A stretch of 56,744 nt of DNA from positions 1,665,151 through 1,721,894 of the forward strand of contig NZ_LIGI01000001.1 of NCBI RefSeq assembly GCF_001273955.1, in the 5' to 3' direction. This document shows, in pieces, positions 1 to 56,744 of this stretch. The notes below the pieces were generated by a model that was given only the letters and a program-made list of their open reading frames with translations, was not told the DNA's origin and did not search any database. The DNA comes from Bacillus sp. FJAT-27245. GTDB lineage: Bacteria; Bacillota; Bacilli; Bacillales; Cytobacillaceae. The translations under genes were made by a program, and so were the position numbers. Numbering within the stretch: position 1 is the first letter of the stretch; every line of letters begins with the position of its first letter.

Positions 1-1016
1 GCAGCATGCATATTTGCTGTCAAAAGCTCCCCGAACTTCTGAAATTCGTCTGCTTTTTCCGCATCCTTTAAGGTCTTCTTCAATTTCTCTATTTTCTTTT
101 CATTCTTTTCTTTTTCGTTGGCGATAAACCTTTCCAGGTCGCCCGCCTTCTGCTTCACCCTGTCCCTCTCGGCCTTTCCAAAGTAATACCGGTCAAGCAT
201 GCCGCTCAAGGTTGGAAAAAACCGCGGTTCGCCTTTTAAATGATGGAGGGGGAACAGGTAAAACGCCTCCTTGTTTTGGCTGGCTGTTATCGCCGGTTCA
301 ATCCTGCCTTCGCGTAGCCGATCAATCATTGAAACGAAAGCTTTCGGTACTGTAGTCCTGTTTGCCAGGCCGCTTGAGTGTACAACCTCCTTTGCGAAAA
401 GGGGGGACACACCGGAAAAAGCTTCGACCAGCTGCCTGTCAAGCTTGCCGCTGTTAAAATCGATCGCTTTCAGCACATCCTCCTCCGTTGCCTTGAACGG
501 GTCCAATTTATTTTGTATTGGCGGCGCTATATAGGGCTGGCCCGGAAGAATGGCCCTGTGGGTATTCACAGCGAACGATACATGCTTGATGCTGTCCAAA
601 ATCATCCCCCTGCTTTTATCTACAAGGATGATATTGCTGTGTTTCCCCATAATCTCGATAATCAGCTGTTTGTAGCTGAAATCGCCAATTTCATTTCGCC
701 CTTTTATTTCAAAAATGAGGATTCTGTCCGTACCGGATTGGTAAACGTCCTCAAGAATATAGCCTTCGATATGCTTTCTCAGAAGCATGCAGAACATTGG
801 CGGCTCGCTTGGGTTTTCATGCGTTTCATTCGTCAGTTGCACCCGTGCGTAGCTTGGATGGGCGGACAGGAGAAGGCGGTGGTTTGCCCCGTTTGCCCGA
901 ATGACAAGAATAATTTCGTTTTTATATGGCTGTTGAACTTTATTAATCCGGCCGCCCGCAAGTGTTTTGGCAAGCTCACCGGCCATGGCTCTCGTAAATA
1001 ATCCATCAAATGACAT
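1..1016 (-). CDS. rqcH: RqcH (Rqc2/NFACT family, YloA), C-terminal part missing
   Basis: Ribosome quality-control factor that binds stalled 50S-peptidyl-tRNA complexes and recruits tRNA-Ala for alanine tailing; formerly called fibronectin-binding protein A. The 338 residues present cover the NFACT-N domain and the start of the coiled coil. Visible family landmarks are an MSFDG start, LLLSAHPSYARVQ near residue 48, ENPSEPPMFCMLLRKHIEG, EIMGKHSN, and FSGVSPLFAKE in the middle. The ATG at 1014-1016 is preceded on the minus strand by GAGAGGG at good spacing. The gene runs off the left edge, so the NFACT-R part is not seen. It is divergent from the downstream ATPase gene. Identity is clear from alignment in memory to B. 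subtilis YloA. Confidence 0.95.
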   Translation of the reverse strand, partial: MSFDGLFTRAMAGELAKTLAGGRINKVQQPYKNEIILVIRANGANHRLLLSAHPSYARVQLTNETHENPSEPPMFCMLLRKHIEGYILEDVYQSGTDRILIFEIKGRNEIGDFSYKQLIIEIMGKHSNIILVDKSRGMILDSIKHVSFAVNTHRAILPGQPYIAPPIQNKLDPFKATEEDVLKAIDFNSGKLDRQLVEAFSGVSPLFAKEVVHSSGLANRTTVPKAFVSMIDRLREGRIEPAITASQNKEAFYLFPLHHLKGEPRFFPTLSGMLDRYYFGKAERDRVKQKAGDLERFIANEKEKNEKKIEKLKKTLKDAEKADEFQKFGELLTANMHA

Positions 1017-1092
1017 TGGAAATACCCTCTCATTCAAAAATTCTAACGCGCTATTTGCAAGCTTCCTGGTGCGCTCAGCGGTTGCTCCTTCT

Positions 1093-1121
1093 ATTTTAGC
1101 ATTTTTTTGGACGAGTCTGAA
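1093..1121 (-). promoter_or_regulatory. Candidate sigma-A promoter of rqcH
   Basis: On the minus strand TTCAGA (1116-1121) and TAAAAT (1093-1098) are separated by 17 bases, facing rqcH. The -10 box matches five of six consensus bases and the -35 four of six. Position about 75 bases before the rqcH start is reasonable. Prediction only. Confidence 0.4.
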
Positions 1122-1202
1122 TAAGCTTACTTGAGAGAATGGAATGCAGGTAAAAAAGAAGGCGTTCCGTGGAAAAATCAAAGGGGGAAGCGTGATGGCC
1201 GG

Positions 1203-3884
1203 ATGAGGTTCCATGAAATGAATGCAAGCCAGGTGGAAGAGGCGCTGAATACTGACTATTCGTCTGGATTATCCTTGGATGAAGCGGATAAACGGATAAA
1301 AATCCACGGTTACAATGAGCTCGACGAAGGGGAAAAGCAATCCGCGCTGCTGCTTTTTCTTAGCCAGTTCAAGGATTTTATGGTCCTGGTCCTGCTGGCC
1401 GCTACGCTCATATCCGGGCTGCTCGGTGAGTATATCGATGCGATCGCGATTATTACAATCGTACTGATAAATGGCTTCCTTGGTTTTTTTCAAGAGAGGA
1501 AAGCCGAAAAATCACTTCAGGCATTGAAGGAATTGTCGGCGCCGCAAATCCAGGTGCTCCGTGAAGGGAAATGGCTAAAGATTCCTTCGCGGGAGGCTGT
1601 CCCGGGGGATATTATCAAATTCTCAAGTGGGGACAGAATCGGGGCGGATATCCGGATTATTGAATCAAAGAGCCTTGAAATTGAAGAATCGGCCCTTACA
1701 GGTGAATCCGTGCCAGTTTCAAAAGTTGACGGGGTTCTCTCCATACCCAGCCCCGGGCTTGGGGATATGGAAAATATCGCATTCATGGGTACGATGGTGA
1801 CCAGGGGGAGCGGCTTAGGCACAATTATTGCCACCGGAATGAAAACGGCGATGGGCCAGATAGCCGATTTGCTTCAAAATGCTGAAACCGCCGAGACGCC
1901 TTTGCAAAGAAGGCTTGCACAGCTTGGAAAAATCCTCATTACAGTCGCGCTCCTGCTGACACTTCTAGTCGTCGTGATCGGCCTTTTGCAGGGACATGGC
2001 TTGTACGAGATGGTATTGGCGGGCGTCTCGCTTGCTGTCGCGGCTATCCCCGAAGGACTGCCCGCCATAGTAACCGTCGCTCTCTCTCTTGGCGTCCAGA
2101 AAATGATAAAAAGCAATGCAATCGTGAGGAAGCTTCCCGCGGTCGAAACGCTCGGTTGCGCATCAGTCATCTGTTCGGATAAAACCGGGACGATGACACA
2201 GAACAAAATGACGGTAACCCATTTGTGGAGCGGCGGGAAAAACTGGACCGTGGACGGAATCGGATATGAGCCAGAGGGCGCCTTTTATGGGGAGAACAAA
2301 CAGCCCATCCAGGTCAGGAACGAAAAAGCGCTCCAGCAGCTGCTTATGTTTGGGATGCTTTGCAACCATTCGGATTTGGCGCGTAAGGAAAACGAGCTTG
2401 TCCTGGATGGGGATCCAACAGAAGGTGCCCTTCTGGTCAGCGCCATGAAAGCCGGGTATGACAGAAAAAAACTTCTAGAGGAATATAAGATTCTGAATGA
2501 GTTTCCATTCGATTCTTCACGAAAAATGATGAGTGTTGTCGTCCAGGACAGGCAGGGAAAAGTGTTTATTGTAACAAAGGGCGCGCCTGATGTCCTGATT
2601 GGGGTCTCGAGCAGCATTCTTAAAGATGGAAGAGTCCAAACGATGGCCCGCGAAACGAAGGCGGAGGCAAACGCTGCGGTTGAAGGCCTTGCTTCAAAAG
2701 CTTTAAGAACGATTGCCGTTGCTTACAAGCCCTTGCCAGCTGGGCGTGTTATCCTGAATGAGCGTGAAGCGGAAAAGGATCTGACATTCATCGGCATACA
2801 GGGAATGATCGATCCGCCGCGGCCCGAGGTAAAGGAAGCCGTCCGCGAATGCCGTGATGCGGGAATCAAGACGGTCATGATTACGGGAGACCACGTCATT
2901 ACGGCTAAAGCAATCGCCAGCCAGCTCGGAATCCTTTCCGGGAAAAGCAGGATTATGGATGGGAAGGCACTTTCGGAATTGTCTGTCGAAGAACTTGAAG
3001 AGGTGGTGGAGGACGTCTCTGTTTTTGCGCGTGTTTCGCCCGAGCACAAGCTAAAGATTGTAAAGGCGTTCCAAAACCGCGGGCATGTTGTTGCGATGAC
3101 AGGCGACGGTGTGAATGACGCCCCAGCGATTAAGGCTGCCGATATTGGCGTTGCCATGGGAATTACAGGGACGGATGTTGCCAAAGAGGCTTCGGCGCTC
3201 GTCCTTCTTGACGACAATTTCGCAACCATAAAATCCGCAATTAAAGAGGGACGGAATATTTATGAAAATATTCGTAAATTCATCCGCTACCTTCTTGCTT
3301 CAAATGTAGGGGAAATCCTTGTCATGCTATTCGCGATGATTCTCGCCTTGCCGCTCCCGCTCGTTCCCATCCAAATTCTTTGGGTGAATCTAGTGACTGA
3401 CGGGTTGCCTGCCATGGCACTTGGGCTCGACAAGCCGGAGGAAAATGTGATGAAACGGAAGCCAAGAAGCCCGCGTGAGGGAGTTTTCGCTCGTGGCCTT
3501 GGCTGGAAAGTTGTCTCGAGGGGCTTTTTAATCGGGATTGTGACACTTCTTGCCTTTATGGCAATTTACAACAGGCATCCCGAACAGCTGGATTATGCCA
3601 GGACAGTCGCGTTCGCTACCCTTGTTCTCGCCCAACTCATCCACGTATTCGATTGCCGAAGCGAAATTTCCGTTCTTTCAAGAAATCCATTCGGCAACAA
3701 ATATCTTGTTTGGGCGGTTGTATCATCGGCAGCGCTGATGGTTGCCGTCATTTACTATCCGCCGCTGCAGCCGGTATTTCATACAGTTGCGGTCAAGCCG
3801 AATGATTGGCTATTAATAACGGGTCTTTCTGCAATTCCAACTTTTTTGCTGGCCGGAACATTTTTGGCAAGAAAAACAAAATGA
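1203..3884 (+). CDS. yloB: P2A-type calcium-transporting P-type ATPase (YloB-like)
   Basis: Membrane ATPase of the SERCA/PMR1 class that exports Ca2+ (possibly Mn2+) from the cytoplasm. The 893-residue protein has an N-terminal cation-ATPase domain, TM pairs near residues 60-105, the TGES actuator loop near 165, a PEGLPA membrane motif near 283, the phosphorylated Asp in DKTGT near 326, KGAPD in the nucleotide-binding domain, TGDGVNDAPA near 633, and a C-terminal six-helix transport domain. I place the start at the ATG at 1203 (protein begins MRFHEMNASQ) because the B. subtilis protein begins MKFHEM. The frame stays open upstream to a TTG at 1131. A GGGGG Shine-Dalgarno-like stretch lies at 1183-1187, rather far from 1203. 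Monocistronic by position. Confidence 0.93.
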   Translation: MRFHEMNASQVEEALNTDYSSGLSLDEADKRIKIHGYNELDEGEKQSALLLFLSQFKDFMVLVLLAATLISGLLGEYIDAIAIITIVLINGFLGFFQERKAEKSLQALKELSAPQIQVLREGKWLKIPSREAVPGDIIKFSSGDRIGADIRIIESKSLEIEESALTGESVPVSKVDGVLSIPSPGLGDMENIAFMGTMVTRGSGLGTIIATGMKTAMGQIADLLQNAETAETPLQRRLAQLGKILITVALLLTLLVVVIGLLQGHGLYEMVLAGVSLAVAAIPEGLPAIVTVALSLGVQKMIKSNAIVRKLPAVETLGCASVICSDKTGTMTQNKMTVTHLWSGGKNWTVDGIGYEPEGAFYGENKQPIQVRNEKALQQLLMFGMLCNHSDLARKENELVLDGDPTEGALLVSAMKAGYDRKKLLEEYKILNEFPFDSSRKMMSVVVQDRQGKVFIVTKGAPDVLIGVSSSILKDGRVQTMARETKAEANAAVEGLASKALRTIAVAYKPLPAGRVILNEREAEKDLTFIGIQGMIDPPRPEVKEAVRECRDAGIKTVMITGDHVITAKAIASQLGILSGKSRIMDGKALSELSVEELEEVVEDVSVFARVSPEHKLKIVKAFQNRGHVVAMTGDGVNDAPAIKAADIGVAMGITGTDVAKEASALVLLDDNFATIKSAIKEGRNIYENIRKFIRYLLASNVGEILVMLFAMILALPLPLVPIQILWVNLVTDGLPAMALGLDKPEENVMKRKPRSPREGVFARGLGWKVVSRGFLIGIVTLLAFMAIYNRHPEQLDYARTVAFATLVLAQLIHVFDCRSEISVLSRNPFGNKYLVWAVVSSAALMVAVIYYPPLQPVFHTVAVKPNDWLLITGLSAIPTFLLAGTFLARKTK

Positions 3885-3888
3885 GGTA

Positions 3889-3897
3889 TGATATAAT
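3889..3897 (+). promoter_or_regulatory. Extended -10 promoter of yloC
   Basis: TGATATAAT at 3889-3897 is a perfect extended -10 (TGnTATAAT), immediately after the ATPase stop codon. No good -35 lies at 16-18 bases (TTGGCA at 3864 is 22 away), which extended -10 promoters can tolerate. It would start the yloC-remA-gmk-rpoZ transcript. Confidence 0.55.
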
Positions 3898-3979
3898 CAC
3901 AAAGGTAGTAGAGGCGGCTCTATTGCCTTTTCTTTATGGATTGGCAATTTGCCGGCCGGATTGTGAAAAGGATGTGCGG

Positions 3980-4858
3980 ATGATGATTGTAAGCATGACT
4001 GGTTTTGGAAGCTGCAAAAAAGAAACCGGAACCTTTTCCATACATGTTGAAGTAAAAACGGTTAATCATCGATTTTGTGAGTTTAGTTTCCGTATGCCCC
4101 GCTACCTGTTGAACGCAGAAGACAAGTTTAAAAAAGCTCTTGGTCGGCACATTCGCAGGGGCCGTGCAGAAGTGTATATTTCCGTAGAGGGGGAAGGGCC
4201 GCAGGAAAGGGTCCTGCGTGTGGATTGGAACCTGTTGGACGGCTATTACCGTTTTGTTTCCGAGGCCGGCGCCAAATACGGGTTTGACACCATGGAAGCC
4301 TTTAAGCATGTGCTTGGGCGGGAGGAATTTTTACATATTGAGGAACGGGAAACCGGGAACGAGGAGCTTGAAGCCATTATTCTCCAAGCAATCGATGAGG
4401 CGGGAGCGATGGCGAAGTCAATGCGGCTTTCAGAAGGTGAGGCATTGAAAGAAGACTTGTCCGCCAATTTGGGACGTTTTCAGGCCCTTGCGTCCGAGTT
4501 AACCGTTTATGCTCCTTCCGTCGTTGATCAATACAGAGAAAGGCTATCCAAACGGATGGCGGAACTGCTGGATGGCGGAGCGGATGAATCACGGCTTCTC
4601 GCCGAGGTCGCCCTGTATGCCGATAAATCGGATATCAATGAAGAACTGGAGAGGCTGAAAAGCCACATTGGCCAATTCAAAGCCGCCCTCGATGAAGCAG
4701 AACCTGTAGGAAGAAAGCTTGACTTTCTTGTTCAGGAAATGAACCGGGAAGTCAATACCATTGGGTCAAAATCGAGTGATGCCCGGATTTCCGAACGAGT
4801 AGTGGGACTGAAGAGCCTGCTTGAAAAGCTGAAGGAGCAAATTCAAAACATTGAATAG
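3980..4858 (+). CDS. yloC: YicC/YloC family endoribonuclease-related protein
   Basis: Member of the YicC family; E. coli YicC has been linked to RNA turnover, and the Bacillus YloC is an endoribonuclease-type family member whose physiological targets are not well defined. The protein has 292 residues and starts MMIVSMTGFG, with the family's N-terminal SMTGFG, VKTVNHRF near residue 30, and the C-terminal motif LDFLVQEMNREVNTIGSKS near residue 250. AAAGGA at 3967-3972 supports an ATG at 3980 or 3983; B. subtilis homology fits 3983 (MIVSMTGFG), so the start is uncertain by one codon. The region 3806-3979 is open in frame but contains the promoter and is not coding for this family. First gene of the yloC-remA-gmk-rpoZ cluster. 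Confidence 0.9.
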   Translation: MMIVSMTGFGSCKKETGTFSIHVEVKTVNHRFCEFSFRMPRYLLNAEDKFKKALGRHIRRGRAEVYISVEGEGPQERVLRVDWNLLDGYYRFVSEAGAKYGFDTMEAFKHVLGREEFLHIEERETGNEELEAIILQAIDEAGAMAKSMRLSEGEALKEDLSANLGRFQALASELTVYAPSVVDQYRERLSKRMAELLDGGADESRLLAEVALYADKSDINEELERLKSHIGQFKAALDEAEPVGRKLDFLVQEMNREVNTIGSKSSDARISERVVGLKSLLEKLKEQIQNIE

Positions 4859-4921
4859 GCGCCCCGTTTTAGGAAGGCAGCCGCGGGGCATAATGATAAA
4901 ATTGATGACTGGAGAATGGGC

Positions 4922-5810
<889 letters not shown>

Positions 5811-6032
5811 TTGTTATATCCATCTATTGATTCCCTGTTGAATAAAATTGATTCGAAGTACTCCCTCGTATCTGTTGCCGCGAAAAGGGCGAGATACATG
5901 CAGCAACATGGCGGCTACCGCCTTGAAAAGTATGTTTCACATAAATATGTCGGAAAAGCGCTTGAAGAAATCTATGGCGGCCAGCTGACCTATCGTGTTG
6001 GGAGCAAAGCGGAAACACCTGCTGAATCGTAA
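5811..6032 (+). CDS. rpoZ: RNA polymerase omega subunit
   Basis: Small subunit that assists folding and assembly of beta-prime into RNA polymerase. The 73-residue protein begins at a TTG directly after the gmk stop, with GGAGGCGGA just upstream inside gmk. Its first residues [20 protein letters not shown] and the segment [12 protein letters not shown] match the Bacillus omega subunit (YloH). The last ~15 residues are variable, as usual. It is the final gene of its transcript; two terminator-like hairpins follow. Confidence 0.93.
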
Positions 6033-6099
6033 GCTACAGTGCGGGCTGGCAACACTGCCGTTAATTTGGGATGGTTTTCATACGAAGGATTTCGCTGAT

Positions 6100-6139
6100 A
6101 GGGGCATGGCAAACGCAAAATGTCAGCCCCTTTCTTATT
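6100..6139 (+). terminator. Possible first terminator after rpoZ
   Basis: AGGGGC (6100-6105), a bulged A and TGGCA pair with TGTCA and GCCCCT (6121-6131) around a nine-base loop, followed by TTCTTATTG. The tail is only moderately T-rich, so it may be a weak terminator backed up by the next one. Confidence 0.45.
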
Positions 6140-6191
6140 GTCCTTTATCGGATTCGGACATGAAGTTAAAAACCTTGCATCGATTTGACCG

Positions 6192-6226
6192 AACACAAGC
6201 GCCTCTATCAGGGCGCTTGTGTTTTT
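6192..6226 (+). terminator. Rho-independent terminator of the yloC-rpoZ unit
   Basis: A perfect 12-bp stem, AACACAAGCGCC (6192-6203) with GGCGCTTGTGTT (6212-6223), encloses an eight-base loop and runs into a T tract at 6222-6226. The A run on the left arm could also let it act on the opposite strand. Confidence 0.85.
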
Positions 6227-6331
6227 AGAGAAGCGTAATGAGCCATTGCCTTTCTTTCGTAGCGGACCGGATAGATGCCGGCAGAAAATGCGGCGGAAAA
6301 ATGTTTATGTTAGCCGTATTCTCTCATTTTT

Positions 6332-6340
6332 TGATATAAT
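6332..6340 (+). promoter_or_regulatory. Extended -10 promoter of coaBC-priA
   Basis: TGATATAAT at 6332-6340 is a consensus extended -10, the same motif seen before yloC. The -35 region is poor (TTAGCC at 6310, 19-base spacer). It is about 85 bases upstream of the coaBC start. Confidence 0.5.
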
Positions 6341-6423
6341 AGGAGAACGAGTGTTCTTGTTGTAGGGATGATCCAATGAGGCTCTTATTGAATCTAATGT
6401 CAGGAGAGGCGGAGGAATGCCAA

Positions 6424-7632
6424 ATGCTTGAAGGAAAGAAAATCCTGCTGTGTGTCACCGGAGGGATCGCGGTATATAAAGCTGCCGCGCTTACTAGCAA
6501 GCTTGTCCAGGCCGGGGCCGTGGTGAAAGTAATTATGAGCGAGTCAGCCACAAAATTTGTCGCACCATTGACCTTCCAGGCTTTGTCACGGAATGATGTT
6601 TATACCGATACGTTTGATGAAAAAATTCCGGGCGCCATTGCCCATATCGAGCTTGCGGATTGGCCGGACTTGGTGATTTGCGCCCCTGCTACCGCAAATA
6701 CAATCGGGAAGCTCGCCGCAGGAATTGCCGATAATATGGTTACAACCACACTCCTTGCTTCCACAGCACCGGTCTGGATTGCACCGGCAATGAATGTCCA
6801 TATGTATGGGCACCCAGCGGTTACTAGGAACATTGAAACACTTTATCAATTTGGATACAGGTTCATCGAGCCAGGCGAAGGCTTCCTTGCCTGCGGGTAT
6901 GTCGGCAAAGGGAGACTTGAAGAGCCTGAGAGGATTGTGGAACTTGCCGCCGATTTCTTCGCAGAGGAAAAAGGGAAGTTGGCAGGCAGGACTGTCCTCG
7001 TCACAGCGGGCCCTACCCGGGAAAGAATCGACCCTGTCCGTTTCATATCAAATGACTCAAGCGGCAAAATGGGCTATGCAGTTGCTGAGGAAGCTATTCG
7101 GGAAGGGGCAAAAGTCATCCTTATTACCGGGCCGGTCGGTATCGAGCCCCCAAAAGATGCGCTTGTCGTCCGGGTTGAAAGCGCGGAGGAAATGTACGAT
7201 GCAGCGCTTCGCCATTTCGAAGATGCTGATATTGTCATTAAATCAGCGGCGGTTTCTGATTACCGCCCTAAAACAGCCTATGCCTATAAAGTGAAAAAAC
7301 AGCCTGGTAATGAAACAATTGAGCTCGAAAGGACGAAGGATATCCTGATGGAACTTGGAAAAAGAAAAACCCGTCAGGTACTCGTCGGTTTCGCAGCCGA
7401 AACGAACAACGTGGAAGAATACGCAAGAAGGAAGCTTGCCGCCAAAAACGCCGATATGATCGTTGCCAATGATGTAACGGAAAGCGGCGCGGGTTTTGGG
7501 ACTGATACGAATATTGTTACGCTTTTCAGGCGGGACGGTTCAAGTGAAAGCCTTCCCCTCATGGCGAAGCATGAAGTAGCAAAAAGGATTTTAAAGGAAG
7601 CGTCCATCCTGGCAGAGGGGGCGGGTAAATGA
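6424..7632 (+). CDS. coaBC: Bifunctional phosphopantothenoylcysteine decarboxylase / phosphopantothenate-cysteine ligase
   Basis: Catalyses two consecutive steps of coenzyme A synthesis. The 402-residue fusion has an FMN-binding CoaC half (GGIAVYKAA near residue 14, active-site His in IAHIELA near 75, PAMN near 122, and CGYVGKGRL near 157) and a CoaB half (GPTRERIDPVRFISNDSSGKMG near 200, KSAAVSDYRP near 280). GGAGGA at 6411-6416 is seven bases before the ATG at 6424 and fixes the start (MLEGKKILL). The stop overlaps the priA start (ATGA), indicating translational coupling. Confidence 0.95.
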   Translation: MLEGKKILLCVTGGIAVYKAAALTSKLVQAGAVVKVIMSESATKFVAPLTFQALSRNDVYTDTFDEKIPGAIAHIELADWPDLVICAPATANTIGKLAAGIADNMVTTTLLASTAPVWIAPAMNVHMYGHPAVTRNIETLYQFGYRFIEPGEGFLACGYVGKGRLEEPERIVELAADFFAEEKGKLAGRTVLVTAGPTRERIDPVRFISNDSSGKMGYAVAEEAIREGAKVILITGPVGIEPPKDALVVRVESAEEMYDAALRHFEDADIVIKSAAVSDYRPKTAYAYKVKKQPGNETIELERTKDILMELGKRKTRQVLVGFAAETNNVEEYARRKLAAKNADMIVANDVTESGAGFGTDTNIVTLFRRDGSSESLPLMAKHEVAKRILKEASILAEGAGK

Positions 7633-10043
7633 ATATTGCGAGCGTAATCGTTGATGTACCCGCCAAACAGACGGACAAGCCATTTGATTACAAAATACCC
7701 GAAAAATGGGCGGGGGCAATTGTGCCCGGGATGAGGGTCGTCGTCCCATTTGGACCTAGGAAGGTGCAGGGTTTTGTTATTGGCCTAAAGGACCATTCTG
7801 AATTCGAAAGCCTGAGGGAAATCCAGGAGCCGATGGATTTGGTTCCGGTTTTAAACAGCGAACTTCTTGCTCTTGGCAACTGGCTAACAGAAAAAACGCT
7901 CAGCTTTAAAATTTCCGCTTTCCAGGCAATGCTGCCAGCGGCCTTGAAAGCAAAATACAATAAGAAGGTTAAGCTCGCCCAGGGAGCTAGCATCGAGGAA
8001 CTTCCGGAAAGCCTCCACCATTATTTCGAAGGCGGCAAGGCAATTGGATGGGAGGATGCCGTCAAGGGCGGGCTTGTTCCCGTCCTGCAGAAAGAAGCGG
8101 CGGCAGGAACGGTAGAAGTCATTTACGAAGTACGGAAACGCCTCGGCAAAAAACATATCAAATATATCATTCCCCTTCTTTCGCCAGGGCAGCTTAAGGA
8201 AGAACAGAAAGAATTATCTGGAAGGGCGCCGAAGCAAAAGGAATTGCTAGAGTATTTCATTCGCAATCCGGAGCCAGCTGAGGCAAGGAAATTGGCCGCT
8301 GAACTGGGGTATTCGCCTTCCGCGGCCAAGGCGCTTATCGACAGGGGAATCCTTGGCGAAAAAGAGCTTGAAGTATACCGGGATCCTTATGAGGACAGGA
8401 ATTTTCCAAAAACGGCCCCGCTCGAGCTCACCCTAGGCCAAAGGGCAGCCATTACACCGGTGAAGGCCGCAATTTCGGAAGGGCGCCACGAAGTCTTCCT
8501 GCTTTATGGGGTGACAGGCAGCGGAAAAACGGAAATCTATTTGCAATCCATCCAAGATGTGATTCAAAAAGGCAAGGAAGCGATCGTCCTCGTCCCGGAA
8601 ATCGCCCTGACCCCCCAGATGGTCGAGCGATTTAAAGGTCGGTTCGGAGCGGAGGTTGCCGTCCTGCACAGCGGGCTCTCAGCGGGGGAAAAATATGATG
8701 AATGGCGGAAAATCCAGCGCCGTGAGGTTAAGGTGGCGGTCGGCGCGCGGTCGGCGATTTTCGCCCCGTTTGAAAACCTTGGAATCATCATTATTGATGA
8801 AGAACACGAAACGAGTTACAAACAGGAGGAAATGCCCCGCTACCACGCAAGGGACGCGGCGATTGAAAGGGGAAAGAGGCATCATTGCCCGATTATCCTC
8901 GGAAGCGCAACGCCTTCGCTCGAATCGTTCGCCCGGGCGCAAAAAGGCGTTTATTCCCTGCTTGCGCTTCCGGATCGGATGAATAACCAGCCGATGCCAG
9001 AGGTCGAAATTGTGGACATGCGGGAAGAAATGCGTTCCGGGAACCGGTCGATGTTTTCGAGGAAGCTATTTGAGAAAATTGAAGACAGGCTTGAAAAAAA
9101 GGAACAGATTGTTTTGTTCCTCAATAAGCGCGGACACTCCTCTTTTGTCATGTGCAGGGACTGCGGCTATGTCATGGGATGCCCGCACTGCGATATTTCA
9201 TTGACCTACCACCGGAAAAATGAGCAAATGAAATGCCATTACTGCGGATATGAAACCCGTGTCCCCCTGCAATGCCCGGAATGCCTAAGCGAACACATCC
9301 GCTACTTTGGGACGGGTACGCAAAAGGTTGAAGAGGAATTGGGCAAGCTTATACCCCATGCCCGCGTTGTAAGGATGGATATGGATACAACGGGAAGGAA
9401 AGGGTCACATGAAAGGTTGCTGAAGGAATTTTCGGAAGGGCGTGCCGATATCCTTCTCGGCACGCAAATGATTGCCAAAGGCCTGGATTTTCCTAATATC
9501 ACCCTTGTCGGCGTCCTCTCAGCGGATACGATGCTGCATATCCCTGACTTCCGCTCGTCGGAAAAAACGTTCCAGCTTTTAACCCAGGTTAGCGGGAGGG
9601 CGGGCCGGCATGAGCTTCCCGGAGAGGTCGTCATCCAGACTTACACGCCTGACCATTACAGCATCGAGCTTGCCGGCAGCCAGAACTACGACCTTTTTTA
9701 CCAAAGGGAAATGATTGCGCGAAAAGTCCATAAATATCCGCCGTTCTATTATCTCGCACTTGTAACAGTCAGCCATGGCCAGCTGATGAAGGCGGTCACG
9801 GTCACTGAGCAAATCACGGCGTTCATAAGGGCGAGGGTGTCCGAGGATGCTGTCGTGCTTGGTCCGGTGGCATCCCCGATTCCGAGGATCAATGACCGGT
9901 ACCGTTATCAGTGCCTCATAAAATACAAGCGCGAGCCGTCCCTTCCGGAAAATCTGAAGCATGTCATTGACCGTTACCAGAAAGAGGAGGGGGCTGGCGG
10001 CCTGCAGGTTTCCGTCGACATCAACCCATACTTGCTGATGTGA
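7629..10043 (+). CDS. priA: Primosomal protein N' (replication restart helicase PriA)
   Basis: 3'-to-5' DNA helicase that recognises forked DNA and reloads the replisome. The 804-residue protein has an N-terminal 3'-end-binding domain, a winged-helix-like part, Walker A TGSGKTE near residue 298, a DEEH box near 393, and a zinc-binding domain with four cysteine pairs between residues 512 and 560 (CRDCGY, CPHC, CHYCGY, CPEC). Helicase motifs LGTQMIAKGLDFP and QVSGRAGR follow. The ATG overlaps the coaBC stop by four bases. Length and motif order are normal for Bacillus PriA. Confidence 0.96.
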   Translation: MNIASVIVDVPAKQTDKPFDYKIPEKWAGAIVPGMRVVVPFGPRKVQGFVIGLKDHSEFESLREIQEPMDLVPVLNSELLALGNWLTEKTLSFKISAFQAMLPAALKAKYNKKVKLAQGASIEELPESLHHYFEGGKAIGWEDAVKGGLVPVLQKEAAAGTVEVIYEVRKRLGKKHIKYIIPLLSPGQLKEEQKELSGRAPKQKELLEYFIRNPEPAEARKLAAELGYSPSAAKALIDRGILGEKELEVYRDPYEDRNFPKTAPLELTLGQRAAITPVKAAISEGRHEVFLLYGVTGSGKTEIYLQSIQDVIQKGKEAIVLVPEIALTPQMVERFKGRFGAEVAVLHSGLSAGEKYDEWRKIQRREVKVAVGARSAIFAPFENLGIIIIDEEHETSYKQEEMPRYHARDAAIERGKRHHCPIILGSATPSLESFARAQKGVYSLLALPDRMNNQPMPEVEIVDMREEMRSGNRSMFSRKLFEKIEDRLEKKEQIVLFLNKRGHSSFVMCRDCGYVMGCPHCDISLTYHRKNEQMKCHYCGYETRVPLQCPECLSEHIRYFGTGTQKVEEELGKLIPHARVVRMDMDTTGRKGSHERLLKEFSEGRADILLGTQMIAKGLDFPNITLVGVLSADTMLHIPDFRSSEKTFQLLTQVSGRAGRHELPGEVVIQTYTPDHYSIELAGSQNYDLFYQREMIARKVHKYPPFYYLALVTVSHGQLMKAVTVTEQITAFIRARVSEDAVVLGPVASPIPRINDRYRYQCLIKYKREPSLPENLKHVIDRYQKEEGAGGLQVSVDINPYLLM

Positions 10044-10146
10044 TGCGGCCACACTCCCAGCAGCCCTGGGTGCAGGGAAAAAAGGGATTATCAGGTCCTT
10101 TTATTGGTAAAAGTAATATTATGATACGTAATTGGAGGAACAATCT

Positions 10147-10632
10147 TTGGCAATTCGCAAACTAGTGTACTATCCAGCAGAAATCCTGGAGCAGGCTTGC
10201 ACCGAAATAGGCAAGTTTGATAAAAAGCTCGGGAAATTGCTTGATGATATGTATGAAACAATGATTGAATTCGATGGCGTTGGTCTCGCTGCCCCGCAAA
10301 TTGGGCAGCCCGTCCGTGTAGCCATTGTCGATATTGATGATGAAATGGGAACCATTGAAATGGTTAATCCCAAAATTTTGTCCTCGGCTGGAGAACAAAC
10401 AGGGGTGGAGGGATGCCTGAGTTTTCCGGGCCTTTATGGGGAGGTTAAGCGGCCATCCCATGTCAAAATCGAGGCGCAAGACCGGAAAGGGAGAAGCTTT
10501 ACCCTTGAGGCGGAAGGGTTCCTCGCCAGGGCTATCCAGCATGAAATTGACCACCTTGATGGTGTCTTGTTCACGTCGAAGGTGACACGGTATTTGGAAG
10601 AAGATGAACTTGAGGGAGTTGAAAGCGAATGA
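10147..10632 (+). CDS. def: Peptide deformylase
   Basis: Metallohydrolase that removes the formyl group from nascent chains. The 161-residue protein has the three family motifs: [10 protein letters not shown] near residue 44, EGCLSFP near 87, and metal-binding HEIDH near 132. The start is a TTG at 10147, seven bases after GGAGGA (10134-10139), giving an N-terminus ([14 protein letters not shown]) that matches the B. subtilis enzyme. An upstream TTG at 10132 is part of the ribosome binding site and is rejected. It overlaps fmt by four bases; the pair adds and removes formyl groups. Confidence 0.95.
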
Positions 10633-11573
10633 CAAAAATAGTGTTTATGGGAACTCCCGATTTTTCGGTACCGGTCCTTAGAAGGCTGATTGAGGACGGC
10701 TATGAAGTAATCGGGGTTGTAACCCAGCCGGACCGGCCGGTGGGCAGGAAAAGGATACTAACACCGCCACCGGTAAAAGTAGAGGCCGAAAAACATGGGA
10801 TTCCGGTCCTTCAGCCCGAAAAAATCAGGCTGAAGGACGAGTATGGAAAAGTCATTGACCTTAATCCCGACCTGATTGTGACAGCTGCATTCGGACAAAT
10901 CCTGCCCAAGGAGCTGCTGGAAGCTCCAAAATATGGCTGCATCAATGTCCACGCTTCCTTGCTGCCGGAACTGCGCGGAGGAGCCCCGATCCACTATGCG
11001 ATTATCCAGGGAAAGAAAAAGACCGGGATAACCATTATGTATATGGTGGAAAAGCTGGATGCAGGTGATATCCTTACCCAAGTAGAGGTTCCGATAACCG
11101 ACTCCGATACGGTTGGAACACTTCATGGCAAACTGAGCATAGCGGGCGCGGACCTATTATCCGAAACAATGCCTAAACTTCTTGATGGTGAATTGGAGCC
11201 AATCAAACAGAATGAAGATGAAGCTACATTTGCATTTAATATAAAAAGGGAAGAAGAACGGATTGACTGGGCGAAAACGGGTGAAGAAATATACAACCAA
11301 ATCAGGGGGATGAATCCTTGGCCGGTTGCATATACGACGCTTGACGGTACAGTGGTAAAGCTGTGGTCCTCCGAAAAAGTGCCGGTAAAGGGAGAATTCG
11401 CACCCGGACAAATTATTTCCTTGAAAGAGGATGGCATAACGGTCGGAACCGGGAATGGGACGGGAGTAAAGGTTACAATCCTTCAGCCCTCTGGTAAAAA
11501 GCCGATGGATGCCGGCCAATTTCTTCGCGGGGCAGGTGCAAAACTCAAGGAGGGGCAAAAATTCGGAGAATAA
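10629..11573 (+). CDS. fmt: Methionyl-tRNA formyltransferase
   Basis: Formylates initiator Met-tRNA using 10-formyl-tetrahydrofolate. The 314-residue protein shows the N-terminal [12 protein letters not shown] motif, the folate-site region [14 protein letters not shown] near residue 110 including the catalytic Asn/His area, and a C-terminal OB-fold-like tRNA-binding domain starting near residue 205. The ATG overlaps the def stop (ATGA). Normal length for the family. Confidence 0.96.
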
Positions 11574-11631
11574 CACCGGTGCGTTCCGGGTTATTGAAAG
11601 GAGAGAAGGGCATGCTTTATTGCCCGTAAAA

Positions 11632-12981
11632 ATGGCGGCAAAGAGAAAAAATGTCCGGGAGACGGCTTTGGACCTCCTGGAAGCAATCGAAAAGAACCAG
11701 GCATACAGCAATTTGCTCCTGCACCATACAATTGAGAAAAACCAGCTTCCCCAAAAGGATATTGGACTTTTGACGGAGCTAACGTACGGAACCCTTCAAA
11801 GGAGCATGACACTTGATTATTATCTGGCGCCTTTTTTGAAAAATCCAAGGAAAATCGAGCGCTGGGTCATCCACCTTTTAAAGGTTACTGTATATCAAAT
11901 GGTTTATCTCGATAAAATACCGGACAGGGCCGCCATATTTGAAGCTGTTGAAATAGCGAAAAAACGCGGACATAAAGGGATCGCATCGATGGTGAATGGG
12001 ATACTGAGAAGCATCCAGCGGGAAGGGGTTCCTTCCGTTGAAGAGATCCAGGACCGGACAGTGAGGCTGGCCATTGAAACGAGCCATCCGGAATGGCTGG
12101 TAAAAAGGTGGATCAGCCAATTCGGTTTTGAAAAAACGAAGGAAATGTGTGAAATCAATTTGACTGCCCCGCTTCAAACGGGAAGGGTGAATCTCTCTAA
12201 AATTTCACGGGACGAGTGTGTAACACTTCTTGAAGGGGAAGGGTTTATGGTTGAAGCAAGCCCGGTCATCCCCGAGGCTGTGAGGTCACTGAAAGGAAAT
12301 CTCGCGTCTTCCAAGGCTTTCAGGGATGGGCTAATAACAATTCAGGACGAAAGTTCGATGCTCGCCGCATACGCGCTTGGCGTACGGAGGGATGAAAAGG
12401 TTCTCGATGCTTGCGCCGCTCCTGGAGGGAAAAGCACCCATATTGCCGAAAAAATGGCTGGGACGGGAAATGTCGTTTCGCTCGACCTTCATGAGCATAA
12501 AGTGAAGCTGGTTCAGGAGAATGCGGACAGGCTTGATTTGCCAAATATTGAGGCAATGGCGCTTGACAGCCGTAGCGCCAAAGATAGGTTCGAACCAGAG
12601 TCATTTGACCGGATTCTTCTCGATGCACCATGTTCGGGCCTGGGGGTCATGCGGAGAAAACCCGATATGAAATATACGAAAAAAGAGGAGGACCTTGGCC
12701 GGCTTGAAAAAATCCAGCAGGAACTCCTTGATTCCGTGGCGCCGTTGTTAAAAAAAGGTGGAATTCTTGTGTACAGTACGTGTACAGTAGATAAAGGAGA
12801 AAACCACCGGAGTGTAACGGAATTTCTCAAAAGGCACCCCGAATATGAATCGGATAACGGGCTCGCTGACAGGATGCCTGAGGCGGTCCGCCCTTTGGTC
12901 GATGGCTGTGAACTTCAGATCATGCCACAGGACTTCGGGTCAGACGGGTTTTATATTGCAAGTCTACGAAAGAAGGTGTAA
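11632..12981 (+). CDS. rsmB: 16S rRNA (cytosine-967-C5) methyltransferase RsmB
   Basis: SAM-dependent methyltransferase acting on C967 (E. coli numbering) of 16S rRNA. The 449-residue form has an N-terminal NusB-like domain (residues ~1-150), SAM-binding ACAAPGGKSTH near residue 262, DAPCSG with the first catalytic Cys near 332, and VYSTCT with the second near 381. I choose ATG 11632 (MAAKRKNVRE) by homology; a TTG at 11620 is also in frame. The best Shine-Dalgarno sequence (AAGGAG, 11598-11603) actually faces an out-of-frame ATG at 11612 that opens a five-codon frame ending two bases before 11632. Confidence 0.93.
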   Translation: MAAKRKNVRETALDLLEAIEKNQAYSNLLLHHTIEKNQLPQKDIGLLTELTYGTLQRSMTLDYYLAPFLKNPRKIERWVIHLLKVTVYQMVYLDKIPDRAAIFEAVEIAKKRGHKGIASMVNGILRSIQREGVPSVEEIQDRTVRLAIETSHPEWLVKRWISQFGFEKTKEMCEINLTAPLQTGRVNLSKISRDECVTLLEGEGFMVEASPVIPEAVRSLKGNLASSKAFRDGLITIQDESSMLAAYALGVRRDEKVLDACAAPGGKSTHIAEKMAGTGNVVSLDLHEHKVKLVQENADRLDLPNIEAMALDSRSAKDRFEPESFDRILLDAPCSGLGVMRRKPDMKYTKKEEDLGRLEKIQQELLDSVAPLLKKGGILVYSTCTVDKGENHRSVTEFLKRHPEYESDNGLADRMPEAVRPLVDGCELQIMPQDFGSDGFYIASLRKKV

Positions 12982-12984
12982 CGG

Positions 12985-14079
12985 TTGGAACCGAATAATA
13001 CAGCAAAGAAAAACAATGTGGAAGAACAGCAGAAGCCGTCCATATACTCACTCCAGCTTCACGAATTGAAGGAATGGCTAACCGCAAAAGGGGAAAAGCC
13101 GTTCCGGGCAGAGCAGATTTTTGAATGGCTTTATAAGAAGAGGGCTGTTTCCTTTGAGGAAATGAGCAATCTTTCAAAAAACCTCCGGGAAAAACTGGAG
13201 GAAAATTTCAAATTGACGACCCTCACAACAGCCATCCAGCAGACGTCGGCCGATGGGACCATCAAATTCCTTTTCGAACTACATGATGGCTATTCGATTG
13301 AAACGGTGCTCATGCGCCATGAATACGGAAATTCGGTATGCGTAACGACACAGGTAGGCTGCCGGATCGGCTGCACTTTTTGCGCATCCACACTAGGCGG
13401 GCTGAAACGGCACCTTGAGGCAGGGGAAATTGTCGCCCAGGTCGTTAAAGTCCAAAAAGCGCTTGACGAAACGGATGAGCGGGTAAGTTCTGTCGTTATT
13501 ATGGGGATTGGCGAGCCGTTCGACAACTATGACAATATGCTTTCCTTCCTGAAAATCATCAACCATGACAAAGCACTGAATATTGGCGCCCGCCACATCA
13601 CAGTCTCAACAAGCGGTATCATCCCGAAGATCTACCAGTTTGCGGATGAGAACATGCAGATCAATTTCGCCATTTCCCTCCATGCCCCAAATACCGAGCT
13701 AAGAAGCAGGCTGATGCCGATTAACAAGGCTTACAAACTTGATGACTTAATGAAAGCTGTAAGGTATTATATCGATAAGACGGGGAGAAGGATTAGTTTT
13801 GAATATGGCCTTTTTGGGAAAGTGAACGATCAAATTGAACACGCTGAAGAGCTGGCTGTCCTTTTAAAAGGGCTAAAATGCCACGTAAATCTTATTCCTG
13901 TCAACTATGTTCCAGAACGGGATTATGTACGGACTCCAAAAGATCAGATTTTTGCGTTTGAAAAAACCTTGAAAAACAGGGGAATCAATGTAACCATCAG
14001 GCGAGAGCAGGGGCATGACATCGATGCGGCATGCGGACAGCTGCGGGCCAAAACCCGCAAGGAGGAGTTGAAAAGCTAG
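12985..14079 (+). CDS. rlmN: Dual-specificity RNA methyltransferase RlmN (radical SAM)
   Basis: Methylates C2 of A2503 in 23S rRNA and A37 in some tRNAs. The 364-residue protein has the radical SAM cluster motif CRIGCTFC (CxxxCxxC) around residues 126-133, the GIGEP motif near 173, and a C-terminal conserved Cys in DAACGQLR near 350 needed for the methyl-transfer cycle. The start is a TTG at 12985, just after the rsmB stop, with AGAAGGTG upstream. The N-terminal ~18 residues are variable in the family, so the start is less certain than the rest. Confidence 0.95.
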
Positions 14080-14832
14080 ATGAGAGCGGTCTATATGACT
14101 GACCAGGGGAGAATCAGGAGCCATAACGAGGACAACGGGGGGATTTTTGTAAATGGCGACGGCTACCGCCTGGCCATCGTAGCCGATGGCATGGGCGGCC
14201 ACCGCGCCGGGGATGTTGCCAGCGGGTTGGCATTGGCCGAGTTGAAAAATTTCTGGGAAAATTCAAGAGGGATTAAAATTCCCGGCCAAGCCGAACGGTG
14301 GCTGAAGGAGCATATCGGCCTCGTCAACGGGGTGATTTTCAGGCATGCCCGCTCCAATGAGGCATGTGATGGCATGGGGACGACGATTGTCGCCGCCATT
14401 ATGCTGGAGGATTCCGCCACAATCGCCAATATTGGCGACAGCCGTTGCTATATCCTCAATGAATCAGGTTTCAGGAAAATAACAGAGGACCATTCCCTTG
14501 TGAATGAATTGCTTCGTTCCGGGCAAATTTCAAGGGAGGATGCCGAAAACCATCCCCGCAAAAATGTTCTGCTCAGGGCGCTTGGCACGGAGGAAAAAGT
14601 CGAGATGGACGTCAGCACCATCATGTTCGAGGAAGGCGACGCACTTTTGCTTTGCTCCGACGGACTATCCAATAAGGTTAGCGAAAAGGAAATGGCGGAG
14701 GTCCTCTCAAGCGGGGCTTCGCTTGAGGAAAAAGCCTTCAGGCTGATTTCCCTTGCCAATGATTACGGCGGGGAAGACAATATCACCTTGGCGATTGTCG
14801 AGTTTGCCGGAGTCAGCGAGGGTGATAACTAA
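14080..14832 (+). CDS. prpC: PP2C-type Ser/Thr phosphatase PrpC (Stp)
   Basis: Mn2+/Mg2+-dependent phosphatase that reverses PrkC phosphorylation. The 250-residue protein contains PPM motifs TDQGRIRSHNED near residue 7, ADGMGGHRAG near 36 with metal-binding Asp and Gly, GDSRCY near 121, SDGLSN near 191, and GGEDNIT near 230. The ATG directly follows the rlmN stop, and its own stop abuts the prkC ATG, so phosphatase and kinase are co-translated. The ribosome binding site (GGAGGAG in the end of rlmN) is slightly distant. Confidence 0.95.
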   Translation: MRAVYMTDQGRIRSHNEDNGGIFVNGDGYRLAIVADGMGGHRAGDVASGLALAELKNFWENSRGIKIPGQAERWLKEHIGLVNGVIFRHARSNEACDGMGTTIVAAIMLEDSATIANIGDSRCYILNESGFRKITEDHSLVNELLRSGQISREDAENHPRKNVLLRALGTEEKVEMDVSTIMFEEGDALLLCSDGLSNKVSEKEMAEVLSSGASLEEKAFRLISLANDYGGEDNITLAIVEFAGVSEGDN

Positions 14833-16797
14833 ATGATGATTGGAAAACGCGTTAGCGGGCGATATAAGATACTTGATACAATTGGCGGCGGAGGGATGGC
14901 GAATGTTTACCTCGCACACGACATGATTCTTGACAGGAATGTCGCCGTCAAGATGCTCCGCCTTGACTTTGCCAACGACGAGGAATTCATCCGAAGATTC
15001 CACCGCGAGGCCCAGTCGGCGACCAGCCTCGCCCACCCGAACATTGTCAACATTTACGACGTCGGCGAGGAAGAGGACCTATATTATATCGTTATGGAAT
15101 ACGTCGATGGGCAAACACTAAAGCAATACATACAGCAATACTCCCCGCTCAGGGTGGAAGCGGCCATCGACATTATGAAGCAGCTGACTTCGGCGATTGC
15201 CCACGCCCACCAGAATCACATAGTCCACCGGGATATCAAGCCGCAGAACATTCTTGTCGACAAGCAGGGAAATGTTAAAATAACCGATTTTGGCATTGCA
15301 ATGGCCCTTAGTTCGACAAGCATCACTCAAACCAACTCCGTAATGGGCTCGGTCCATTATCTGTCACCTGAACAGGCGAGAGGCGGAATGGCGAATAAAA
15401 AATCGGATATTTACTCCCTCGGCATCGTGATGTTCGAGCTTCTGACTGGGAGGCTTCCGTTTTTTGGGGAATCGGCGGTTTCCATTGCTTTGAAGCACCT
15501 TCAATCCGAAACGCCATCCGTACGCAGATGGAATCCGGATATCCCGCAAAGCGTGGAAAACATAGTTTTAAAGGCAACCGCCAAAGATCCTTTCCTACGC
15601 TACAACAGTGTTGAAGAAATGGAAGACGACCTGCGGACATCCCTTTATCCGGAGAGGATCAATGAGCCTAAATTTGTCATTCCGGAGGATAATGACGCGA
15701 CAATAGCGATACCGGTCATTACCGCGGACCAGCAACTGAAAAACCTGGATGAAACAATCATCCATGCCCAGGACAGGGAAAGCGCGGCCGATTACACCGC
15801 GCCGCAGGAAAAGGCGAAAAAGAAACGGAAGAAATGGCCGATCATCCTCGTTTCCACTTTTGTGGCACTCGTGCTACTGGGAGTGATGACGTTAACCGTC
15901 TTTCCGGCGATTTTTGGGGCGAAGGACGTCAAAATCCCCGATGTCCGTGGGGGAACCCTCAACAATGCCATTTCCGATTTAAAAGCTGCCGGGTTTGCAA
16001 TCGGTGAAACGAGGGAAATACCTGATGATCTCGTCGAGAAAGGGCTTGTGGTCAAAACTGACCCGCCTGGAGGCCATACCGCCAAGGAAGGGGCGAGGAT
16101 TGATCTCTTCGTCAGCTCCGGGAAGGAAAGATATGAACTTTCTGATTACACAGGAAGACCTTTCAAGGAAGTGGAAACTCTTCTTAAAAAGGAACACTTC
16201 AAGAATGTCCGCGGAATCGAACAACATGATGAGAGCGATCCAGGGACAATCCTCCGGCAGAGTGAACCAAAAGGCAAATTCGTTGTTCCGGAAGAAACTG
16301 AAATGGAGTTCATTATCAGCAAGGGACCCGAAAAAATTACTCTCCGCGATTTGAGGGAGTATAATGAAAAAAGCCTTGCCGATTATGCGGAGTCGACCGG
16401 ATTGAAAGTAAAAATGGCCGAGCCAGTTTATGATGAAACGATTGAAAAAGGGCTTGTTGTCTCTCAAACTCCTCCTGCCGGATCGGAGCTTTATAGAGGG
16501 GATACGGTCACCGTTGTGCTTTCAAAAGGGAAGGAAGAAATTCTCCCGAAGAAGATCCGGAGGGAAATAACGCTTGAATATGACCCGGAAGTACCCGGCC
16601 AGCCGCAAGAGTACCAGGTTTACATTGATGATGCCGTCCATACAATGACGGAACCGGCCGAAACAGGCGCGATTACATCCACTGAAACAATTGTCATCGA
16701 ACTCCAGGTGCCATACGGGAAAAAAGCGGGCTACCAAGTCATACTCGACAATAGGGTCATTGATAATTACACTGTATCCTATGAAGATGCCGAATAA
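14833..16797 (+). CDS. prkC: PASTA-domain Ser/Thr protein kinase PrkC
   Basis: Membrane kinase that senses muropeptides or lipid II through its external PASTA repeats and controls growth, cell-wall and germination pathways. The 654-residue protein has a cytoplasmic Hanks-type kinase domain (glycine loop GGGGMANVY near 17, VAVKMLR, catalytic HRDIKPQNI near 134, DFGIA near 155), a basic juxtamembrane stretch, one TM helix at about 335-358, three PASTA repeats between about 365 and 570, and an extra C-terminal beta-rich domain. Architecture and size match B. subtilis PrkC. A GC-rich hairpin lies just after it. Confidence 0.96.
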   Translation: MMIGKRVSGRYKILDTIGGGGMANVYLAHDMILDRNVAVKMLRLDFANDEEFIRRFHREAQSATSLAHPNIVNIYDVGEEEDLYYIVMEYVDGQTLKQYIQQYSPLRVEAAIDIMKQLTSAIAHAHQNHIVHRDIKPQNILVDKQGNVKITDFGIAMALSSTSITQTNSVMGSVHYLSPEQARGGMANKKSDIYSLGIVMFELLTGRLPFFGESAVSIALKHLQSETPSVRRWNPDIPQSVENIVLKATAKDPFLRYNSVEEMEDDLRTSLYPERINEPKFVIPEDNDATIAIPVITADQQLKNLDETIIHAQDRESAADYTAPQEKAKKKRKKWPIILVSTFVALVLLGVMTLTVFPAIFGAKDVKIPDVRGGTLNNAISDLKAAGFAIGETREIPDDLVEKGLVVKTDPPGGHTAKEGARIDLFVSSGKERYELSDYTGRPFKEVETLLKKEHFKNVRGIEQHDESDPGTILRQSEPKGKFVVPEETEMEFIISKGPEKITLRDLREYNEKSLADYAESTGLKVKMAEPVYDETIEKGLVVSQTPPAGSELYRGDTVTVVLSKGKEEILPKKIRREITLEYDPEVPGQPQEYQVYIDDAVHTMTEPAETGAITSTETIVIELQVPYGKKAGYQVILDNRVIDNYTVSYEDAE

Positions 16798-16804
16798 GTA
16801 TAAG

Positions 16805-16841
16805 GCGGGCGGGAAGGGTGTTTTTACAGCCTTCAGCCCGC
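16805..16841 (+). other. GC-rich hairpin between prkC and rsgA
   Basis: GCGGGC (16805-16810) plus GAAGG (16813-16817) pair with CCTTC (16830-16834) plus GCCCGC (16836-16841), leaving a 12-base loop. No T tract follows, so it is unlikely to be a standard terminator. It may set mRNA processing or stability between the kinase and rsgA. Confidence 0.4.
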
Positions 16842-16879
16842 AAACTCTTGGGGAAAACGATAAATCAAGGAGTGTGTAT

Positions 16880-17761
16880 ATGCCTGAAGGGAAAATCATC
16901 AAGGCATTAAGCGGTTTTTACTATGTTGTCCATAATGGAACGGTTACCCAATGCAGGGGCAGGGGCGTTTTTCGGAAAAACAAAATCACGCCTCTTGTCG
17001 GGGATGATGTTGTGTTCCAGGCAGATAATGAACAGGAAGGGTACATCCTCGAAGTAAAGGAGCGGAAAAACGAGCTTGTCAGGCCTCCAATTGCAAACGT
17101 TGACCGGGCGTTTCTCGTCTTCTCCGCGGTTGAGCCAGCCTTCAGCCCCGTCCTTCTGGACCGCTTTCTCGTCCTGGTCGAATACAACCATATCGAACCA
17201 ATCATATGTATAACGAAAACCGATCTTGTGGCCGAAAGTGATTTAAGGGAGATTGAGCGTTATGCGTCCGATTATCGGGCAGCGGGTTATGAGGTCATCC
17301 TTGTATCTTCGGAAACAGAGACCGGGATTGAGCAGCTCCATCCTCATCTTGACGGGAAAATCTCCGTTTTCGCCGGCCAATCCGGAGTCGGGAAGTCATC
17401 TCTTCTGAATGTTCTTCGACCCGGGCTCGAGCTAAAAACGAGCGGCATTTCGAGCCATCTTGGCAGGGGGAAGCATACGACGCGCCATGTCGAGCTGATT
17501 GAAATCGGGGACGGGCTCGTCGCCGATACCCCCGGCTTCAGCTCGCTTGAATTCCAGGAAATCGAGGCTGGCGAACTCGGTTCGTGTTTCCCTGAGATTT
17601 CACGTTCCGCCGAAAACTGCAAATTCAGGGGCTGCCTCCATGTGAAGGAGCCGAAATGCGCGGTTAAGGCCGCGGTTGAGGAAGGTGTAATCCCTCAGTA
17701 CCGCTATGAAAACTATTTGAATTTTTTACAGGAAATTAAAGATAGAAAGCCGAGGTATTAG
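16880..17761 (+). CDS. rsgA: Ribosome small subunit-dependent GTPase RsgA (CpgA/YloQ)
   Basis: Circularly permuted GTPase that checks late 30S maturation; in B. subtilis CpgA is also a PrkC substrate. The 293-residue protein has an N-terminal OB fold (residues ~1-65), G4 motif TKTD near 112, G1 GQSGVGKSS near 168, G3 DTPGF near 217, and a C-terminal zinc motif with Cys/His in [10 protein letters not shown] and KC near 244-257. The ATG at 16880 ([13 protein letters not shown]) follows AAGGAG at 16868. The preceding open frame overlaps prkC and is not part of it. Confidence 0.95.
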
Positions 17762-17763
17762 TT

Positions 17764-18408
17764 ATGGTAAAAATAGCACCTTCAATCCTCTCAGCCGATT
17801 TCTCCAGGCTTGGCGAGGAAATTAAAGATGTCGAGCGGGGCGGGGCGGACTACATCCATGTGGATGTGATGGACGGCCACTTTGTACCGAACATCACCAT
17901 CGGTCCGCTGATTGTCGAGGCAATCCGCCCGATAACGGACCTTCCGCTCGACGTGCACCTTATGATTGAAAACCCTGACCAATACATTGAGGCGTTTGCG
18001 AAAGCGGGTGCGGACTACATCACGGTCCATGTTGAGGCTAGCCGCCATCTGCACCGGACAAACCAAATCATTAAAAGCTTTGGCGTCAAGGCTGGCGTAG
18101 TCCTGAACCCTGCGACTCCCGTAGAGTCGATTAAGCATATCATTGAAGATGTCGACATGGTGCTGCTTATGACCGTTAATCCGGGATTTGGGGGGCAAAA
18201 GTTCATACCGGGGGTCCTCCCGAAAATTCGTGAAGTAAAAGCAATGGCTTTAGCAACCGGCAAGGACATTGAAATTGAAGTAGACGGCGGGGTTAACGCC
18301 GAAACCGCCAAATTATGCATTGATGCAGGAGCAACCGTTCTTGTTGCGGGCTCGGCGGTCTATGGACACGTTGACAGGGCAAAAGCAATAGCCGACATTC
18401 GCGGATAA
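17764..18408 (+). CDS. rpe: Ribulose-phosphate 3-epimerase
   Basis: Interconverts ribulose 5-phosphate and xylulose 5-phosphate in the pentose phosphate pathway. The 214-residue TIM-barrel protein has [10 protein letters not shown] at the N-terminus, metal/catalytic [12 protein letters not shown] near residue 33, VHLMI near 65, VNPGFGGQ near 139 and EVDGGVN near 174. It starts two bases after the rsgA stop and is likely co-transcribed with it. A hairpin terminator follows before thiN. Confidence 0.97.
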
Positions 18409-18421
18409 AAGGAATGGGAAC

Positions 18422-18447
18422 AGCCAGCTTAATGCTGGTTTTTTCTT
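18422..18447 (+). terminator. Terminator or attenuator between rpe and thiN
   Basis: AGCCAGC (18422-18428) pairs with GCTGGTT (18434-18440) around TTAAT and leads into TTTTTTCTTT. The stem is short (seven pairs, one G-T). Because thiN follows only 64 bases later with no obvious promoter, it may be leaky. Confidence 0.55.
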
Positions 18448-18510
18448 TGGGCCGGCAATGCCGGATGGGAGTTTTATTACGCCGCCTTGAATGGCGGAGG
18501 AGGTGTGCAA

Positions 18511-19158
18511 GTGATAATCAATATTGTTGGAGGCGGCCCGCGGGCATACATTCCTCCGCTTCAGGAATACGAAATCGCCCAAACGAAATGGGTAGGAGTC
18601 GACAGGGGCACTGCCGTTTTGCTGGAAAATGGTATTAAACCTAACGCCGCATTTGGGGATTTCGATTCTGTTACAAAAGAAGAATTGGCAAACTTTGAAA
18701 CGGCCGTTCCCAACCTGAAAAAGTACAAGCCCGAAAAGGATGAAACGGATATGGAGCTTGCCCTTTCCTGGGCTGTTCGACAAAATCCGGACAGCATCCG
18801 GATTTTTGGCGCTACGGGAGGGCGAATCGACCATTTCCTTGCCAATCTTCATTTGCTTGAAAAATACGCCCATGAAAAAAGGCCATGTGAAATCATCATG
18901 ATAGATTGTACCAATCATGTTTCCGTAAAGTTGCCGGGACTCTATCAAGTTGAAAAAGAGAGCGGCAAAAAATATATTTCCTTCCTCCCTGGCTCACAGG
19001 ACGTAGCGGGCCTGACTTTGCAAGGATTCAAATACCCCTTGGAAAACCGTTATGTTCCAAAAGGTTCGACCCTTTGTGTCAGCAATGAACTAATTGGGGA
19101 AACCGGTACTTTTTCATTTTCCGAAGGCATATTAATAGTCATAAGGAGCAATGACTAA
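18511..19158 (+). CDS. thiN: Thiamine diphosphokinase ThiN
   Basis: Converts thiamine to thiamine diphosphate using ATP. The 215-residue protein begins INIVGGGPRAYIP, has the FGDFDS substrate motif near residue 50, KDETDMELAL near 75, and IFGATGGRIDHFL near 98, as in B. subtilis ThiN. The start is a GTG at 18511, seven bases after AGGAGG (18498-18503). A longer in-frame start upstream would lie inside the ribosome binding site. A CCGCC/GGCGG hairpin (18482-18497) sits directly before the Shine-Dalgarno sequence. No TPP riboswitch is visible. Confidence 0.94.
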   Translation: MIINIVGGGPRAYIPPLQEYEIAQTKWVGVDRGTAVLLENGIKPNAAFGDFDSVTKEELANFETAVPNLKKYKPEKDETDMELALSWAVRQNPDSIRIFGATGGRIDHFLANLHLLEKYAHEKRPCEIIMIDCTNHVSVKLPGLYQVEKESGKKYISFLPGSQDVAGLTLQGFKYPLENRYVPKGSTLCVSNELIGETGTFSFSEGILIVIRSND

Positions 19159-19258
19159 TCTGTTCTCCGGTTTAATGTACTTATTTATAATAAGCGGAAT
19201 ATCCTAAATAAGAGTGCAGGTAAAGATTGAGCCGTGTGAAAAGGTGAGGAGGGGCACT

Positions 19259-19342
19259 ATGAAATTTTATACGATCAAACTGCCGAGATTCCTGGGAGGT
19301 CTAGTCCGGGCAATGATTGGGATGTTTAGAAAAGGCGAATGA
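19259..19342 (+). CDS. spoVM: Stage V sporulation protein M (27-residue peptide)
   Basis: Amphipathic peptide that recognises the positive curvature of the forespore membrane and anchors the SpoIVA coat basement layer. The frame encodes 27 residues beginning MKFYTIKLPRFLGGLV and ending RKGE. B. subtilis SpoVM has 26 residues with MKFYTIKLPKFLGG, so Pro9 and the amphipathic helix are kept and the C-terminus is one residue longer. GAGGAGGGG lies just before the ATG. It is in the standard place between thiN and rpmB. A sporulation sigma-E promoter is expected, but I cannot identify one with confidence. Confidence 0.92.
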   Translation: MKFYTIKLPRFLGGLVRAMIGMFRKGE

Positions 19343-19360
19343 AGGTATATGGATGTTAGG

Positions 19361-19389
19361 GCACCCTTGAACTAGGGTGCTTTTCCTTT
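19361..19389 (+). terminator. Terminator of spoVM
   Basis: GCACCCT (19361-19367) and AGGGTGC (19374-19380) form a perfect seven-bp stem with a six-base loop, followed by TTTTCCTTT. It lies 18 bases after the spoVM stop. Confidence 0.8.
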
Positions 19390-19446
19390 ATTGTTAAGGA
19401 AACTATAAAATTGATCCTTGGGGATAACTCGAAACAAGTTATTGTA

Positions 19447-19808
19447 ATCCAGCTCCAGAAGGAAAGCTACGGCAGCATATCATCGCACGAAGGAAAAGTG
19501 TTCTTCTTTTCCGAGGAGCGCCTAGCCCCTCTATGGTCTAAGCCGTGTCCAGCTTCAGCGGCTAGGGGCTCGGGGTCATAAGCCAATCCGTCTGAAGGAA
19601 AAGTATGCCTTCTGCCGGCTCGTCTTATGCCTGTCGCCCCTGGGCAAGCCGCTTATGCATTTCGGGGTTCCCTCCGGAGGGCAGGCCCGTCCTGCGGGCT
19701 CCGTCTTATGCTGGTCGGGGCTGACCACTAAGGAAAGCTCCTTAGAATAATCCTCGCAGGGACAAGCGGTGTGTGCTTGTCGCGAAGGCGCTTGCGCATT
19801 TTGTTCTT
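19447..19808. repeat. Composite palindromic intergenic repeat
   Basis: A GC-rich block with no coding potential fills the space between spoVM and rpmB. It starts with an AGCTCCAG-type segment at 19451, and a second related segment (CCAGCTTCAGCGGCTAGGGG) starts at 19549. CTTATGC followed by GTCG also occurs twice (19624 and 19705). Segments such as AGCGGCT, AGGGGC and CATAAG on the left are complemented by CTTATG, GCCCCT and AGCCGCT on the right. It contains the palindrome CCCTCCGGAGGG (19670-19681) and hairpins at 19684-19699, 19728-19745 and 19761-19781. From memory, very similar elements are dispersed in intergenic regions of many Bacillaceae; I cannot name a curated family. Confidence 0.65.
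19545..19663. repeat. Inner repeat unit nested in the composite element
   Basis: This ~119-base unit folds end to end: AGCGGCT (19556-19562) pairs with AGCCGCT near 19647-19653, AGGGGC (19564-19569) with GCCCCT near 19636-19641, and CATAAG (19577-19582) with CTTATG near 19624-19629. It looks like a complete copy inserted in a related outer copy. Confidence 0.5.
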
Positions 19809-19844
19809 AAAAAACAAAAAACAGGCACCATATGGATGCCTGTT
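19808..19844 (-). terminator. Terminator of rpmB (minus strand)
   Basis: On the minus strand ACAGGCA (19843-19837) pairs with TGCCTGT (19827-19821) across a nine-base loop containing CCATATGG, followed by TTTTTTGTTTTTT. It is 12 bases beyond the rpmB stop. Confidence 0.88.
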
Positions 19845-19855
19845 CCTGAACAGCA

Positions 19856-20044
19856 TTATACGCGTTCTACTTTGCCTGATTTGAGAGCCCTTGCGGATAC
19901 CCAAACACGTTTTGGCTTTCCGTCAACAAGAATGCGAACCTTCTGAAGGTTGGCGCCCCATGTACGTCTGTTAGCGTTCATAGCGTGAGAACGGTGATTA
20001 CCAGTTGAAGTTTTCTTGCCTGTGATAACACATTGACGTGGCAT
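19856..20044 (-). CDS. rpmB: 50S ribosomal protein L28
   Basis: Structural protein of the large ribosomal subunit. The 62-residue protein starts [16 protein letters not shown] and contains [19 protein letters not shown], typical of L28. Cys4 is present, but the other cysteines of the zinc-binding form are missing, so it is the zinc-free (C-minus) type usual for this gene in Bacillus. The ATG at 20044 follows AAGGAGGG on the minus strand; an upstream in-frame start is rejected because it would include the ribosome binding site. It is transcribed against its neighbours, as in B. subtilis. Confidence 0.97.
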
Positions 20045-20101
20045 ATTGTTTCCCTCCTTAACATCCATAAGCGAGTACTTTTCTATTGTATGTTCGCCAT
20101 A

Positions 20102-20141
20102 TCCGGTTTCGTCCGGAGCGGGGAAAAGAAGTTAGTCCCCG
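20102..20141 (-). other. Two hairpins in the rpmB 5' leader
   Basis: In the ~110-base untranslated leader, CGGGG/CCCCG (20119-20123 with 20137-20141) and TCCGG/CCGGA (20102-20106 with 20113-20117, loop TTTCGT) form two adjacent stems. They could be a ribosomal-protein leader structure. This is inference from pairing only. Confidence 0.35.
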
Positions 20142-20161
20142 TTTCTAAAAGATACCTTAAT

Positions 20162-20190
20162 AATTTATCATACAACGATTATGATTGCAA
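20162..20190 (-). promoter_or_regulatory. Promoter of rpmB
   Basis: On the minus strand TTGCAA (20185-20190) and TAAATT (20162-20167) are 17 bases apart, with TGA directly before the -10 making it an extended box. It predicts a leader of about 110 bases. Confidence 0.55.
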
Positions 20191-20222
20191 TAGATGAAAC
20201 AAAAGCTTTCAAGAAAAAAACC

Positions 20223-20254
20223 TTGACATCAAACAGGGGGAGTTGCTGTATAAT
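20223..20254 (+). promoter_or_regulatory. Candidate promoter of yloU-fakA
   Basis: Perfect TTGACA (20223-20228) and TATAAT (20249-20254) boxes are present, but the spacer is 20 bases, longer than the usual 16-18. It is about 90 bases before yloU and points the right way, so a promoter here is likely even if the exact boxes are not. Confidence 0.5.
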
Positions 20255-20339
20255 AAGCATGGCAGTATAACTTTCAAAAAAGGCCGGACTATAGTAAAAT
20301 GGCTTTAGCAAATGAGCAATTACCAAAGGGGGAACGTTC

Positions 20340-20702
20340 ATGTCCATCGAAATGAAAACGAAGTTCGGGCAAATCGATATTTCAAACGAAGTAATCGCGA
20401 CCATTTCAGGCGGTGCGGCGATAGACTGCTATGGCATTGTTGGGATGGCTTCAAAAAACCAGATTAAGGACGGGCTCACTGAAATCCTGAGGAGGGAAAA
20501 TTTCACGCGTGGCGTCCTTGTTCGCCAGGAAGACGATCAAGTACATATTGATATGTACATCATCGTCAGCTACGGAACGAAAATTTCCGAGGTTGCCCAC
20601 AATGTGCAATCGAAAGTGAAGTATACCCTTGAAAAAACGGTTGGCTTAACGGTTGACTCGGTAAATATTTACGTCCAGGGAGTTCGTGTAACGAACCCGT
20701 AG
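20340..20702 (+). CDS. yloU: Asp23/Gls24 family envelope stress response protein (YloU)
   Basis: Small cytoplasmic Asp23-domain protein; relatives are membrane-associated and respond to alkaline or cell-wall stress, but the exact role of YloU is unclear. The 120-residue protein carries FGQIDISNEVIATI, GIVGMASKNQIKDGLTE and VNIYVQGVRVTNP, all conserved in Bacillus YloU. The ATG at 20340 follows AAAGGGGGAA. It lies 16 bases before fakA, and this pairing is kept across Firmicutes, suggesting a link to lipid or envelope state. Confidence 0.93.
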   Translation: MSIEMKTKFGQIDISNEVIATISGGAAIDCYGIVGMASKNQIKDGLTEILRRENFTRGVLVRQEDDQVHIDMYIIVSYGTKISEVAHNVQSKVKYTLEKTVGLTVDSVNIYVQGVRVTNP

Positions 20703-20718
20703 TGAGGAGGAAGCATCA

Positions 20719-22395
20719 GTGTCAATGAAAGCGTTAAACGGTATACAATTTGCGGAAATGGTTATTCAGGGTGCCAACCACCTTGCAGCAAATGCAAAGC
20801 TGGTTGACTCCCTGAATGTTTTTCCCGTGCCGGATGGCGATACCGGAACGAATATGAACTTGTCGATGACCTCCGGGGCAAAGGAAGTCAAAAACAATGT
20901 CCAGGAACATATCGGCAAGGTCGGAACAGCACTTTCCAAAGGTTTGTTAATGGGTGCGCGCGGGAATTCCGGAGTCATCCTATCCCAGTTGTTCAGGGGA
21001 TTTTCAAAAGCAATTGAAAACAAAGACACCATCAGCGGGAAGGAATTCGCCGCGGCGCTTGAAACTGGTGTCGAAACAGCCTACAAAGCTGTAATGAAGC
21101 CTGTCGAAGGTACAATCCTTACTGTCGCAAAAGACTCCGCGCGAAAGGGTGTCCAGGCTGCCAAGTCAACCGATGACATTATTGAAATCATGGAGGCGGT
21201 GCTTTCTGAATCGAAGGCATCCCTGAAGAGGACGCCAGACCTTCTCCCAGTCCTGAAGGAAGTAGGGGTTGTAGACAGCGGCGGCCAAGGCCTAGTTTTT
21301 GTCTATGAGGGGTTCCTTGCCGAGCTAAAGGGGGAAAAACTCCCTGATTCTCCCGAGGCAATGCCGTCGATGAGTGAACTTGTCAATGCGGAGCACCACA
21401 GGAGCGTCCAGTCACATATGAACACGGAAGACATCGAATTCGGCTATTGCACTGAATTCATGGTGAAATTCGAGGCGGACAAGTTTGCAGCCAAGCCGTT
21501 CAAGGAAGAGTCCTTCCGCCACGATCTCAGCCAATATGGCGATTCGCTCCTTGTCATTTCCGACGAGGATGTGGTTAAGGTACATATCCATTCCGAGCAG
21601 CCGGGCACAGTTCTTAGCTACGGGCAACGATACGGGAGCCTAATCAATATCAAGATTGAAAACATGCGCCAGCAGCATTCAAACATTGTAGGCGAAACCC
21701 ATACGCCGCTCGTTGCCGCGAACGCGCCAAAAGAGCGCCGGGAATATGGAATTGTCACCGTATCAATGGGAGCCGGCATTGCGGAATTATTCCGGAGCAT
21801 CGGTGCACATTCCGTCATTGAAGGCGGCCAGACGATGAATCCGAGCACGGAGGATATTGTTAAGGCAATTGAGGATGTCAATGCGGATCAAGTATTCATT
21901 CTCCCGAACAATAAAAATATTATTATGGCAGCCCAGCAGGCCGCTGAAGTAACCGGTTCGAAAGCGGTTGTCATCCAGTCAAAGACTGTACCGCAAGGGC
22001 TGTCGGCGCTGCTTGCGTTTAATCCGGGAGCCGATATGGAATCCAACGAAGCCGCTATGTCCGAGGCGATGAGGCATGTCAAGACCGGCCAGATTACATT
22101 CGCGGTCCGGGACACGAACATTGACGGGCTCGATATTGAAAAAGGCGATTTCATGGGCATCAACGAAGGAAAAATTGTTGTTAAAAGCAAGGAAAAAGTT
22201 GCGGCGGCCCAGGAGCTGCTGGCGAAAATGCTAGATGATGAATCGGAAATCTTGACAATCCTTCAAGGCGAAGGCGTTACCGAAGCCGAAATTGCCGAAA
22301 TCGCTTCGTTTGTCGAAGATAATTACGGGGATGTCGAGATCGAAATCCATAATGGCGAACAGCCGCTATATTCGTTCATTTTTGCAATAGAATAA
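20719..22395 (+). CDS. fakA: Fatty acid kinase subunit FakA (YloV, DAK1/DegV-linked)
   Basis: ATP-dependent kinase that phosphorylates fatty acids held by FakB (DegV-family) carrier proteins, feeding host or medium fatty acids into phospholipid synthesis through PlsX/PlsY. The 558-residue protein has the N-terminal DhaL-like kinase domain with NVFPVPDGDTGTNMNLSM near residue 34, GARGNSGVILSQ near 75, a middle domain, and a C-terminal domain homologous to the FakB-interacting region. The start is a GTG at 20719 after GAGGAGG. Its metabolic partner plsX is about 4.5 kb downstream in the fapR operon. Confidence 0.94.
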   Translation: MSMKALNGIQFAEMVIQGANHLAANAKLVDSLNVFPVPDGDTGTNMNLSMTSGAKEVKNNVQEHIGKVGTALSKGLLMGARGNSGVILSQLFRGFSKAIENKDTISGKEFAAALETGVETAYKAVMKPVEGTILTVAKDSARKGVQAAKSTDDIIEIMEAVLSESKASLKRTPDLLPVLKEVGVVDSGGQGLVFVYEGFLAELKGEKLPDSPEAMPSMSELVNAEHHRSVQSHMNTEDIEFGYCTEFMVKFEADKFAAKPFKEESFRHDLSQYGDSLLVISDEDVVKVHIHSEQPGTVLSYGQRYGSLINIKIENMRQQHSNIVGETHTPLVAANAPKERREYGIVTVSMGAGIAELFRSIGAHSVIEGGQTMNPSTEDIVKAIEDVNADQVFILPNNKNIIMAAQQAAEVTGSKAVVIQSKTVPQGLSALLAFNPGADMESNEAAMSEAMRHVKTGQITFAVRDTNIDGLDIEKGDFMGINEGKIVVKSKEKVAAAQELLAKMLDDESEILTILQGEGVTEAEIAEIASFVEDNYGDVEIEIHNGEQPLYSFIFAIE

Positions 22396-22404
22396 ATATA
22401 GGGG

Positions 22405-22442
22405 AAAGGCATTCCACCAAATTGGCGGATGCCTTTTCTTTA
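22405..22442 (+). terminator. Terminator after fakA
   Basis: AAAGGCAT (22405-22412) pairs with ATGCCTTT (22429-22436); the stem continues with CC/GG and CCAA/TTGG past a bulge, and is followed by TCTTTAT. It lies 10 bases after the fakA stop. Confidence 0.75.
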
Positions 22443-22471
22443 TACCGCCGTTTCGCCATAAGGAAAAGAAT

Positions 22472-22501
22472 TTGTCAAAATACAAGGAAATTCGATAAAA
22501 T
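22472..22501 (+). promoter_or_regulatory. Candidate promoter of sdaAB-sdaAA-recG
   Basis: TTGTCA (22472-22477) and TAAAAT (22496-22501) are separated by 18 bases, about 57 bases before the sdaAB start and after the fakA terminator. Five of six bases match consensus in each box. Confidence 0.55.
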
Positions 22502-22558
22502 AAAGGATAGGCTTTAAAGTACAAACGGGTTCGGCCCGAGCTGATAAGGGGAATGAAC

Positions 22559-23221
22559 ATGAAATACAAAAGTGTCTTTGATATCATCGGCCCGGTTATG
22601 ATTGGGCCATCAAGTTCGCATACGGCTGGCGCGGCGAGGATTGGCCGTGTTGCCAGGAGCCTGTTTGGCAGGGAGCCGAAATGGGCGAATATTTCACTCT
22701 ATGGCTCTTTTGCGAAAACGTACCGGGGCCATGGCACCGATGTAGCCTTGATAGGCGGTTTGCTTGACTTTGATACGGATGATCCGAGGATTATCCAAGC
22801 CATTGACCTTGCGGAGGAAAAAGGGATTAAGCTGAGATTCATAGAGGAAGACGCTGTGACTGACCATCCGAATACAGCAAGGGTCATCATTGGTGACGAA
22901 ATGGGCGAACTCGAACTCGTCGGCATATCCATCGGCGGCGGAAAAATCGAGATTACCGAACTGAACGGCTTTGAGCTGAAGCTTTCTGGGCATCATCCGG
23001 CCATTCTCGTTGTCCATAACGACAGGTTCGGCGCAATCGCCAATGTTGCCAATGTCCTGGCAAGCCATCAGATAAACATCGGCCATATGGAGGTTTCCAG
23101 GAAAGAAAAGGGGAAAATGGCACTAATGACAATCGAGGTTGACCATAACATAGGGCAGAATATCCTCGATGAGATAGAAAAGCTTCCAAATATCCTGAAA
23201 GTAACGAAAATTGTCGATTAG
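22559..23221 (+). CDS. sdaAB: L-serine dehydratase, beta subunit
   Basis: Beta chain of the iron-sulfur L-serine ammonia-lyase (serine to pyruvate plus ammonia). The 220-residue protein has the family motif IGPSSSHTAGAARIG near residue 15, GGLLDFDTDD near 65, and a C-terminal ACT domain (residues ~148-220), which in such enzymes binds regulatory ligands. Both 22553 and 22559 are ATGs in frame; AAGGGG at 22546-22551 is one base from the first and seven from the second, so 22559 (MKYKSVFDII) is chosen. Confidence 0.95.
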   Translation: MKYKSVFDIIGPVMIGPSSSHTAGAARIGRVARSLFGREPKWANISLYGSFAKTYRGHGTDVALIGGLLDFDTDDPRIIQAIDLAEEKGIKLRFIEEDAVTDHPNTARVIIGDEMGELELVGISIGGGKIEITELNGFELKLSGHHPAILVVHNDRFGAIANVANVLASHQINIGHMEVSRKEKGKMALMTIEVDHNIGQNILDEIEKLPNILKVTKIVD

Positions 23222-23239
23222 ATAAAGGGGGGAAGGCGG

Positions 23240-24124
23240 ATGTTCCGCAATGTGGCAGAGCTGGTCGAACTGGCAACCAGCAAGAATAAGAAAATTTCGG
23301 AAATCATGATTGAGCAGGAAGTCGAAGTAACAGGACGGCCGAGGGAAGAAATCATCGCAATGATGGACCGGAACCTGCGGGTTATGGAGCAGGCGGTAGA
23401 GCGTGGCATCCAGGGGGTCAAATCCCATTCGGGCCTCACCGGCGGCGATGCCGTCCTAATGCAGGAATATATTAAAAAAGGAAATTTCCTTTCGGGTGAA
23501 ATATTGCTTGACGCCGTAAGCAAGGCGGTCGCCACGAATGAAGTGAATGCGGCAATGGGCACTATCTGCGCAACACCGACAGCAGGTTCCGCGGGAGTAG
23601 TTCCCGGAACGTTGTTTGCCGTAAAAAGCAAGCTGAACCCGACGCGTGAACAAATGGTTTCCTTTTTATTCACATCCGGGGCGTTTGGCTTCGTAGTCGC
23701 GAATAATGCATCTATTTCAGGCGCAGCTGGCGGCTGCCAGGCGGAGGTAGGCTCTGCCGCTGGGATGGCGGCCGCGGCACTTGTCGAGCTTGCGGGTGGA
23801 ACCCCTGAGCAGTGCGCAGAGGCAATGGCCATCACATTGAAAAACATGCTCGGGCTTGTCTGTGACCCTGTCGCTGGACTCGTTGAAGTACCATGCGTGA
23901 AGCGTAATGCGATGGGCGCGGCAAATGCGATGGTCGCGGCCGATATGGCGCTTGCGGGAATTAAAAGCAGGATCCCGTGCGACGAGGTAATTGACGCGAT
24001 GTTTAAAATTGGCCAATCGATGCCGGCTGCTCTTAGAGAAACTGCACAGGGAGGTTTGGCGGCGACTCCAACCGGTAGGGAACTGGAAGCCAAAATCTTT
24101 GGAATCCCGCTTACAAAACAGTGA
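23240..24124 (+). CDS. sdaAA: L-serine dehydratase, alpha subunit (4Fe-4S)
   Basis: Catalytic chain that holds the 4Fe-4S cluster of L-serine dehydratase. The 294-residue protein shows TPTAGSAGVVPG near residue 115, GGCQAEVGSAAGMAAAA near 165, and cluster cysteines in LVCDPVAGLVEVPCVKRN near 210-224. AAGGGGGGAAGG precedes the ATG at 23240. It lies 18 bases after sdaAB, and its stop overlaps the GTG of recG. Confidence 0.96.
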   Translation: MFRNVAELVELATSKNKKISEIMIEQEVEVTGRPREEIIAMMDRNLRVMEQAVERGIQGVKSHSGLTGGDAVLMQEYIKKGNFLSGEILLDAVSKAVATNEVNAAMGTICATPTAGSAGVVPGTLFAVKSKLNPTREQMVSFLFTSGAFGFVVANNASISGAAGGCQAEVGSAAGMAAAALVELAGGTPEQCAEAMAITLKNMLGLVCDPVAGLVEVPCVKRNAMGAANAMVAADMALAGIKSRIPCDEVIDAMFKIGQSMPAALRETAQGGLAATPTGRELEAKIFGIPLTKQ

Positions 24125-26169
24125 ATACGAATCTCATGCAATCAGTAAAAGCCCTAAAAGGGATAGGCGAAGAAACAGCGGAGCTTCTGGCCGACATGAA
24201 TATTATGACGATCAAGGATTTGCTCGAACACTTCCCGTACCGCTATGAAGATTACAGGCTGCGCGACTTGGCTGATGTAAAGCATGATGAGAGAATAACC
24301 GTGGAGGGGAAGGTTCATAGCGAGCCTTCCCTTGCCCGTTTTGGAAAAAACAAATCCCGGATGACGGTCCGCCTCCTTGTCGGGCGGTACCTTGTCCAGG
24401 CCATCATCTTCAATCAGCCATATTTAAGAAGCAAAATAAAAATCAGTGAAACAGTAACAGTTACAGGAAAATGGGATCAGCACCGGATGGCGATAACGGT
24501 ATCCGAAATGCATTTTGGTGAAAACAGGGCCGGAAAAATGTTTGAACCCGTCTATACATTGCGGGGCAGCCTGACGATGAAAAACATGCGGAAATACATT
24601 GCCCAGGCTTTCGACCTGTATGGGAATGAAATTGAAGAAACATTGCCTGAAGGCCTTATTGCAAAATACCGGCTTCCCAACAGGCGCCACGCCCTGAAAA
24701 TCATGCACTTTCCTGATATGCCGGAAGATGTGAAGAAGGCGAGAAGGCGTTTTGTTTATGAAGAATTCCTTGCCTTCCAGCTGAAAATGCAGGCGCTCAG
24801 GAAACTGGAGAGAGAACAATCCCCGGGCATTGTCCAACATTACGACGTGGACAGGCTGAAAGGGTTCATCGATGCCCTGCCTTTTCCTCTGACGGGGGCG
24901 CAAAAGAGGGTAGTGAACGAAATCCTCACCGACCTGAAATCGCCGTACAGGATGAACCGCCTTTTGCAGGGGGATGTTGGTTCGGGGAAGACGGTCGTCG
25001 CCGCAATCGGGCTGTACGCGGCCATTACTGCCGGACGTCAGGGAGCGCTGATGGTACCGACCGAAATACTCGCGGAACAGCATGCCGCTTCACTTAAAGA
25101 ACTGTTTGAGCCGTACGGAGTCCGCTGTGAACTTCTGACAAGTTCGGTAAAGGGGAAGGCGCGAAAGGAAATTTTGGCGGCCCTCCTTTTGGGTGAAATT
25201 GATATCCTGATCGGGACGCATGCCCTGATCCAGGAGGAAGTTGTTTTTCACCGGCTTGGATTTGTCATAACCGATGAGCAGCACCGCTTTGGCGTTGAAC
25301 AGCGACGTGTACTGAGGGAAAAAGGCGAAAATCCGGATGTCCTGTTCATGACGGCGACCCCGATTCCAAGAACACTTGCGATCACTGTTTTTGGAGAAAT
25401 GGATGTATCCATCATTGATGAAATGCCGGCCGGAAGGAAGACGATTGAAACGTACTGGGCACGGCAGGATATGCTTGACAGGGTGCTGGCGTTTATGGAA
25501 AAAGAATTGCGGAAGGGGCGGCAGGCCTATGTCATCTGCCCGCTGATCGAGGAATCGGATAAGCTTGATGTCCAGAATGCCATCGATGTCCACGCATCCC
25601 TCGTGCACTACTTCCAGGACCGTTTCAAGGCAGGGCTCATGCACGGCCGCCTCCATTCTACGGAAAAAGAGGAAGTCATGCGTTCGTTTGCCGCAAATGA
25701 GATCCAGGTTCTAGTTTCGACCACGGTCGTTGAGGTAGGCGTCAATGTCCCAAATGCGACAGTGATGGTCATTTATGACGCCGAGCGATTCGGCTTGGCG
25801 CAGCTCCATCAGCTCAGGGGCCGGGTTGGCAGGGGCAGCGACCAATCGTACTGCATCCTTCTCGCCGAACCGAAATCCGAAGTAGGCAAGGAGCGGATGA
25901 AGATCATGACGGAAACAAACGATGGTTTTGTTGTCAGCGAAAAGGACCTTGAACTAAGGGGACCAGGAGACTTTTTCGGGAAAAAGCAGAGCGGCATCCC
26001 GGAATTCAAAGTTGCCGATATGGTCCATGATTACCGTGCTTTAGAAACGGCAAGGGAGGACGCCGCCAAACTCGTCCAGTCAAGGGCATTTTGGGAATCG
26101 CCTGAGTACGCAAACCTTAGGGAAGGATTAATCGAAGCGGGGTTGCTTAAGGGAGAGAAGCTGGATTGA
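24121..26169 (+). CDS. recG: ATP-dependent DNA helicase RecG
   Basis: Double-stranded DNA translocase that reverses stalled forks and branch-migrates Holliday junctions. The 682-residue protein has the N-terminal helical and wedge (OB) domains (PYRYEDY near 41, VHSEPSLARFGKNKSRMTV near 64-82), Walker A GDVGSGKT near 282, DEQHRFG near 390, TATPIPRT near 412, and the C-terminal QLRGRVGRG motif near 563. The start is a GTG overlapping the sdaAA stop by four bases; an ATG five codons later is an alternative. Confidence 0.96.
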   Translation: MNTNLMQSVKALKGIGEETAELLADMNIMTIKDLLEHFPYRYEDYRLRDLADVKHDERITVEGKVHSEPSLARFGKNKSRMTVRLLVGRYLVQAIIFNQPYLRSKIKISETVTVTGKWDQHRMAITVSEMHFGENRAGKMFEPVYTLRGSLTMKNMRKYIAQAFDLYGNEIEETLPEGLIAKYRLPNRRHALKIMHFPDMPEDVKKARRRFVYEEFLAFQLKMQALRKLEREQSPGIVQHYDVDRLKGFIDALPFPLTGAQKRVVNEILTDLKSPYRMNRLLQGDVGSGKTVVAAIGLYAAITAGRQGALMVPTEILAEQHAASLKELFEPYGVRCELLTSSVKGKARKEILAALLLGEIDILIGTHALIQEEVVFHRLGFVITDEQHRFGVEQRRVLREKGENPDVLFMTATPIPRTLAITVFGEMDVSIIDEMPAGRKTIETYWARQDMLDRVLAFMEKELRKGRQAYVICPLIEESDKLDVQNAIDVHASLVHYFQDRFKAGLMHGRLHSTEKEEVMRSFAANEIQVLVSTTVVEVGVNVPNATVMVIYDAERFGLAQLHQLRGRVGRGSDQSYCILLAEPKSEVGKERMKIMTETNDGFVVSEKDLELRGPGDFFGKKQSGIPEFKVADMVHDYRALETAREDAAKLVQSRAFWESPEYANLREGLIEAGLLKGEKLD

Positions 26170-26195
26170 TCCGAAAGCAAATAAGATAATTACTC

Positions 26196-26224
26196 TTGCA
26201 ATCTGGATATCTTACTTTTATACT
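26196..26224 (+). promoter_or_regulatory. Sigma-A promoter of the fapR operon
   Basis: TTGCAA (26196-26201) and TATACT (26219-26224) are spaced by exactly 17 bases. The FapR-type operator begins five bases downstream of the -10 box, over the expected transcription start. Confidence 0.8.
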
Positions 26225-26228
26225 ACTG

Positions 26229-26245
26229 TTAGTACCTAGTCATAA
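26229..26245 (+). promoter_or_regulatory. FapR operator
   Basis: TTAGTACCTAGTCATAA matches the known FapR palindrome (TTAGTAC...GTnnTAA) closely. FapR binds it until malonyl-CoA is present. Its place over the start site predicts repression of fapR-plsX-fabD-fabG by FapR itself. Confidence 0.88.
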
Positions 26246-26266
26246 GAGCAAATGGCGGTGGATGCG

Positions 26267-26863
26267 ATGAAGCGTAATAAAAAGGAACGGCAGCGCGAAC
26301 TTGTGATGACGATAAAGGAGAACCCCTTTATAACCGATGAGGAGTTGGCCGAGCTGTTTTCGGTCAGCGTCCAGACAATCCGTCTCGATCGGCTGGAATT
26401 GTCCATACCTGAACTTCGGGAACGGATTAAGAATGTCGCAGAGAAAAAGTTCGAGGATGAAGTACGGTCCTTGCCGATAGAAGAAGTAATCGGGGATATT
26501 ATTGATATAGAGCTCGACCAAAGTGCTATTTCCATACTGGATATAAAAAAAGAGCATGTTTTCAAACGGAACAGGATTGCCAGGGGGCATCACTTGTTCG
26601 CCCAGGCTAATTCGCTCGCGGTTGCGGTCATCAACGATGAACTCGCTTTAACAGCGAAATCCGCATTGCAGTTCAAAAGGTCCGTTCATGAAGGCGAAAG
26701 GGTTATCGCCAAGGCAAAGGTAACCCGGATTGACAATGAGCATGACAGGACATTTGTTGAAGTGACAAGTTATGTGAACAATGAGCCCGTTTTCATTGGG
26801 GAATTTGAAATGTTCCGCTCAAATAAAAGCAGAGGTGGCAAAACGGATGAGGCTGGCAATTGA
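26267..26863 (+). CDS. fapR: Transcription factor FapR, malonyl-CoA-responsive repressor of lipid synthesis
   Basis: Global repressor of fatty acid and phospholipid synthesis genes, released from DNA by malonyl-CoA. The 198-residue protein has an N-terminal DeoR-like helix-turn-helix ([21 protein letters not shown], residues ~22-42), the linker helix [14 protein letters not shown], and a hotdog-fold effector domain ([18 protein letters not shown] near 110). The start at 26267 (MKRNKKERQ) matches B. subtilis FapR; an ATG at 26252 adds five residues and is an alternative. It overlaps plsX by 17 bases and carries its own operator upstream. Confidence 0.95.
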
Positions 26864-27851
26864 CGCAATGGGCGGCGACCACGCTCCGAAGGAAATCGTC
26901 CTCGGTGCGATTAAGGCCGCCGACACATTTAAAGACATCGAAATCCTGCTTGTCGGCGATGAAGCTAAAATTAGGGAAACGTTCACCGGACATGACAGAA
27001 TTTCGATTCTTCATACCGACGAAGTCATCCTTGGAACGGATGAGCCTGTTAGGGCAGTAAGGCGGAAGAAAAATGCTTCCATGGTCCTTGCGGCGAGACA
27101 GGTTTCGGAAGGCGCTGCGGATGCCTGCATTTCGGCTGGGAATACCGGGGCATTAATGGCATCCGGGCTGTTTGTGGTTGGCCGTATCGAAGGAATTGAT
27201 AGGCCTGCACTGGCGCCGACACTTCCGACGATTGGCGGTGAAGGATTCCTCCTTCTCGATGTAGGCGCGAATGTTGACGCGAAACCGGAGCATTTATTCC
27301 AATTTGCATTAATGGGCTCCGTTTATTCAGAAAAGGTCCGGGGGATAACCAATCCCAGGGTGGGACTCCTTAATATCGGGACCGAGGAAAAGAAAGGCAC
27401 CGACTTGACAAAGGACGCCTTCGTACTTTTGAAGGAATCAAACCTGAATTTTGTCGGCAATGTCGAAGCGCGTGATTTGCTGAACGGTGTGGCTGATGTT
27501 GTCGTCACGGACGGTTTTACGGGGAACATGGTATTGAAATCAGTCGAAGGAACGGCGATGTCGGTTTTTAAAATGCTAAAGGGTGCGCTCACGTCCAGCC
27601 TGAAAAGCAAGCTTGCCGCAGCTGTACTGAAGCCTGACCTTATGGCATTGAAGGACCAGATGGATTACTCCGAGTATGGCGGCGCGGCCTTATTTGGCCT
27701 AAAAGCGCCAGTAATAAAAGCTCACGGGTCTTCAAATGCCCAGGCGCTGTTCAGTGCGATCCGCCAAACAAGGGAAATGGTTGCAAACGATGTGACCGGG
27801 CTAATCAAACAATCGGCGGAAAGTGCAAAACAGGCAGAAAAAGAATCTTAA
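26847..27851 (+). CDS. plsX: Phosphate acyltransferase PlsX
   Basis: Makes acyl-phosphate from acyl-ACP, the acyl donor for PlsY in phosphatidic acid synthesis; also takes acyl-phosphate made by FakA. The 334-residue protein begins [14 protein letters not shown], has [10 protein letters not shown] near residue 95, [11 protein letters not shown] near 138, and [10 protein letters not shown] near 225. The ATG at 26847 lies inside the end of fapR, after AGAGGTGG (26831-26838). Longer in-frame starts fall well within fapR and are rejected. Confidence 0.96.
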
Positions 27852-27867
27852 TGTAAGAGGTGCTTCA

Positions 27868-28815
27868 ATGGGAAAAATCGCGTTTATCTTTCCGGGGCAG
27901 GGATCCCAGACGGTTGGGATGGGAAAAGAACTTGCCGGGAATCATGAAAAAAGCAGAACCTTATTCAATAAGGCGGACGAGCTTTTGGGCTACAGCCTGT
28001 CGGAAATAATGTTTGAGGGCCCAAAGGAAGTGCTGACCAAAACAGTCAACGCCCAGCCCGCTTTGCTGACGAGCAGCACGGCGCTTCTCGATTTGTTCCG
28101 TGAATCAGGTATTGAGGCCGATTATGCCGCCGGACACAGCCTCGGTGAATATTCAGCCCTTGTTGCCGCTGGAGCCATTTCGTTTGAAGAAGGTGTCTCC
28201 ATCGTTAGGAAACGGGGAGAATTCATGGAAGCGGCAGTTCCAGATGGGCTGGGGACAATGGCGGCGGTACTTGGCCTTGAGCGCGGTCCTTTAGCTGAAG
28301 CAGTAGCGGCTGTTACTGCAGAAGGATATCCTGTTCAACTTGCGAATATTAATTGCCCAGGACAAATCGTCATCTCCGGTACTGCGGACGGAGTTAGGCT
28401 GGCAGGCGAAAAGGCGAAGGAAGCAGGAGCGAAAAGAGTCTTGCCCCTAGAGGTAAGTGGGCCATTCCATTCAAGCTTGATGGAACCCGCCGCTCAAAAG
28501 CTGAGCGATGTCCTTAACGGCGCCCACATCAAGGACGCATCCGTGCCAGTCATCGCGAACGCAGACGCAATGCCTATGCAAAATGCCGAAACAATTAAGT
28601 CAAACCTGGTAAAGCAACTCTATTCCCCGGTATTATGGGAAGATTCTGTCCGGAAAATGATCGAACTCGGCGTCGACACGTTTATCGAGTTCGGCCCTGG
28701 GAAGGTGCTCGGTGGTCTCGTGAAAAAGATAAGCCGGGACGTCAAAACCTATTCAGTTTCCGATGAACAGAGCTGCATGGAAACCATTGCTGCCCTTAAG
28801 GAGGAAAAACAATGA
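27868..28815 (+). CDS. fabD: Malonyl-CoA:ACP transacylase
   Basis: Transfers malonyl from CoA to acyl carrier protein, starting each fatty acid elongation cycle. The 315-residue protein has FPGQGSQ at residues ~7-13, the active-site Ser in GHSLGEYSA near 91, and the catalytic His in GPFHSSLM near 200. The ATG at 27868 is six bases after AAGAGGTG and gives [12 protein letters not shown], the normal N-terminus. Its stop overlaps the fabG ATG. Confidence 0.97.
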
Positions 28816-29555
28816 AGCTTGAAGGAAAAACGGCGCTTGTTACCGGTGCATCACGGGGAATAGGCAGGGAAATCGCCCTTGAGCTCGCAAGGCAAGGCGC
28901 GAATGTTGTCATCAATTATGCCGGCAGTGAAGCGAAAGCAAATGAGGCAGCGGAAGAAATAAAAGCCCTGGGACGCGATGCCTTCGCAATCCAGGGCGAT
29001 GTCTCCAATCCTGATGCTGTAGCTGCCATGGTCAAAGAAACAACTGAACGGTTCGGATCCCTTGATATTCTCGTCAACAACGCGGGCATTACACGCGACA
29101 ACCTTTTGATGAGAATGAAAGAATCCGAATGGGATGATGTTATAAATATCAACCTCAAAGGCGTATTCCTTTGCACGAAAGCCGTTACCCGCCAAATGAT
29201 GAAGCAGCGGAGCGGCCGCATTATCAATATCGCCTCGATTGTGGGGGTAAGCGGGAATCCTGGGCAAGCTAACTATGTGGCAGCGAAAGCGGGCGTCATC
29301 GGCCTCACAAAGACGGCGGCAAAGGAACTTTCATCGCGGAATATTACTGTAAACGCGATTGCTCCTGGATTTATCACGACCGATATGACGGACAAGCTGA
29401 CTGAGGAAGTAAAAGCGGAAATGCTAAAACAGATCCCGCTCGCCCGTTTCGGAGAGCCTTCCGATATTGCCAAGGCGGTTGTGTTCCTGGCCTCGGAGGA
29501 TTCCTCCTATATGACCGGGCAGACACTCCATATCGATGGCGGCATGGTCATGTAA
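28812..29555 (+). CDS. fabG: 3-oxoacyl-[ACP] reductase FabG
   Basis: NADPH-dependent short-chain reductase for the first reduction in fatty acid elongation. The 247-residue protein has the cofactor motif TGASRGIGR near residue 10, NNAGITRDN near 87, Ser and YxxxK of the catalytic set in NIASIVG and YVAAKAG near 140-157, and PGFITTDMT near 183. It overlaps fabD by four bases (ATGA). Confidence 0.97.
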
Positions 29556-29608
29556 TAAAAGGTTGTAAGTACGGGTATTTTTCGGGTAAAAAAACATCCC
29601 GGTTTCGC

Positions 29609-29637
29609 TTTACCCCTATTTTGAAATGCACTATAAT
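29609..29637 (+). promoter_or_regulatory. Promoter of acpP
   Basis: TTTACC (29609-29614) and TATAAT (29632-29637) are 17 bases apart, 23 bases before the acpP start. It would give ACP an expression level of its own. Confidence 0.7.
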
Positions 29638-29659
29638 AGCTTGAGGGGAGGTGACAAGC

Positions 29660-29893
29660 ATGGCAGAAGTATTAGAACGCGTAACAAAGATTATTGTGGA
29701 CCGCCTCGGTGTTGATGAATCCCAAGTAACACTTGAAGCTTCCTTTAAAGATGATCTTGGCGCAGATTCCCTGGATGTAGTTGAACTTGTTATGGAATTG
29801 GAAGATGAGTTCGATATGGAGATTTCTGACGATGATGCTGAGAAAATCGGCACAGTAGGAGATGCTGTTAACTACATAAATAGCAAAAATTAA
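29660..29893 (+). CDS. acpP: Acyl carrier protein
   Basis: Carries growing acyl chains on a 4'-phosphopantetheine arm. The 77-residue acidic protein has the attachment Ser in [10 protein letters not shown] near residue 37. GGGAGGTGA (29645-29653) is the ribosome binding site, so the ATG at 29660 is the start and the GTG at 29651, though in frame, is not. It follows the fapR operon and has its own promoter and terminator. Confidence 0.97.
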
Positions 29894-29908
29894 TCGCAGG
29901 TTTCTCGG

Positions 29909-29936
29909 GCTCCGTTTTCAAACGGAGCTTTCTTCT
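29909..29936 (+). terminator. Terminator of acpP
   Basis: GCTCCGTT (29909-29916) pairs perfectly with AACGGAGC (29921-29928) across a TTCA tetraloop, followed by TTTCTTCT. Confidence 0.85.
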
Positions 29937-30012
29937 GTATTATAGAACTACCCGAGGTTTTCCATTAAAGAATGGCATCCCAAAGAAGAATGATGAAGCA
30001 AGGTGGAGACAT

Positions 30013-30762
30013 ATGCGCAAAAACAATAATGAACGAGAAACTGTGGCGGCTCGCGCAAAAGAAAATCTATTTAAAGAATTCCAGGCCAGGATTGGCATTC
30101 AATTTACGGATGAAAAGTTGCTGAAACAGGCCTTTACCCATTCATCCTATGTGAACGAGCATCGCAGGAAGCTTTTTGAAGACAATGAAAGGCTTGAATT
30201 CCTGGGTGATGCCGTGCTTGAATTGACCGTATCAAAGTTCCTTTTTAAAAAATATCCAATGATGAGCGAGGGGGAGCTGACAAAGCTCCGCGCAGCGATT
30301 GTCTGTGAGCCATCCTTGGTGTCTTTTGCAAATGAACTTTCATTCGGAAAGCTTATTTTACTTGGAAAAGGCGAGGAAATGACCGGTGGGCGAACCCGTC
30401 CCGCATTGCTCGCGGATGTGTTCGAGGCCTTTATCGGAGCGTTGTATCTTGACAAGGGGATTGACAGCGTAGTCGGATTTCTGGAAAAAACAATTTTCCC
30501 AAAAATCGATTCGGGCGCATTTTCCCATGTCATGGACTATAAAAGCCAGCTGCAGGAATATGTGCAGCGTGACGGCACCGGAACAATCGAGTACAAGGTA
30601 CTTCAGGAAAAGGGCCCTGCCCATAACAGGGAATTTGTATCCCGGGTTTCCCTTAACGGAGATGAGCTCGGAGTCGGGACCGGCCGCTCAAAGAAAGAAG
30701 CGGAACAGCTGGCCGCGCAAATGGCTCTTACACAGCTTAGGCTTAAGCAGGGGGACAGCTAG
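30013..30762 (+). CDS. rnc: Ribonuclease III
   Basis: Cleaves double-stranded RNA, including rRNA precursors and scRNA. The 249-residue protein has the signature [14 protein letters not shown] near residue 60 with catalytic acidic residues, [13 protein letters not shown] near 135, and a C-terminal dsRNA-binding domain (residues ~170-245, ending AAQMALTQL). AAGGTGGAG precedes the ATG at 30013. It starts the rnc-smc-ftsY unit, as in B. subtilis. Confidence 0.96.
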
Positions 30763-30807
30763 AAGAGGGTACAGAAAACCGGCATTAGCAAGAGGAGGAA
30801 GCAGGCA

Positions 30808-33800
30808 GTGTATTTAAAACGGCTCGATGTTGTAGGTTTCAAATCCTTTGCCGAACGGATAGGCGTCGATTTCGTCCCCGGTGTCACGGCTGTGGTCGGG
30901 CCAAACGGAAGTGGAAAAAGCAATGTCATCGATGCAATCCGGTGGGTGCTTGGCGAGCAATCGGCCAAATCCCTTCGCGGAACAAAAATGGAAGATATCA
31001 TTTTCGCAGGAAGCGATTCCCGCAAGCCGCTAAATTTCGCAGAGGTAACGCTAACCCTTGATAACGAAGATCAGCGCCTTGCGATTGATTATAATGAGGT
31101 TAGTGTAACAAGGCGGGTGTTCAGGTCTGGTGAGAGTGAATTCCTGATCAACAAGCAACCATGCAGGCTCAAGGATATCGTTGATCTTTTCATGGATTCT
31201 GGCCTTGGCCGTGAAGCTTTTTCAATTATCAGCCAGGGCAAAGTTGAAGAAATCCTGAACAGCAAGGCGGAGGAGCGTCGAAGTATTTTTGAGGAAGCAG
31301 CTGGCGTCCTGAAATATAAGCAGCGAAAGAAAAAAGCTGAAAGCAAGCTGGCGGAGACACAGGACAACCTGAACAGGGTTACGGACATCCTCCATGAATT
31401 GGAGAGCCAGGTAGAGCCTCTGAAAATTCAGGCATCAATCGCCCGTGATTACCAGGAAAAGAAGGATGAGCTGGAGAAAATTGAGGTCGCCCTGACCGTT
31501 TATGAAATTGAGGAACTGCACGGCAAATGGGAAGAGCTTTCCCGACTTCTTGACGTACATAAGTCGGAGGAAGTCAAACTGTCCGCCTCCCTTCAGAAAA
31601 AGGAAGCGGAAATCGAGCAGGCTCGTGACCGTATTGCCGCGGTGGATGAGTCGATTAGCGACCTGCAAACAGTCCTTCTCCATGCGAGCGAGGAACTCGA
31701 AAAGCTTGAAGGCAGGAAAGAAGTCCTGAAGGAACGAAAGAAGAACGCCACGCAAAACAAAAAGCAGCTAGAAGAAAGCATAAAGGAACTTTCCGATAAA
31801 AAAGAAGCGCTTGAAACAGAGCGGGAAAAGCTTTTGTCATCAGCCAAATCGCTCGGAAACGAAGCATCCCGACTGCAGGAGAAACTTAAAGCGAAACAGG
31901 GGGAACTAGTTCTTCTCAGCGAAAATGCCGATGATAAAATCGAGGCGCTGAAAAGCGAATACATTGAAGAGTTGAACGCACAGGCGGGAGCCCGGAACGA
32001 AACGAAGCTCGTGCTTCAGCAGCTGGAACAGCTTGACAGGAAGAGTGCGAGGCTTGATGAAGAGAATGGGCGATTCCTCGAACAACGCGCCAATGCGGCG
32101 AATAAGGTCGAAGCGATCACGGCGGAACTCGAATCAGTGGCTAAAGAACTGGAATCCCAGGTGCAGGAATTTTTAAAAAACAAACGGCACCTTGAAACAG
32201 TTAACGCCAACTATCAGAAGCAGGAAAAAATGCTGTATCAGGCATATCAGTTCCTCCAGCAGGCGAAATCGAGAAAAGAGATGCTTGAGGAAATGGAGGA
32301 AGGCTACAACGGCTTTTTCCAGGGAGTTAAGGAAGTATTAAAGGCGCGCGGGACAAAGCTGAATGGAATCGAAGGCGCGGTTGCCGAGGTCGTCCATGTG
32401 CCAAAAGAGTATCAGGCGGCAATTGAAACCGCACTAGGCGGCGCCCTTCAGCATATTATTGTCGACACGGAACAGAGCGCACGTGAGGCAATCCAATTTT
32501 TAAAAAGGAATTCCTCTGGCCGGGCGACATTCCTTCCGCTTAGTGTTATTAAAAGCAAATTCGCGGCACAGTCCCAGCTTGATGTGGCCAGGCAGCATCC
32601 TTCCTTTATCGGGACCGCATCCGGTCTTGTCGAATTCAACGATAAATACAAGAATGTCATTGAAAACCTTTTGGGCAATGTATTGATTGCCAGCGACCTG
32701 AAAGGCGCGAACGAAATTGCCCGCTCCCTTCAATACAGGATGAGGGTTGTTACCCTTGAGGGGGATGTCGTTAACGCCGGAGGATCGATGACAGGCGGGG
32801 CAGCGAAACAAAACGCGACAAGCCTTTTGAGCAGAAAAACCGAACTGGATGAAATAAAGGCGAAGCTTGGTGGTATGGAAGAAAAAACGTCCCAGCTTGA
32901 AGAGGAAGTTAAAGCCCTGAAAGCAAGTGTAAAGGAAACGGAAGGGCTGCTTGAAGAGTTGAGGGAAACCGGTGAAGGAAAACGCCTTGAGGAGCAGCGT
33001 TTGAAAGGTGCACTCAGGGAAGCCGAGCTTGAATTGAAAAATATTAGCGACCGCCTGGCCATTTATGATATGGAAAAAAGCCAAATCACCGAGGACAGGG
33101 AAAGGCTGCTGTCAAGGAAAACCGAACTTGATAGTGCGCTCGATGGCGCAAGGGAGAAAATTCAATCGCTTGACGTTGAAATCGCCAGGCTGTCCGAGCA
33201 AAAGGCAAAGGCCCTTACATCCAGAGAAGCGGTTTCAGAGGAAATCAACAGCCTCAAGGTTGAATTCGCAGCGAAAAACGAACAATATCTTTATGCAATG
33301 GAACAAGTTAACCGGGTGTCGGAAGAACTTGAAGGGGTTTCGTCTAAGCTGGAAGTGCAGAAGGAGGACTTTGGCCTTCTTGTTTCCGAAATGGATGGCA
33401 GCCTATCAGGCGAAGAGCTCCTCCTTGCCGCCGCCGCTGAAAAGCAAAAGGACAAGGAAAATACACTGAAGCTGATTTCCGCTCGCCGGGAAGAAAGGCT
33501 CCATCTTTCTACAGAACTTGAGCAGTCGGAAGCCGCGGCGAAAGAGATCAGAAGGCTGCATAAAGGGATGGCGGAAGCGCTACGCGACGAGGAAGTAAAG
33601 CTGAACCGGCTCGATGTTGAACTGGAGAATAAACTTTCCCATCTTCGGGAAGAGTATTTGCTTACGTTTGAAGGGGCGAAGGAAAACCATCCACTCCTCC
33701 TTCCGCCTGATGAAGCGAGAAGGAAGGTTAAGCTCATTAAGCGGGGCATTGAGGAGCTTGGAACGGTTAATCTCGGAGCCATCGAGGAATATGACCGTGT

Positions 33801-34374
33801 ATCGGAGCGCTATGAGTTCTTGCTGGAGCAAAAAAATGACCTTCAGGAAGCGAAAGATACTCTCCATCTTGTAATCAGCGAAATGGATGAAGAGATGATA
33901 AAGAGATTCGAAGAAACATTCTCAGCTATCCGCATGCATTTCGAGCCTGTCTTCAAGGCATTGTTCGGAGGCGGCCGCGCGGATTTACGGTTAACTGATC
34001 CCGATAATCTTTTGCATACTGGGGTTGAAATTGTCGCCCAGCCTCCGGGGAAGAAGCTTCAAAACCTAGGGCTTCTATCCGGGGGTGAAAGGGCACTGAC
34101 AGCTATCGCGCTGCTGTTTTCAATCCTCAAGGTCCGCCCCGTGCCATTCTGCATCCTCGATGAGGTGGAAGCGGCGCTTGATGAGGCGAATGTGTATCGC
34201 TTCAGCCAATATTTGAAGCGCTACAGTACAGAGACCCAGTTCATCGTCATTACCCACCGGAAAGGGACGATGGAGGAAGCGGATGTGCTTTACGGCGTAA
34301 CCATGCAGGAATCGGGTGTTTCCAAGCTTGTTTCTGTAAGGCTTGAGGAAACGAAAGAGCTGGTTGAAACATAA
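30808..34374 (+). CDS. smc: Chromosome partition protein SMC
   Basis: ATPase of the condensin complex (with ScpA and ScpB) that folds and segregates the chromosome. The 1188-residue protein has Walker A GPNGSGKSNVIDAI near residue 32, coiled coils from about 165 to 500 and 665 to 1010, a hinge domain between about 505 and 660 with GGSMTGG near its end, the ABC signature LSGGERALTAIA near 1091, and Walker B FCILDEVEAALDEAN near 1113. The start is a GTG at 30808 after AGGAGG. Full normal length. Confidence 0.97.
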   Translation: MYLKRLDVVGFKSFAERIGVDFVPGVTAVVGPNGSGKSNVIDAIRWVLGEQSAKSLRGTKMEDIIFAGSDSRKPLNFAEVTLTLDNEDQRLAIDYNEVSVTRRVFRSGESEFLINKQPCRLKDIVDLFMDSGLGREAFSIISQGKVEEILNSKAEERRSIFEEAAGVLKYKQRKKKAESKLAETQDNLNRVTDILHELESQVEPLKIQASIARDYQEKKDELEKIEVALTVYEIEELHGKWEELSRLLDVHKSEEVKLSASLQKKEAEIEQARDRIAAVDESISDLQTVLLHASEELEKLEGRKEVLKERKKNATQNKKQLEESIKELSDKKEALETEREKLLSSAKSLGNEASRLQEKLKAKQGELVLLSENADDKIEALKSEYIEELNAQAGARNETKLVLQQLEQLDRKSARLDEENGRFLEQRANAANKVEAITAELESVAKELESQVQEFLKNKRHLETVNANYQKQEKMLYQAYQFLQQAKSRKEMLEEMEEGYNGFFQGVKEVLKARGTKLNGIEGAVAEVVHVPKEYQAAIETALGGALQHIIVDTEQSAREAIQFLKRNSSGRATFLPLSVIKSKFAAQSQLDVARQHPSFIGTASGLVEFNDKYKNVIENLLGNVLIASDLKGANEIARSLQYRMRVVTLEGDVVNAGGSMTGGAAKQNATSLLSRKTELDEIKAKLGGMEEKTSQLEEEVKALKASVKETEGLLEELRETGEGKRLEEQRLKGALREAELELKNISDRLAIYDMEKSQITEDRERLLSRKTELDSALDGAREKIQSLDVEIARLSEQKAKALTSREAVSEEINSLKVEFAAKNEQYLYAMEQVNRVSEELEGVSSKLEVQKEDFGLLVSEMDGSLSGEELLLAAAAEKQKDKENTLKLISARREERLHLSTELEQSEAAAKEIRRLHKGMAEALRDEEVKLNRLDVELENKLSHLREEYLLTFEGAKENHPLLLPPDEARRKVKLIKRGIEELGTVNLGAIEEYDRVSERYEFLLEQKNDLQEAKDTLHLVISEMDEEMIKRFEETFSAIRMHFEPVFKALFGGGRADLRLTDPDNLLHTGVEIVAQPPGKKLQNLGLLSGGERALTAIALLFSILKVRPVPFCILDEVEAALDEANVYRFSQYLKRYSTETQFIVITHRKGTMEEADVLYGVTMQESGVSKLVSVRLEETKELVET

Positions 34375-34391
34375 AACAAGGACGTGTTGAA

Positions 34392-35378
34392 ATGAGTTTT
34401 TTCAAAAAATTAAAAGAAACGATTACAAGGCAGACGGATAGTGTAACGGATAAATTCAGGGAAGGGCTTTCGAAAACGCGGAACAGCTTTTCCGGAAAGG
34501 TCAATGACCTAGTTGCACGGTACCGCAAAGTGGATGAGGATTTTTTCGAAGAGCTTGAAGAAATCCTGATCCAGGCGGATGTCGGCTTTGATACTGTAAT
34601 GGAATTGATCGATCAGTTAAAGCTTGAGGTAAAGCGCAGAAATATTAGCGACCCGGCCGAAGTCCAGAATGTCATCTCGGAAAAGCTTGTCGACATTTAC
34701 AATGCAGGAGGAAATGAATCTCCCAAGCTGAATATCCAGGATTCGGGCTTAACGGTCATTCTCTTCGTTGGCGTCAACGGAGTAGGAAAAACGACGACGA
34801 TTGGGAAGCTTGCCCACAAATTCATTTCGGAAGGAAAGACCGTATTGCTTGCGGCGGGCGATACGTTCCGGGCCGGGGCAATTGACCAGCTTGAAGTGTG
34901 GGGCGACCGTGTCGGCGCCGCTGTCATAAAGCAAGCCGAGGGTTCGGATCCCGCCGCCGTCATGTTCGACGCAATCCAGGCGGCGAAATCGCGAAAAGCG
35001 GATATCCTTCTCTGTGATACGGCCGGCCGGCTCCAGAATAAAGTGAATCTAATGAAAGAACTTGAAAAGGTGAAGCGGGTCATCGAAAGGGAAATCCCGG
35101 GGGCGCCGCATGAAGTGCTATTGGTACTGGATGCGACAACCGGGCAAAACGCGCTAATCCAGGCAAAGACGTTCAAGGAAGCAACGGATGTGACGGGCAT
35201 CGTCCTTTCGAAACTCGATGGGACTGCAAAGGGCGGTATTGTCCTCGCAATCCGAAATGAATTGCAAATCCCTGTAAAATTTGTCGGCCTTGGCGAAAAA
35301 ATGGATGATCTTCAGGAATTCGACCCCGAACAATATGTGTATGGCCTTTTTGCCGACCAGGTTGACAAAACTGAATAG
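34392..35378 (+). CDS. ftsY: Signal recognition particle receptor FtsY
   Basis: GTPase that docks the signal recognition particle at the membrane. The 328-residue protein has a short N-terminal amphipathic part, the four-helix N domain (residues ~1-105), P-loop GVNGVGKTTTIGKLA near 128, DTFRAGA near 158, DTAGR near 211, and SKLDGTAKGG near 272. It lacks the long acidic A domain of enterobacteria, as usual in Bacillus. In B. subtilis ylxM-ffh follows directly; here the transcript ends in a terminator and a 12 kb module intervenes. Confidence 0.97.
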   Translation: MSFFKKLKETITRQTDSVTDKFREGLSKTRNSFSGKVNDLVARYRKVDEDFFEELEEILIQADVGFDTVMELIDQLKLEVKRRNISDPAEVQNVISEKLVDIYNAGGNESPKLNIQDSGLTVILFVGVNGVGKTTTIGKLAHKFISEGKTVLLAAGDTFRAGAIDQLEVWGDRVGAAVIKQAEGSDPAAVMFDAIQAAKSRKADILLCDTAGRLQNKVNLMKELEKVKRVIEREIPGAPHEVLLVLDATTGQNALIQAKTFKEATDVTGIVLSKLDGTAKGGIVLAIRNELQIPVKFVGLGEKMDDLQEFDPEQYVYGLFADQVDKTE

Positions 35379-35390
35379 GCAGCTAGTTGA

Positions 35391-35424
35391 ACAGTATCGC
35401 AAATGAGTGCGGTACTGTTTTTTT
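35391..35424 (+). terminator. Terminator of rnc-smc-ftsY
   Basis: ACAGTATCGCA (35391-35401) pairs with TGCGGTACTGT (35408-35418) with one T-G pair and a six-base loop, followed by a seven-T run. It closes the upstream unit and insulates the next module. Confidence 0.87.
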
Positions 35425-35428
35425 GTGA

Positions 35429-35457
35429 TTGCTCTTTATTAATGGAAAGTGTAAAAT
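35429..35457 (+). promoter_or_regulatory. Candidate promoter of the MoxR-VWA module
   Basis: TTGCTC (35429-35434) and TAAAAT (35452-35457) are 17 bases apart, just after the ftsY terminator and about 85 bases before the first module gene. A second, weaker possibility is an ECF-like pair TGGAGC (35482-35487) and CGTCTA (35505-35510). Confidence 0.45.
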
Positions 35458-35460
35458 TAC

Positions 35461-35475
35461 ACCAAGTTAGTTGGT
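35461..35475 (+). promoter_or_regulatory. Inverted repeat at the presumed start site of the module
   Basis: ACCAA (35461-35465) and TTGGT (35471-35475) are perfect five-base arms around GTTAG, positioned where transcription from the candidate promoter would begin. It could bind a regulator. Short palindromes occur by chance, so this is weak evidence. Confidence 0.3.
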
Positions 35476-35541
35476 TAATAGTGGAGCAAAAAGGAAAGAA
35501 CATACGTCTAATCTAGTAAGGAATCTCTAGGGGGAATCAAT

Positions 35542-37923
35542 TTGGCTCGGAAAAACGGAAAATGGGTTCTTGTTCTAATCGTTTTACTTATATTTTCTTT
35601 TATCCCATTCCCTGCTTCGGCAGCCGTGGACGGAATCAAGATTACTACAAAAACCGGTTTTGATGGTTATGTGAAAATTGGCAGGGGCTTTCCGGTCTCG
35701 ATTACTGTTGAAAACAGCGGCGACGATTTCCAGGGCGACATGCTCATCAATTTTTATCCAACATACAGTTCATCAGGTGCAAGGGCCATCCATATCGATG
35801 TGCCGAAAGGGAGTAAAAAAACGTACACTGTTTCACTTCCCGGCGTTTCCGATGAAGGCCAGTATGGGAATCCTGCCAACAGAAACATCTTTCTTTATAA
35901 AGGCAGCTGGAAAAACGGCAAGGAAGCCGCTTTCCAGGGCTCAAAAACACTGGCTATGAAATATAGCGTCCAATCATGGAAAACGCTCGGCATCCTTAGC
36001 GAGGAACCAGATCGGCTAAAGGAGCTGAAAGGGCTGCCGGCCGACAGTAAAATCGAAACGGTCATCCTTGGGGGCCAGGCCATACCTGAGGAACAGTCCG
36101 GACTTGAGTTTTTCGATTACATCCTGCTTGATGGGTTTCCGGTTTCAAGCCTGAAACCAGCCCAGCAAGAAGCACTCCTTGCATGGGTGAAAAGCGGGGG
36201 GATTTTGATTGCCGGCGGAGCACCGAATATGGCCCAGGCGTATGGCAAGCTTTACGGCGAACTTCCAATGGAAACAAGCAGAGAATCCAGGGCCGACCTT
36301 ACCGGATTGGAAAGCTCCATCAATCCGGGTGATAAGTTCAAATCCGTACCCGCTTACTTTGGTTCAGTGGCACAGGGCGCGGAAGTGGTCCTGAAGCTCG
36401 GAGAAACGCCGATAGTCGCAAAAAAAGGAGTGGGGAACGGCGAAATTTGGCAAACCGCATTCTCGGCCGGCGAGGAACCCCTTTCATCCTGGAAGGGGTA
36501 TGGCGAATGGTTTTCCTCGATTCTGGCGAAAGCGCGGCCATTAAAAGCGGGAAACAATATGCCGGGAAATTTCAATCCTTATGACAATTACTATTCAATT
36601 GTCGCCGATGTAAACGAGTACTTTCCGTCTGTCCAGTTTTCAACCGGACAAATTGCCTTGATGCTTGTATTTTATGTGTTGCTTGCTGGGCCCGCCCTTT
36701 ATTTCCTTTTAAAGAGGATGGACCGGCGGGAACATGCCTGGTGGGTTGTCCCAACGTTTGCACTTGTGTGCTCGGCTGCGATCTTTGCAATTGGCGCGAA
36801 GGATAGGATTGCAACCCCCCAGGTTAGCCAAATGGGAGTATATAAAGCTTTCGGCGGCCGGCTGAACGGAATTGAAGCTGTTTCGCTTTTATCCAATACC
36901 GGCGGTGATTATACGTTTTCTTTCAAGGGCGGCGAGTTCAATGGCATCCCCGGATCTTCTTTTAGCCCTGCTTCAGCCCCCGAGCGATTCGCGGTTATGG
37001 AAAAAGGAAGGGAAAAGGACCACGCTACCTTCCGGAATGTAGAATATTGGTCAACGAGGATATTGTACGGGACTGCTTCAATTGAACAGGCGGGCGAATT
37101 CAGGACAGATTTCCATTATGCCGGCGGGAACATTACAGGAACCATTGAAAACCATTTTCCGTACGATTTTGATAACGTTTATTTCTTGTCCGGTATGAAA
37201 AAGGTCGAGCTGGGACCTCTGAAAAAAGGGTCGGTGATAAAAGTGAATCACGCACTCAACATTAAATACTTATTAGGGCCAAGTTTCGCAGGGAATGGTT
37301 ACCAGGGTCCCGGCTTTTATGGAAAGGAAATAGAAAAAATGAAGAAAGCCCGGCTTGAGAATGAGGGGGTCAGCTTTCTGTACAATCAATCCAGAGAGAA
37401 AAACAAGCCAATTGTGTATGGCGTTACAAAAGACCAGGTAATGAATGCCGACCTCGTGAATAAAAAAGAAAAAATCACCAGCATTTCGCTTATCTTTCAG
37501 GATGTGGAAGTTCCCGGGGAATTTAACGGCGCTTTCTCAATTAATGAAGATTCCCTTTCGTTCGATTTAATTCCGATTAAAGGTGGGAACATCGACTTGC
37601 CGCCTGAAGGAAGAGAGGCATTCCTCGAAGATGGTGTATATGAGTACATTCTTCATTTGCCCCAGCAGTTATCCACGGGAACTGAGAAGTTTGAGGAAAT
37701 TTCAATTATGCTCCATAAAGGCCAGGCAGCTTTTTCGATAAAAGATGCCACGAGCGGGGAATTTACGAGTCTGGCAAGCCCGGTGACTAGCATTGCCGAC
37801 CGGCCTGAAAGATTCATTTCCTCAGACGGGAAAATAAGGATACGAATTGAAAAAACAGGGCAAAGCGCCCCGTCCGTACGTTTGCCATCGGTAACAATCA
37901 AGGGAGCGGTGGAAAATGATTGA
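35542..37923 (+). CDS. Large secreted/membrane-anchored protein of the MoxR-VWA module, unknown function
   Basis: I do not recognise a named family. The 793-residue protein starts at a TTG after AGGGGGAATC and has a clear signal peptide (basic MARKNGK, hydrophobic core, cleavage after ASA near residue 27). Residues ~30-140 look like an Ig-like beta domain. Residues ~145-335 resemble a class I glutamine amidotransferase fold, with DYILLDGFPV and WVKSGGILIAGG, the place where such proteins sense or bind rather than hydrolyse. Two TM helices lie at about 369-391 and 400-418, so most of the rest (419-793) is predicted extracytoplasmic. Overlap with the following ABC ATPase gene (8 bases) suggests it works with the transporter, somewhat like GldG-type partners. 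Confidence 0.8.
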   Translation: MARKNGKWVLVLIVLLIFSFIPFPASAAVDGIKITTKTGFDGYVKIGRGFPVSITVENSGDDFQGDMLINFYPTYSSSGARAIHIDVPKGSKKTYTVSLPGVSDEGQYGNPANRNIFLYKGSWKNGKEAAFQGSKTLAMKYSVQSWKTLGILSEEPDRLKELKGLPADSKIETVILGGQAIPEEQSGLEFFDYILLDGFPVSSLKPAQQEALLAWVKSGGILIAGGAPNMAQAYGKLYGELPMETSRESRADLTGLESSINPGDKFKSVPAYFGSVAQGAEVVLKLGETPIVAKKGVGNGEIWQTAFSAGEEPLSSWKGYGEWFSSILAKARPLKAGNNMPGNFNPYDNYYSIVADVNEYFPSVQFSTGQIALMLVFYVLLAGPALYFLLKRMDRREHAWWVVPTFALVCSAAIFAIGAKDRIATPQVSQMGVYKAFGGRLNGIEAVSLLSNTGGDYTFSFKGGEFNGIPGSSFSPASAPERFAVMEKGREKDHATFRNVEYWSTRILYGTASIEQAGEFRTDFHYAGGNITGTIENHFPYDFDNVYFLSGMKKVELGPLKKGSVIKVNHALNIKYLLGPSFAGNGYQGPGFYGKEIEKMKKARLENEGVSFLYNQSREKNKPIVYGVTKDQVMNADLVNKKEKITSISLIFQDVEVPGEFNGAFSINEDSLSFDLIPIKGGNIDLPPEGREAFLEDGVYEYILHLPQQLSTGTEKFEEISIMLHKGQAAFSIKDATSGEFTSLASPVTSIADRPERFISSDGKIRIRIEKTGQSAPSVRLPSVTIKGAVEND

Positions 37924-38851
37924 GATAATTGAGTTGACAAAAAAGTATGGCCGGTTTACCGCTCTTGACTCCCTTACGCTGACAATCGATAAAGGGACCG
38001 TGTTTGGCTTTGTCGGCCAGAACGGCGCGGGCAAATCAACAACCTTTTCAATTTTGGCGACGCTTTTGGCGCCGACCTCCGGAACCGCCTATATAAATGG
38101 GTGCAGCATTGCCGCGGAACCCGCTGCAGTCAGGAGGCAAATAGGCTATATGCCGGATTTCTTCGGAGTCTATGATCAGCTGAAGGCTGTCGAGTATCTT
38201 GATTTTTACGGAGCAAGCTATGGAATCCCTGCTCCGGAGAGGGCAAAACTGATTCCCCAGCTTCTTGATCTCGTCAACCTGTCCCATAAGGCGGACTCGT
38301 ATGTTGACGTTCTCTCACGCGGGATGAAACAAAGGCTTTGCCTTGCTAGGTCGCTCATCCATGATCCAGAAGTGCTGATCCTTGATGAGCCTGCATCCGG
38401 ACTTGATCCGCGGGCGAGGGTGGAAATGCGGGAAATCCTGAAAGAATTGAAGAATATGGGGAAAACAATCCTCATTTCATCCCATATATTGCCGGAGCTC
38501 TCGGAAATGTGCGATACAATCGGAATTATTGACCAGGGGAGGCTCGTCGCCCAAGGTTCGGTCGCTGAAATCCAAAGGAGGCTGCAGGGCGAGAAACTAA
38601 TTACCGTTAAAAATTATGGCAATCTTGACAGGGCTGCATTATTCTTCGAGGACCATCATCTAGTCAGCCGCCTTGAAAAGAGCGAAGATGGGGAAAGGGT
38701 GCAATTTGTTTTCTCCGGTACGGATGAAGACCAATTCCTTCTCTTAAAACAGGCGATAGCCGCGGATATTCATGTCATTAGCTTTGCGGAGGCTGAGTCC
38801 AATCTTGAAGATGTGTTTATGGAAATGACGAAGGGGGTGGAACTGTCATGA
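37916..38851 (+). CDS. ABC-2 type transporter ATP-binding protein
   Basis: Cytoplasmic ATPase that should power the permease encoded next. The 311-residue protein has Walker A GQNGAGKST near residue 34, signature LSRGMKQRL near 138, Walker B VLILDEPASGLD near 156, and the switch His in ISSHIL near 191. The Q-loop reads GYMPDFFGVYDQL near 77, with Asp where many ABC ATPases have Gln; related ABC-2 ATPases share this variant. Residues ~225-311 form the C-terminal extension usual in ABC-2 export systems. ATG at 37916 overlaps the previous gene; the stop overlaps the permease start. Confidence 0.92.
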   Translation: MIEIIELTKKYGRFTALDSLTLTIDKGTVFGFVGQNGAGKSTTFSILATLLAPTSGTAYINGCSIAAEPAAVRRQIGYMPDFFGVYDQLKAVEYLDFYGASYGIPAPERAKLIPQLLDLVNLSHKADSYVDVLSRGMKQRLCLARSLIHDPEVLILDEPASGLDPRARVEMREILKELKNMGKTILISSHILPELSEMCDTIGIIDQGRLVAQGSVAEIQRRLQGEKLITVKNYGNLDRAALFFEDHHLVSRLEKSEDGERVQFVFSGTDEDQFLLLKQAIAADIHVISFAEAESNLEDVFMEMTKGVELS

Positions 38852-39678
38852 GGCTGTTTTTAAATCCGGTTATGCTGAAGGAATACAAACTGAGGTTCCG
38901 CTCCTTTAAAAGTTTTCTCGGGCTCATGTTCTACTTGCTGGCTGTTTCAATCTTCGTGGTCGGCTTCATCTTTCTTAATTCCCAATCGATGGGAAACTCA
39001 TATGTAAGGCCCGATACAAGCAGGATAATGTTCATGGTCCTTTCCTTCATCCAGCTGGGGCTGGTCCTGTTCATTACTCCGGGGCTGACAGCCGGAGTCA
39101 TCAGTGGGGAAAGGGAGAAGCAGACGCTTACTATCCTCCTGACCACAACGCAAAGTTCGGGAGCCATCATCATCGGCAAGCTTGTATCGTCCGTCTCGTT
39201 TTTGATGCTGATGATTTTTGCGAGCCTGCCTATCTATAGCATCGTTTTCCTGTTTGGCGGCATCTCGCCGCTGCAGCTTCTGACCGTTCTCGGATACTAT
39301 ATGTTTATCATCTTCGTATTTGGAAGTTTTGGCGTGCTTTATTCTACCCTGATACGGAAAACAATTGTTTCAATGATTTCAGCGTATGGGACCGCGCTGT
39401 TTTTTGCAGCCGGTACAGCTTTCCTTTTGCTCGTGTCCTTGCAGTTCAGCAACGGAGCCCAAGGGTTTAATCCGGTATCATATTTCTTCGCAATGCTGAA
39501 TCCCTTCGCCGTTTTGTTTGGTATTTTTGAGCCGGGAGCGTTGAAGGATCTAGGGAGGCAGACCGGGATTCAGTTTCCTTTATGGGCCGCACAGCTGATT
39601 TCGTATACGCTTCTTTTTTCGGCCGCAATGTTTATGAGCATCCGGAAATTGCGCCCGAAGGCAGGATCAAAACGTTAA
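38848..39678 (+). CDS. ABC-2 type transporter permease
   Basis: Integral membrane partner of the preceding ATPase. The 276-residue protein has six predicted TM helices (about residues 24-44, 60-82, 112-134, 138-162, 170-196, 240-262) and the ABC-2 hallmark GVISGEREKQTLTILLTT near 83-100 in the first cytoplasmic loop. It starts with ATGA overlap to the ATPase. The substrate is unknown; the family includes export systems and Gld-type gliding or envelope transporters. Confidence 0.9.
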   Translation: MRLFLNPVMLKEYKLRFRSFKSFLGLMFYLLAVSIFVVGFIFLNSQSMGNSYVRPDTSRIMFMVLSFIQLGLVLFITPGLTAGVISGEREKQTLTILLTTTQSSGAIIIGKLVSSVSFLMLMIFASLPIYSIVFLFGGISPLQLLTVLGYYMFIIFVFGSFGVLYSTLIRKTIVSMISAYGTALFFAAGTAFLLLVSLQFSNGAQGFNPVSYFFAMLNPFAVLFGIFEPGALKDLGRQTGIQFPLWAAQLISYTLLFSAAMFMSIRKLRPKAGSKR

Positions 39679-39694
39679 AAGAGGGTGGGCGGAT

Positions 39695-41290
39695 ATGGAT
39701 GATAAAAGGCAGTTTCTCAAGCTTTTGGCTCCGGTAAAGCGGCAGCTTAGGCTGGCCAGGGTTTTTGCAGCCGCGCAATACGGGCTGGCATCGGCCGGCG
39801 CTGGCTGTGTGATTGTACTGCTTCTGGCAAGGATGGTTGTATTTCCTTACTATTACGAGGCTGCGGCAGTTTGTTCCATACTTGCCTTCCTTTCCGTGTT
39901 TCTATTTTTTATAAGGCGTTTGCCAGGCTGGAAGGAAGCGGCAGGGCTATACAACAGCTATGTTCCGGAAGACAGGGTTATAGCCGCCCATTCCTTTCAA
40001 GATCAAGATGGTCCCATAGAAAAACTGCTCATCAAGGAAACGGTCTCCTACATGAAAAGGGAACAAGCTCGCGTCCTTTCCCGGAAAAAGAAATACCGCA
40101 TCACAAAATGGTTAGCGGCAGGCATCCTGCTTGCTGCCGCGGCTCTGTCACTCGAACAATTTCCCAACAAAAAGATCGAGCTGGCCGAAAAGAGGAAAAC
40201 CGAAATAGCTATTGTAAAAAAGGCGGAAGAAAACATCTCCGCGCAAATGAAAAAGGAAAAAAATCCGCTTGCGAAAAAAGAGCTGGAAGAATTGAAGAAG
40301 GAACTCGCAAAAGCCCGGACTCCTGAAGAAGCCCTGAATACAATCGAACGAAAAAAGAAAGAGCTGGTCCTGAAAGAACTGAAGGAAAAAGACCTAAATT
40401 CCGGGCTTGAATCTCTGATTACTGAAATGGAGGAAGCAGGGCTTAAGAAACTCGCTTCTGCCATTGCCGAAAAGGATGTTGAAAAGGCTATGGCGGAAAT
40501 AGGGCGGCTATCGAAGGACGGCGCACAGCGAACCCCGGCCCAATCGGCAGCCTTGAAAAAACTTGCCGGTACGGACGGCGCACTTTCAGGGAAACAGCTC
40601 GACAGCCTGCAAAAAAAAATTAAGGAGTCATTCCAGTCGGGAAATGAGTTAAGAGAGCTGGCAGCCCTCCAGGATACGGTTACAAAACAAGGCCAAATGC
40701 TTCGAGGAGAAATGGTCGCAAAAGGCTTATTGCGAGGAACCCTCGCGATGGGACCTGAAAAGAATATCCATAATGGCCAGGCACCATCCGCAGGCGGCAA
40801 GGGAAAAAATGATCCGCTAAACAGCGGCAACGCCGGTACCCAGTCCGGAAGCAGCCCGAATAAAAGTTCAACACCAGGAAGCGGCTCCGGGAATGGGAAA
40901 GGAAACGGAACTGGGACCGGTGATGGAACAGGGGCCGGGCAAGGGACCGGAGCCGGCGGCGGGAAAGGGGCTGGCAGCAGTGCCGGGCAAGGAGCCAACC
41001 CTGGCAAAGGAGCCGGATTGGGAGAAGGACCTAGGGAGTTCTTGACCATCCCTGAGAAAATAGGAGGCAACACAAACCTGGAATCGGATTTTGGGAAGCT
41101 TGGGGAAGGAAACACATCCCAATATGAAAGCGACGGACCTGTCCAGCGGGGGACGATTCGGCCATATGAGGAAGTTTATGGCGAATATGCCGATTCATAC
41201 CGAAACAGCCTTGACAGGATGAAGCTTCCAGGCGGCCTTGAGAATATCGTTAAAAATTACTTTTCTGATCTGGATCCCAAGAAGGAGTGA
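39695..41290 (+). CDS. Membrane protein with coiled coil and Gly-rich linker, unknown function
   Basis: The 531-residue protein has two TM helices near residues 24-50 and 53-75, a third near 134-154, then a highly charged helical or coiled-coil stretch (about 157-270, rich in K and E). A low-complexity linker at about 367-446 is made almost entirely of G, S, N, T, A and K. The C-terminus (about 489-526) has a compact motif with PYEEVYGEYADSY and NIVKNYFSDL. I recall similar 'EVY...Y...VKxYF' tails in membrane proteins encoded beside ABC transporters and MoxR genes, but no function. The ATG at 39695 follows AGAGGGTGGG. Four bases separate it from the MoxR gene start. Confidence 0.82.
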   Translation: MDDKRQFLKLLAPVKRQLRLARVFAAAQYGLASAGAGCVIVLLLARMVVFPYYYEAAAVCSILAFLSVFLFFIRRLPGWKEAAGLYNSYVPEDRVIAAHSFQDQDGPIEKLLIKETVSYMKREQARVLSRKKKYRITKWLAAGILLAAAALSLEQFPNKKIELAEKRKTEIAIVKKAEENISAQMKKEKNPLAKKELEELKKELAKARTPEEALNTIERKKKELVLKELKEKDLNSGLESLITEMEEAGLKKLASAIAEKDVEKAMAEIGRLSKDGAQRTPAQSAALKKLAGTDGALSGKQLDSLQKKIKESFQSGNELRELAALQDTVTKQGQMLRGEMVAKGLLRGTLAMGPEKNIHNGQAPSAGGKGKNDPLNSGNAGTQSGSSPNKSSTPGSGSGNGKGNGTGTGDGTGAGQGTGAGGGKGAGSSAGQGANPGKGAGLGEGPREFLTIPEKIGGNTNLESDFGKLGEGNTSQYESDGPVQRGTIRPYEEVYGEYADSYRNSLDRMKLPGGLENIVKNYFSDLDPKKE

Positions 41291-41294
41291 TTCC

Positions 41295-42302
41295 ATGGAA
41301 GCGATGAAAGATAAGGAAAATCAATTCAGCAGCGCCGTTGGCAAACTTCAGGCTGCCAGGGAGGAGATTAAAAAGTTCATTGTGGGCCAGGACGAAGCGA
41401 TCGAGCACGTTCTTTGGAGCATACTGTCCGGCGGGCACAGCCTTCTCGAAGGGCTGCCGGGGCTTGGGAAAACAATGCTGATCCGGACAATCGCGGACTG
41501 CATGGACCTTTCTTTCAACCGAATTCAATTTACCCCGGATTTGATGCCGTCCGACATAACCGGGACGATGCTTCTCCAGCCGGGCGATAACGGCAGGCAG
41601 GAGTTCATTTTTCATGAGGGGCCGATTTTTGCCAATATCGTCCTAGCCGATGAAATAAACAGGGCCACCCCTAAAACACAGAGCGCCTTGCTGGAAGCGA
41701 TGGCTGAACGGACGGTTACCGTAATGGGGAGCACGAAAATGCTGGCTAGGCCGTTTTTCGTGCTGGCCACGCAAAACCCAATCGACATGGAGGGGACCTA
41801 CCCGCTTCCTGAAGCGCAAATGGACCGGTTCATATGCAAAATCCACGTCGGCTATCCTTCGGGCCAGGAGCTTAAGGAAATTGCCCGCAGAACGACAGGT
41901 ACGGAAACGCCAATCGTAAGAAGGGTCGTTTCGGCGGAGGATGTCATCCGGCTCCAGCAACTCGCGAAGGAAATCCTTGTATCGGAAGAAATTCTTGATT
42001 TTGGGGTTGCCATCGTCACGAGTTCCCATCCCGGAAAAGAGGGGGCACCGGAATCCGTCAACAAGTACGTCCAATATGGAATTGGCCCAAGGGGATTGCA
42101 GAGCCTCTTAATGCTGGCAAAAGCAAGGGCCTTGTGTTCCGGCAGGTACCATGTTTCAACCGGGGACTTGAAGAATGCGGCCCTCCCCGCCCTTCGCCAT
42201 CGGCTTCTGTTAAATTTTGAAGGTGAAGCCCGCGGTATGGAAACGGATGAAATCATCCTTGAAATACTGGAGAGTTCCTCAAAGGCGGCCGCAGCCAAAT
42301 GA
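41295..42302 (+). CDS. MoxR-family AAA+ ATPase
   Basis: Cytoplasmic AAA+ chaperone-like ATPase; MoxR proteins remodel or activate VWA-domain partners, for example in metal-cofactor insertion. The 335-residue protein has Walker A GLPGLGKT near residue 53, RIQFTPDLMPSDITGT near 76, Walker B VLADEINRA near 116, sensor motif ATQNP near 158, and LPEAQMDRF near 171, all typical of MoxR. The ATG at 41295 follows AAGGAGTG inside the end of the previous gene. Its stop overlaps the DUF58 gene (ATGA), the classic MoxR-DUF58-VWA order. Confidence 0.94.
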   Translation: MEAMKDKENQFSSAVGKLQAAREEIKKFIVGQDEAIEHVLWSILSGGHSLLEGLPGLGKTMLIRTIADCMDLSFNRIQFTPDLMPSDITGTMLLQPGDNGRQEFIFHEGPIFANIVLADEINRATPKTQSALLEAMAERTVTVMGSTKMLARPFFVLATQNPIDMEGTYPLPEAQMDRFICKIHVGYPSGQELKEIARRTTGTETPIVRRVVSAEDVIRLQQLAKEILVSEEILDFGVAIVTSSHPGKEGAPESVNKYVQYGIGPRGLQSLLMLAKARALCSGRYHVSTGDLKNAALPALRHRLLLNFEGEARGMETDEIILEILESSSKAAAAK

Positions 42303-43168
42303 GCTCCGGGTACGGCATTCTGCTAGCCAGGCTCCAAAGATTGCGGCTCTCCGTCAAGACCCGGAAAAGGGCCGCCCATAAAGGCGGGCGCCGATCGGGG
42401 AGGCCAGGCCAATCCCTGGAGTTTTCCGATTTTCGTGCCTACCAGCCTGGGGATGATCTCCGCCTGATTGACTGGAATTTATTTGGCAGGACCGGCAAGC
42501 ATTATATCAAAAGATTTCTTGATGAGCAGGAAATCCATGCGGCTGTTATCCTGGACGCCACCCCGTCCATGCGGATAATTGAATCGAAATGGAAGAGGGC
42601 GAAGGAAATTGCCGCTGCTTTGTCCTTTATCGCCCTAAATGGGGAAGACCGGTTATCCTTCATTCCCGCATCCGCTTCAGCGGGTGGGAAAATCACGAGA
42701 AAAGGAGCGGTCTATGCCAAAAGCGTCTACAATAGTATTCTCGTAACAGACGAAACATCTGCGGCCGGAACGTTCACGGAATCGGTGCTCGCCGAGGGGT
42801 TGAAGGGCGCCCAGGCGGTCATTGTGATAACCGACGGCCTTGAAAGCCCCGGTGAATTCGCCAAGCTGTTCAGAAAGCTTGCCTCATCGAAAATCGAGGC
42901 AAAGTTTATCCATATTCTTGCCGGGGAGGAAATAAATCCTTCGGGTACGGGTGATTTGCGGCTGATCGACAGTGAAACCGGAACAGCGGTCGAGGTGAGC
43001 ATGGGGGAAAGTGTTGTAAAACTGTATCAAAGAAGGCTGGAAGCCCACAACGCCTCGCTCGAACAGCTGTGCAGAAAATATGGCTTTGCCTATTTGTCCA
43101 CGACTGACAAGGATGATTTTCATGAATTTATTTTTCATATGTGCACGGCTAAAAAAGTGCTGGAATGA
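42299..43168 (+). CDS. DUF58 domain-containing protein (short form)
   Basis: DUF58 proteins carry a VWA-like fold and are usual partners of MoxR ATPases. The 289-residue protein has the DUF58 signature FSDFRAYQPGDDLRLIDWN near residues 42-60 and a MIDAS-like DATPS at 86-90 (DxTxS). It lacks the N-terminal TM pair of long DUF58 proteins such as B. subtilis YeaD, so it is predicted to be cytoplasmic. ATGA overlap with moxR implies coupled translation. Confidence 0.92.
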   Translation: MSSGYGILLARLQRLRLSVKTRKRAAHKGGRRSGRPGQSLEFSDFRAYQPGDDLRLIDWNLFGRTGKHYIKRFLDEQEIHAAVILDATPSMRIIESKWKRAKEIAAALSFIALNGEDRLSFIPASASAGGKITRKGAVYAKSVYNSILVTDETSAAGTFTESVLAEGLKGAQAVIVITDGLESPGEFAKLFRKLASSKIEAKFIHILAGEEINPSGTGDLRLIDSETGTAVEVSMGESVVKLYQRRLEAHNASLEQLCRKYGFAYLSTTDKDDFHEFIFHMCTAKKVLE

Positions 43169-43178
43169 GGTGGCCTGA

Positions 43179-44954
43179 ATGCACTTCGCCAACCCCGCCT
43201 ATTTCGCGTTGGCAGGCTTGTTTGGATTTGTCATTCTTCTATATTTTTTCCGAAAGCAGTATAAGCCTGTCATCAATCCATCCAACATGCTTTGGGCCGA
43301 GGCAATGAACGAATGGCAGGCATCCCCATGGCTGAAAAAATTGCAGAACAGCCTGCTTTTGTGGCTGCAGGTCATCACACTGGCCCTTTTGATGTTCGCG
43401 CTTGCAAAACCGGGCTGGGAAAGCGGAAGCATGGCCGGGAATCATCTAGTGATTATTTATGACCCTTCATCGTCCATGTCCGCGGCGGCTGGGGATGATG
43501 GAACACGGGTGGACGTTGCGAAAAAGAAAATGCTTGAGCTTCTGGAAAAAGGCGGGACCGGGGAAGTTACCATTATCAGCGCGGGGCAAAGGCCTGAAGT
43601 AATCCTGAATAGGGAAGCTGAAAAAAGGGCCGCGAGTGATGCGATTCAGTCCCTTTCCCTTACCTATGAACACGAAAATATCGTTGATGCAGTTAAGCTG
43701 GCTCTATCGTTGTCCTCGACTGAAGGAAACGAGATACATATTTTTTCCGATGCCGCCCTTAAGGACGAAATAGAACCGGTTGCGGGAAACGCATTTATTC
43801 AGGTCCATAATAGCCGCGCCCCGATTCGGAATGTGGCGCTTCTGTCTTTTGGGGCTGCAAGGGCGGGCAATGCAATTGCCGCCGCGGCGGTACTCGAAAA
43901 CCAGGGCAGTGAAGATCGTGATGTCCTGTTCACAGTGAAAGGGGAGAAGGAGGTTCTGTTTGAAAAGAGCATAAAAATTGGCGCTGCGAGCCAGGAAATT
44001 ATTGATATTCCCGATTTGCCCGAGCAGCCCTATTATCTTGCGGAGGCAATCGCAGAGGATGGCTATCAGGCGGATAACGAAGCCGCGGCTGTTCTGGCAC
44101 CGGCAGATCCGCCTTTTTTTGCAATCGGCAATGTAAATCCCTTTTTGCTGAAAGGGGTAAAGTCGCTTGGGTTGGACATTATCCAGCCAGATCAAAGCGC
44201 ATTCGCTTCCATTAAGGAAGGCATCCTCCTGGTTGAGGGGAAGGAACCTGAAAACCTTCCGAATCTACCCGTCCTGCTAATCAACAAGGACAAGGGTCAA
44301 CGGTTGGAATTAATGAAAAAAATAAAAGCAGTAGATTCTCCTCTACTGCAATTCACCGAATTCGGCAAAACATATATTCACTCTGCGGCAGAGCCTTATA
44401 GCGGTTCATTCGAAACGATAGCGGAATCCGGCGGCCGCCCCCTGATTCAAACAGGGTACCGAAAAGGCCAGCCGGCAATCGCGGTGAACTTTGCGATTGA
44501 AGATTCTGATTGGCCGCTTCACCCCGGCTTTCCGATTTTCCTATCCAACAGCTACCAATGGCTTTCCAAGCAATCAACATTTCTAGGATATTTTCAGCCA
44601 GGAGAAGAGAAATGGCTAACGTTGGATTCCCATGACAGGAAACTAGCCATCTTTGACCGAGATGGAAAAAATTTGGCCGAATACGATTTATCGACCGAAA
44701 ATTTCAAGGCTCCTTTCAAACCGGGCGTATACCAGGCATCCTCCGGCAAAAAGATTCATTTCTTTTCCGTGATGCTGGACGACAGGGAAAAAACGGCTCC
44801 CCATTCAGAGTCGTTTAGTCTAAATAAAAAGACGCTTATAGCGGGGAAAAAGGCTGTCCGGGAAAATGAAACGGCCTGGCAGGCGCTCGGCATCCTCGCC
44901 TTTTTGTGTTTGCTGATGGAATGGGAGGTGTACAGGCGTGGGCTTGGACGTTAA
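43179..44954 (+). CDS. BatA-like VWA domain membrane protein
   Basis: The 591-residue protein has the BatA N-terminal region (HFANPAYFALAGL, TM about 7-26; a second TM about 59-79), then a VWA domain from about 88 to 230 with MIDAS DPSSS at 95-99 (DxSxS). A long beta-rich region follows, and a last TM helix near 566-585 ends in a short basic tail. Most of the protein between residues 80 and 565 should lie outside the membrane. GAGGTGG precedes the ATG at 43179. It overlaps the next VWA gene by 17 bases. Confidence 0.9.
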   Translation: MHFANPAYFALAGLFGFVILLYFFRKQYKPVINPSNMLWAEAMNEWQASPWLKKLQNSLLLWLQVITLALLMFALAKPGWESGSMAGNHLVIIYDPSSSMSAAAGDDGTRVDVAKKKMLELLEKGGTGEVTIISAGQRPEVILNREAEKRAASDAIQSLSLTYEHENIVDAVKLALSLSSTEGNEIHIFSDAALKDEIEPVAGNAFIQVHNSRAPIRNVALLSFGAARAGNAIAAAAVLENQGSEDRDVLFTVKGEKEVLFEKSIKIGAASQEIIDIPDLPEQPYYLAEAIAEDGYQADNEAAAVLAPADPPFFAIGNVNPFLLKGVKSLGLDIIQPDQSAFASIKEGILLVEGKEPENLPNLPVLLINKDKGQRLELMKKIKAVDSPLLQFTEFGKTYIHSAAEPYSGSFETIAESGGRPLIQTGYRKGQPAIAVNFAIEDSDWPLHPGFPIFLSNSYQWLSKQSTFLGYFQPGEEKWLTLDSHDRKLAIFDRDGKNLAEYDLSTENFKAPFKPGVYQASSGKKIHFFSVMLDDREKTAPHSESFSLNKKTLIAGKKAVRENETAWQALGILAFLCLLMEWEVYRRGLGR

Positions 44955-47745
44955 ATATCCCCTCATGTTTGCCCTCGTGCTCCCGGCGGCTTTTCTCATG
45001 TACAGGTTTTTCAGCCGGGAAGGCACGTTGGAGCAAAAAATTATCGGCCTCATTCGGTCAGTTGTTTTTTTTATACTGATCCTTGCCCTGGCTGCTCCAC
45101 AGATTGTCTTCCCGGCCAAAACAGAAACGGTCATCTTTCTTGTGGACAGGTCGAAAAGTGTCGAGGCCGCTGGCGAAGAAGCGCTGGACTGGATTCATGA
45201 GGCGGTTTCCAAGAAAGGTCCAGGCATGCAATTCGCGATTGCTTCTTTCGCGAAGGAGCCGCAATCTGAATCGTCGTTGGCCGCTGGCGGGGAAATTCCT
45301 TCCCAGTTTAGCGGGGACCTGGATAAAACCGAAACAGATATCGGCTCCGGGCTCAGGTTTGCTTCCTCGCTAATTCCAGGTGCCGGGGCAGGGAGGATCG
45401 TCCTTCTTACGGATGGAAATAACACTGCGGGCGAAGCGGCTACCGCGGCGCGAATGTTAAAGAACCGGAAGATTGAACTCGACTACGCCACCCTTAGGAA
45501 GGCTGCGGGAAACGATGCCGCCGTGACGTCGTTTACCGTTCCGCCCACCCTTTATGAGGGGGAGAAAACATCCGTTTCCGTTGCCGTTTCAAGCAATGCT
45601 GAAATGGAGGCTGTATTGAGGCTTACTCTTAACAACAGGGAGATTTTAAAAAAAGATGTAAGCTTGAAGGAGGGGAACAATGCCTTCACATTCACCCACC
45701 GTTCGACGGGTACCGGCCTCTCGGTCTACAAGGCTGAATTAATCAATTCTGGGGACGCCCATATCGAAAACAATTCACTTTTTGCGGTCGCGGATGTAAA
45801 AGGTGTGCCTAAAGTGCTTGTCGTCGAAGGAACGCCAGGCGGGAGGATGCCCGCAATTTTACGGGAATCTGGACTGGCAGTAGACGCAATCGTGCCGGAA
45901 AGGCTCCCAACAGCGCTTGGCGGGTATCTCAACTACCAATCGATTGTTTTTGAAAATGTTCCCGGCCACAGGGTGTCTGAGGGACAGATGGATCTGCTTG
46001 AAAAGGCGGTTCGGGAATTTGGGACCGGCTTTGTCATGACAGGCGGAGAGGATAGCTTCGGGCTTGGCGGGTATTTTAAAACGCCGCTTGAAAAGCTGCT
46101 TCCTGTCGATATGGATATAAAAGGCAAAAAAGAAATGCCGTCGCTTGGCCTTGTTATCGTCATTGACCGGTCCGGAAGCATGGAAGGGGCAAAGTTTTCA
46201 CTGGCGAAGGAAGCGGCGGCAAGGTCTGCCGAATTGCTCCGGAAGGATGATACCCTCGGCTTTATCGCCTTCGATGACAAACCGTGGGTAATAGTCGAAA
46301 CGGCCCCACTCAAAAATAAGCAGGACGCCATTGAGAAAATCCGTTCCGTTGCCATAGGCGGAGGCACGAATATTTATCCGGCCCTGGAAAAGGCTTATGG
46401 CGAACTTCGTGATTTAAAGCTACAGCGCAAACACATTATTTTGCTGACGGATGGCCAATCCGCAACAGACTGGGATTATGCCGCATTGATTGAGGAGGGG
46501 AAAAAACGGAATATCACCATTTCAACGCTTGCCCTTGGCAGTGACGCGGACAGGAGGCTTCTTGAGGAACTTGCGAAGATGGGCAGCGGCCGTTTCTACG
46601 ATGTATCGGATGCTTCGGTCATTCCCAGCGTGCTATCACGGGAAACCGTCATGACAACGCGGACATACATCGAGGACGACCCATTTTATCCGGTAATAGG
46701 GGCGTACCCGGAGTGGAAAGTGCTTTTTGAAAACGGCGTTCCACAAATGAATGCCTATGTTGCAGTTACCCCGAAGCCGCGGGCACGCGTTCCGGTCTTA
46801 AGCGAAAAAGATGACCCTGTCCTTGCCCAATGGCAATACGGGCTTGGATCAACTCTGGCGTTTACATCCGGTCTTTCCGGAAAATGGTCAGGGGACTGGG
46901 CAAGGTGGCCAAATTGGCCAGGCTTCATTAATCAAATCGTAAGTGAGTCCCTTCCGAAATATGAGAGCGAACCGTTCTCGGTGTCGGTGGATAAGGATAA
47001 GGGAAATGCGGTCATTTCGTTGAGCAGCGGAAACGCCGATCCGATACCGATTGAAGCGACCGTTCTGACACAGGCAGGAGAAGCCATTGATGCGAACACG
47101 AAACTTGTTTCCCCGGGGAAGTATGAACTAGTCATCCCGGGCCGGCATGGAATGTATTACCTTTCAATCAGGAAGAAGGACAAGGATGGGGTATCCGCTG
47201 TTTACCGTACCGGATTTTCCGTTCCTTATTCCGAGGAATTCTTACTGAAGGGAACGAATAAAGTGTTTCTGAATGGACTCGTTTCCATAAGCGGAGGAAA
47301 GGAGCTTGCCTCTCCAAAGGATGCATTCAGGCCGCTTTCATCGAAGCCGTCTACGAAACAGCCTGTCAGCGAGTATTTGCTCCTGGCTGCTTTCCTGTTG
47401 CTTATTGCGGAAATTTTCCTGCGCAGGTTTGGAACCGGTGTGCTCGGGAAGTTGATTCCAAAACGAAAAACACCCGGGAAAACGGGAAGCGATGCGGCAA
47501 CTGTGGTTTTAGGCAGGCTCGCCAAAGCGAAGGACCGTACCGTTAATAAAGCTGGTTTGAAAAATCCGGGCCCGCATGTACCGGAAAAGGATAAGCCAAT
47601 TTTTGATAAGACGGAAACGCCCCCCTTCCCACCGCATGATTCAAAGCAGGCTGCAGAAAAGAGGCCGGCTCCGCACGGCTCGGCTGCTACAGGGGCGGAG
47701 GACAGGATGAAACGCCTTCTTGAAGCGAAAAAGAGGAGGAGGTAG
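44938..47745 (+). CDS. Large membrane protein with two VWA domains and a GATase-like segment
   Basis: The 935-residue protein starts at a GTG inside the end of the BatA-like gene. TM helices lie near residues 9-25 and 35-57. VWA1 (about 64-190) has D70xS72xS74, T133 and D159. A beta domain (about 195-285) is followed by a glutamine-amidotransferase-like segment (about 290-395) with VVEGTP and [19 protein letters not shown]2 (about 403-575) has an intact MIDAS: D410xS412xS414, T477 and D505. After further beta-rich sequence a TM helix lies near 812-830, then a basic, disordered cytoplasmic tail of about 105 residues ending KKRRR. Related proteins are annotated only as VWA or 'glutamine amidotransferase' proteins. 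Last gene of the module; a terminator follows at once. Confidence 0.9.
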
Positions 47746-47748
47746 CTT

Positions 47749-47787
47749 AAAACACTGCAGAAAAACGCGGTGTTTTTGTTTTTTTTG
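47749..47787 (+). terminator. Terminator of the MoxR-VWA module
   Basis: AAAACACTGC (47749-47758) pairs with GCGGTGTTTT (47767-47776) with one T-G pair and an eight-base loop, followed by TGTTTTTTTT. It starts three bases after the last module stop codon. Confidence 0.85.
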
Positions 47788-47803
47788 CCTGCCGCCCGTG
47801 ACC

Positions 47804-47832
47804 TTGACATCGCCGGGCCAGGGCTGTAAACT
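47804..47832 (+). promoter_or_regulatory. Promoter of ylxM-ffh
   Basis: TTGACA (47804-47809) and TAAACT (47827-47832) are separated by 17 bases, 41 bases before ylxM. This independent promoter lets the SRP genes be expressed apart from the module. Confidence 0.78.
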
Positions 47833-47872
47833 TAACGATGTAAAGGTTTTTCACTTAACAAGGAGGGATAGC

Positions 47873-48205
47873 ATGCTTGAGAAAACAACGCGAATGAATT
47901 ATCTTTATGATTTCTACCAGTCGTTGTTGACGGAAAAACAGCAGAGCTATATGTCTCTCTATTACCTGGACGATTATTCGCTCGGGGAGATTGCCGAAGA
48001 GTATGATGTTAGCCGCCAGGCTGTTTATGATAATATCAAACGTACTGAAGCAATGCTCGAGGAATATGAAGAAAAACTGCTTTTGCTGCAAAAATTCCAG
48101 GAACGCAGCACCATTTTGGGGAAAATGAAAGAATTGGTTAAAACGGAACCACTCCCTAAGCAGGCCCTGCTTGAAGCGGTGGCCGAGCTTGAGAAACTAG
48201 ATTAG
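47873..48205 (+). CDS. ylxM: YlxM, SRP-associated helix-turn-helix protein
   Basis: Small protein encoded with ffh; the streptococcal relative binds SRP components and modulates the pathway. The 110-residue protein contains a sigma-70 region 4-like HTH ([22 protein letters not shown], about residues 36-57) and a helical C-terminus. AAGGAGGG (47860-47867) is the right distance from the ATG at 47873; longer frames read through the terminator and promoter and are rejected. It is 11 bases before ffh. Confidence 0.93.
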
Positions 48206-48216
48206 GAGGCGGCACT

Positions 48217-49569
48217 ATGGCATTTGAAGGTTTGGCCGACCGACTGCAGAATACGCTCCAGAGAATCCGCGGCAAGGGGAAGGTAAATGAAGCGGACGTC
48301 AAGGAGATGATGAGGGAAGTCAGGCTGGCGCTGCTTGAAGCAGACGTAAACTTTAAAGTAGTCAAGGAGTTCGTCAAAAAAGTCAGTGAGCGGGCAGTCG
48401 GCCAGGAAGTTTTAAAAAGCCTGACGCCGGGCCAGCAGGTCATCAAGGTCGTTAAGGAAGAATTGACCGAGCTGATGGGCGGGGAGCAGAGCATGATTGC
48501 CGTTGCGAACCGGCCGCCGACCGTTATCATGATGGTTGGGCTTCAGGGTGCCGGTAAAACGACGACGACCGGGAAGCTAGCGAACCTGCTCAGGAAAAAA
48601 TATAACCGGAAACCGTTGCTCGTTGCCGCGGACATTTATCGCCCCGCTGCAATCAAGCAGCTCGAAACGCTCGGCAAACAGCTTGACATGCCTGTTTTTT
48701 CGCTTGGCGACCAGGTAAGCCCTGTAGAAATTGCGAGGCAGGCAATCGCGAAAGCGCGTGAAGACCATCACGACTATGTCCTGATCGATACAGCGGGCCG
48801 GCTTCATGTCGATGAAGCGCTCATGGATGAATTGAAGGACATCAAGGAGCTTGCCAAACCGAATGAAATTTTCCTTGTCGTCGATGCGATGACCGGGCAG
48901 GATGCCGTGAATGTGGCCCAAAGCTTCAATGAGCAGCTTGGCCTAACGGGAGTCGTTCTGACGAAGCTTGACGGCGACACAAGGGGCGGGGCGGCGCTGT
49001 CCATCCGGTCTGTGACGAACACGCCGATTAAATTTGTCGGCCTTGGTGAAAAGCTGGATGCGCTTGAAGCGTTCCATCCTGAACGGATGGCCTCCAGGAT
49101 TCTCGGGATGGGCGATGTGATGACCCTGATCGAGAAAGCCCAGGCGAATGTCGATGAGGAAAAGGCGAAGGAACTTGAGCAAAAAATGCGGACAGCTTCC
49201 TTTACGCTCGATGACTTCCTCGACCAGCTCGGGCAGGTAAGGAAAATGGGGCCGCTCGAGGATATTTTAAAAATGCTTCCGGGCGCGAACAAAATCAAGG
49301 GACTGAATAATGTTTCTATCGATGAGAAACAGATTGCCCATGTGGAAGCGATCATCCGCTCGATGACGCCGAAAGAAAAGACGAACCCGGAAATCATCAA
49401 CTCGAAACGCAAGCAGAGGATTGCCAAAGGAAGCGGAAGAACCGTTCCCGAGGTGAACAGGCTGCTGAAGCAGTTCGAGGATATGAAAAAAATGATGAAG
49501 CAAATGGCTGGTATGCAGCAAAAAGGGAAAAAGAAAGGCGGATTCAAGCTGCCGTTCAATCCTTTTTAA
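48217..49569 (+). CDS. ffh: Signal recognition particle protein Ffh
   Basis: GTPase that binds signal sequences and scRNA and targets membrane proteins. The 450-residue protein has an N domain (1-90), P-loop GLQGAGKTTTTGKLA near 108, DIYRPAA near 137, DTAGR near 189, TKLDGDTRGG near 248, and a Met-rich M domain (about 300-450) with KRKQRIAKGSGR near 393 and a methionine cluster near the end. Normal size. Confidence 0.97.
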   Translation: MAFEGLADRLQNTLQRIRGKGKVNEADVKEMMREVRLALLEADVNFKVVKEFVKKVSERAVGQEVLKSLTPGQQVIKVVKEELTELMGGEQSMIAVANRPPTVIMMVGLQGAGKTTTTGKLANLLRKKYNRKPLLVAADIYRPAAIKQLETLGKQLDMPVFSLGDQVSPVEIARQAIAKAREDHHDYVLIDTAGRLHVDEALMDELKDIKELAKPNEIFLVVDAMTGQDAVNVAQSFNEQLGLTGVVLTKLDGDTRGGAALSIRSVTNTPIKFVGLGEKLDALEAFHPERMASRILGMGDVMTLIEKAQANVDEEKAKELEQKMRTASFTLDDFLDQLGQVRKMGPLEDILKMLPGANKIKGLNNVSIDEKQIAHVEAIIRSMTPKEKTNPEIINSKRKQRIAKGSGRTVPEVNRLLKQFEDMKKMMKQMAGMQQKGKKKGGFKLPFNPF

Positions 49570-49608
49570 GTAAATATTTCCCTGTTTTTAGGTGTTAAGA
49601 AAAAAGAC

Positions 49609-49637
49609 TTTACAAACGATTTAACAATTGGTATTAT
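49609..49637 (+). promoter_or_regulatory. Promoter of rpsP-khpA
   Basis: TTTACA (49609-49614) and TATTAT (49632-49637) are 17 bases apart, 38 bases before the rpsP start. TATACT at 49635 is an alternative -10 with a longer spacer. Confidence 0.6.
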
Positions 49638-49675
49638 ACTATCTTGTGTGAAACTATTCGGAGGTGCAAGTTAAA

Positions 49676-49948
49676 ATGGCAGTAAAAATTCGTTTAAAGC
49701 GTATGGGAGCAAAAAAATCTCCTTTCTATCGTATCGTTGTAGCAGATTCCCGTTCACCGCGTGATGGACGTTTCATTGAATCAGTAGGCACTTACAATCC
49801 GGTTGCAGCGCCTGCAGTTGTCGACATCAACGAGGAATTGGTTCTGAAGTGGCTTCAAAATGGCGCCAAGCCATCCGACACTGTCCGCAACCTATTCTCC
49901 CAGGCCGGCATCATGGAGAAATTCCACAATGCCAAGCTTGGCAAATAA
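49676..49948 (+). CDS. rpsP: 30S ribosomal protein S16
   Basis: Small-subunit protein needed for 30S assembly. The 90-residue protein begins [26 protein letters not shown] in two conserved blocks and ends with the usual basic tail. CGGAGGTG precedes the ATG at 49676; an in-frame alternative at 49664 lies within the ribosome binding site. Followed by khpA 15 bases later. Confidence 0.97.
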
Positions 49949-49963
49949 TAACGGCGGTCCGCT

Positions 49964-50194
49964 ATGAAACAGTTGATCGAAACGATTGTAAAGCCCCTTG
50001 TTGATTTTCCGGAAGATGTTCGTGTGAACGTTATGGAAGAAGATCAGCGCGTAACCTATCAACTTTCCGTCAACAAGAGTGACATGGGAAAAGTAATTGG
50101 AAAGCAGGGGCGCGTTGCGAAAGCAATCCGCACCGTCGTCTACGCGGCTGGTGCATCGGAACAGAAAAAACTGTTTTTGGAAATAAGTGAATAA
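49964..50194 (+). CDS. khpA: KH-domain RNA-binding protein KhpA (YlqC)
   Basis: Single KH-domain protein that works with KhpB (Jag) in RNA binding and cell-elongation control in Gram-positive bacteria. The 76-residue protein carries the KH loop VIGKQGRVAKAIRTVV near residue 44, preceded by VNVMEEDQRVTYQLSV. It follows rpsP as in B. subtilis. A strong terminator lies between it and ylqD. Confidence 0.95.
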   Translation: MKQLIETIVKPLVDFPEDVRVNVMEEDQRVTYQLSVNKSDMGKVIGKQGRVAKAIRTVVYAAGASEQKKLFLEISE

Positions 50195-50283
50195 GAAAAG
50201 CGCTTTGCCCCAGACCTGGGAGGATTGATGCCTCGAGGGTCCGGGCGCTGGAGCTGGACAAGTAAAGTTATTATTTCGAAACG

Positions 50284-50310
50284 AAAGGAGGGAGAAATCC
50301 CTCCTTTTTT
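50284..50310 (+). terminator. Terminator between khpA and ylqD
   Basis: AAAGGAGGGA (50284-50293) pairs perfectly with TCCCTCCTTT (50298-50307) across a GAAA tetraloop, followed by more T. The left arm contains a Shine-Dalgarno-like sequence that is sequestered by the hairpin. Confidence 0.85.
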
Positions 50311-50338
50311 GGTATCTTTACATATGGGAGGTTTTTTT

Positions 50339-50731
50339 ATGAAAATTCTCCGAAATGTTGCAGTGAAGCAAGTCCTGACTGAAAACAGCCGCCAGAAACT
50401 GCTTGATGCCTACGGGCAAAAGAAAGCGCAGCTTGAGAAAGAGTGCGGCCAGCTGAAATTTGAACAGAAAAAGCTCGAGAAGGCCGGCAGACTTCCGCCT
50501 GCTGAAATCAAAAGGCAATTTGAAAAGGAAATCCTCTCGCGCGCGGAAAAGATTGGGCAGCTTGATTTTCAAATCGGACAGCTGCATATGCTACCAATAG
50601 GGAGCGAATTGAAAGAAACAGAGGTTCAGGCAATCATAGAGATAAAGCCTGGCGATCCCTGGGAGGATAGCCTTCTCCAGGAGGAAATTATCATTCGCGA
50701 CGGGATTATTGAAGAGATACGCAAGAGGTGA
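50339..50731 (+). CDS. ylqD: YlqD family protein, unknown function
   Basis: Conserved Bacillus protein of unknown role. The 130-residue protein begins [15 protein letters not shown] and has a coiled coil between about residues 20 and 85, then a small beta-rich C-terminus ([22 protein letters not shown] and [10 protein letters not shown]). The ATG at 50339 follows GGGAGG (50326-50331). An upstream in-frame extension would cover the terminator and is rejected. It lies six bases before rimM, suggesting a role near ribosome or tRNA maturation, but that is only context. Confidence 0.9.
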
Positions 50732-50736
50732 CGCAA

Positions 50737-51255
50737 ATGGATAAATGGTTCAATGTAGGGAAAATTGTCAATACCCACGGAATAAGGGGCGAGGTAAGGG
50801 TCATTTCAAGAACCGACTTTGCCGACGAAAGGTACAAGCCAGGAAGCAAGCTATTTCTATTCCTTCCTAAGGAAAAAGAGCCGCTGGAACTGACGGTAAA
50901 AGCCCATAGGCAGCACAAAAATTTCGATCTGCTCCAGTTCGAAGGCTACGGGAATATCAATGATGTTGAAAAGTTCCGGGACGGCCTCCTTAAAGTGCAT
51001 GAATCACAGCTTGGCGAGCTGGAGGAAGATGAATATTACTTCCATGAAATCATCGGATGCCACGTGTTCACAACAGAAGGGGAGGAAATCGGGAAGATAA
51101 CCGAAATTCTTACCCCGGGCGCGAATGATGTGTGGGTCGTAAAAGGGAAGGGCGGCAAGGAGCACCTGATTCCCTATATCGCACATGTCGTCCTGAAAGT
51201 GGATGTAAAAGAAAAGACGGTTATCATCGACCCGATGGAAGGCCTCCTGTCATGA
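50737..51255 (+). CDS. rimM: Ribosome maturation factor RimM
   Basis: Binds S19 and helps mature the 30S head. The 172-residue protein has an N-terminal RimM domain ([17 protein letters not shown] at the start) and a C-terminal PRC-barrel ([20 protein letters not shown] near 103, [20 protein letters not shown] near 130). AAGAGGTGA at 50723-50731 is the ribosome binding site, so ATG 50737 is preferred over the in-frame GTG at 50728. It overlaps trmD by four bases. Confidence 0.95.
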
Positions 51256-51992
51256 TGAAAATCGATGTGTTAACTTTATTTCCGGAAATGTTCGAAGGAG
51301 TATTAGGCAGCTCTATTTTGAAAAAAGCGGCTGAAAAAGGGACCGTCGCCTATAATGTCGTCAATTTCCGGGAGTATGCGGACAATAAGCATAAAACAGT
51401 CGACGATTACCCGTATGGGGGCGGAGCCGGGATGGTGTTGAAGCCGCAGCCGATTTTCGATGCTGTCCAGGCATTGTCGGAAGGGGCTGGCACAAGGCCC
51501 CGGGTCATCCTTCTTTGTCCGCAAGGGGAGCGCCATTCCCAGCGGAAAGCGGAGGAGCTGGCTGGTGAAGAGCATTTGATTTTTATATGCGGCCATTATG
51601 AAGGGTATGATGAAAGAATAAGGGAGCACCTGGTGACGGATGAGTTGTCGATAGGCGACTTTATTTTAACCGGCGGGGAGCTCGGGGCGATGGTCGTGAT
51701 CGACAGCGTCGTCCGGCTGCTTCCGGAGGCCCTGGGCAACGAGGAGTCCCATCGGAAGGATTCGTTCAGCACCGGGCTCCTCGAGCACCCGCATTATACA
51801 AGGCCAGCAGATTTCCGGGGCCATAAGGTACCAGAAGTGCTCATCTCGGGCAACCATAAGCTAATTGAAGAATGGCGGACGAAGGAATCGCTGCGGAGAA
51901 CGTGGGAACGACGGCCGGATTTATTCGAAGCGATTGAACTCGAGCCAATCCAAAGAAAATGGCTTGAGGAGATTAAAAAAGAAGGCCGCTAG
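51252..51992 (+). CDS. trmD: tRNA (guanine-37-N1) methyltransferase TrmD
   Basis: Methylates G37 next to the anticodon to prevent frameshifting. The 246-residue SPOUT-fold protein begins [14 protein letters not shown], has [15 protein letters not shown] near residue 54, [10 protein letters not shown] near 113, and the knot motif [14 protein letters not shown] near 133. Two adjacent ATGs at 51252 and 51255 are possible; 51252 overlaps the rimM stop. Confidence 0.97.
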
Positions 51993-51995
51993 TTA

Positions 51996-52024
51996 TTGCG
52001 TCATACTTCTGTTTATGGTAAGAT
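51996..52024 (+). promoter_or_regulatory. Promoter of rplS
   Basis: TTGCGT (51996-52001) and TAAGAT (52019-52024) are 17 bases apart, with TGG directly before the -10 making it extended. It yields a leader of about 95 bases before rplS. Confidence 0.7.
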
Positions 52025-52041
52025 ACTTCTTGTGGCTTGAA

Positions 52042-52113
52042 CCGGTTTCCGGGGTAGGCCTTTGAAAACGATGTTCCGCTGCATAGGCAATGGATTGCAA
52101 GAGCATCTGTGGG
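52042..52113 (+). ncRNA. Candidate ribosomal protein L19 leader
   Basis: In the rplS leader, CCGC (52076-52079) can pair with GTGG (52109-52112), GC (52081-52082) with GC (52103-52104), and GCAAT/ATTGC (52087-52091 with 52094-52098) forms the top hairpin, all just before GGGAGGAG. A CCGG-TTT-CCGG hairpin lies upstream (52042-52052). The arrangement agrees with the L19 leader family known from Bacillus, which is thought to autoregulate rplS. Family assignment is from memory. Confidence 0.55.
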
Positions 52114-52127
52114 AGGAGTTGAATACG

Positions 52128-52472
52128 ATGCAACAATTAATCAATGAAATCACAAAAGCACAGCTTCGCACGGATCATCCTGCGTTCCGTCCTGGTGACA
52201 CTGTACGTGTACACGTTAAGGTTGTCGAGGGCACACGCGAGCGTATCCAGTTGTTCGAAGGTGTTGTGATCAAGCGTCGTGGTGGTGGAATCAGCGAAAC
52301 TTTTACTGTTCGTAAAATTTCTTATGGAGTAGGCGTAGAGCGTACTTTCCCTGTCCACACACCAAAAATTGCGAAATTGGAAGTAATCCGCCGCGGTAAA
52401 GTCCGCCGTGCGAAGCTTTACTACCTGCGCAAACTTCGCGGGAAAAAAGCCCGTATCAAAGAAATTCGATAA
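52128..52472 (+). CDS. rplS: 50S ribosomal protein L19
   Basis: Large-subunit protein at the 30S-50S interface. The 114-residue protein begins [16 protein letters not shown] and contains [37 protein letters not shown] in two blocks, and the basic C-terminal [13 protein letters not shown]. The ATG at 52128 follows GGGAGGAG (52111-52118); a longer frame would include the leader structure. Confidence 0.97.
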
Positions 52473-52479
52473 AAACAAG

Positions 52480-52545
52480 GAAGCGCCTTCGCCAGGTCTC
52501 CCAGCCATTTCGGCCGGTGCCCCGCGATGGCGCTTCGTTTGTTTT
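52480..52545 (+). terminator. Probable terminator of rplS
   Basis: GAAGCGCC (52480-52487) pairs with GGCGCTTC (52529-52536), enclosing a GC-rich inner hairpin, and GTTTGTTTT follows. The large loop makes it unusual, but position and T tract support termination. The stretch from here to lepB holds no gene. Confidence 0.6.
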
Positions 52546-52674
52546 ATGGGGCATGTTCAACTGATGAAAGCGTGCTGTCGTAAAAATTTATCAGCCATAT
52601 TAAACTTATCCGCCGCCCAAAATGTTTCATCTTTTTAACAATCATCAAATTGGCTCCTGAAAAATGCTTTCCGT

Positions 52675-52705
52675 TTGTGTTTAAGCGGGCCGGGTTATGT
52701 AAAAT
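52675..52705 (+). promoter_or_regulatory. Weak candidate promoter of lepB
   Basis: TTGTGT (52675-52680) and TAAAAT (52700-52705) are 19 bases apart. Transcription would begin near 52712, which argues against the in-frame ATG at 52711 as the lepB start. Confidence 0.4.
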
Positions 52706-52749
52706 AGAGTATGGAATCAACTTTACGGGAAATGGGTGGAAAACAGACT

Positions 52750-53310
52750 ATGACGAAAAAGAAAAATGAAGTATGGGAATGGACCAAAGCGCTGCTTGTC
52801 GCTGTTGCGCTTGCCGCAGTCATCCGCTATTTCCTTTTTGCGCCGATTGTTGTTGACGGGCAGTCGATGATGCCAACCCTGAAGGACCAGGACAGGATGA
52901 TTGTGAATAAATTAAGCTACCGGATAGGGGAGCCGAAGCGGTTTGACATCATTGTTTTCCACGCTCCGGAGCACAAAGATTATATTAAGCGTGTAATCGG
53001 CCTTCCTGGGGACCATATTGAATATAAGGACGACACCCTTTATGTAAATGGAAAGGCATACGAAGAGCCGTATTTGGATGCCTACAAGAAAATGGTTGTG
53101 GACGGACCGCTGACCGACCCGTTCACGCTTGAAGAGAAAACCGGCGAGAAGACTGTCCCCGAGGGCGAGCTGTTTGTCATGGGGGACAACCGCAGATATT
53201 CGAAGGACAGCCGCCACATCGGCACGGTCCCGATGGAAAAAGTGCTTGGAAAAACAAGTGTGGTTTACTGGCCAGTCAAGGATATGCGCATCGTAAAATT
53301 GGAAGAATAA
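52750..53310 (+). CDS. lepB: Type I signal peptidase
   Basis: Membrane protease that removes signal peptides from exported proteins. The 186-residue protein has one N-terminal TM helix (about 13-32), the catalytic Ser in DGQSMMPTL near 40, catalytic Lys in YIKRVIGLPGD near 82, and GDNRRYSKDSR near 145, typical of the Sip family. ATGs at 52711, 52732 and 52750 are in frame; GGTGG at 52736-52740 and the nearby promoter favour 52750 (MTKKKNEVWEW). In B. subtilis no signal peptidase gene sits between rplS and rbgA, but I recall this arrangement from other Bacillus species. Confidence 0.93.
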   Translation: MTKKKNEVWEWTKALLVAVALAAVIRYFLFAPIVVDGQSMMPTLKDQDRMIVNKLSYRIGEPKRFDIIVFHAPEHKDYIKRVIGLPGDHIEYKDDTLYVNGKAYEEPYLDAYKKMVVDGPLTDPFTLEEKTGEKTVPEGELFVMGDNRRYSKDSRHIGTVPMEKVLGKTSVVYWPVKDMRIVKLEE

Positions 53311-53342
53311 TTTACTACTAAAAGCAACAGGAGGTGGCCGAA

Positions 53343-54221
53343 TTGACCATCCAATGGTTTCCTGGCCACATGGCAAAGGCGCGCAGGGAAGTTACCGAAA
53401 AACTAAAGCTCGTCGATATCATTTTCGAACTCATTGATGCGAGGATACCTTATTCATCCAGGAATCCGATGATTGATGAGATTATCCAGCATAAACCAAG
53501 GCTTGTCCTTTTGAACAAAGCGGATATGGCCGATAAAGAGGCTACTAAGGCCTGGATCCGCCATTTCGCTGACAATGGGATTAAGGCTTTGGCAATCAAC
53601 TCGCAGGCAGGGGAAGGGATGAAGGAAATAACTGCAGCTTCCCATGAAATACTGAAGGAAAAATTCGACCGGCTGAAGGCGAAGGGCGTCAAGCCGCGCG
53701 CAATCCGGGCGATGATCGTCGGAATCCCGAATGCCGGCAAGTCGACACTGATTAACAGGCTCGCCAAAAAAAATATCGCCAAAACGGGAAATACTCCTGG
53801 CGTGACAAAGGCGCAGCAATGGATCAAGGTTGGCAAGGAACTTGAACTCCTTGATACTCCTGGCATCCTCTGGCCGAAGTTTGAAGACCAGGAGGTCGGG
53901 AAAAAGCTTGCAATTACAGGAGCAATTAAAGATACCCTCCTTAATTTGCAAGATTTGGCCCTTTTCGGACTGAGGTTTTTGGAAAAGAGATACCCGGGAA
54001 GGCTAACGGAGAGGTATCAGTTTAATGAGGTTCCTGAAGACCCGGTGGAACTTTTTGAGCATATTGGCCGGTTGAGAGGGGCACTTGGCAGCGGAGGGTC
54101 AGTTGATTATGACAAAGTCGCCGAACTGGTCGTCCGTGACATCAGGATGGAAAAGTTCGGGCCGCTAACCTTTGAATGGCCGGAAGAAGTTAGGGAAAAA
54201 AGTGAAAATGGAACGGTGTAG
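53343..54221 (+). CDS. rbgA: Ribosome biogenesis GTPase RbgA (YlqF)
   Basis: Essential GTPase for late 50S assembly (incorporation of L16 and others). The 292-residue protein has circularly permuted motifs: G4 LNKAD near residue 58, then G1 GIPNAGKST near 128, and G3 DTPG near 173. The start is a TTG at 53343, six bases after AGGAGGTG (53329-53336). It yields [17 protein letters not shown], identical to the B. subtilis N-terminus; the in-frame GTG at 53334 is part of the ribosome binding site. Confidence 0.96.
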
Positions 54222-54246
54222 GCTCTCTTGTCGAGGGCCTTCTTTC
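54221..54246 (+). terminator. Weak terminator after rbgA
   Basis: GGCTCTC (54221-54227) pairs with GAGGGCC (54233-54239) with one T-G pair and a five-base loop, followed by TTCTTTC. Moderate quality; some readthrough into rnhB is likely. Confidence 0.5.
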
Positions 54247-54278
54247 ATTAAATCAAAATACATAGGGGCATTAACCAA

Positions 54279-55070
54279 ATGACAAAGTTAAGTATCACTG
54301 AAATCGAGAATAGGCTTTCTTCAATAACGGATGAACAAGATCCATTTTTACGAGAATTGGGCTTGGATGGCCGGAAGGGTGTCGCAGCGCTCCTGAAGAA
54401 ATGGAACAAGGCAAGGCTGGATGAAGAGAAAATGAAGGCTAAATTTTTCGAGATGACCGCTTTTGAGAAAAGAGCGCGGGAGCAGGGATACAAATGGATT
54501 GCCGGAACTGATGAAGCGGGAAGGGGGCCTCTCGCAGGGCCTGTAGCAGCGGCAGCCGTTATCCTGCCGGAAGATTTTTTCCTTCCGGGGCTCGACGACT
54601 CAAAAAGGCTTACGGCCAAAAAACGGGAAGAATTTGAGGAGATTATTAAGCGGGAAGCCATCGCATTCAGCACTTGCCTGATTGGAGCGGAGGAAATTGA
54701 TGAACTGAATATTTACCAGGCGACAATCAAAGCGATGAAGGCTGCAATCGCGGCCCTGTCACCCCTGCCGGACTATGTCATTGCCGACGCAGTCAAACTT
54801 GATTTGCCTTTTCCGGCTGAGGCAATTATCAAAGGGGACGCAAAAAGCATTACAATCGCGGCGGCTTCCATCTTGGCCAAAAATGAACGGGACAGGTTCA
54901 TGAAACATCTCGCGCAACAATTTCCCGCATACGGATTTGAAAAAAATATGGGCTATGGGACAAAAGAGCATATGGAAGCGATTGAAAAACATGGGATCAC
55001 GCCTTACCACAGAAAATCATTCGCTCCCATAAAACTGGCGGATGAAAGCGGGAATTTGCTGAATAACTGA
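54279..55070 (+). CDS. rnhB: Ribonuclease HII
   Basis: Removes ribonucleotides embedded in DNA and RNA of RNA-DNA hybrids. The 263-residue protein has an N-terminal extension of about 70 residues common in Bacillus (TBP-like substrate-binding domain), catalytic GTDEAGRGPLAGPV near 75 with the DEG motif, GLDDSKRLT near 103, ADAVKLDLP near 167 with a catalytic Asp, and IKGDAKSITIAAASILAK near 185. The ATG at 54279 has only a weak GGGG ribosome binding site 11 bases away. Confidence 0.95.
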   Translation: MTKLSITEIENRLSSITDEQDPFLRELGLDGRKGVAALLKKWNKARLDEEKMKAKFFEMTAFEKRAREQGYKWIAGTDEAGRGPLAGPVAAAAVILPEDFFLPGLDDSKRLTAKKREEFEEIIKREAIAFSTCLIGAEEIDELNIYQATIKAMKAAIAALSPLPDYVIADAVKLDLPFPAEAIIKGDAKSITIAAASILAKNERDRFMKHLAQQFPAYGFEKNMGYGTKEHMEAIEKHGITPYHRKSFAPIKLADESGNLLNN

Positions 55071-55147
55071 TTGTGGCCGCACCTTTTCCAAAACGAGGAG
55101 AAATCTTTCCGAACTTTCAGATGAGAGGCAATGTTTAGCCTAAAGTG

Positions 55148-55176
55148 TGGACAAGCCACGAGGCTTTATATAAAAT
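55148..55176 (+). promoter_or_regulatory. Promoter of sucCD
   Basis: TGGACA (55148-55153) and TAAAAT (55171-55176) are 17 bases apart, 44 bases before sucC. The two genes ylqG and ylqH that precede sucC in B. subtilis are not present here. Confidence 0.7.
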
Positions 55177-55189
55177 GAAAGCGCAGTGC
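55176..55189 (+). promoter_or_regulatory. cre-like element at the sucC start site
   Basis: TGAAAGCGCAGTGC resembles the left half of the CcpA cre consensus (TGWAAnCG) and lies at the expected transcription start. The right half fits poorly (three mismatches). Confidence 0.25.
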
Positions 55190-55220
55190 AATTTTTGACA
55201 GGTTGTTAGGAGGATGGGAA

Positions 55221-56381
55221 ATGAATATCCACGAGTATCAGGGGAAAGAAATACTCAGGAAATACGGAGTAACAGTCCCTAATGGAAAAGTGGCGTTCAC
55301 GGTTGAAGAAGCGGTAGAAGCCGCGCGTGAGCTTGGAACGAAGGTTTGTGTCGTAAAAGCGCAAATCCATGCTGGCGGAAGGGGAAAAGCCGGCGGTGTT
55401 AAAGTTGCCAAAAATCTTGATGAAGTCCGTACATATGCGAGTGAAATTCTTGGGAAAACGCTTGTCACTCATCAAACGGGGCCTGAAGGGAAAGAAGTTA
55501 AGCGCCTTTTGATTGAAGAAGGCTGTGATATCAAAAAGGAATATTACATCGGCCTTGTCCTTGACCGTGCTACGTCCCGTGTCGTTTTGATGGGCTCCGA
55601 GGAGGGCGGAACGGAAATCGAGGAGGTTGCCGAAAAAACTCCTGAAAAGATTTTCAAGGAAGAAATCGATCCTGTTATCGGCCTTCAGCCGTTCCAGGCA
55701 CGCCGGCTTGCTTTTAACATCAATATACCGAAGGAACTTGTCGGCCAGGCAGTCAAATTCATGACCAGCCTCTACAATGCCTACATTGAGAAAGACTGCT
55801 CAATTGCAGAAATCAACCCCCTAGTAGTAACCGGTGACGGAAAAGTAATGGCGCTTGATGCGAAGCTGAATTTTGACTCAAATGCCCTTTATCGCCAAAA
55901 GGATGTCCTGGAATACCGTGACCTTGAAGAAGAGGATCCAAAGGAAATTGAAGCCTCCAAATACGACCTAAGCTATATCGCCCTTGATGGGAACATTGGC
56001 TGCATGGTAAACGGAGCCGGCCTGGCTATGGCGACAATGGATATCGTCAAGCATTACGGCGGCGACCCCGCGAACTTCCTTGATGTTGGCGGCGGTGCAA
56101 CAGCTGAAAAGGTCACCGAGGCATTTAAAATCATCCTTTCAGATTCGAAAGTAAAAGGCATTTTTGTCAATATTTTCGGCGGAATCATGAAGTGCGATGT
56201 CATTGCGACGGGCGTTGTCGAGGCTGCGAAACAGGTAGGGCTTGAAGTGCCGCTTGTTGTCCGCCTTGAAGGGACGAACGTTGATCTAGGCAAGCAGATC
56301 CTGAACGAATCCGGGCTGAACATCGTTGCGGCTGAATCAATGGCTGACGGTGCCCAGAAAATCGTTTCTTTGGTGAAATAG
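55221..56381 (+). CDS. sucC: Succinyl-CoA synthetase (ADP-forming), beta subunit
   Basis: TCA-cycle enzyme subunit that binds nucleotide and succinate. The 386-residue ATP-grasp protein starts [17 protein letters not shown], has [17 protein letters not shown] near residue 43, a metal/nucleotide region with EINPLVV near 198 and ALDAKLNFD near 212, and the subunit-interface loop [14 protein letters not shown] near 315. AGGAGGATGGG precedes the ATG at 55221. The sucD gene follows 15 bases later. Confidence 0.97.
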
Positions 56382-56396
56382 AAGGGGGTAATTGTT

Positions 56397-56744
56397 GTGA
56401 GCGTTTTTATCAATAAAGACACAAAAGTCATCGTCCAGGGGATTACTGGATCAACTGCACTTTTCCATACGAAACAAATGCTTGAATACGGCACAAAAAT
56501 TGTCGGCGGTACCTCACCCGGCAAGGGCGGCCAGGAAGTGGAAGGCGTACCTGTTTTTAATACAGTAAGAGAAGCTGTTGAAGCCACTGGTGCAAACGCT
56601 TCCGTCATCTACGTTCCAGCTCCATTCGCAGCGGATGCGATTATCGAAGCAGTCGATGCCGAACTTGATATTGCCATCTGCATCACGGAGCATATTCCAG
56701 TCCTTGATATGGTAAAAGTAAAACGCTATATGGAAGGGAAGAAA
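56397..56744 (+). CDS. sucD: Succinyl-CoA synthetase, alpha subunit (5' part, cut by window end)
   Basis: CoA-binding subunit carrying the phosphorylated His. The 116 residues present (starting [19 protein letters not shown]) include the CoA-binding Rossmann region with GGTSPGKGG near 38, [11 protein letters not shown] near 72, and [10 protein letters not shown] near 96. The active-site His lies beyond the window. The start is a GTG at 56397 after GAAGGGGG. Confidence 0.95.

What the first reader, a model, noticed from the sequence alone, without database searches (positions are those of the whole stretch)
35542..47745. Eight-gene ABC transporter plus MoxR/DUF58/VWA module placed between ftsY and ylxM
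Seen: eight same-strand genes with overlaps or very short gaps encode a signal-peptide protein, an ABC-2 ATPase and permease, a coiled-coil membrane protein, a MoxR ATPase, a DUF58 protein and two VWA membrane proteins. Known: rnc-smc-ftsY-ylxM-ffh are contiguous in B. subtilis, and MoxR ATPases act on VWA partners (RavA-ViaA, CoxD-CoxE, Bat systems). Inference: this is a complete envelope machine in which a cytoplasmic AAA+ motor and an ABC exporter are coupled to extracytoplasmic VWA adhesion-like domains. The fusion of these two system types in one operon is not, to my knowledge, functionally described in Bacillaceae.
Basis: partly seen in the sequence, partly recalled or inferred. Interest (0 to 1): 0.82.

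Follow-up and report, generated by a model that had tools for sequence, protein, structure and literature searches.

The report
Stress-controlled eight-gene ABC–MoxR–VWA envelope operon
Eight neighbouring genes in a soil Bacillus relative form one ancient, strictly ordered unit that combines a membrane pump with a protein-remodelling motor, and its control sequence looks like the switch bacteria use when their cell envelope is damaged, so its job can now be tested directly.

Summary
Genes g1-g8 (35542-47745) are intact, on one strand, between terminator-like hairpins. All eight occur in the same order in 115 of 122 uncut loci read across Bacillota (window included); six more were cut by contig ends. 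The unit sits in several unrelated genomic places; ftsY-ylxM is one lineage's address.

The halves can separate. The ABC trio g1-g2-g3 stands without g4-g8 in 20 of 20 loci fetched for a lone or extra g1. A g2+g3 tree needs six changes of state, five forced by well-supported branches; midpoint-rooted, they read as repeated losses of g4-g8. One locus (L163) keeps both ends of the lost block. Five MoxR/VWA loci have a polytopic membrane protein where the ABC pair should be.

New here: an extracytoplasmic-function (ECF) sigma promoter pattern, AAC-N15-17-CGT(A/C), lies upstream of g1 in 59 of 77 Bacillales loci (shuffles at most 5; neighbouring ORFs 12 of 569). The window's own site has one mismatch. 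Ten of 20 lone trios follow an ECF-sigma gene. I infer an envelope-stress-induced, GldFGA-like ABC complex whose membrane VWA and coiled-coil partners are remodelled from inside by MoxR-DUF58. "Adhesion-like" is unsupported. Substrate and phenotype are unknown; no structure was obtained.

The parts
35389..35420 (+). terminator-like hairpin after ftsY
   Evidence: 13 pairs, T-run; a consensus match only
35449..35462 (+). conserved dyad GTGTAA-AA-TTACAC upstream of the operon; candidate operator, function unknown
   Evidence: present in 7 of 8 genus members aligned; pattern GTGTAA-N0-3-TTACAC in 11 of 77 upstream regions, 0 in 100 shuffles; together with the -10-like box once in the whole genome
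35483..35511 (+). ECF-sigma-type promoter-like site GGAGC-N17-CGTCTAA (one mismatch in the -35 to the family form GGAAC)
   Evidence: score 13.2 against a shuffle mean of 2.0, 2 of 200 shuffles reach it; the family motif is in 59 of 77 loci, the window not among them
35542..37923 (+). g1: signal segment, DUF7408/DUF4350-like domain, two TM segments (373-389, 402-418), large C-terminal part predicted outside; GldG-like in layout (inference)
37916..38851 (+). g2: ABC ATPase (DrrA/GldA type)
   Evidence: Walker A in 114 of 115, signature, LDEP and SSH in 115 of 115
38848..39678 (+). g3: ABC-2 permease, six hydrophobic segments
   Evidence: (GldF 23.7 bits, far below cut-off)
39695..41290 (+). g4: three hydrophobic segments, long helical/coiled-coil-like part, Gly-rich linker and conserved C-terminal block; C-terminus predicted outside
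   Evidence: three segments in 103 of 115
41295..42302 (+). g5: MoxR AAA+ ATPase
   Evidence: Walker A, TQNP and DRF in 115 of 115; PDB 2r44
42299..43168 (+). g6: DUF58, no membrane segment, VWA-like with D-x-[ST]-x-S motif
   Evidence: 114 of 115
43179..44954 (+). g7: BatA-type two-anchor + VWA + C-terminal TM
   Evidence: 2+1 TM in 109 of 115
44938..47745 (+). g8: two-anchor, two VWA stretches with MIDAS-type motifs, C-terminal TM and basic cytoplasmic tail ending RLLEAKKR
   Evidence: D.SGSM 114 of 115; tail pattern 76 of 115; 2+1 TM in 105 of 115
47749..47776 (+). terminator-like hairpin closing the operon
   Evidence: a consensus match only

Best explanation
g1-g8 encode one envelope complex of Bacillota, switched on in Bacillales by an extracytoplasmic-function (ECF) sigma factor when the membrane or cell wall is stressed. 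Its core is a GldFGA-like ABC-2 assembly: g3 permease, g2 ATPase, g1 extracytoplasmic GldG-like subunit. g4, g7 and g8 surround it in the membrane with large extracytoplasmic coiled-coil and VWA/MIDAS domains. The MoxR hexamer (g5), working through the cytoplasmic VWA-like DUF58 protein (g6), pulls or twists parts of the complex that reach the cytoplasm, such as the g8 basic tail, to assemble, reset or disassemble it. The most likely task is clearing membrane-active compounds or failed protein complexes from the membrane. Shown here: unit, order, catalytic motifs, topology by hydrophobicity, promoter motif, separability of the halves. Inferred: complex formation, MoxR targets, substrate, physiological role.
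For: Eight genes in fixed order in 115 of 122 uncut loci, in several different genomic places. The ABC, MoxR and VWA core motifs checked are kept in at least 113 of 115 (lower ones are given in the full report). ECF promoter pattern in 59 of 77 upstream regions against a shuffle mean of 2.0 and maximum of 5, and in 12 of 569 neighbouring ORFs; spacer 16 (38) or 17 (21), never the allowed 15. The genome's own sigW gene, over the NCBIfam cut-off, carries the same kind of promoter, TGAAAC-N16-CGTACTA. 10 of 20 lone ABC trios follow an ECF-sigma gene plus a beta-propeller gene. Lone trios nest among composites in the tree, and L163 keeps both ends of a deleted g4-g8 block, so the ABC trio looks like the core. 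In B. subtilis sigma-W is activated by membrane-active agents and its targets include the YknWXYZ transporter (PMC8144471, passages). MoxR-VWA pairs remodel bound partners (PMC13036017, abstract; PMC7159879, section 8 read whole).
Against: No expression, interaction or phenotype data. Outside Bacillaceae/Planococcaceae the ECF motif is weak: 6 of 18 class loci (shuffle mean 0.9), 2 of 11 phylum loci (0.8), 0 of 4 ABC-less loci, 4 of 20 lone trios (1.5); upstream of the sigma gene of the 10 sigma-linked trios it is found in 1. The window's own site has one -35 mismatch, and genus relatives L041 and L047 score no better than shuffles (31 and 164 of 200 reach them). Seven loci keep MoxR-side genes without an ABC pair, five of them with another membrane protein in the slot, so the MoxR half does not strictly need the ABC motor. 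The g8 tail pattern is in only 76 of 115. No structure could be predicted. g1, g2 and g3 fail the Gld family cut-offs. The tree was rooted at the midpoint only.
Confidence: 0.45

Rival explanations
1. A dedicated secretion or surface-assembly machine: the ABC core and the extracytoplasmic GldG-like, coiled-coil and VWA proteins export or mount surface (for example S-layer) proteins, as predicted for the archaeal DUF4350-MoxR-vWA loci.
For: g1 members match DUF4350 (18 of 58) and DUF7408 (49 of 58) at E <= 0.05. The published archaeal set combines DUF4350/GldG-like, MoxR and vWA genes and is proposed as a secretion system (PMC5898192, section 9 read whole). GldA is needed for stability of GldJ/GldK (PMC9127263, passages).
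Against: No constant cargo gene flanks the unit among ORFs of 90 aa or more in the flanks held for 80 loci (upstream flanks under 1 kb). The ECF-sigma motif suggests a stress response rather than constitutive export. S-layer genes were not searched.
Confidence: 0.27
2. A chaperone for maturing respiratory or metal-containing complexes, as for NorQD, CoxDE or RavA-ViaA; the ABC part supplies or removes a ligand.
For: Studied MoxR-VWA pairs often do this (PMC13036017, abstract; PMC3893208, listing only).
Against: No enzyme gene constantly beside the unit. RavA model score 21.4 against a cut-off of 681. Deletion of all bat genes in Leptospira biflexa did not alter growth, morphology or oxidative-stress tolerance (PMC3557215, abstract).
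Confidence: 0.1
3. An anti-phage or conflict system related to MoxR-vWA ternary systems.
For: MoxR passes the Pfam bpMoxR cut-off (42.6 bits against 27).
Against: PADLOC gives matches only for g2 and g5, which look like generic P-loop matches. No beta-propeller, VMAP or variable effector partner recognised in the operon. Fixed gene order and distances that rise together are unlike a variable defence island.
Confidence: 0.05
4. Two independent systems (ABC trio and Bat-like block) that share a promoter but do not act together.
For: The trio occurs without g4-g8 (20 of 20 fetched), the other half without an ABC pair in seven loci.
Against: In 115 of 122 uncut loci they stay together, in order, in several genomic places; ABC and MoxR-VWA distances correlate at r = 0.94, though a shared species tree alone would give much of this.
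Confidence: 0.13

Closest known systems
Archaeal arCOG01314 (DUF4350/GldG-like) - MoxR - vWA predicted secretion/membrane-remodelling system (PMC5898192)
   Same: Extracytoplasmic flavodoxin-like GldG-type protein, MoxR ATPase, secreted vWA proteins in one locus
   Different: The section and table passages read do not list an ABC ATPase/permease pair; DUF58 has no occurrence in the main text; here there are eight fixed genes including an ABC pair, BatA-type anchors and a coiled-coil-like protein
GldA-GldF-GldG ABC transporter of Bacteroidota gliding
   Same: ABC ATPase + ABC-2 permease + GldG-type subunit in one set (layout)
   Different: All three fail the equivalog cut-offs (GldA 234.7 of 402.6 and GldF 23.7 of 288.5; GldG no match in the genome)
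Bat (aerotolerance) operons of Bacteroidota/Spirochaetes (gene content recalled)
   Same: MoxR, DUF58, BatA-type two-anchor VWA protein, second VWA protein
   Different: No BatC/BatD-type protein recognised among the eight; ABC trio and g4 added
MoxR-DUF58-transglutaminase (yeaC-yeaD-yebA) locus
   Same: MoxR next to DUF58 (recalled)
   Different: A separate MoxR locus in this genome (L039) resembles it by gene sizes only (names recalled, neighbours not scanned)
NorQ-NorD, RavA-ViaA, CoxD-CoxE
   Same: MoxR hexamer working through a VWA-type partner (works like)
   Different: Different partners; RavA model not met; NorQ/CoxD models not tested

Membership tests
GldFGA ABC transporter | GldA equivalog TIGR03522 over cut-off | tested here: not met
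   234.7 bits, cut-off 402.6
GldFGA ABC transporter | GldF equivalog TIGR03518 over cut-off | tested here: not met
   23.7 bits, cut-off 288.5
GldFGA ABC transporter | GldG equivalog TIGR03521 | tested here: not met
   no match at E 10 in the own genome; ABC_transp_aux in 2 of 58 g1 members at E <= 0.05
Bat aerotolerance operon | MoxR + DUF58 + BatA N-terminal anchor with VWA | tested here: met
   AAA_3 207, DUF58 91.9, BatA 48.4, VWA_2 36.8 bits
Bat aerotolerance operon | BatC/BatD-type proteins in the operon (recalled feature) | tested here: not met
   no such family among the eight at E <= 0.01
archaeal arCOG01314-MoxR-vWA system | DUF4350/GldG-like extracytoplasmic protein | tested here: inconclusive
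   DUF4350 in 18 of 58 g1 members, best E 2.8e-5; the window's own g1 only DUF7408 at 20.8 bits, below its cut-off of 27
archaeal arCOG01314-MoxR-vWA system | MoxR and secreted vWA in the same operon | tested here: met
   115 loci
RavA-ViaA | RavA equivalog NF010054 | tested here: not met
   21.4 bits, cut-off 681
MoxR-vWA ternary conflict systems | bpMoxR domain | tested here: met
   42.6 bits, cut-off 27, but AAA_3 scores 207
MoxR-vWA ternary conflict systems | beta-propeller/VMAP/iSTAND third component with effectors | tested here: not met
   no such domain among the eight proteins
ECF-sigma-controlled operons | AAC-N16/17-CGT(A/C) promoter | tested here: inconclusive
   met in 59 of 77 Bacillales loci; the window itself has one mismatch; not tested in vivo

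The most novel reading that the evidence does not exclude
This is an undescribed, phylum-old class of double-ATPase envelope machine: an ABC-2 complex and a MoxR-DUF58 remodeller work on one membrane assembly, through extracytoplasmic VWA and coiled-coil proteins, as an ECF-sigma-induced membrane-defence or repair device. The ABC core was repeatedly released as a lone trio, in part of these lineages under its own ECF sigma factor and a beta-propeller protein, and in ABC-less lineages a polytopic protein took its place.
Probability: 0.35. Interest if true: 0.75.

Novelty: new variant of a known kind. Interest (0 to 1): 0.58.

Why it matters
It joins two widespread and poorly understood module types (GldFGA-like ABC and MoxR-DUF58-VWA) in one fixed, ancient operon, and gives a concrete regulatory clue (ECF sigma) and natural deletion variants (lone trio, ABC-less) that hint which part is core. 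That makes the old question of what MoxR-DUF58-VWA membrane operons do directly testable in Gram-positive bacteria.

Tried and rejected
Dependence on the ftsY-ylxM site: rejected; in L032 and L034-L037 neither ftsY nor ylxM was found in the 19 kb read, and many named loci have other neighbours. Sporulation role: not tested; the unit is in Planococcus and Chryseomicrobium loci, which I recall as non-sporulating. Anti-phage system: PADLOC matched only g2 and g5, as generic P-loop ATPases. Sigma-A promoter: 4 of 77 against a shuffle mean of 8.8, no support. Solved structures: g1 only weak matches at E 0.03; g4 only Gly-rich or helical low-complexity-type matches; DUF58 none at E 0.01; MoxR matches 2r44; g8 only single VWA domains. 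Cognate ECF factor: unresolved; 18 matching stretches in the genome at E <= 1e-8, one over the sigma-W cut-off. Sigma-W presence: 48 of 55 g8-positive against 95 of 244 other genomes, confounded by kinship, not used. Plasmid relatives in Ketogulonicigenium and Deinococcus: MoxR/VWA neighbours without this gene set in the annotation shown.

Own error: five minus-strand ECF loci were read in the wrong orientation; corrected, which looked at 12 of the 18 stretches. L071 and L115 were left out for having less than 200 nt upstream; L089 and L090 have no g1. Seven patterns were tried.
Full report
What is there. Eight ORFs, g1-g8, lie on the + strand from 35542 to 47745, overlapping by up to 17 nt or spaced by at most 16 nt. 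ftsY lies upstream and ylxM-ffh downstream. Domain scans gave: g1 only a weak DUF7408; g2 an ABC ATPase; g3 an ABC-2 permease; g4 no credible family; g5 MoxR; g6 DUF58; g7 BatA N-terminus and VWA; g8 VWA. Hydrophobic segments: g1 signal plus two TM; g3 six; g4 three (103 of 115 loci); g7 two plus one C-terminal (109 of 115); g8 two plus one with a basic cytoplasmic tail (105 of 115); g2, g5 and g6 none in the window proteins. So the VWA domains of g7 and g8 and the long part of g4 are predicted outside, and MoxR and DUF58 inside. This is inference from hydrophobicity and charge. Terminator-like hairpins flank the set, although that scan as a whole is no richer than shuffles. The closest g8 in a named genome is 83% identical (Bacillus sp. 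FJAT-27445).

Is it a unit? g1 was found in 17 of 41 genomes, own included: 8 of 8 in the genus, 5 of 17 in the rest of the family, 4 of 16 in the rest of the order. The 16 non-own loci all hold g1-g8 in order. A scan with g8 in named genomes kept the best 80 of 416 relatives; 78 hold all eight in order and two are on short contigs. Twenty loci from other families of class Bacilli, chosen among the 55 genomes with full-length g8, gave 18 complete, one cut (L133) and one variant, L138. Twenty loci of other classes, chosen among 40 long matches in a phylum sample of 299, gave 11 complete, three cut and six variants. With the window this is 128 loci: 115 complete, six cut, seven variants. All were found by g8 or g1 similarity, best first, so this is not a random sample. 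Some genes counted as present are in two ORFs: L055 g8, L068 g6, L085 g3, L096 g4, L116 g2, L137 g2 and g8, L141 g4. L031 carries an extra ORF of 412 aa between g2 and g3, and L145 one of 504 aa between g5 and g6, both on the opposite strand.

Genomic homes (ORFs of 90 aa or more in L041-L120; upstream flanks under 1 kb; names are my reading of printed sequences, not a family scan). ylxM- and ffh-like genes follow in 18 loci; an MFS-like gene follows in 23, mostly Planococcaceae and Sutcliffiella; dnaX-like genes follow in 10 (Ureibacillus and some Lysinibacillus); a LysR-like gene precedes in 16; peroxiredoxin-like genes lie downstream in 11. The commonest flanking cluster reaches 28 of 80 loci, so nothing outside the eight is constant.

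The halves can separate. In the class sample of 299 genomes full-length g8 (E < 1e-140) is in 55 and g1 (E <= 1e-10) in 109; all 55 have g1 and 54 have g1 alone. I fetched 20 such g1 loci, 17 from those 54 genomes and three extra copies in g8-positive genomes (L168, L169, L180); 20 of 20 hold g1-g2-g3 and none holds a g4-g8 block. In 10 of 20 the trio directly follows an ECF-sigma gene and a beta-propeller gene (Pfam for three; similarity for the rest). None of the 16 loci L022-L037 and 40 loci L121-L160, most with over 2 kb upstream, has this pair; L041-L120 hold too little upstream sequence to tell. L163 has g1-g2-g3 followed by about 60 residues of the g4 start and about 86 of the g8 end: the mark of an internal deletion. 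In a g2+g3 tree of 37 composites and 20 lone trios the deepest branch is all composite and the labels need six changes, five forced by well-supported branches; midpoint rooting, quick method. Conversely L138, L155, L156, L159 and L160 keep g1 (profile probability 93-99%) and a g4-like protein (39-99%) with MoxR, DUF58 and g8 (g7 not found in L138), show no g2 in the stretch read, and have a 238-302 aa membrane protein in its place; only the one in L156 resembles g3 (71%). L157 (g6-g8 beside a transposase gene) and L158 (g5-g8 and a g4-like protein) are further partial cases.

Control. In 200 nt upstream of g1, the ECF-sigma pattern AAC-N15-17-CGT(A/C) occurs in 59 of 77 loci (window plus 76), against a shuffle mean of 2.0 and maximum of 5 in 100 shuffles, and upstream of 12 of 569 neighbouring ORFs of 120 aa or more in the same loci, many of which may lie inside operons or not be genes. 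The loci are related, so these are not 59 independent events. That this is the Bacillus ECF form (GAAAC / CGTA or CGTC) is recalled. The spacer is 16 in 38 and 17 in 21. The window's site, GGAGC-N17-CGTCTAA at 35483-35511, has one mismatch in the -35; 2 of 200 shuffles score as high. Of nine other loci scored, L044 (2 of 200) and L022 (0) do as well, L064 less so (15), and L041, L047, L042, L049, L052 and L055 poorly (31-164). The genome's sigma-W gene has TGAAAC-N16-CGTACTA upstream; of 12 ECF-like stretches examined four have the full pattern and two more a CGTCTAA box. A dyad GTGTAA-AA-TTACAC is kept in seven of eight genus members. Beyond these families the motif fades: 6 of 18, 2 of 11, 0 of 4; lone trios 4 of 20; upstream of their sigma genes 1 of 10.

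Catalytic residues. Across 115 loci: ABC Walker A 114, signature, LDEP and SSH 115; MoxR Walker A, TQNP and DRF 115, DE[IM]NR 114, G[PA]R 107; DUF58 D.[ST].S[MI] 114; g7 D.S.[ST] 113; g8 D.SGSM 114, two D.S.S 113. Looser checks were lower: DUF58 GDD.R.[IV][DN]WN 85, g8 tail 76, g7 tail 55, g4 tail 45. Pairwise distances of g1-g3 and g5-g8 correlate at r = 0.939 (permuted maximum 0.175), with the same nearest neighbour in 79 of 115; a shared species tree explains much of this.

Reading. The best-supported account is an envelope complex with an ABC core, accessory extracytoplasmic VWA and coiled-coil proteins, and a MoxR-DUF58 remodeller, induced by an ECF sigma factor. Direct support exists for unit, order, motif and separability; the role is inferred from sigma-W biology in B. 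subtilis (PMC8144471, passages) and from MoxR-VWA mechanism (PMC13036017, abstract; PMC7159879, section 8 and passages). The closest published proposal is the archaeal DUF4350-MoxR-vWA system (PMC5898192, section 9 whole and passages). The library searches for MoxR with DUF58, VWA, ABC transporter, DUF4350, Bat genes, Lysinibacillus, ECF terms or sigW listed no paper that I could recognise as describing this operon; they cover open-licence papers only, and I judged most from listings.

Noticed in passing
window 35449-35462: Conserved dyad GTGTAAAATTACAC upstream of the ECF-like promoter; with that box it occurs once in the genome; regulator unknown.
   Followed up: partly
L163 14092-14773: Fossil of an internal deletion: g4 start and g8 end left behind an intact ABC trio.
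   Followed up: yes
L165, L167-L174, L176 upstream of g1: ECF sigma factor plus WD40/PD40 beta-propeller gene directly ahead of the lone ABC trio; possible ECF/anti-sigma pair.
   Followed up: partly
L138 11783-13114, L155 12754-14139: DUF4430 protein gene next to g1 in two ABC-less variants.
   Followed up: no
L158 11128-12999: Omp85/POTRA gene beside a g4-g8-like set, so apparently an outer-membrane-bearing Bacillota member.
   Followed up: no
L031 10200-11810; L145 8680-10680: Extra ORFs inside the operon on the opposite strand: one with an HNH-like, IscB-like look, one transposase-like (my reading of the sequence, not scanned).
   Followed up: no
G000 C1:197537, 1237682, 1534020 (L039, L038, L040): Three further MoxR loci in the same genome, 44-46% identical to g5.
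   Followed up: partly
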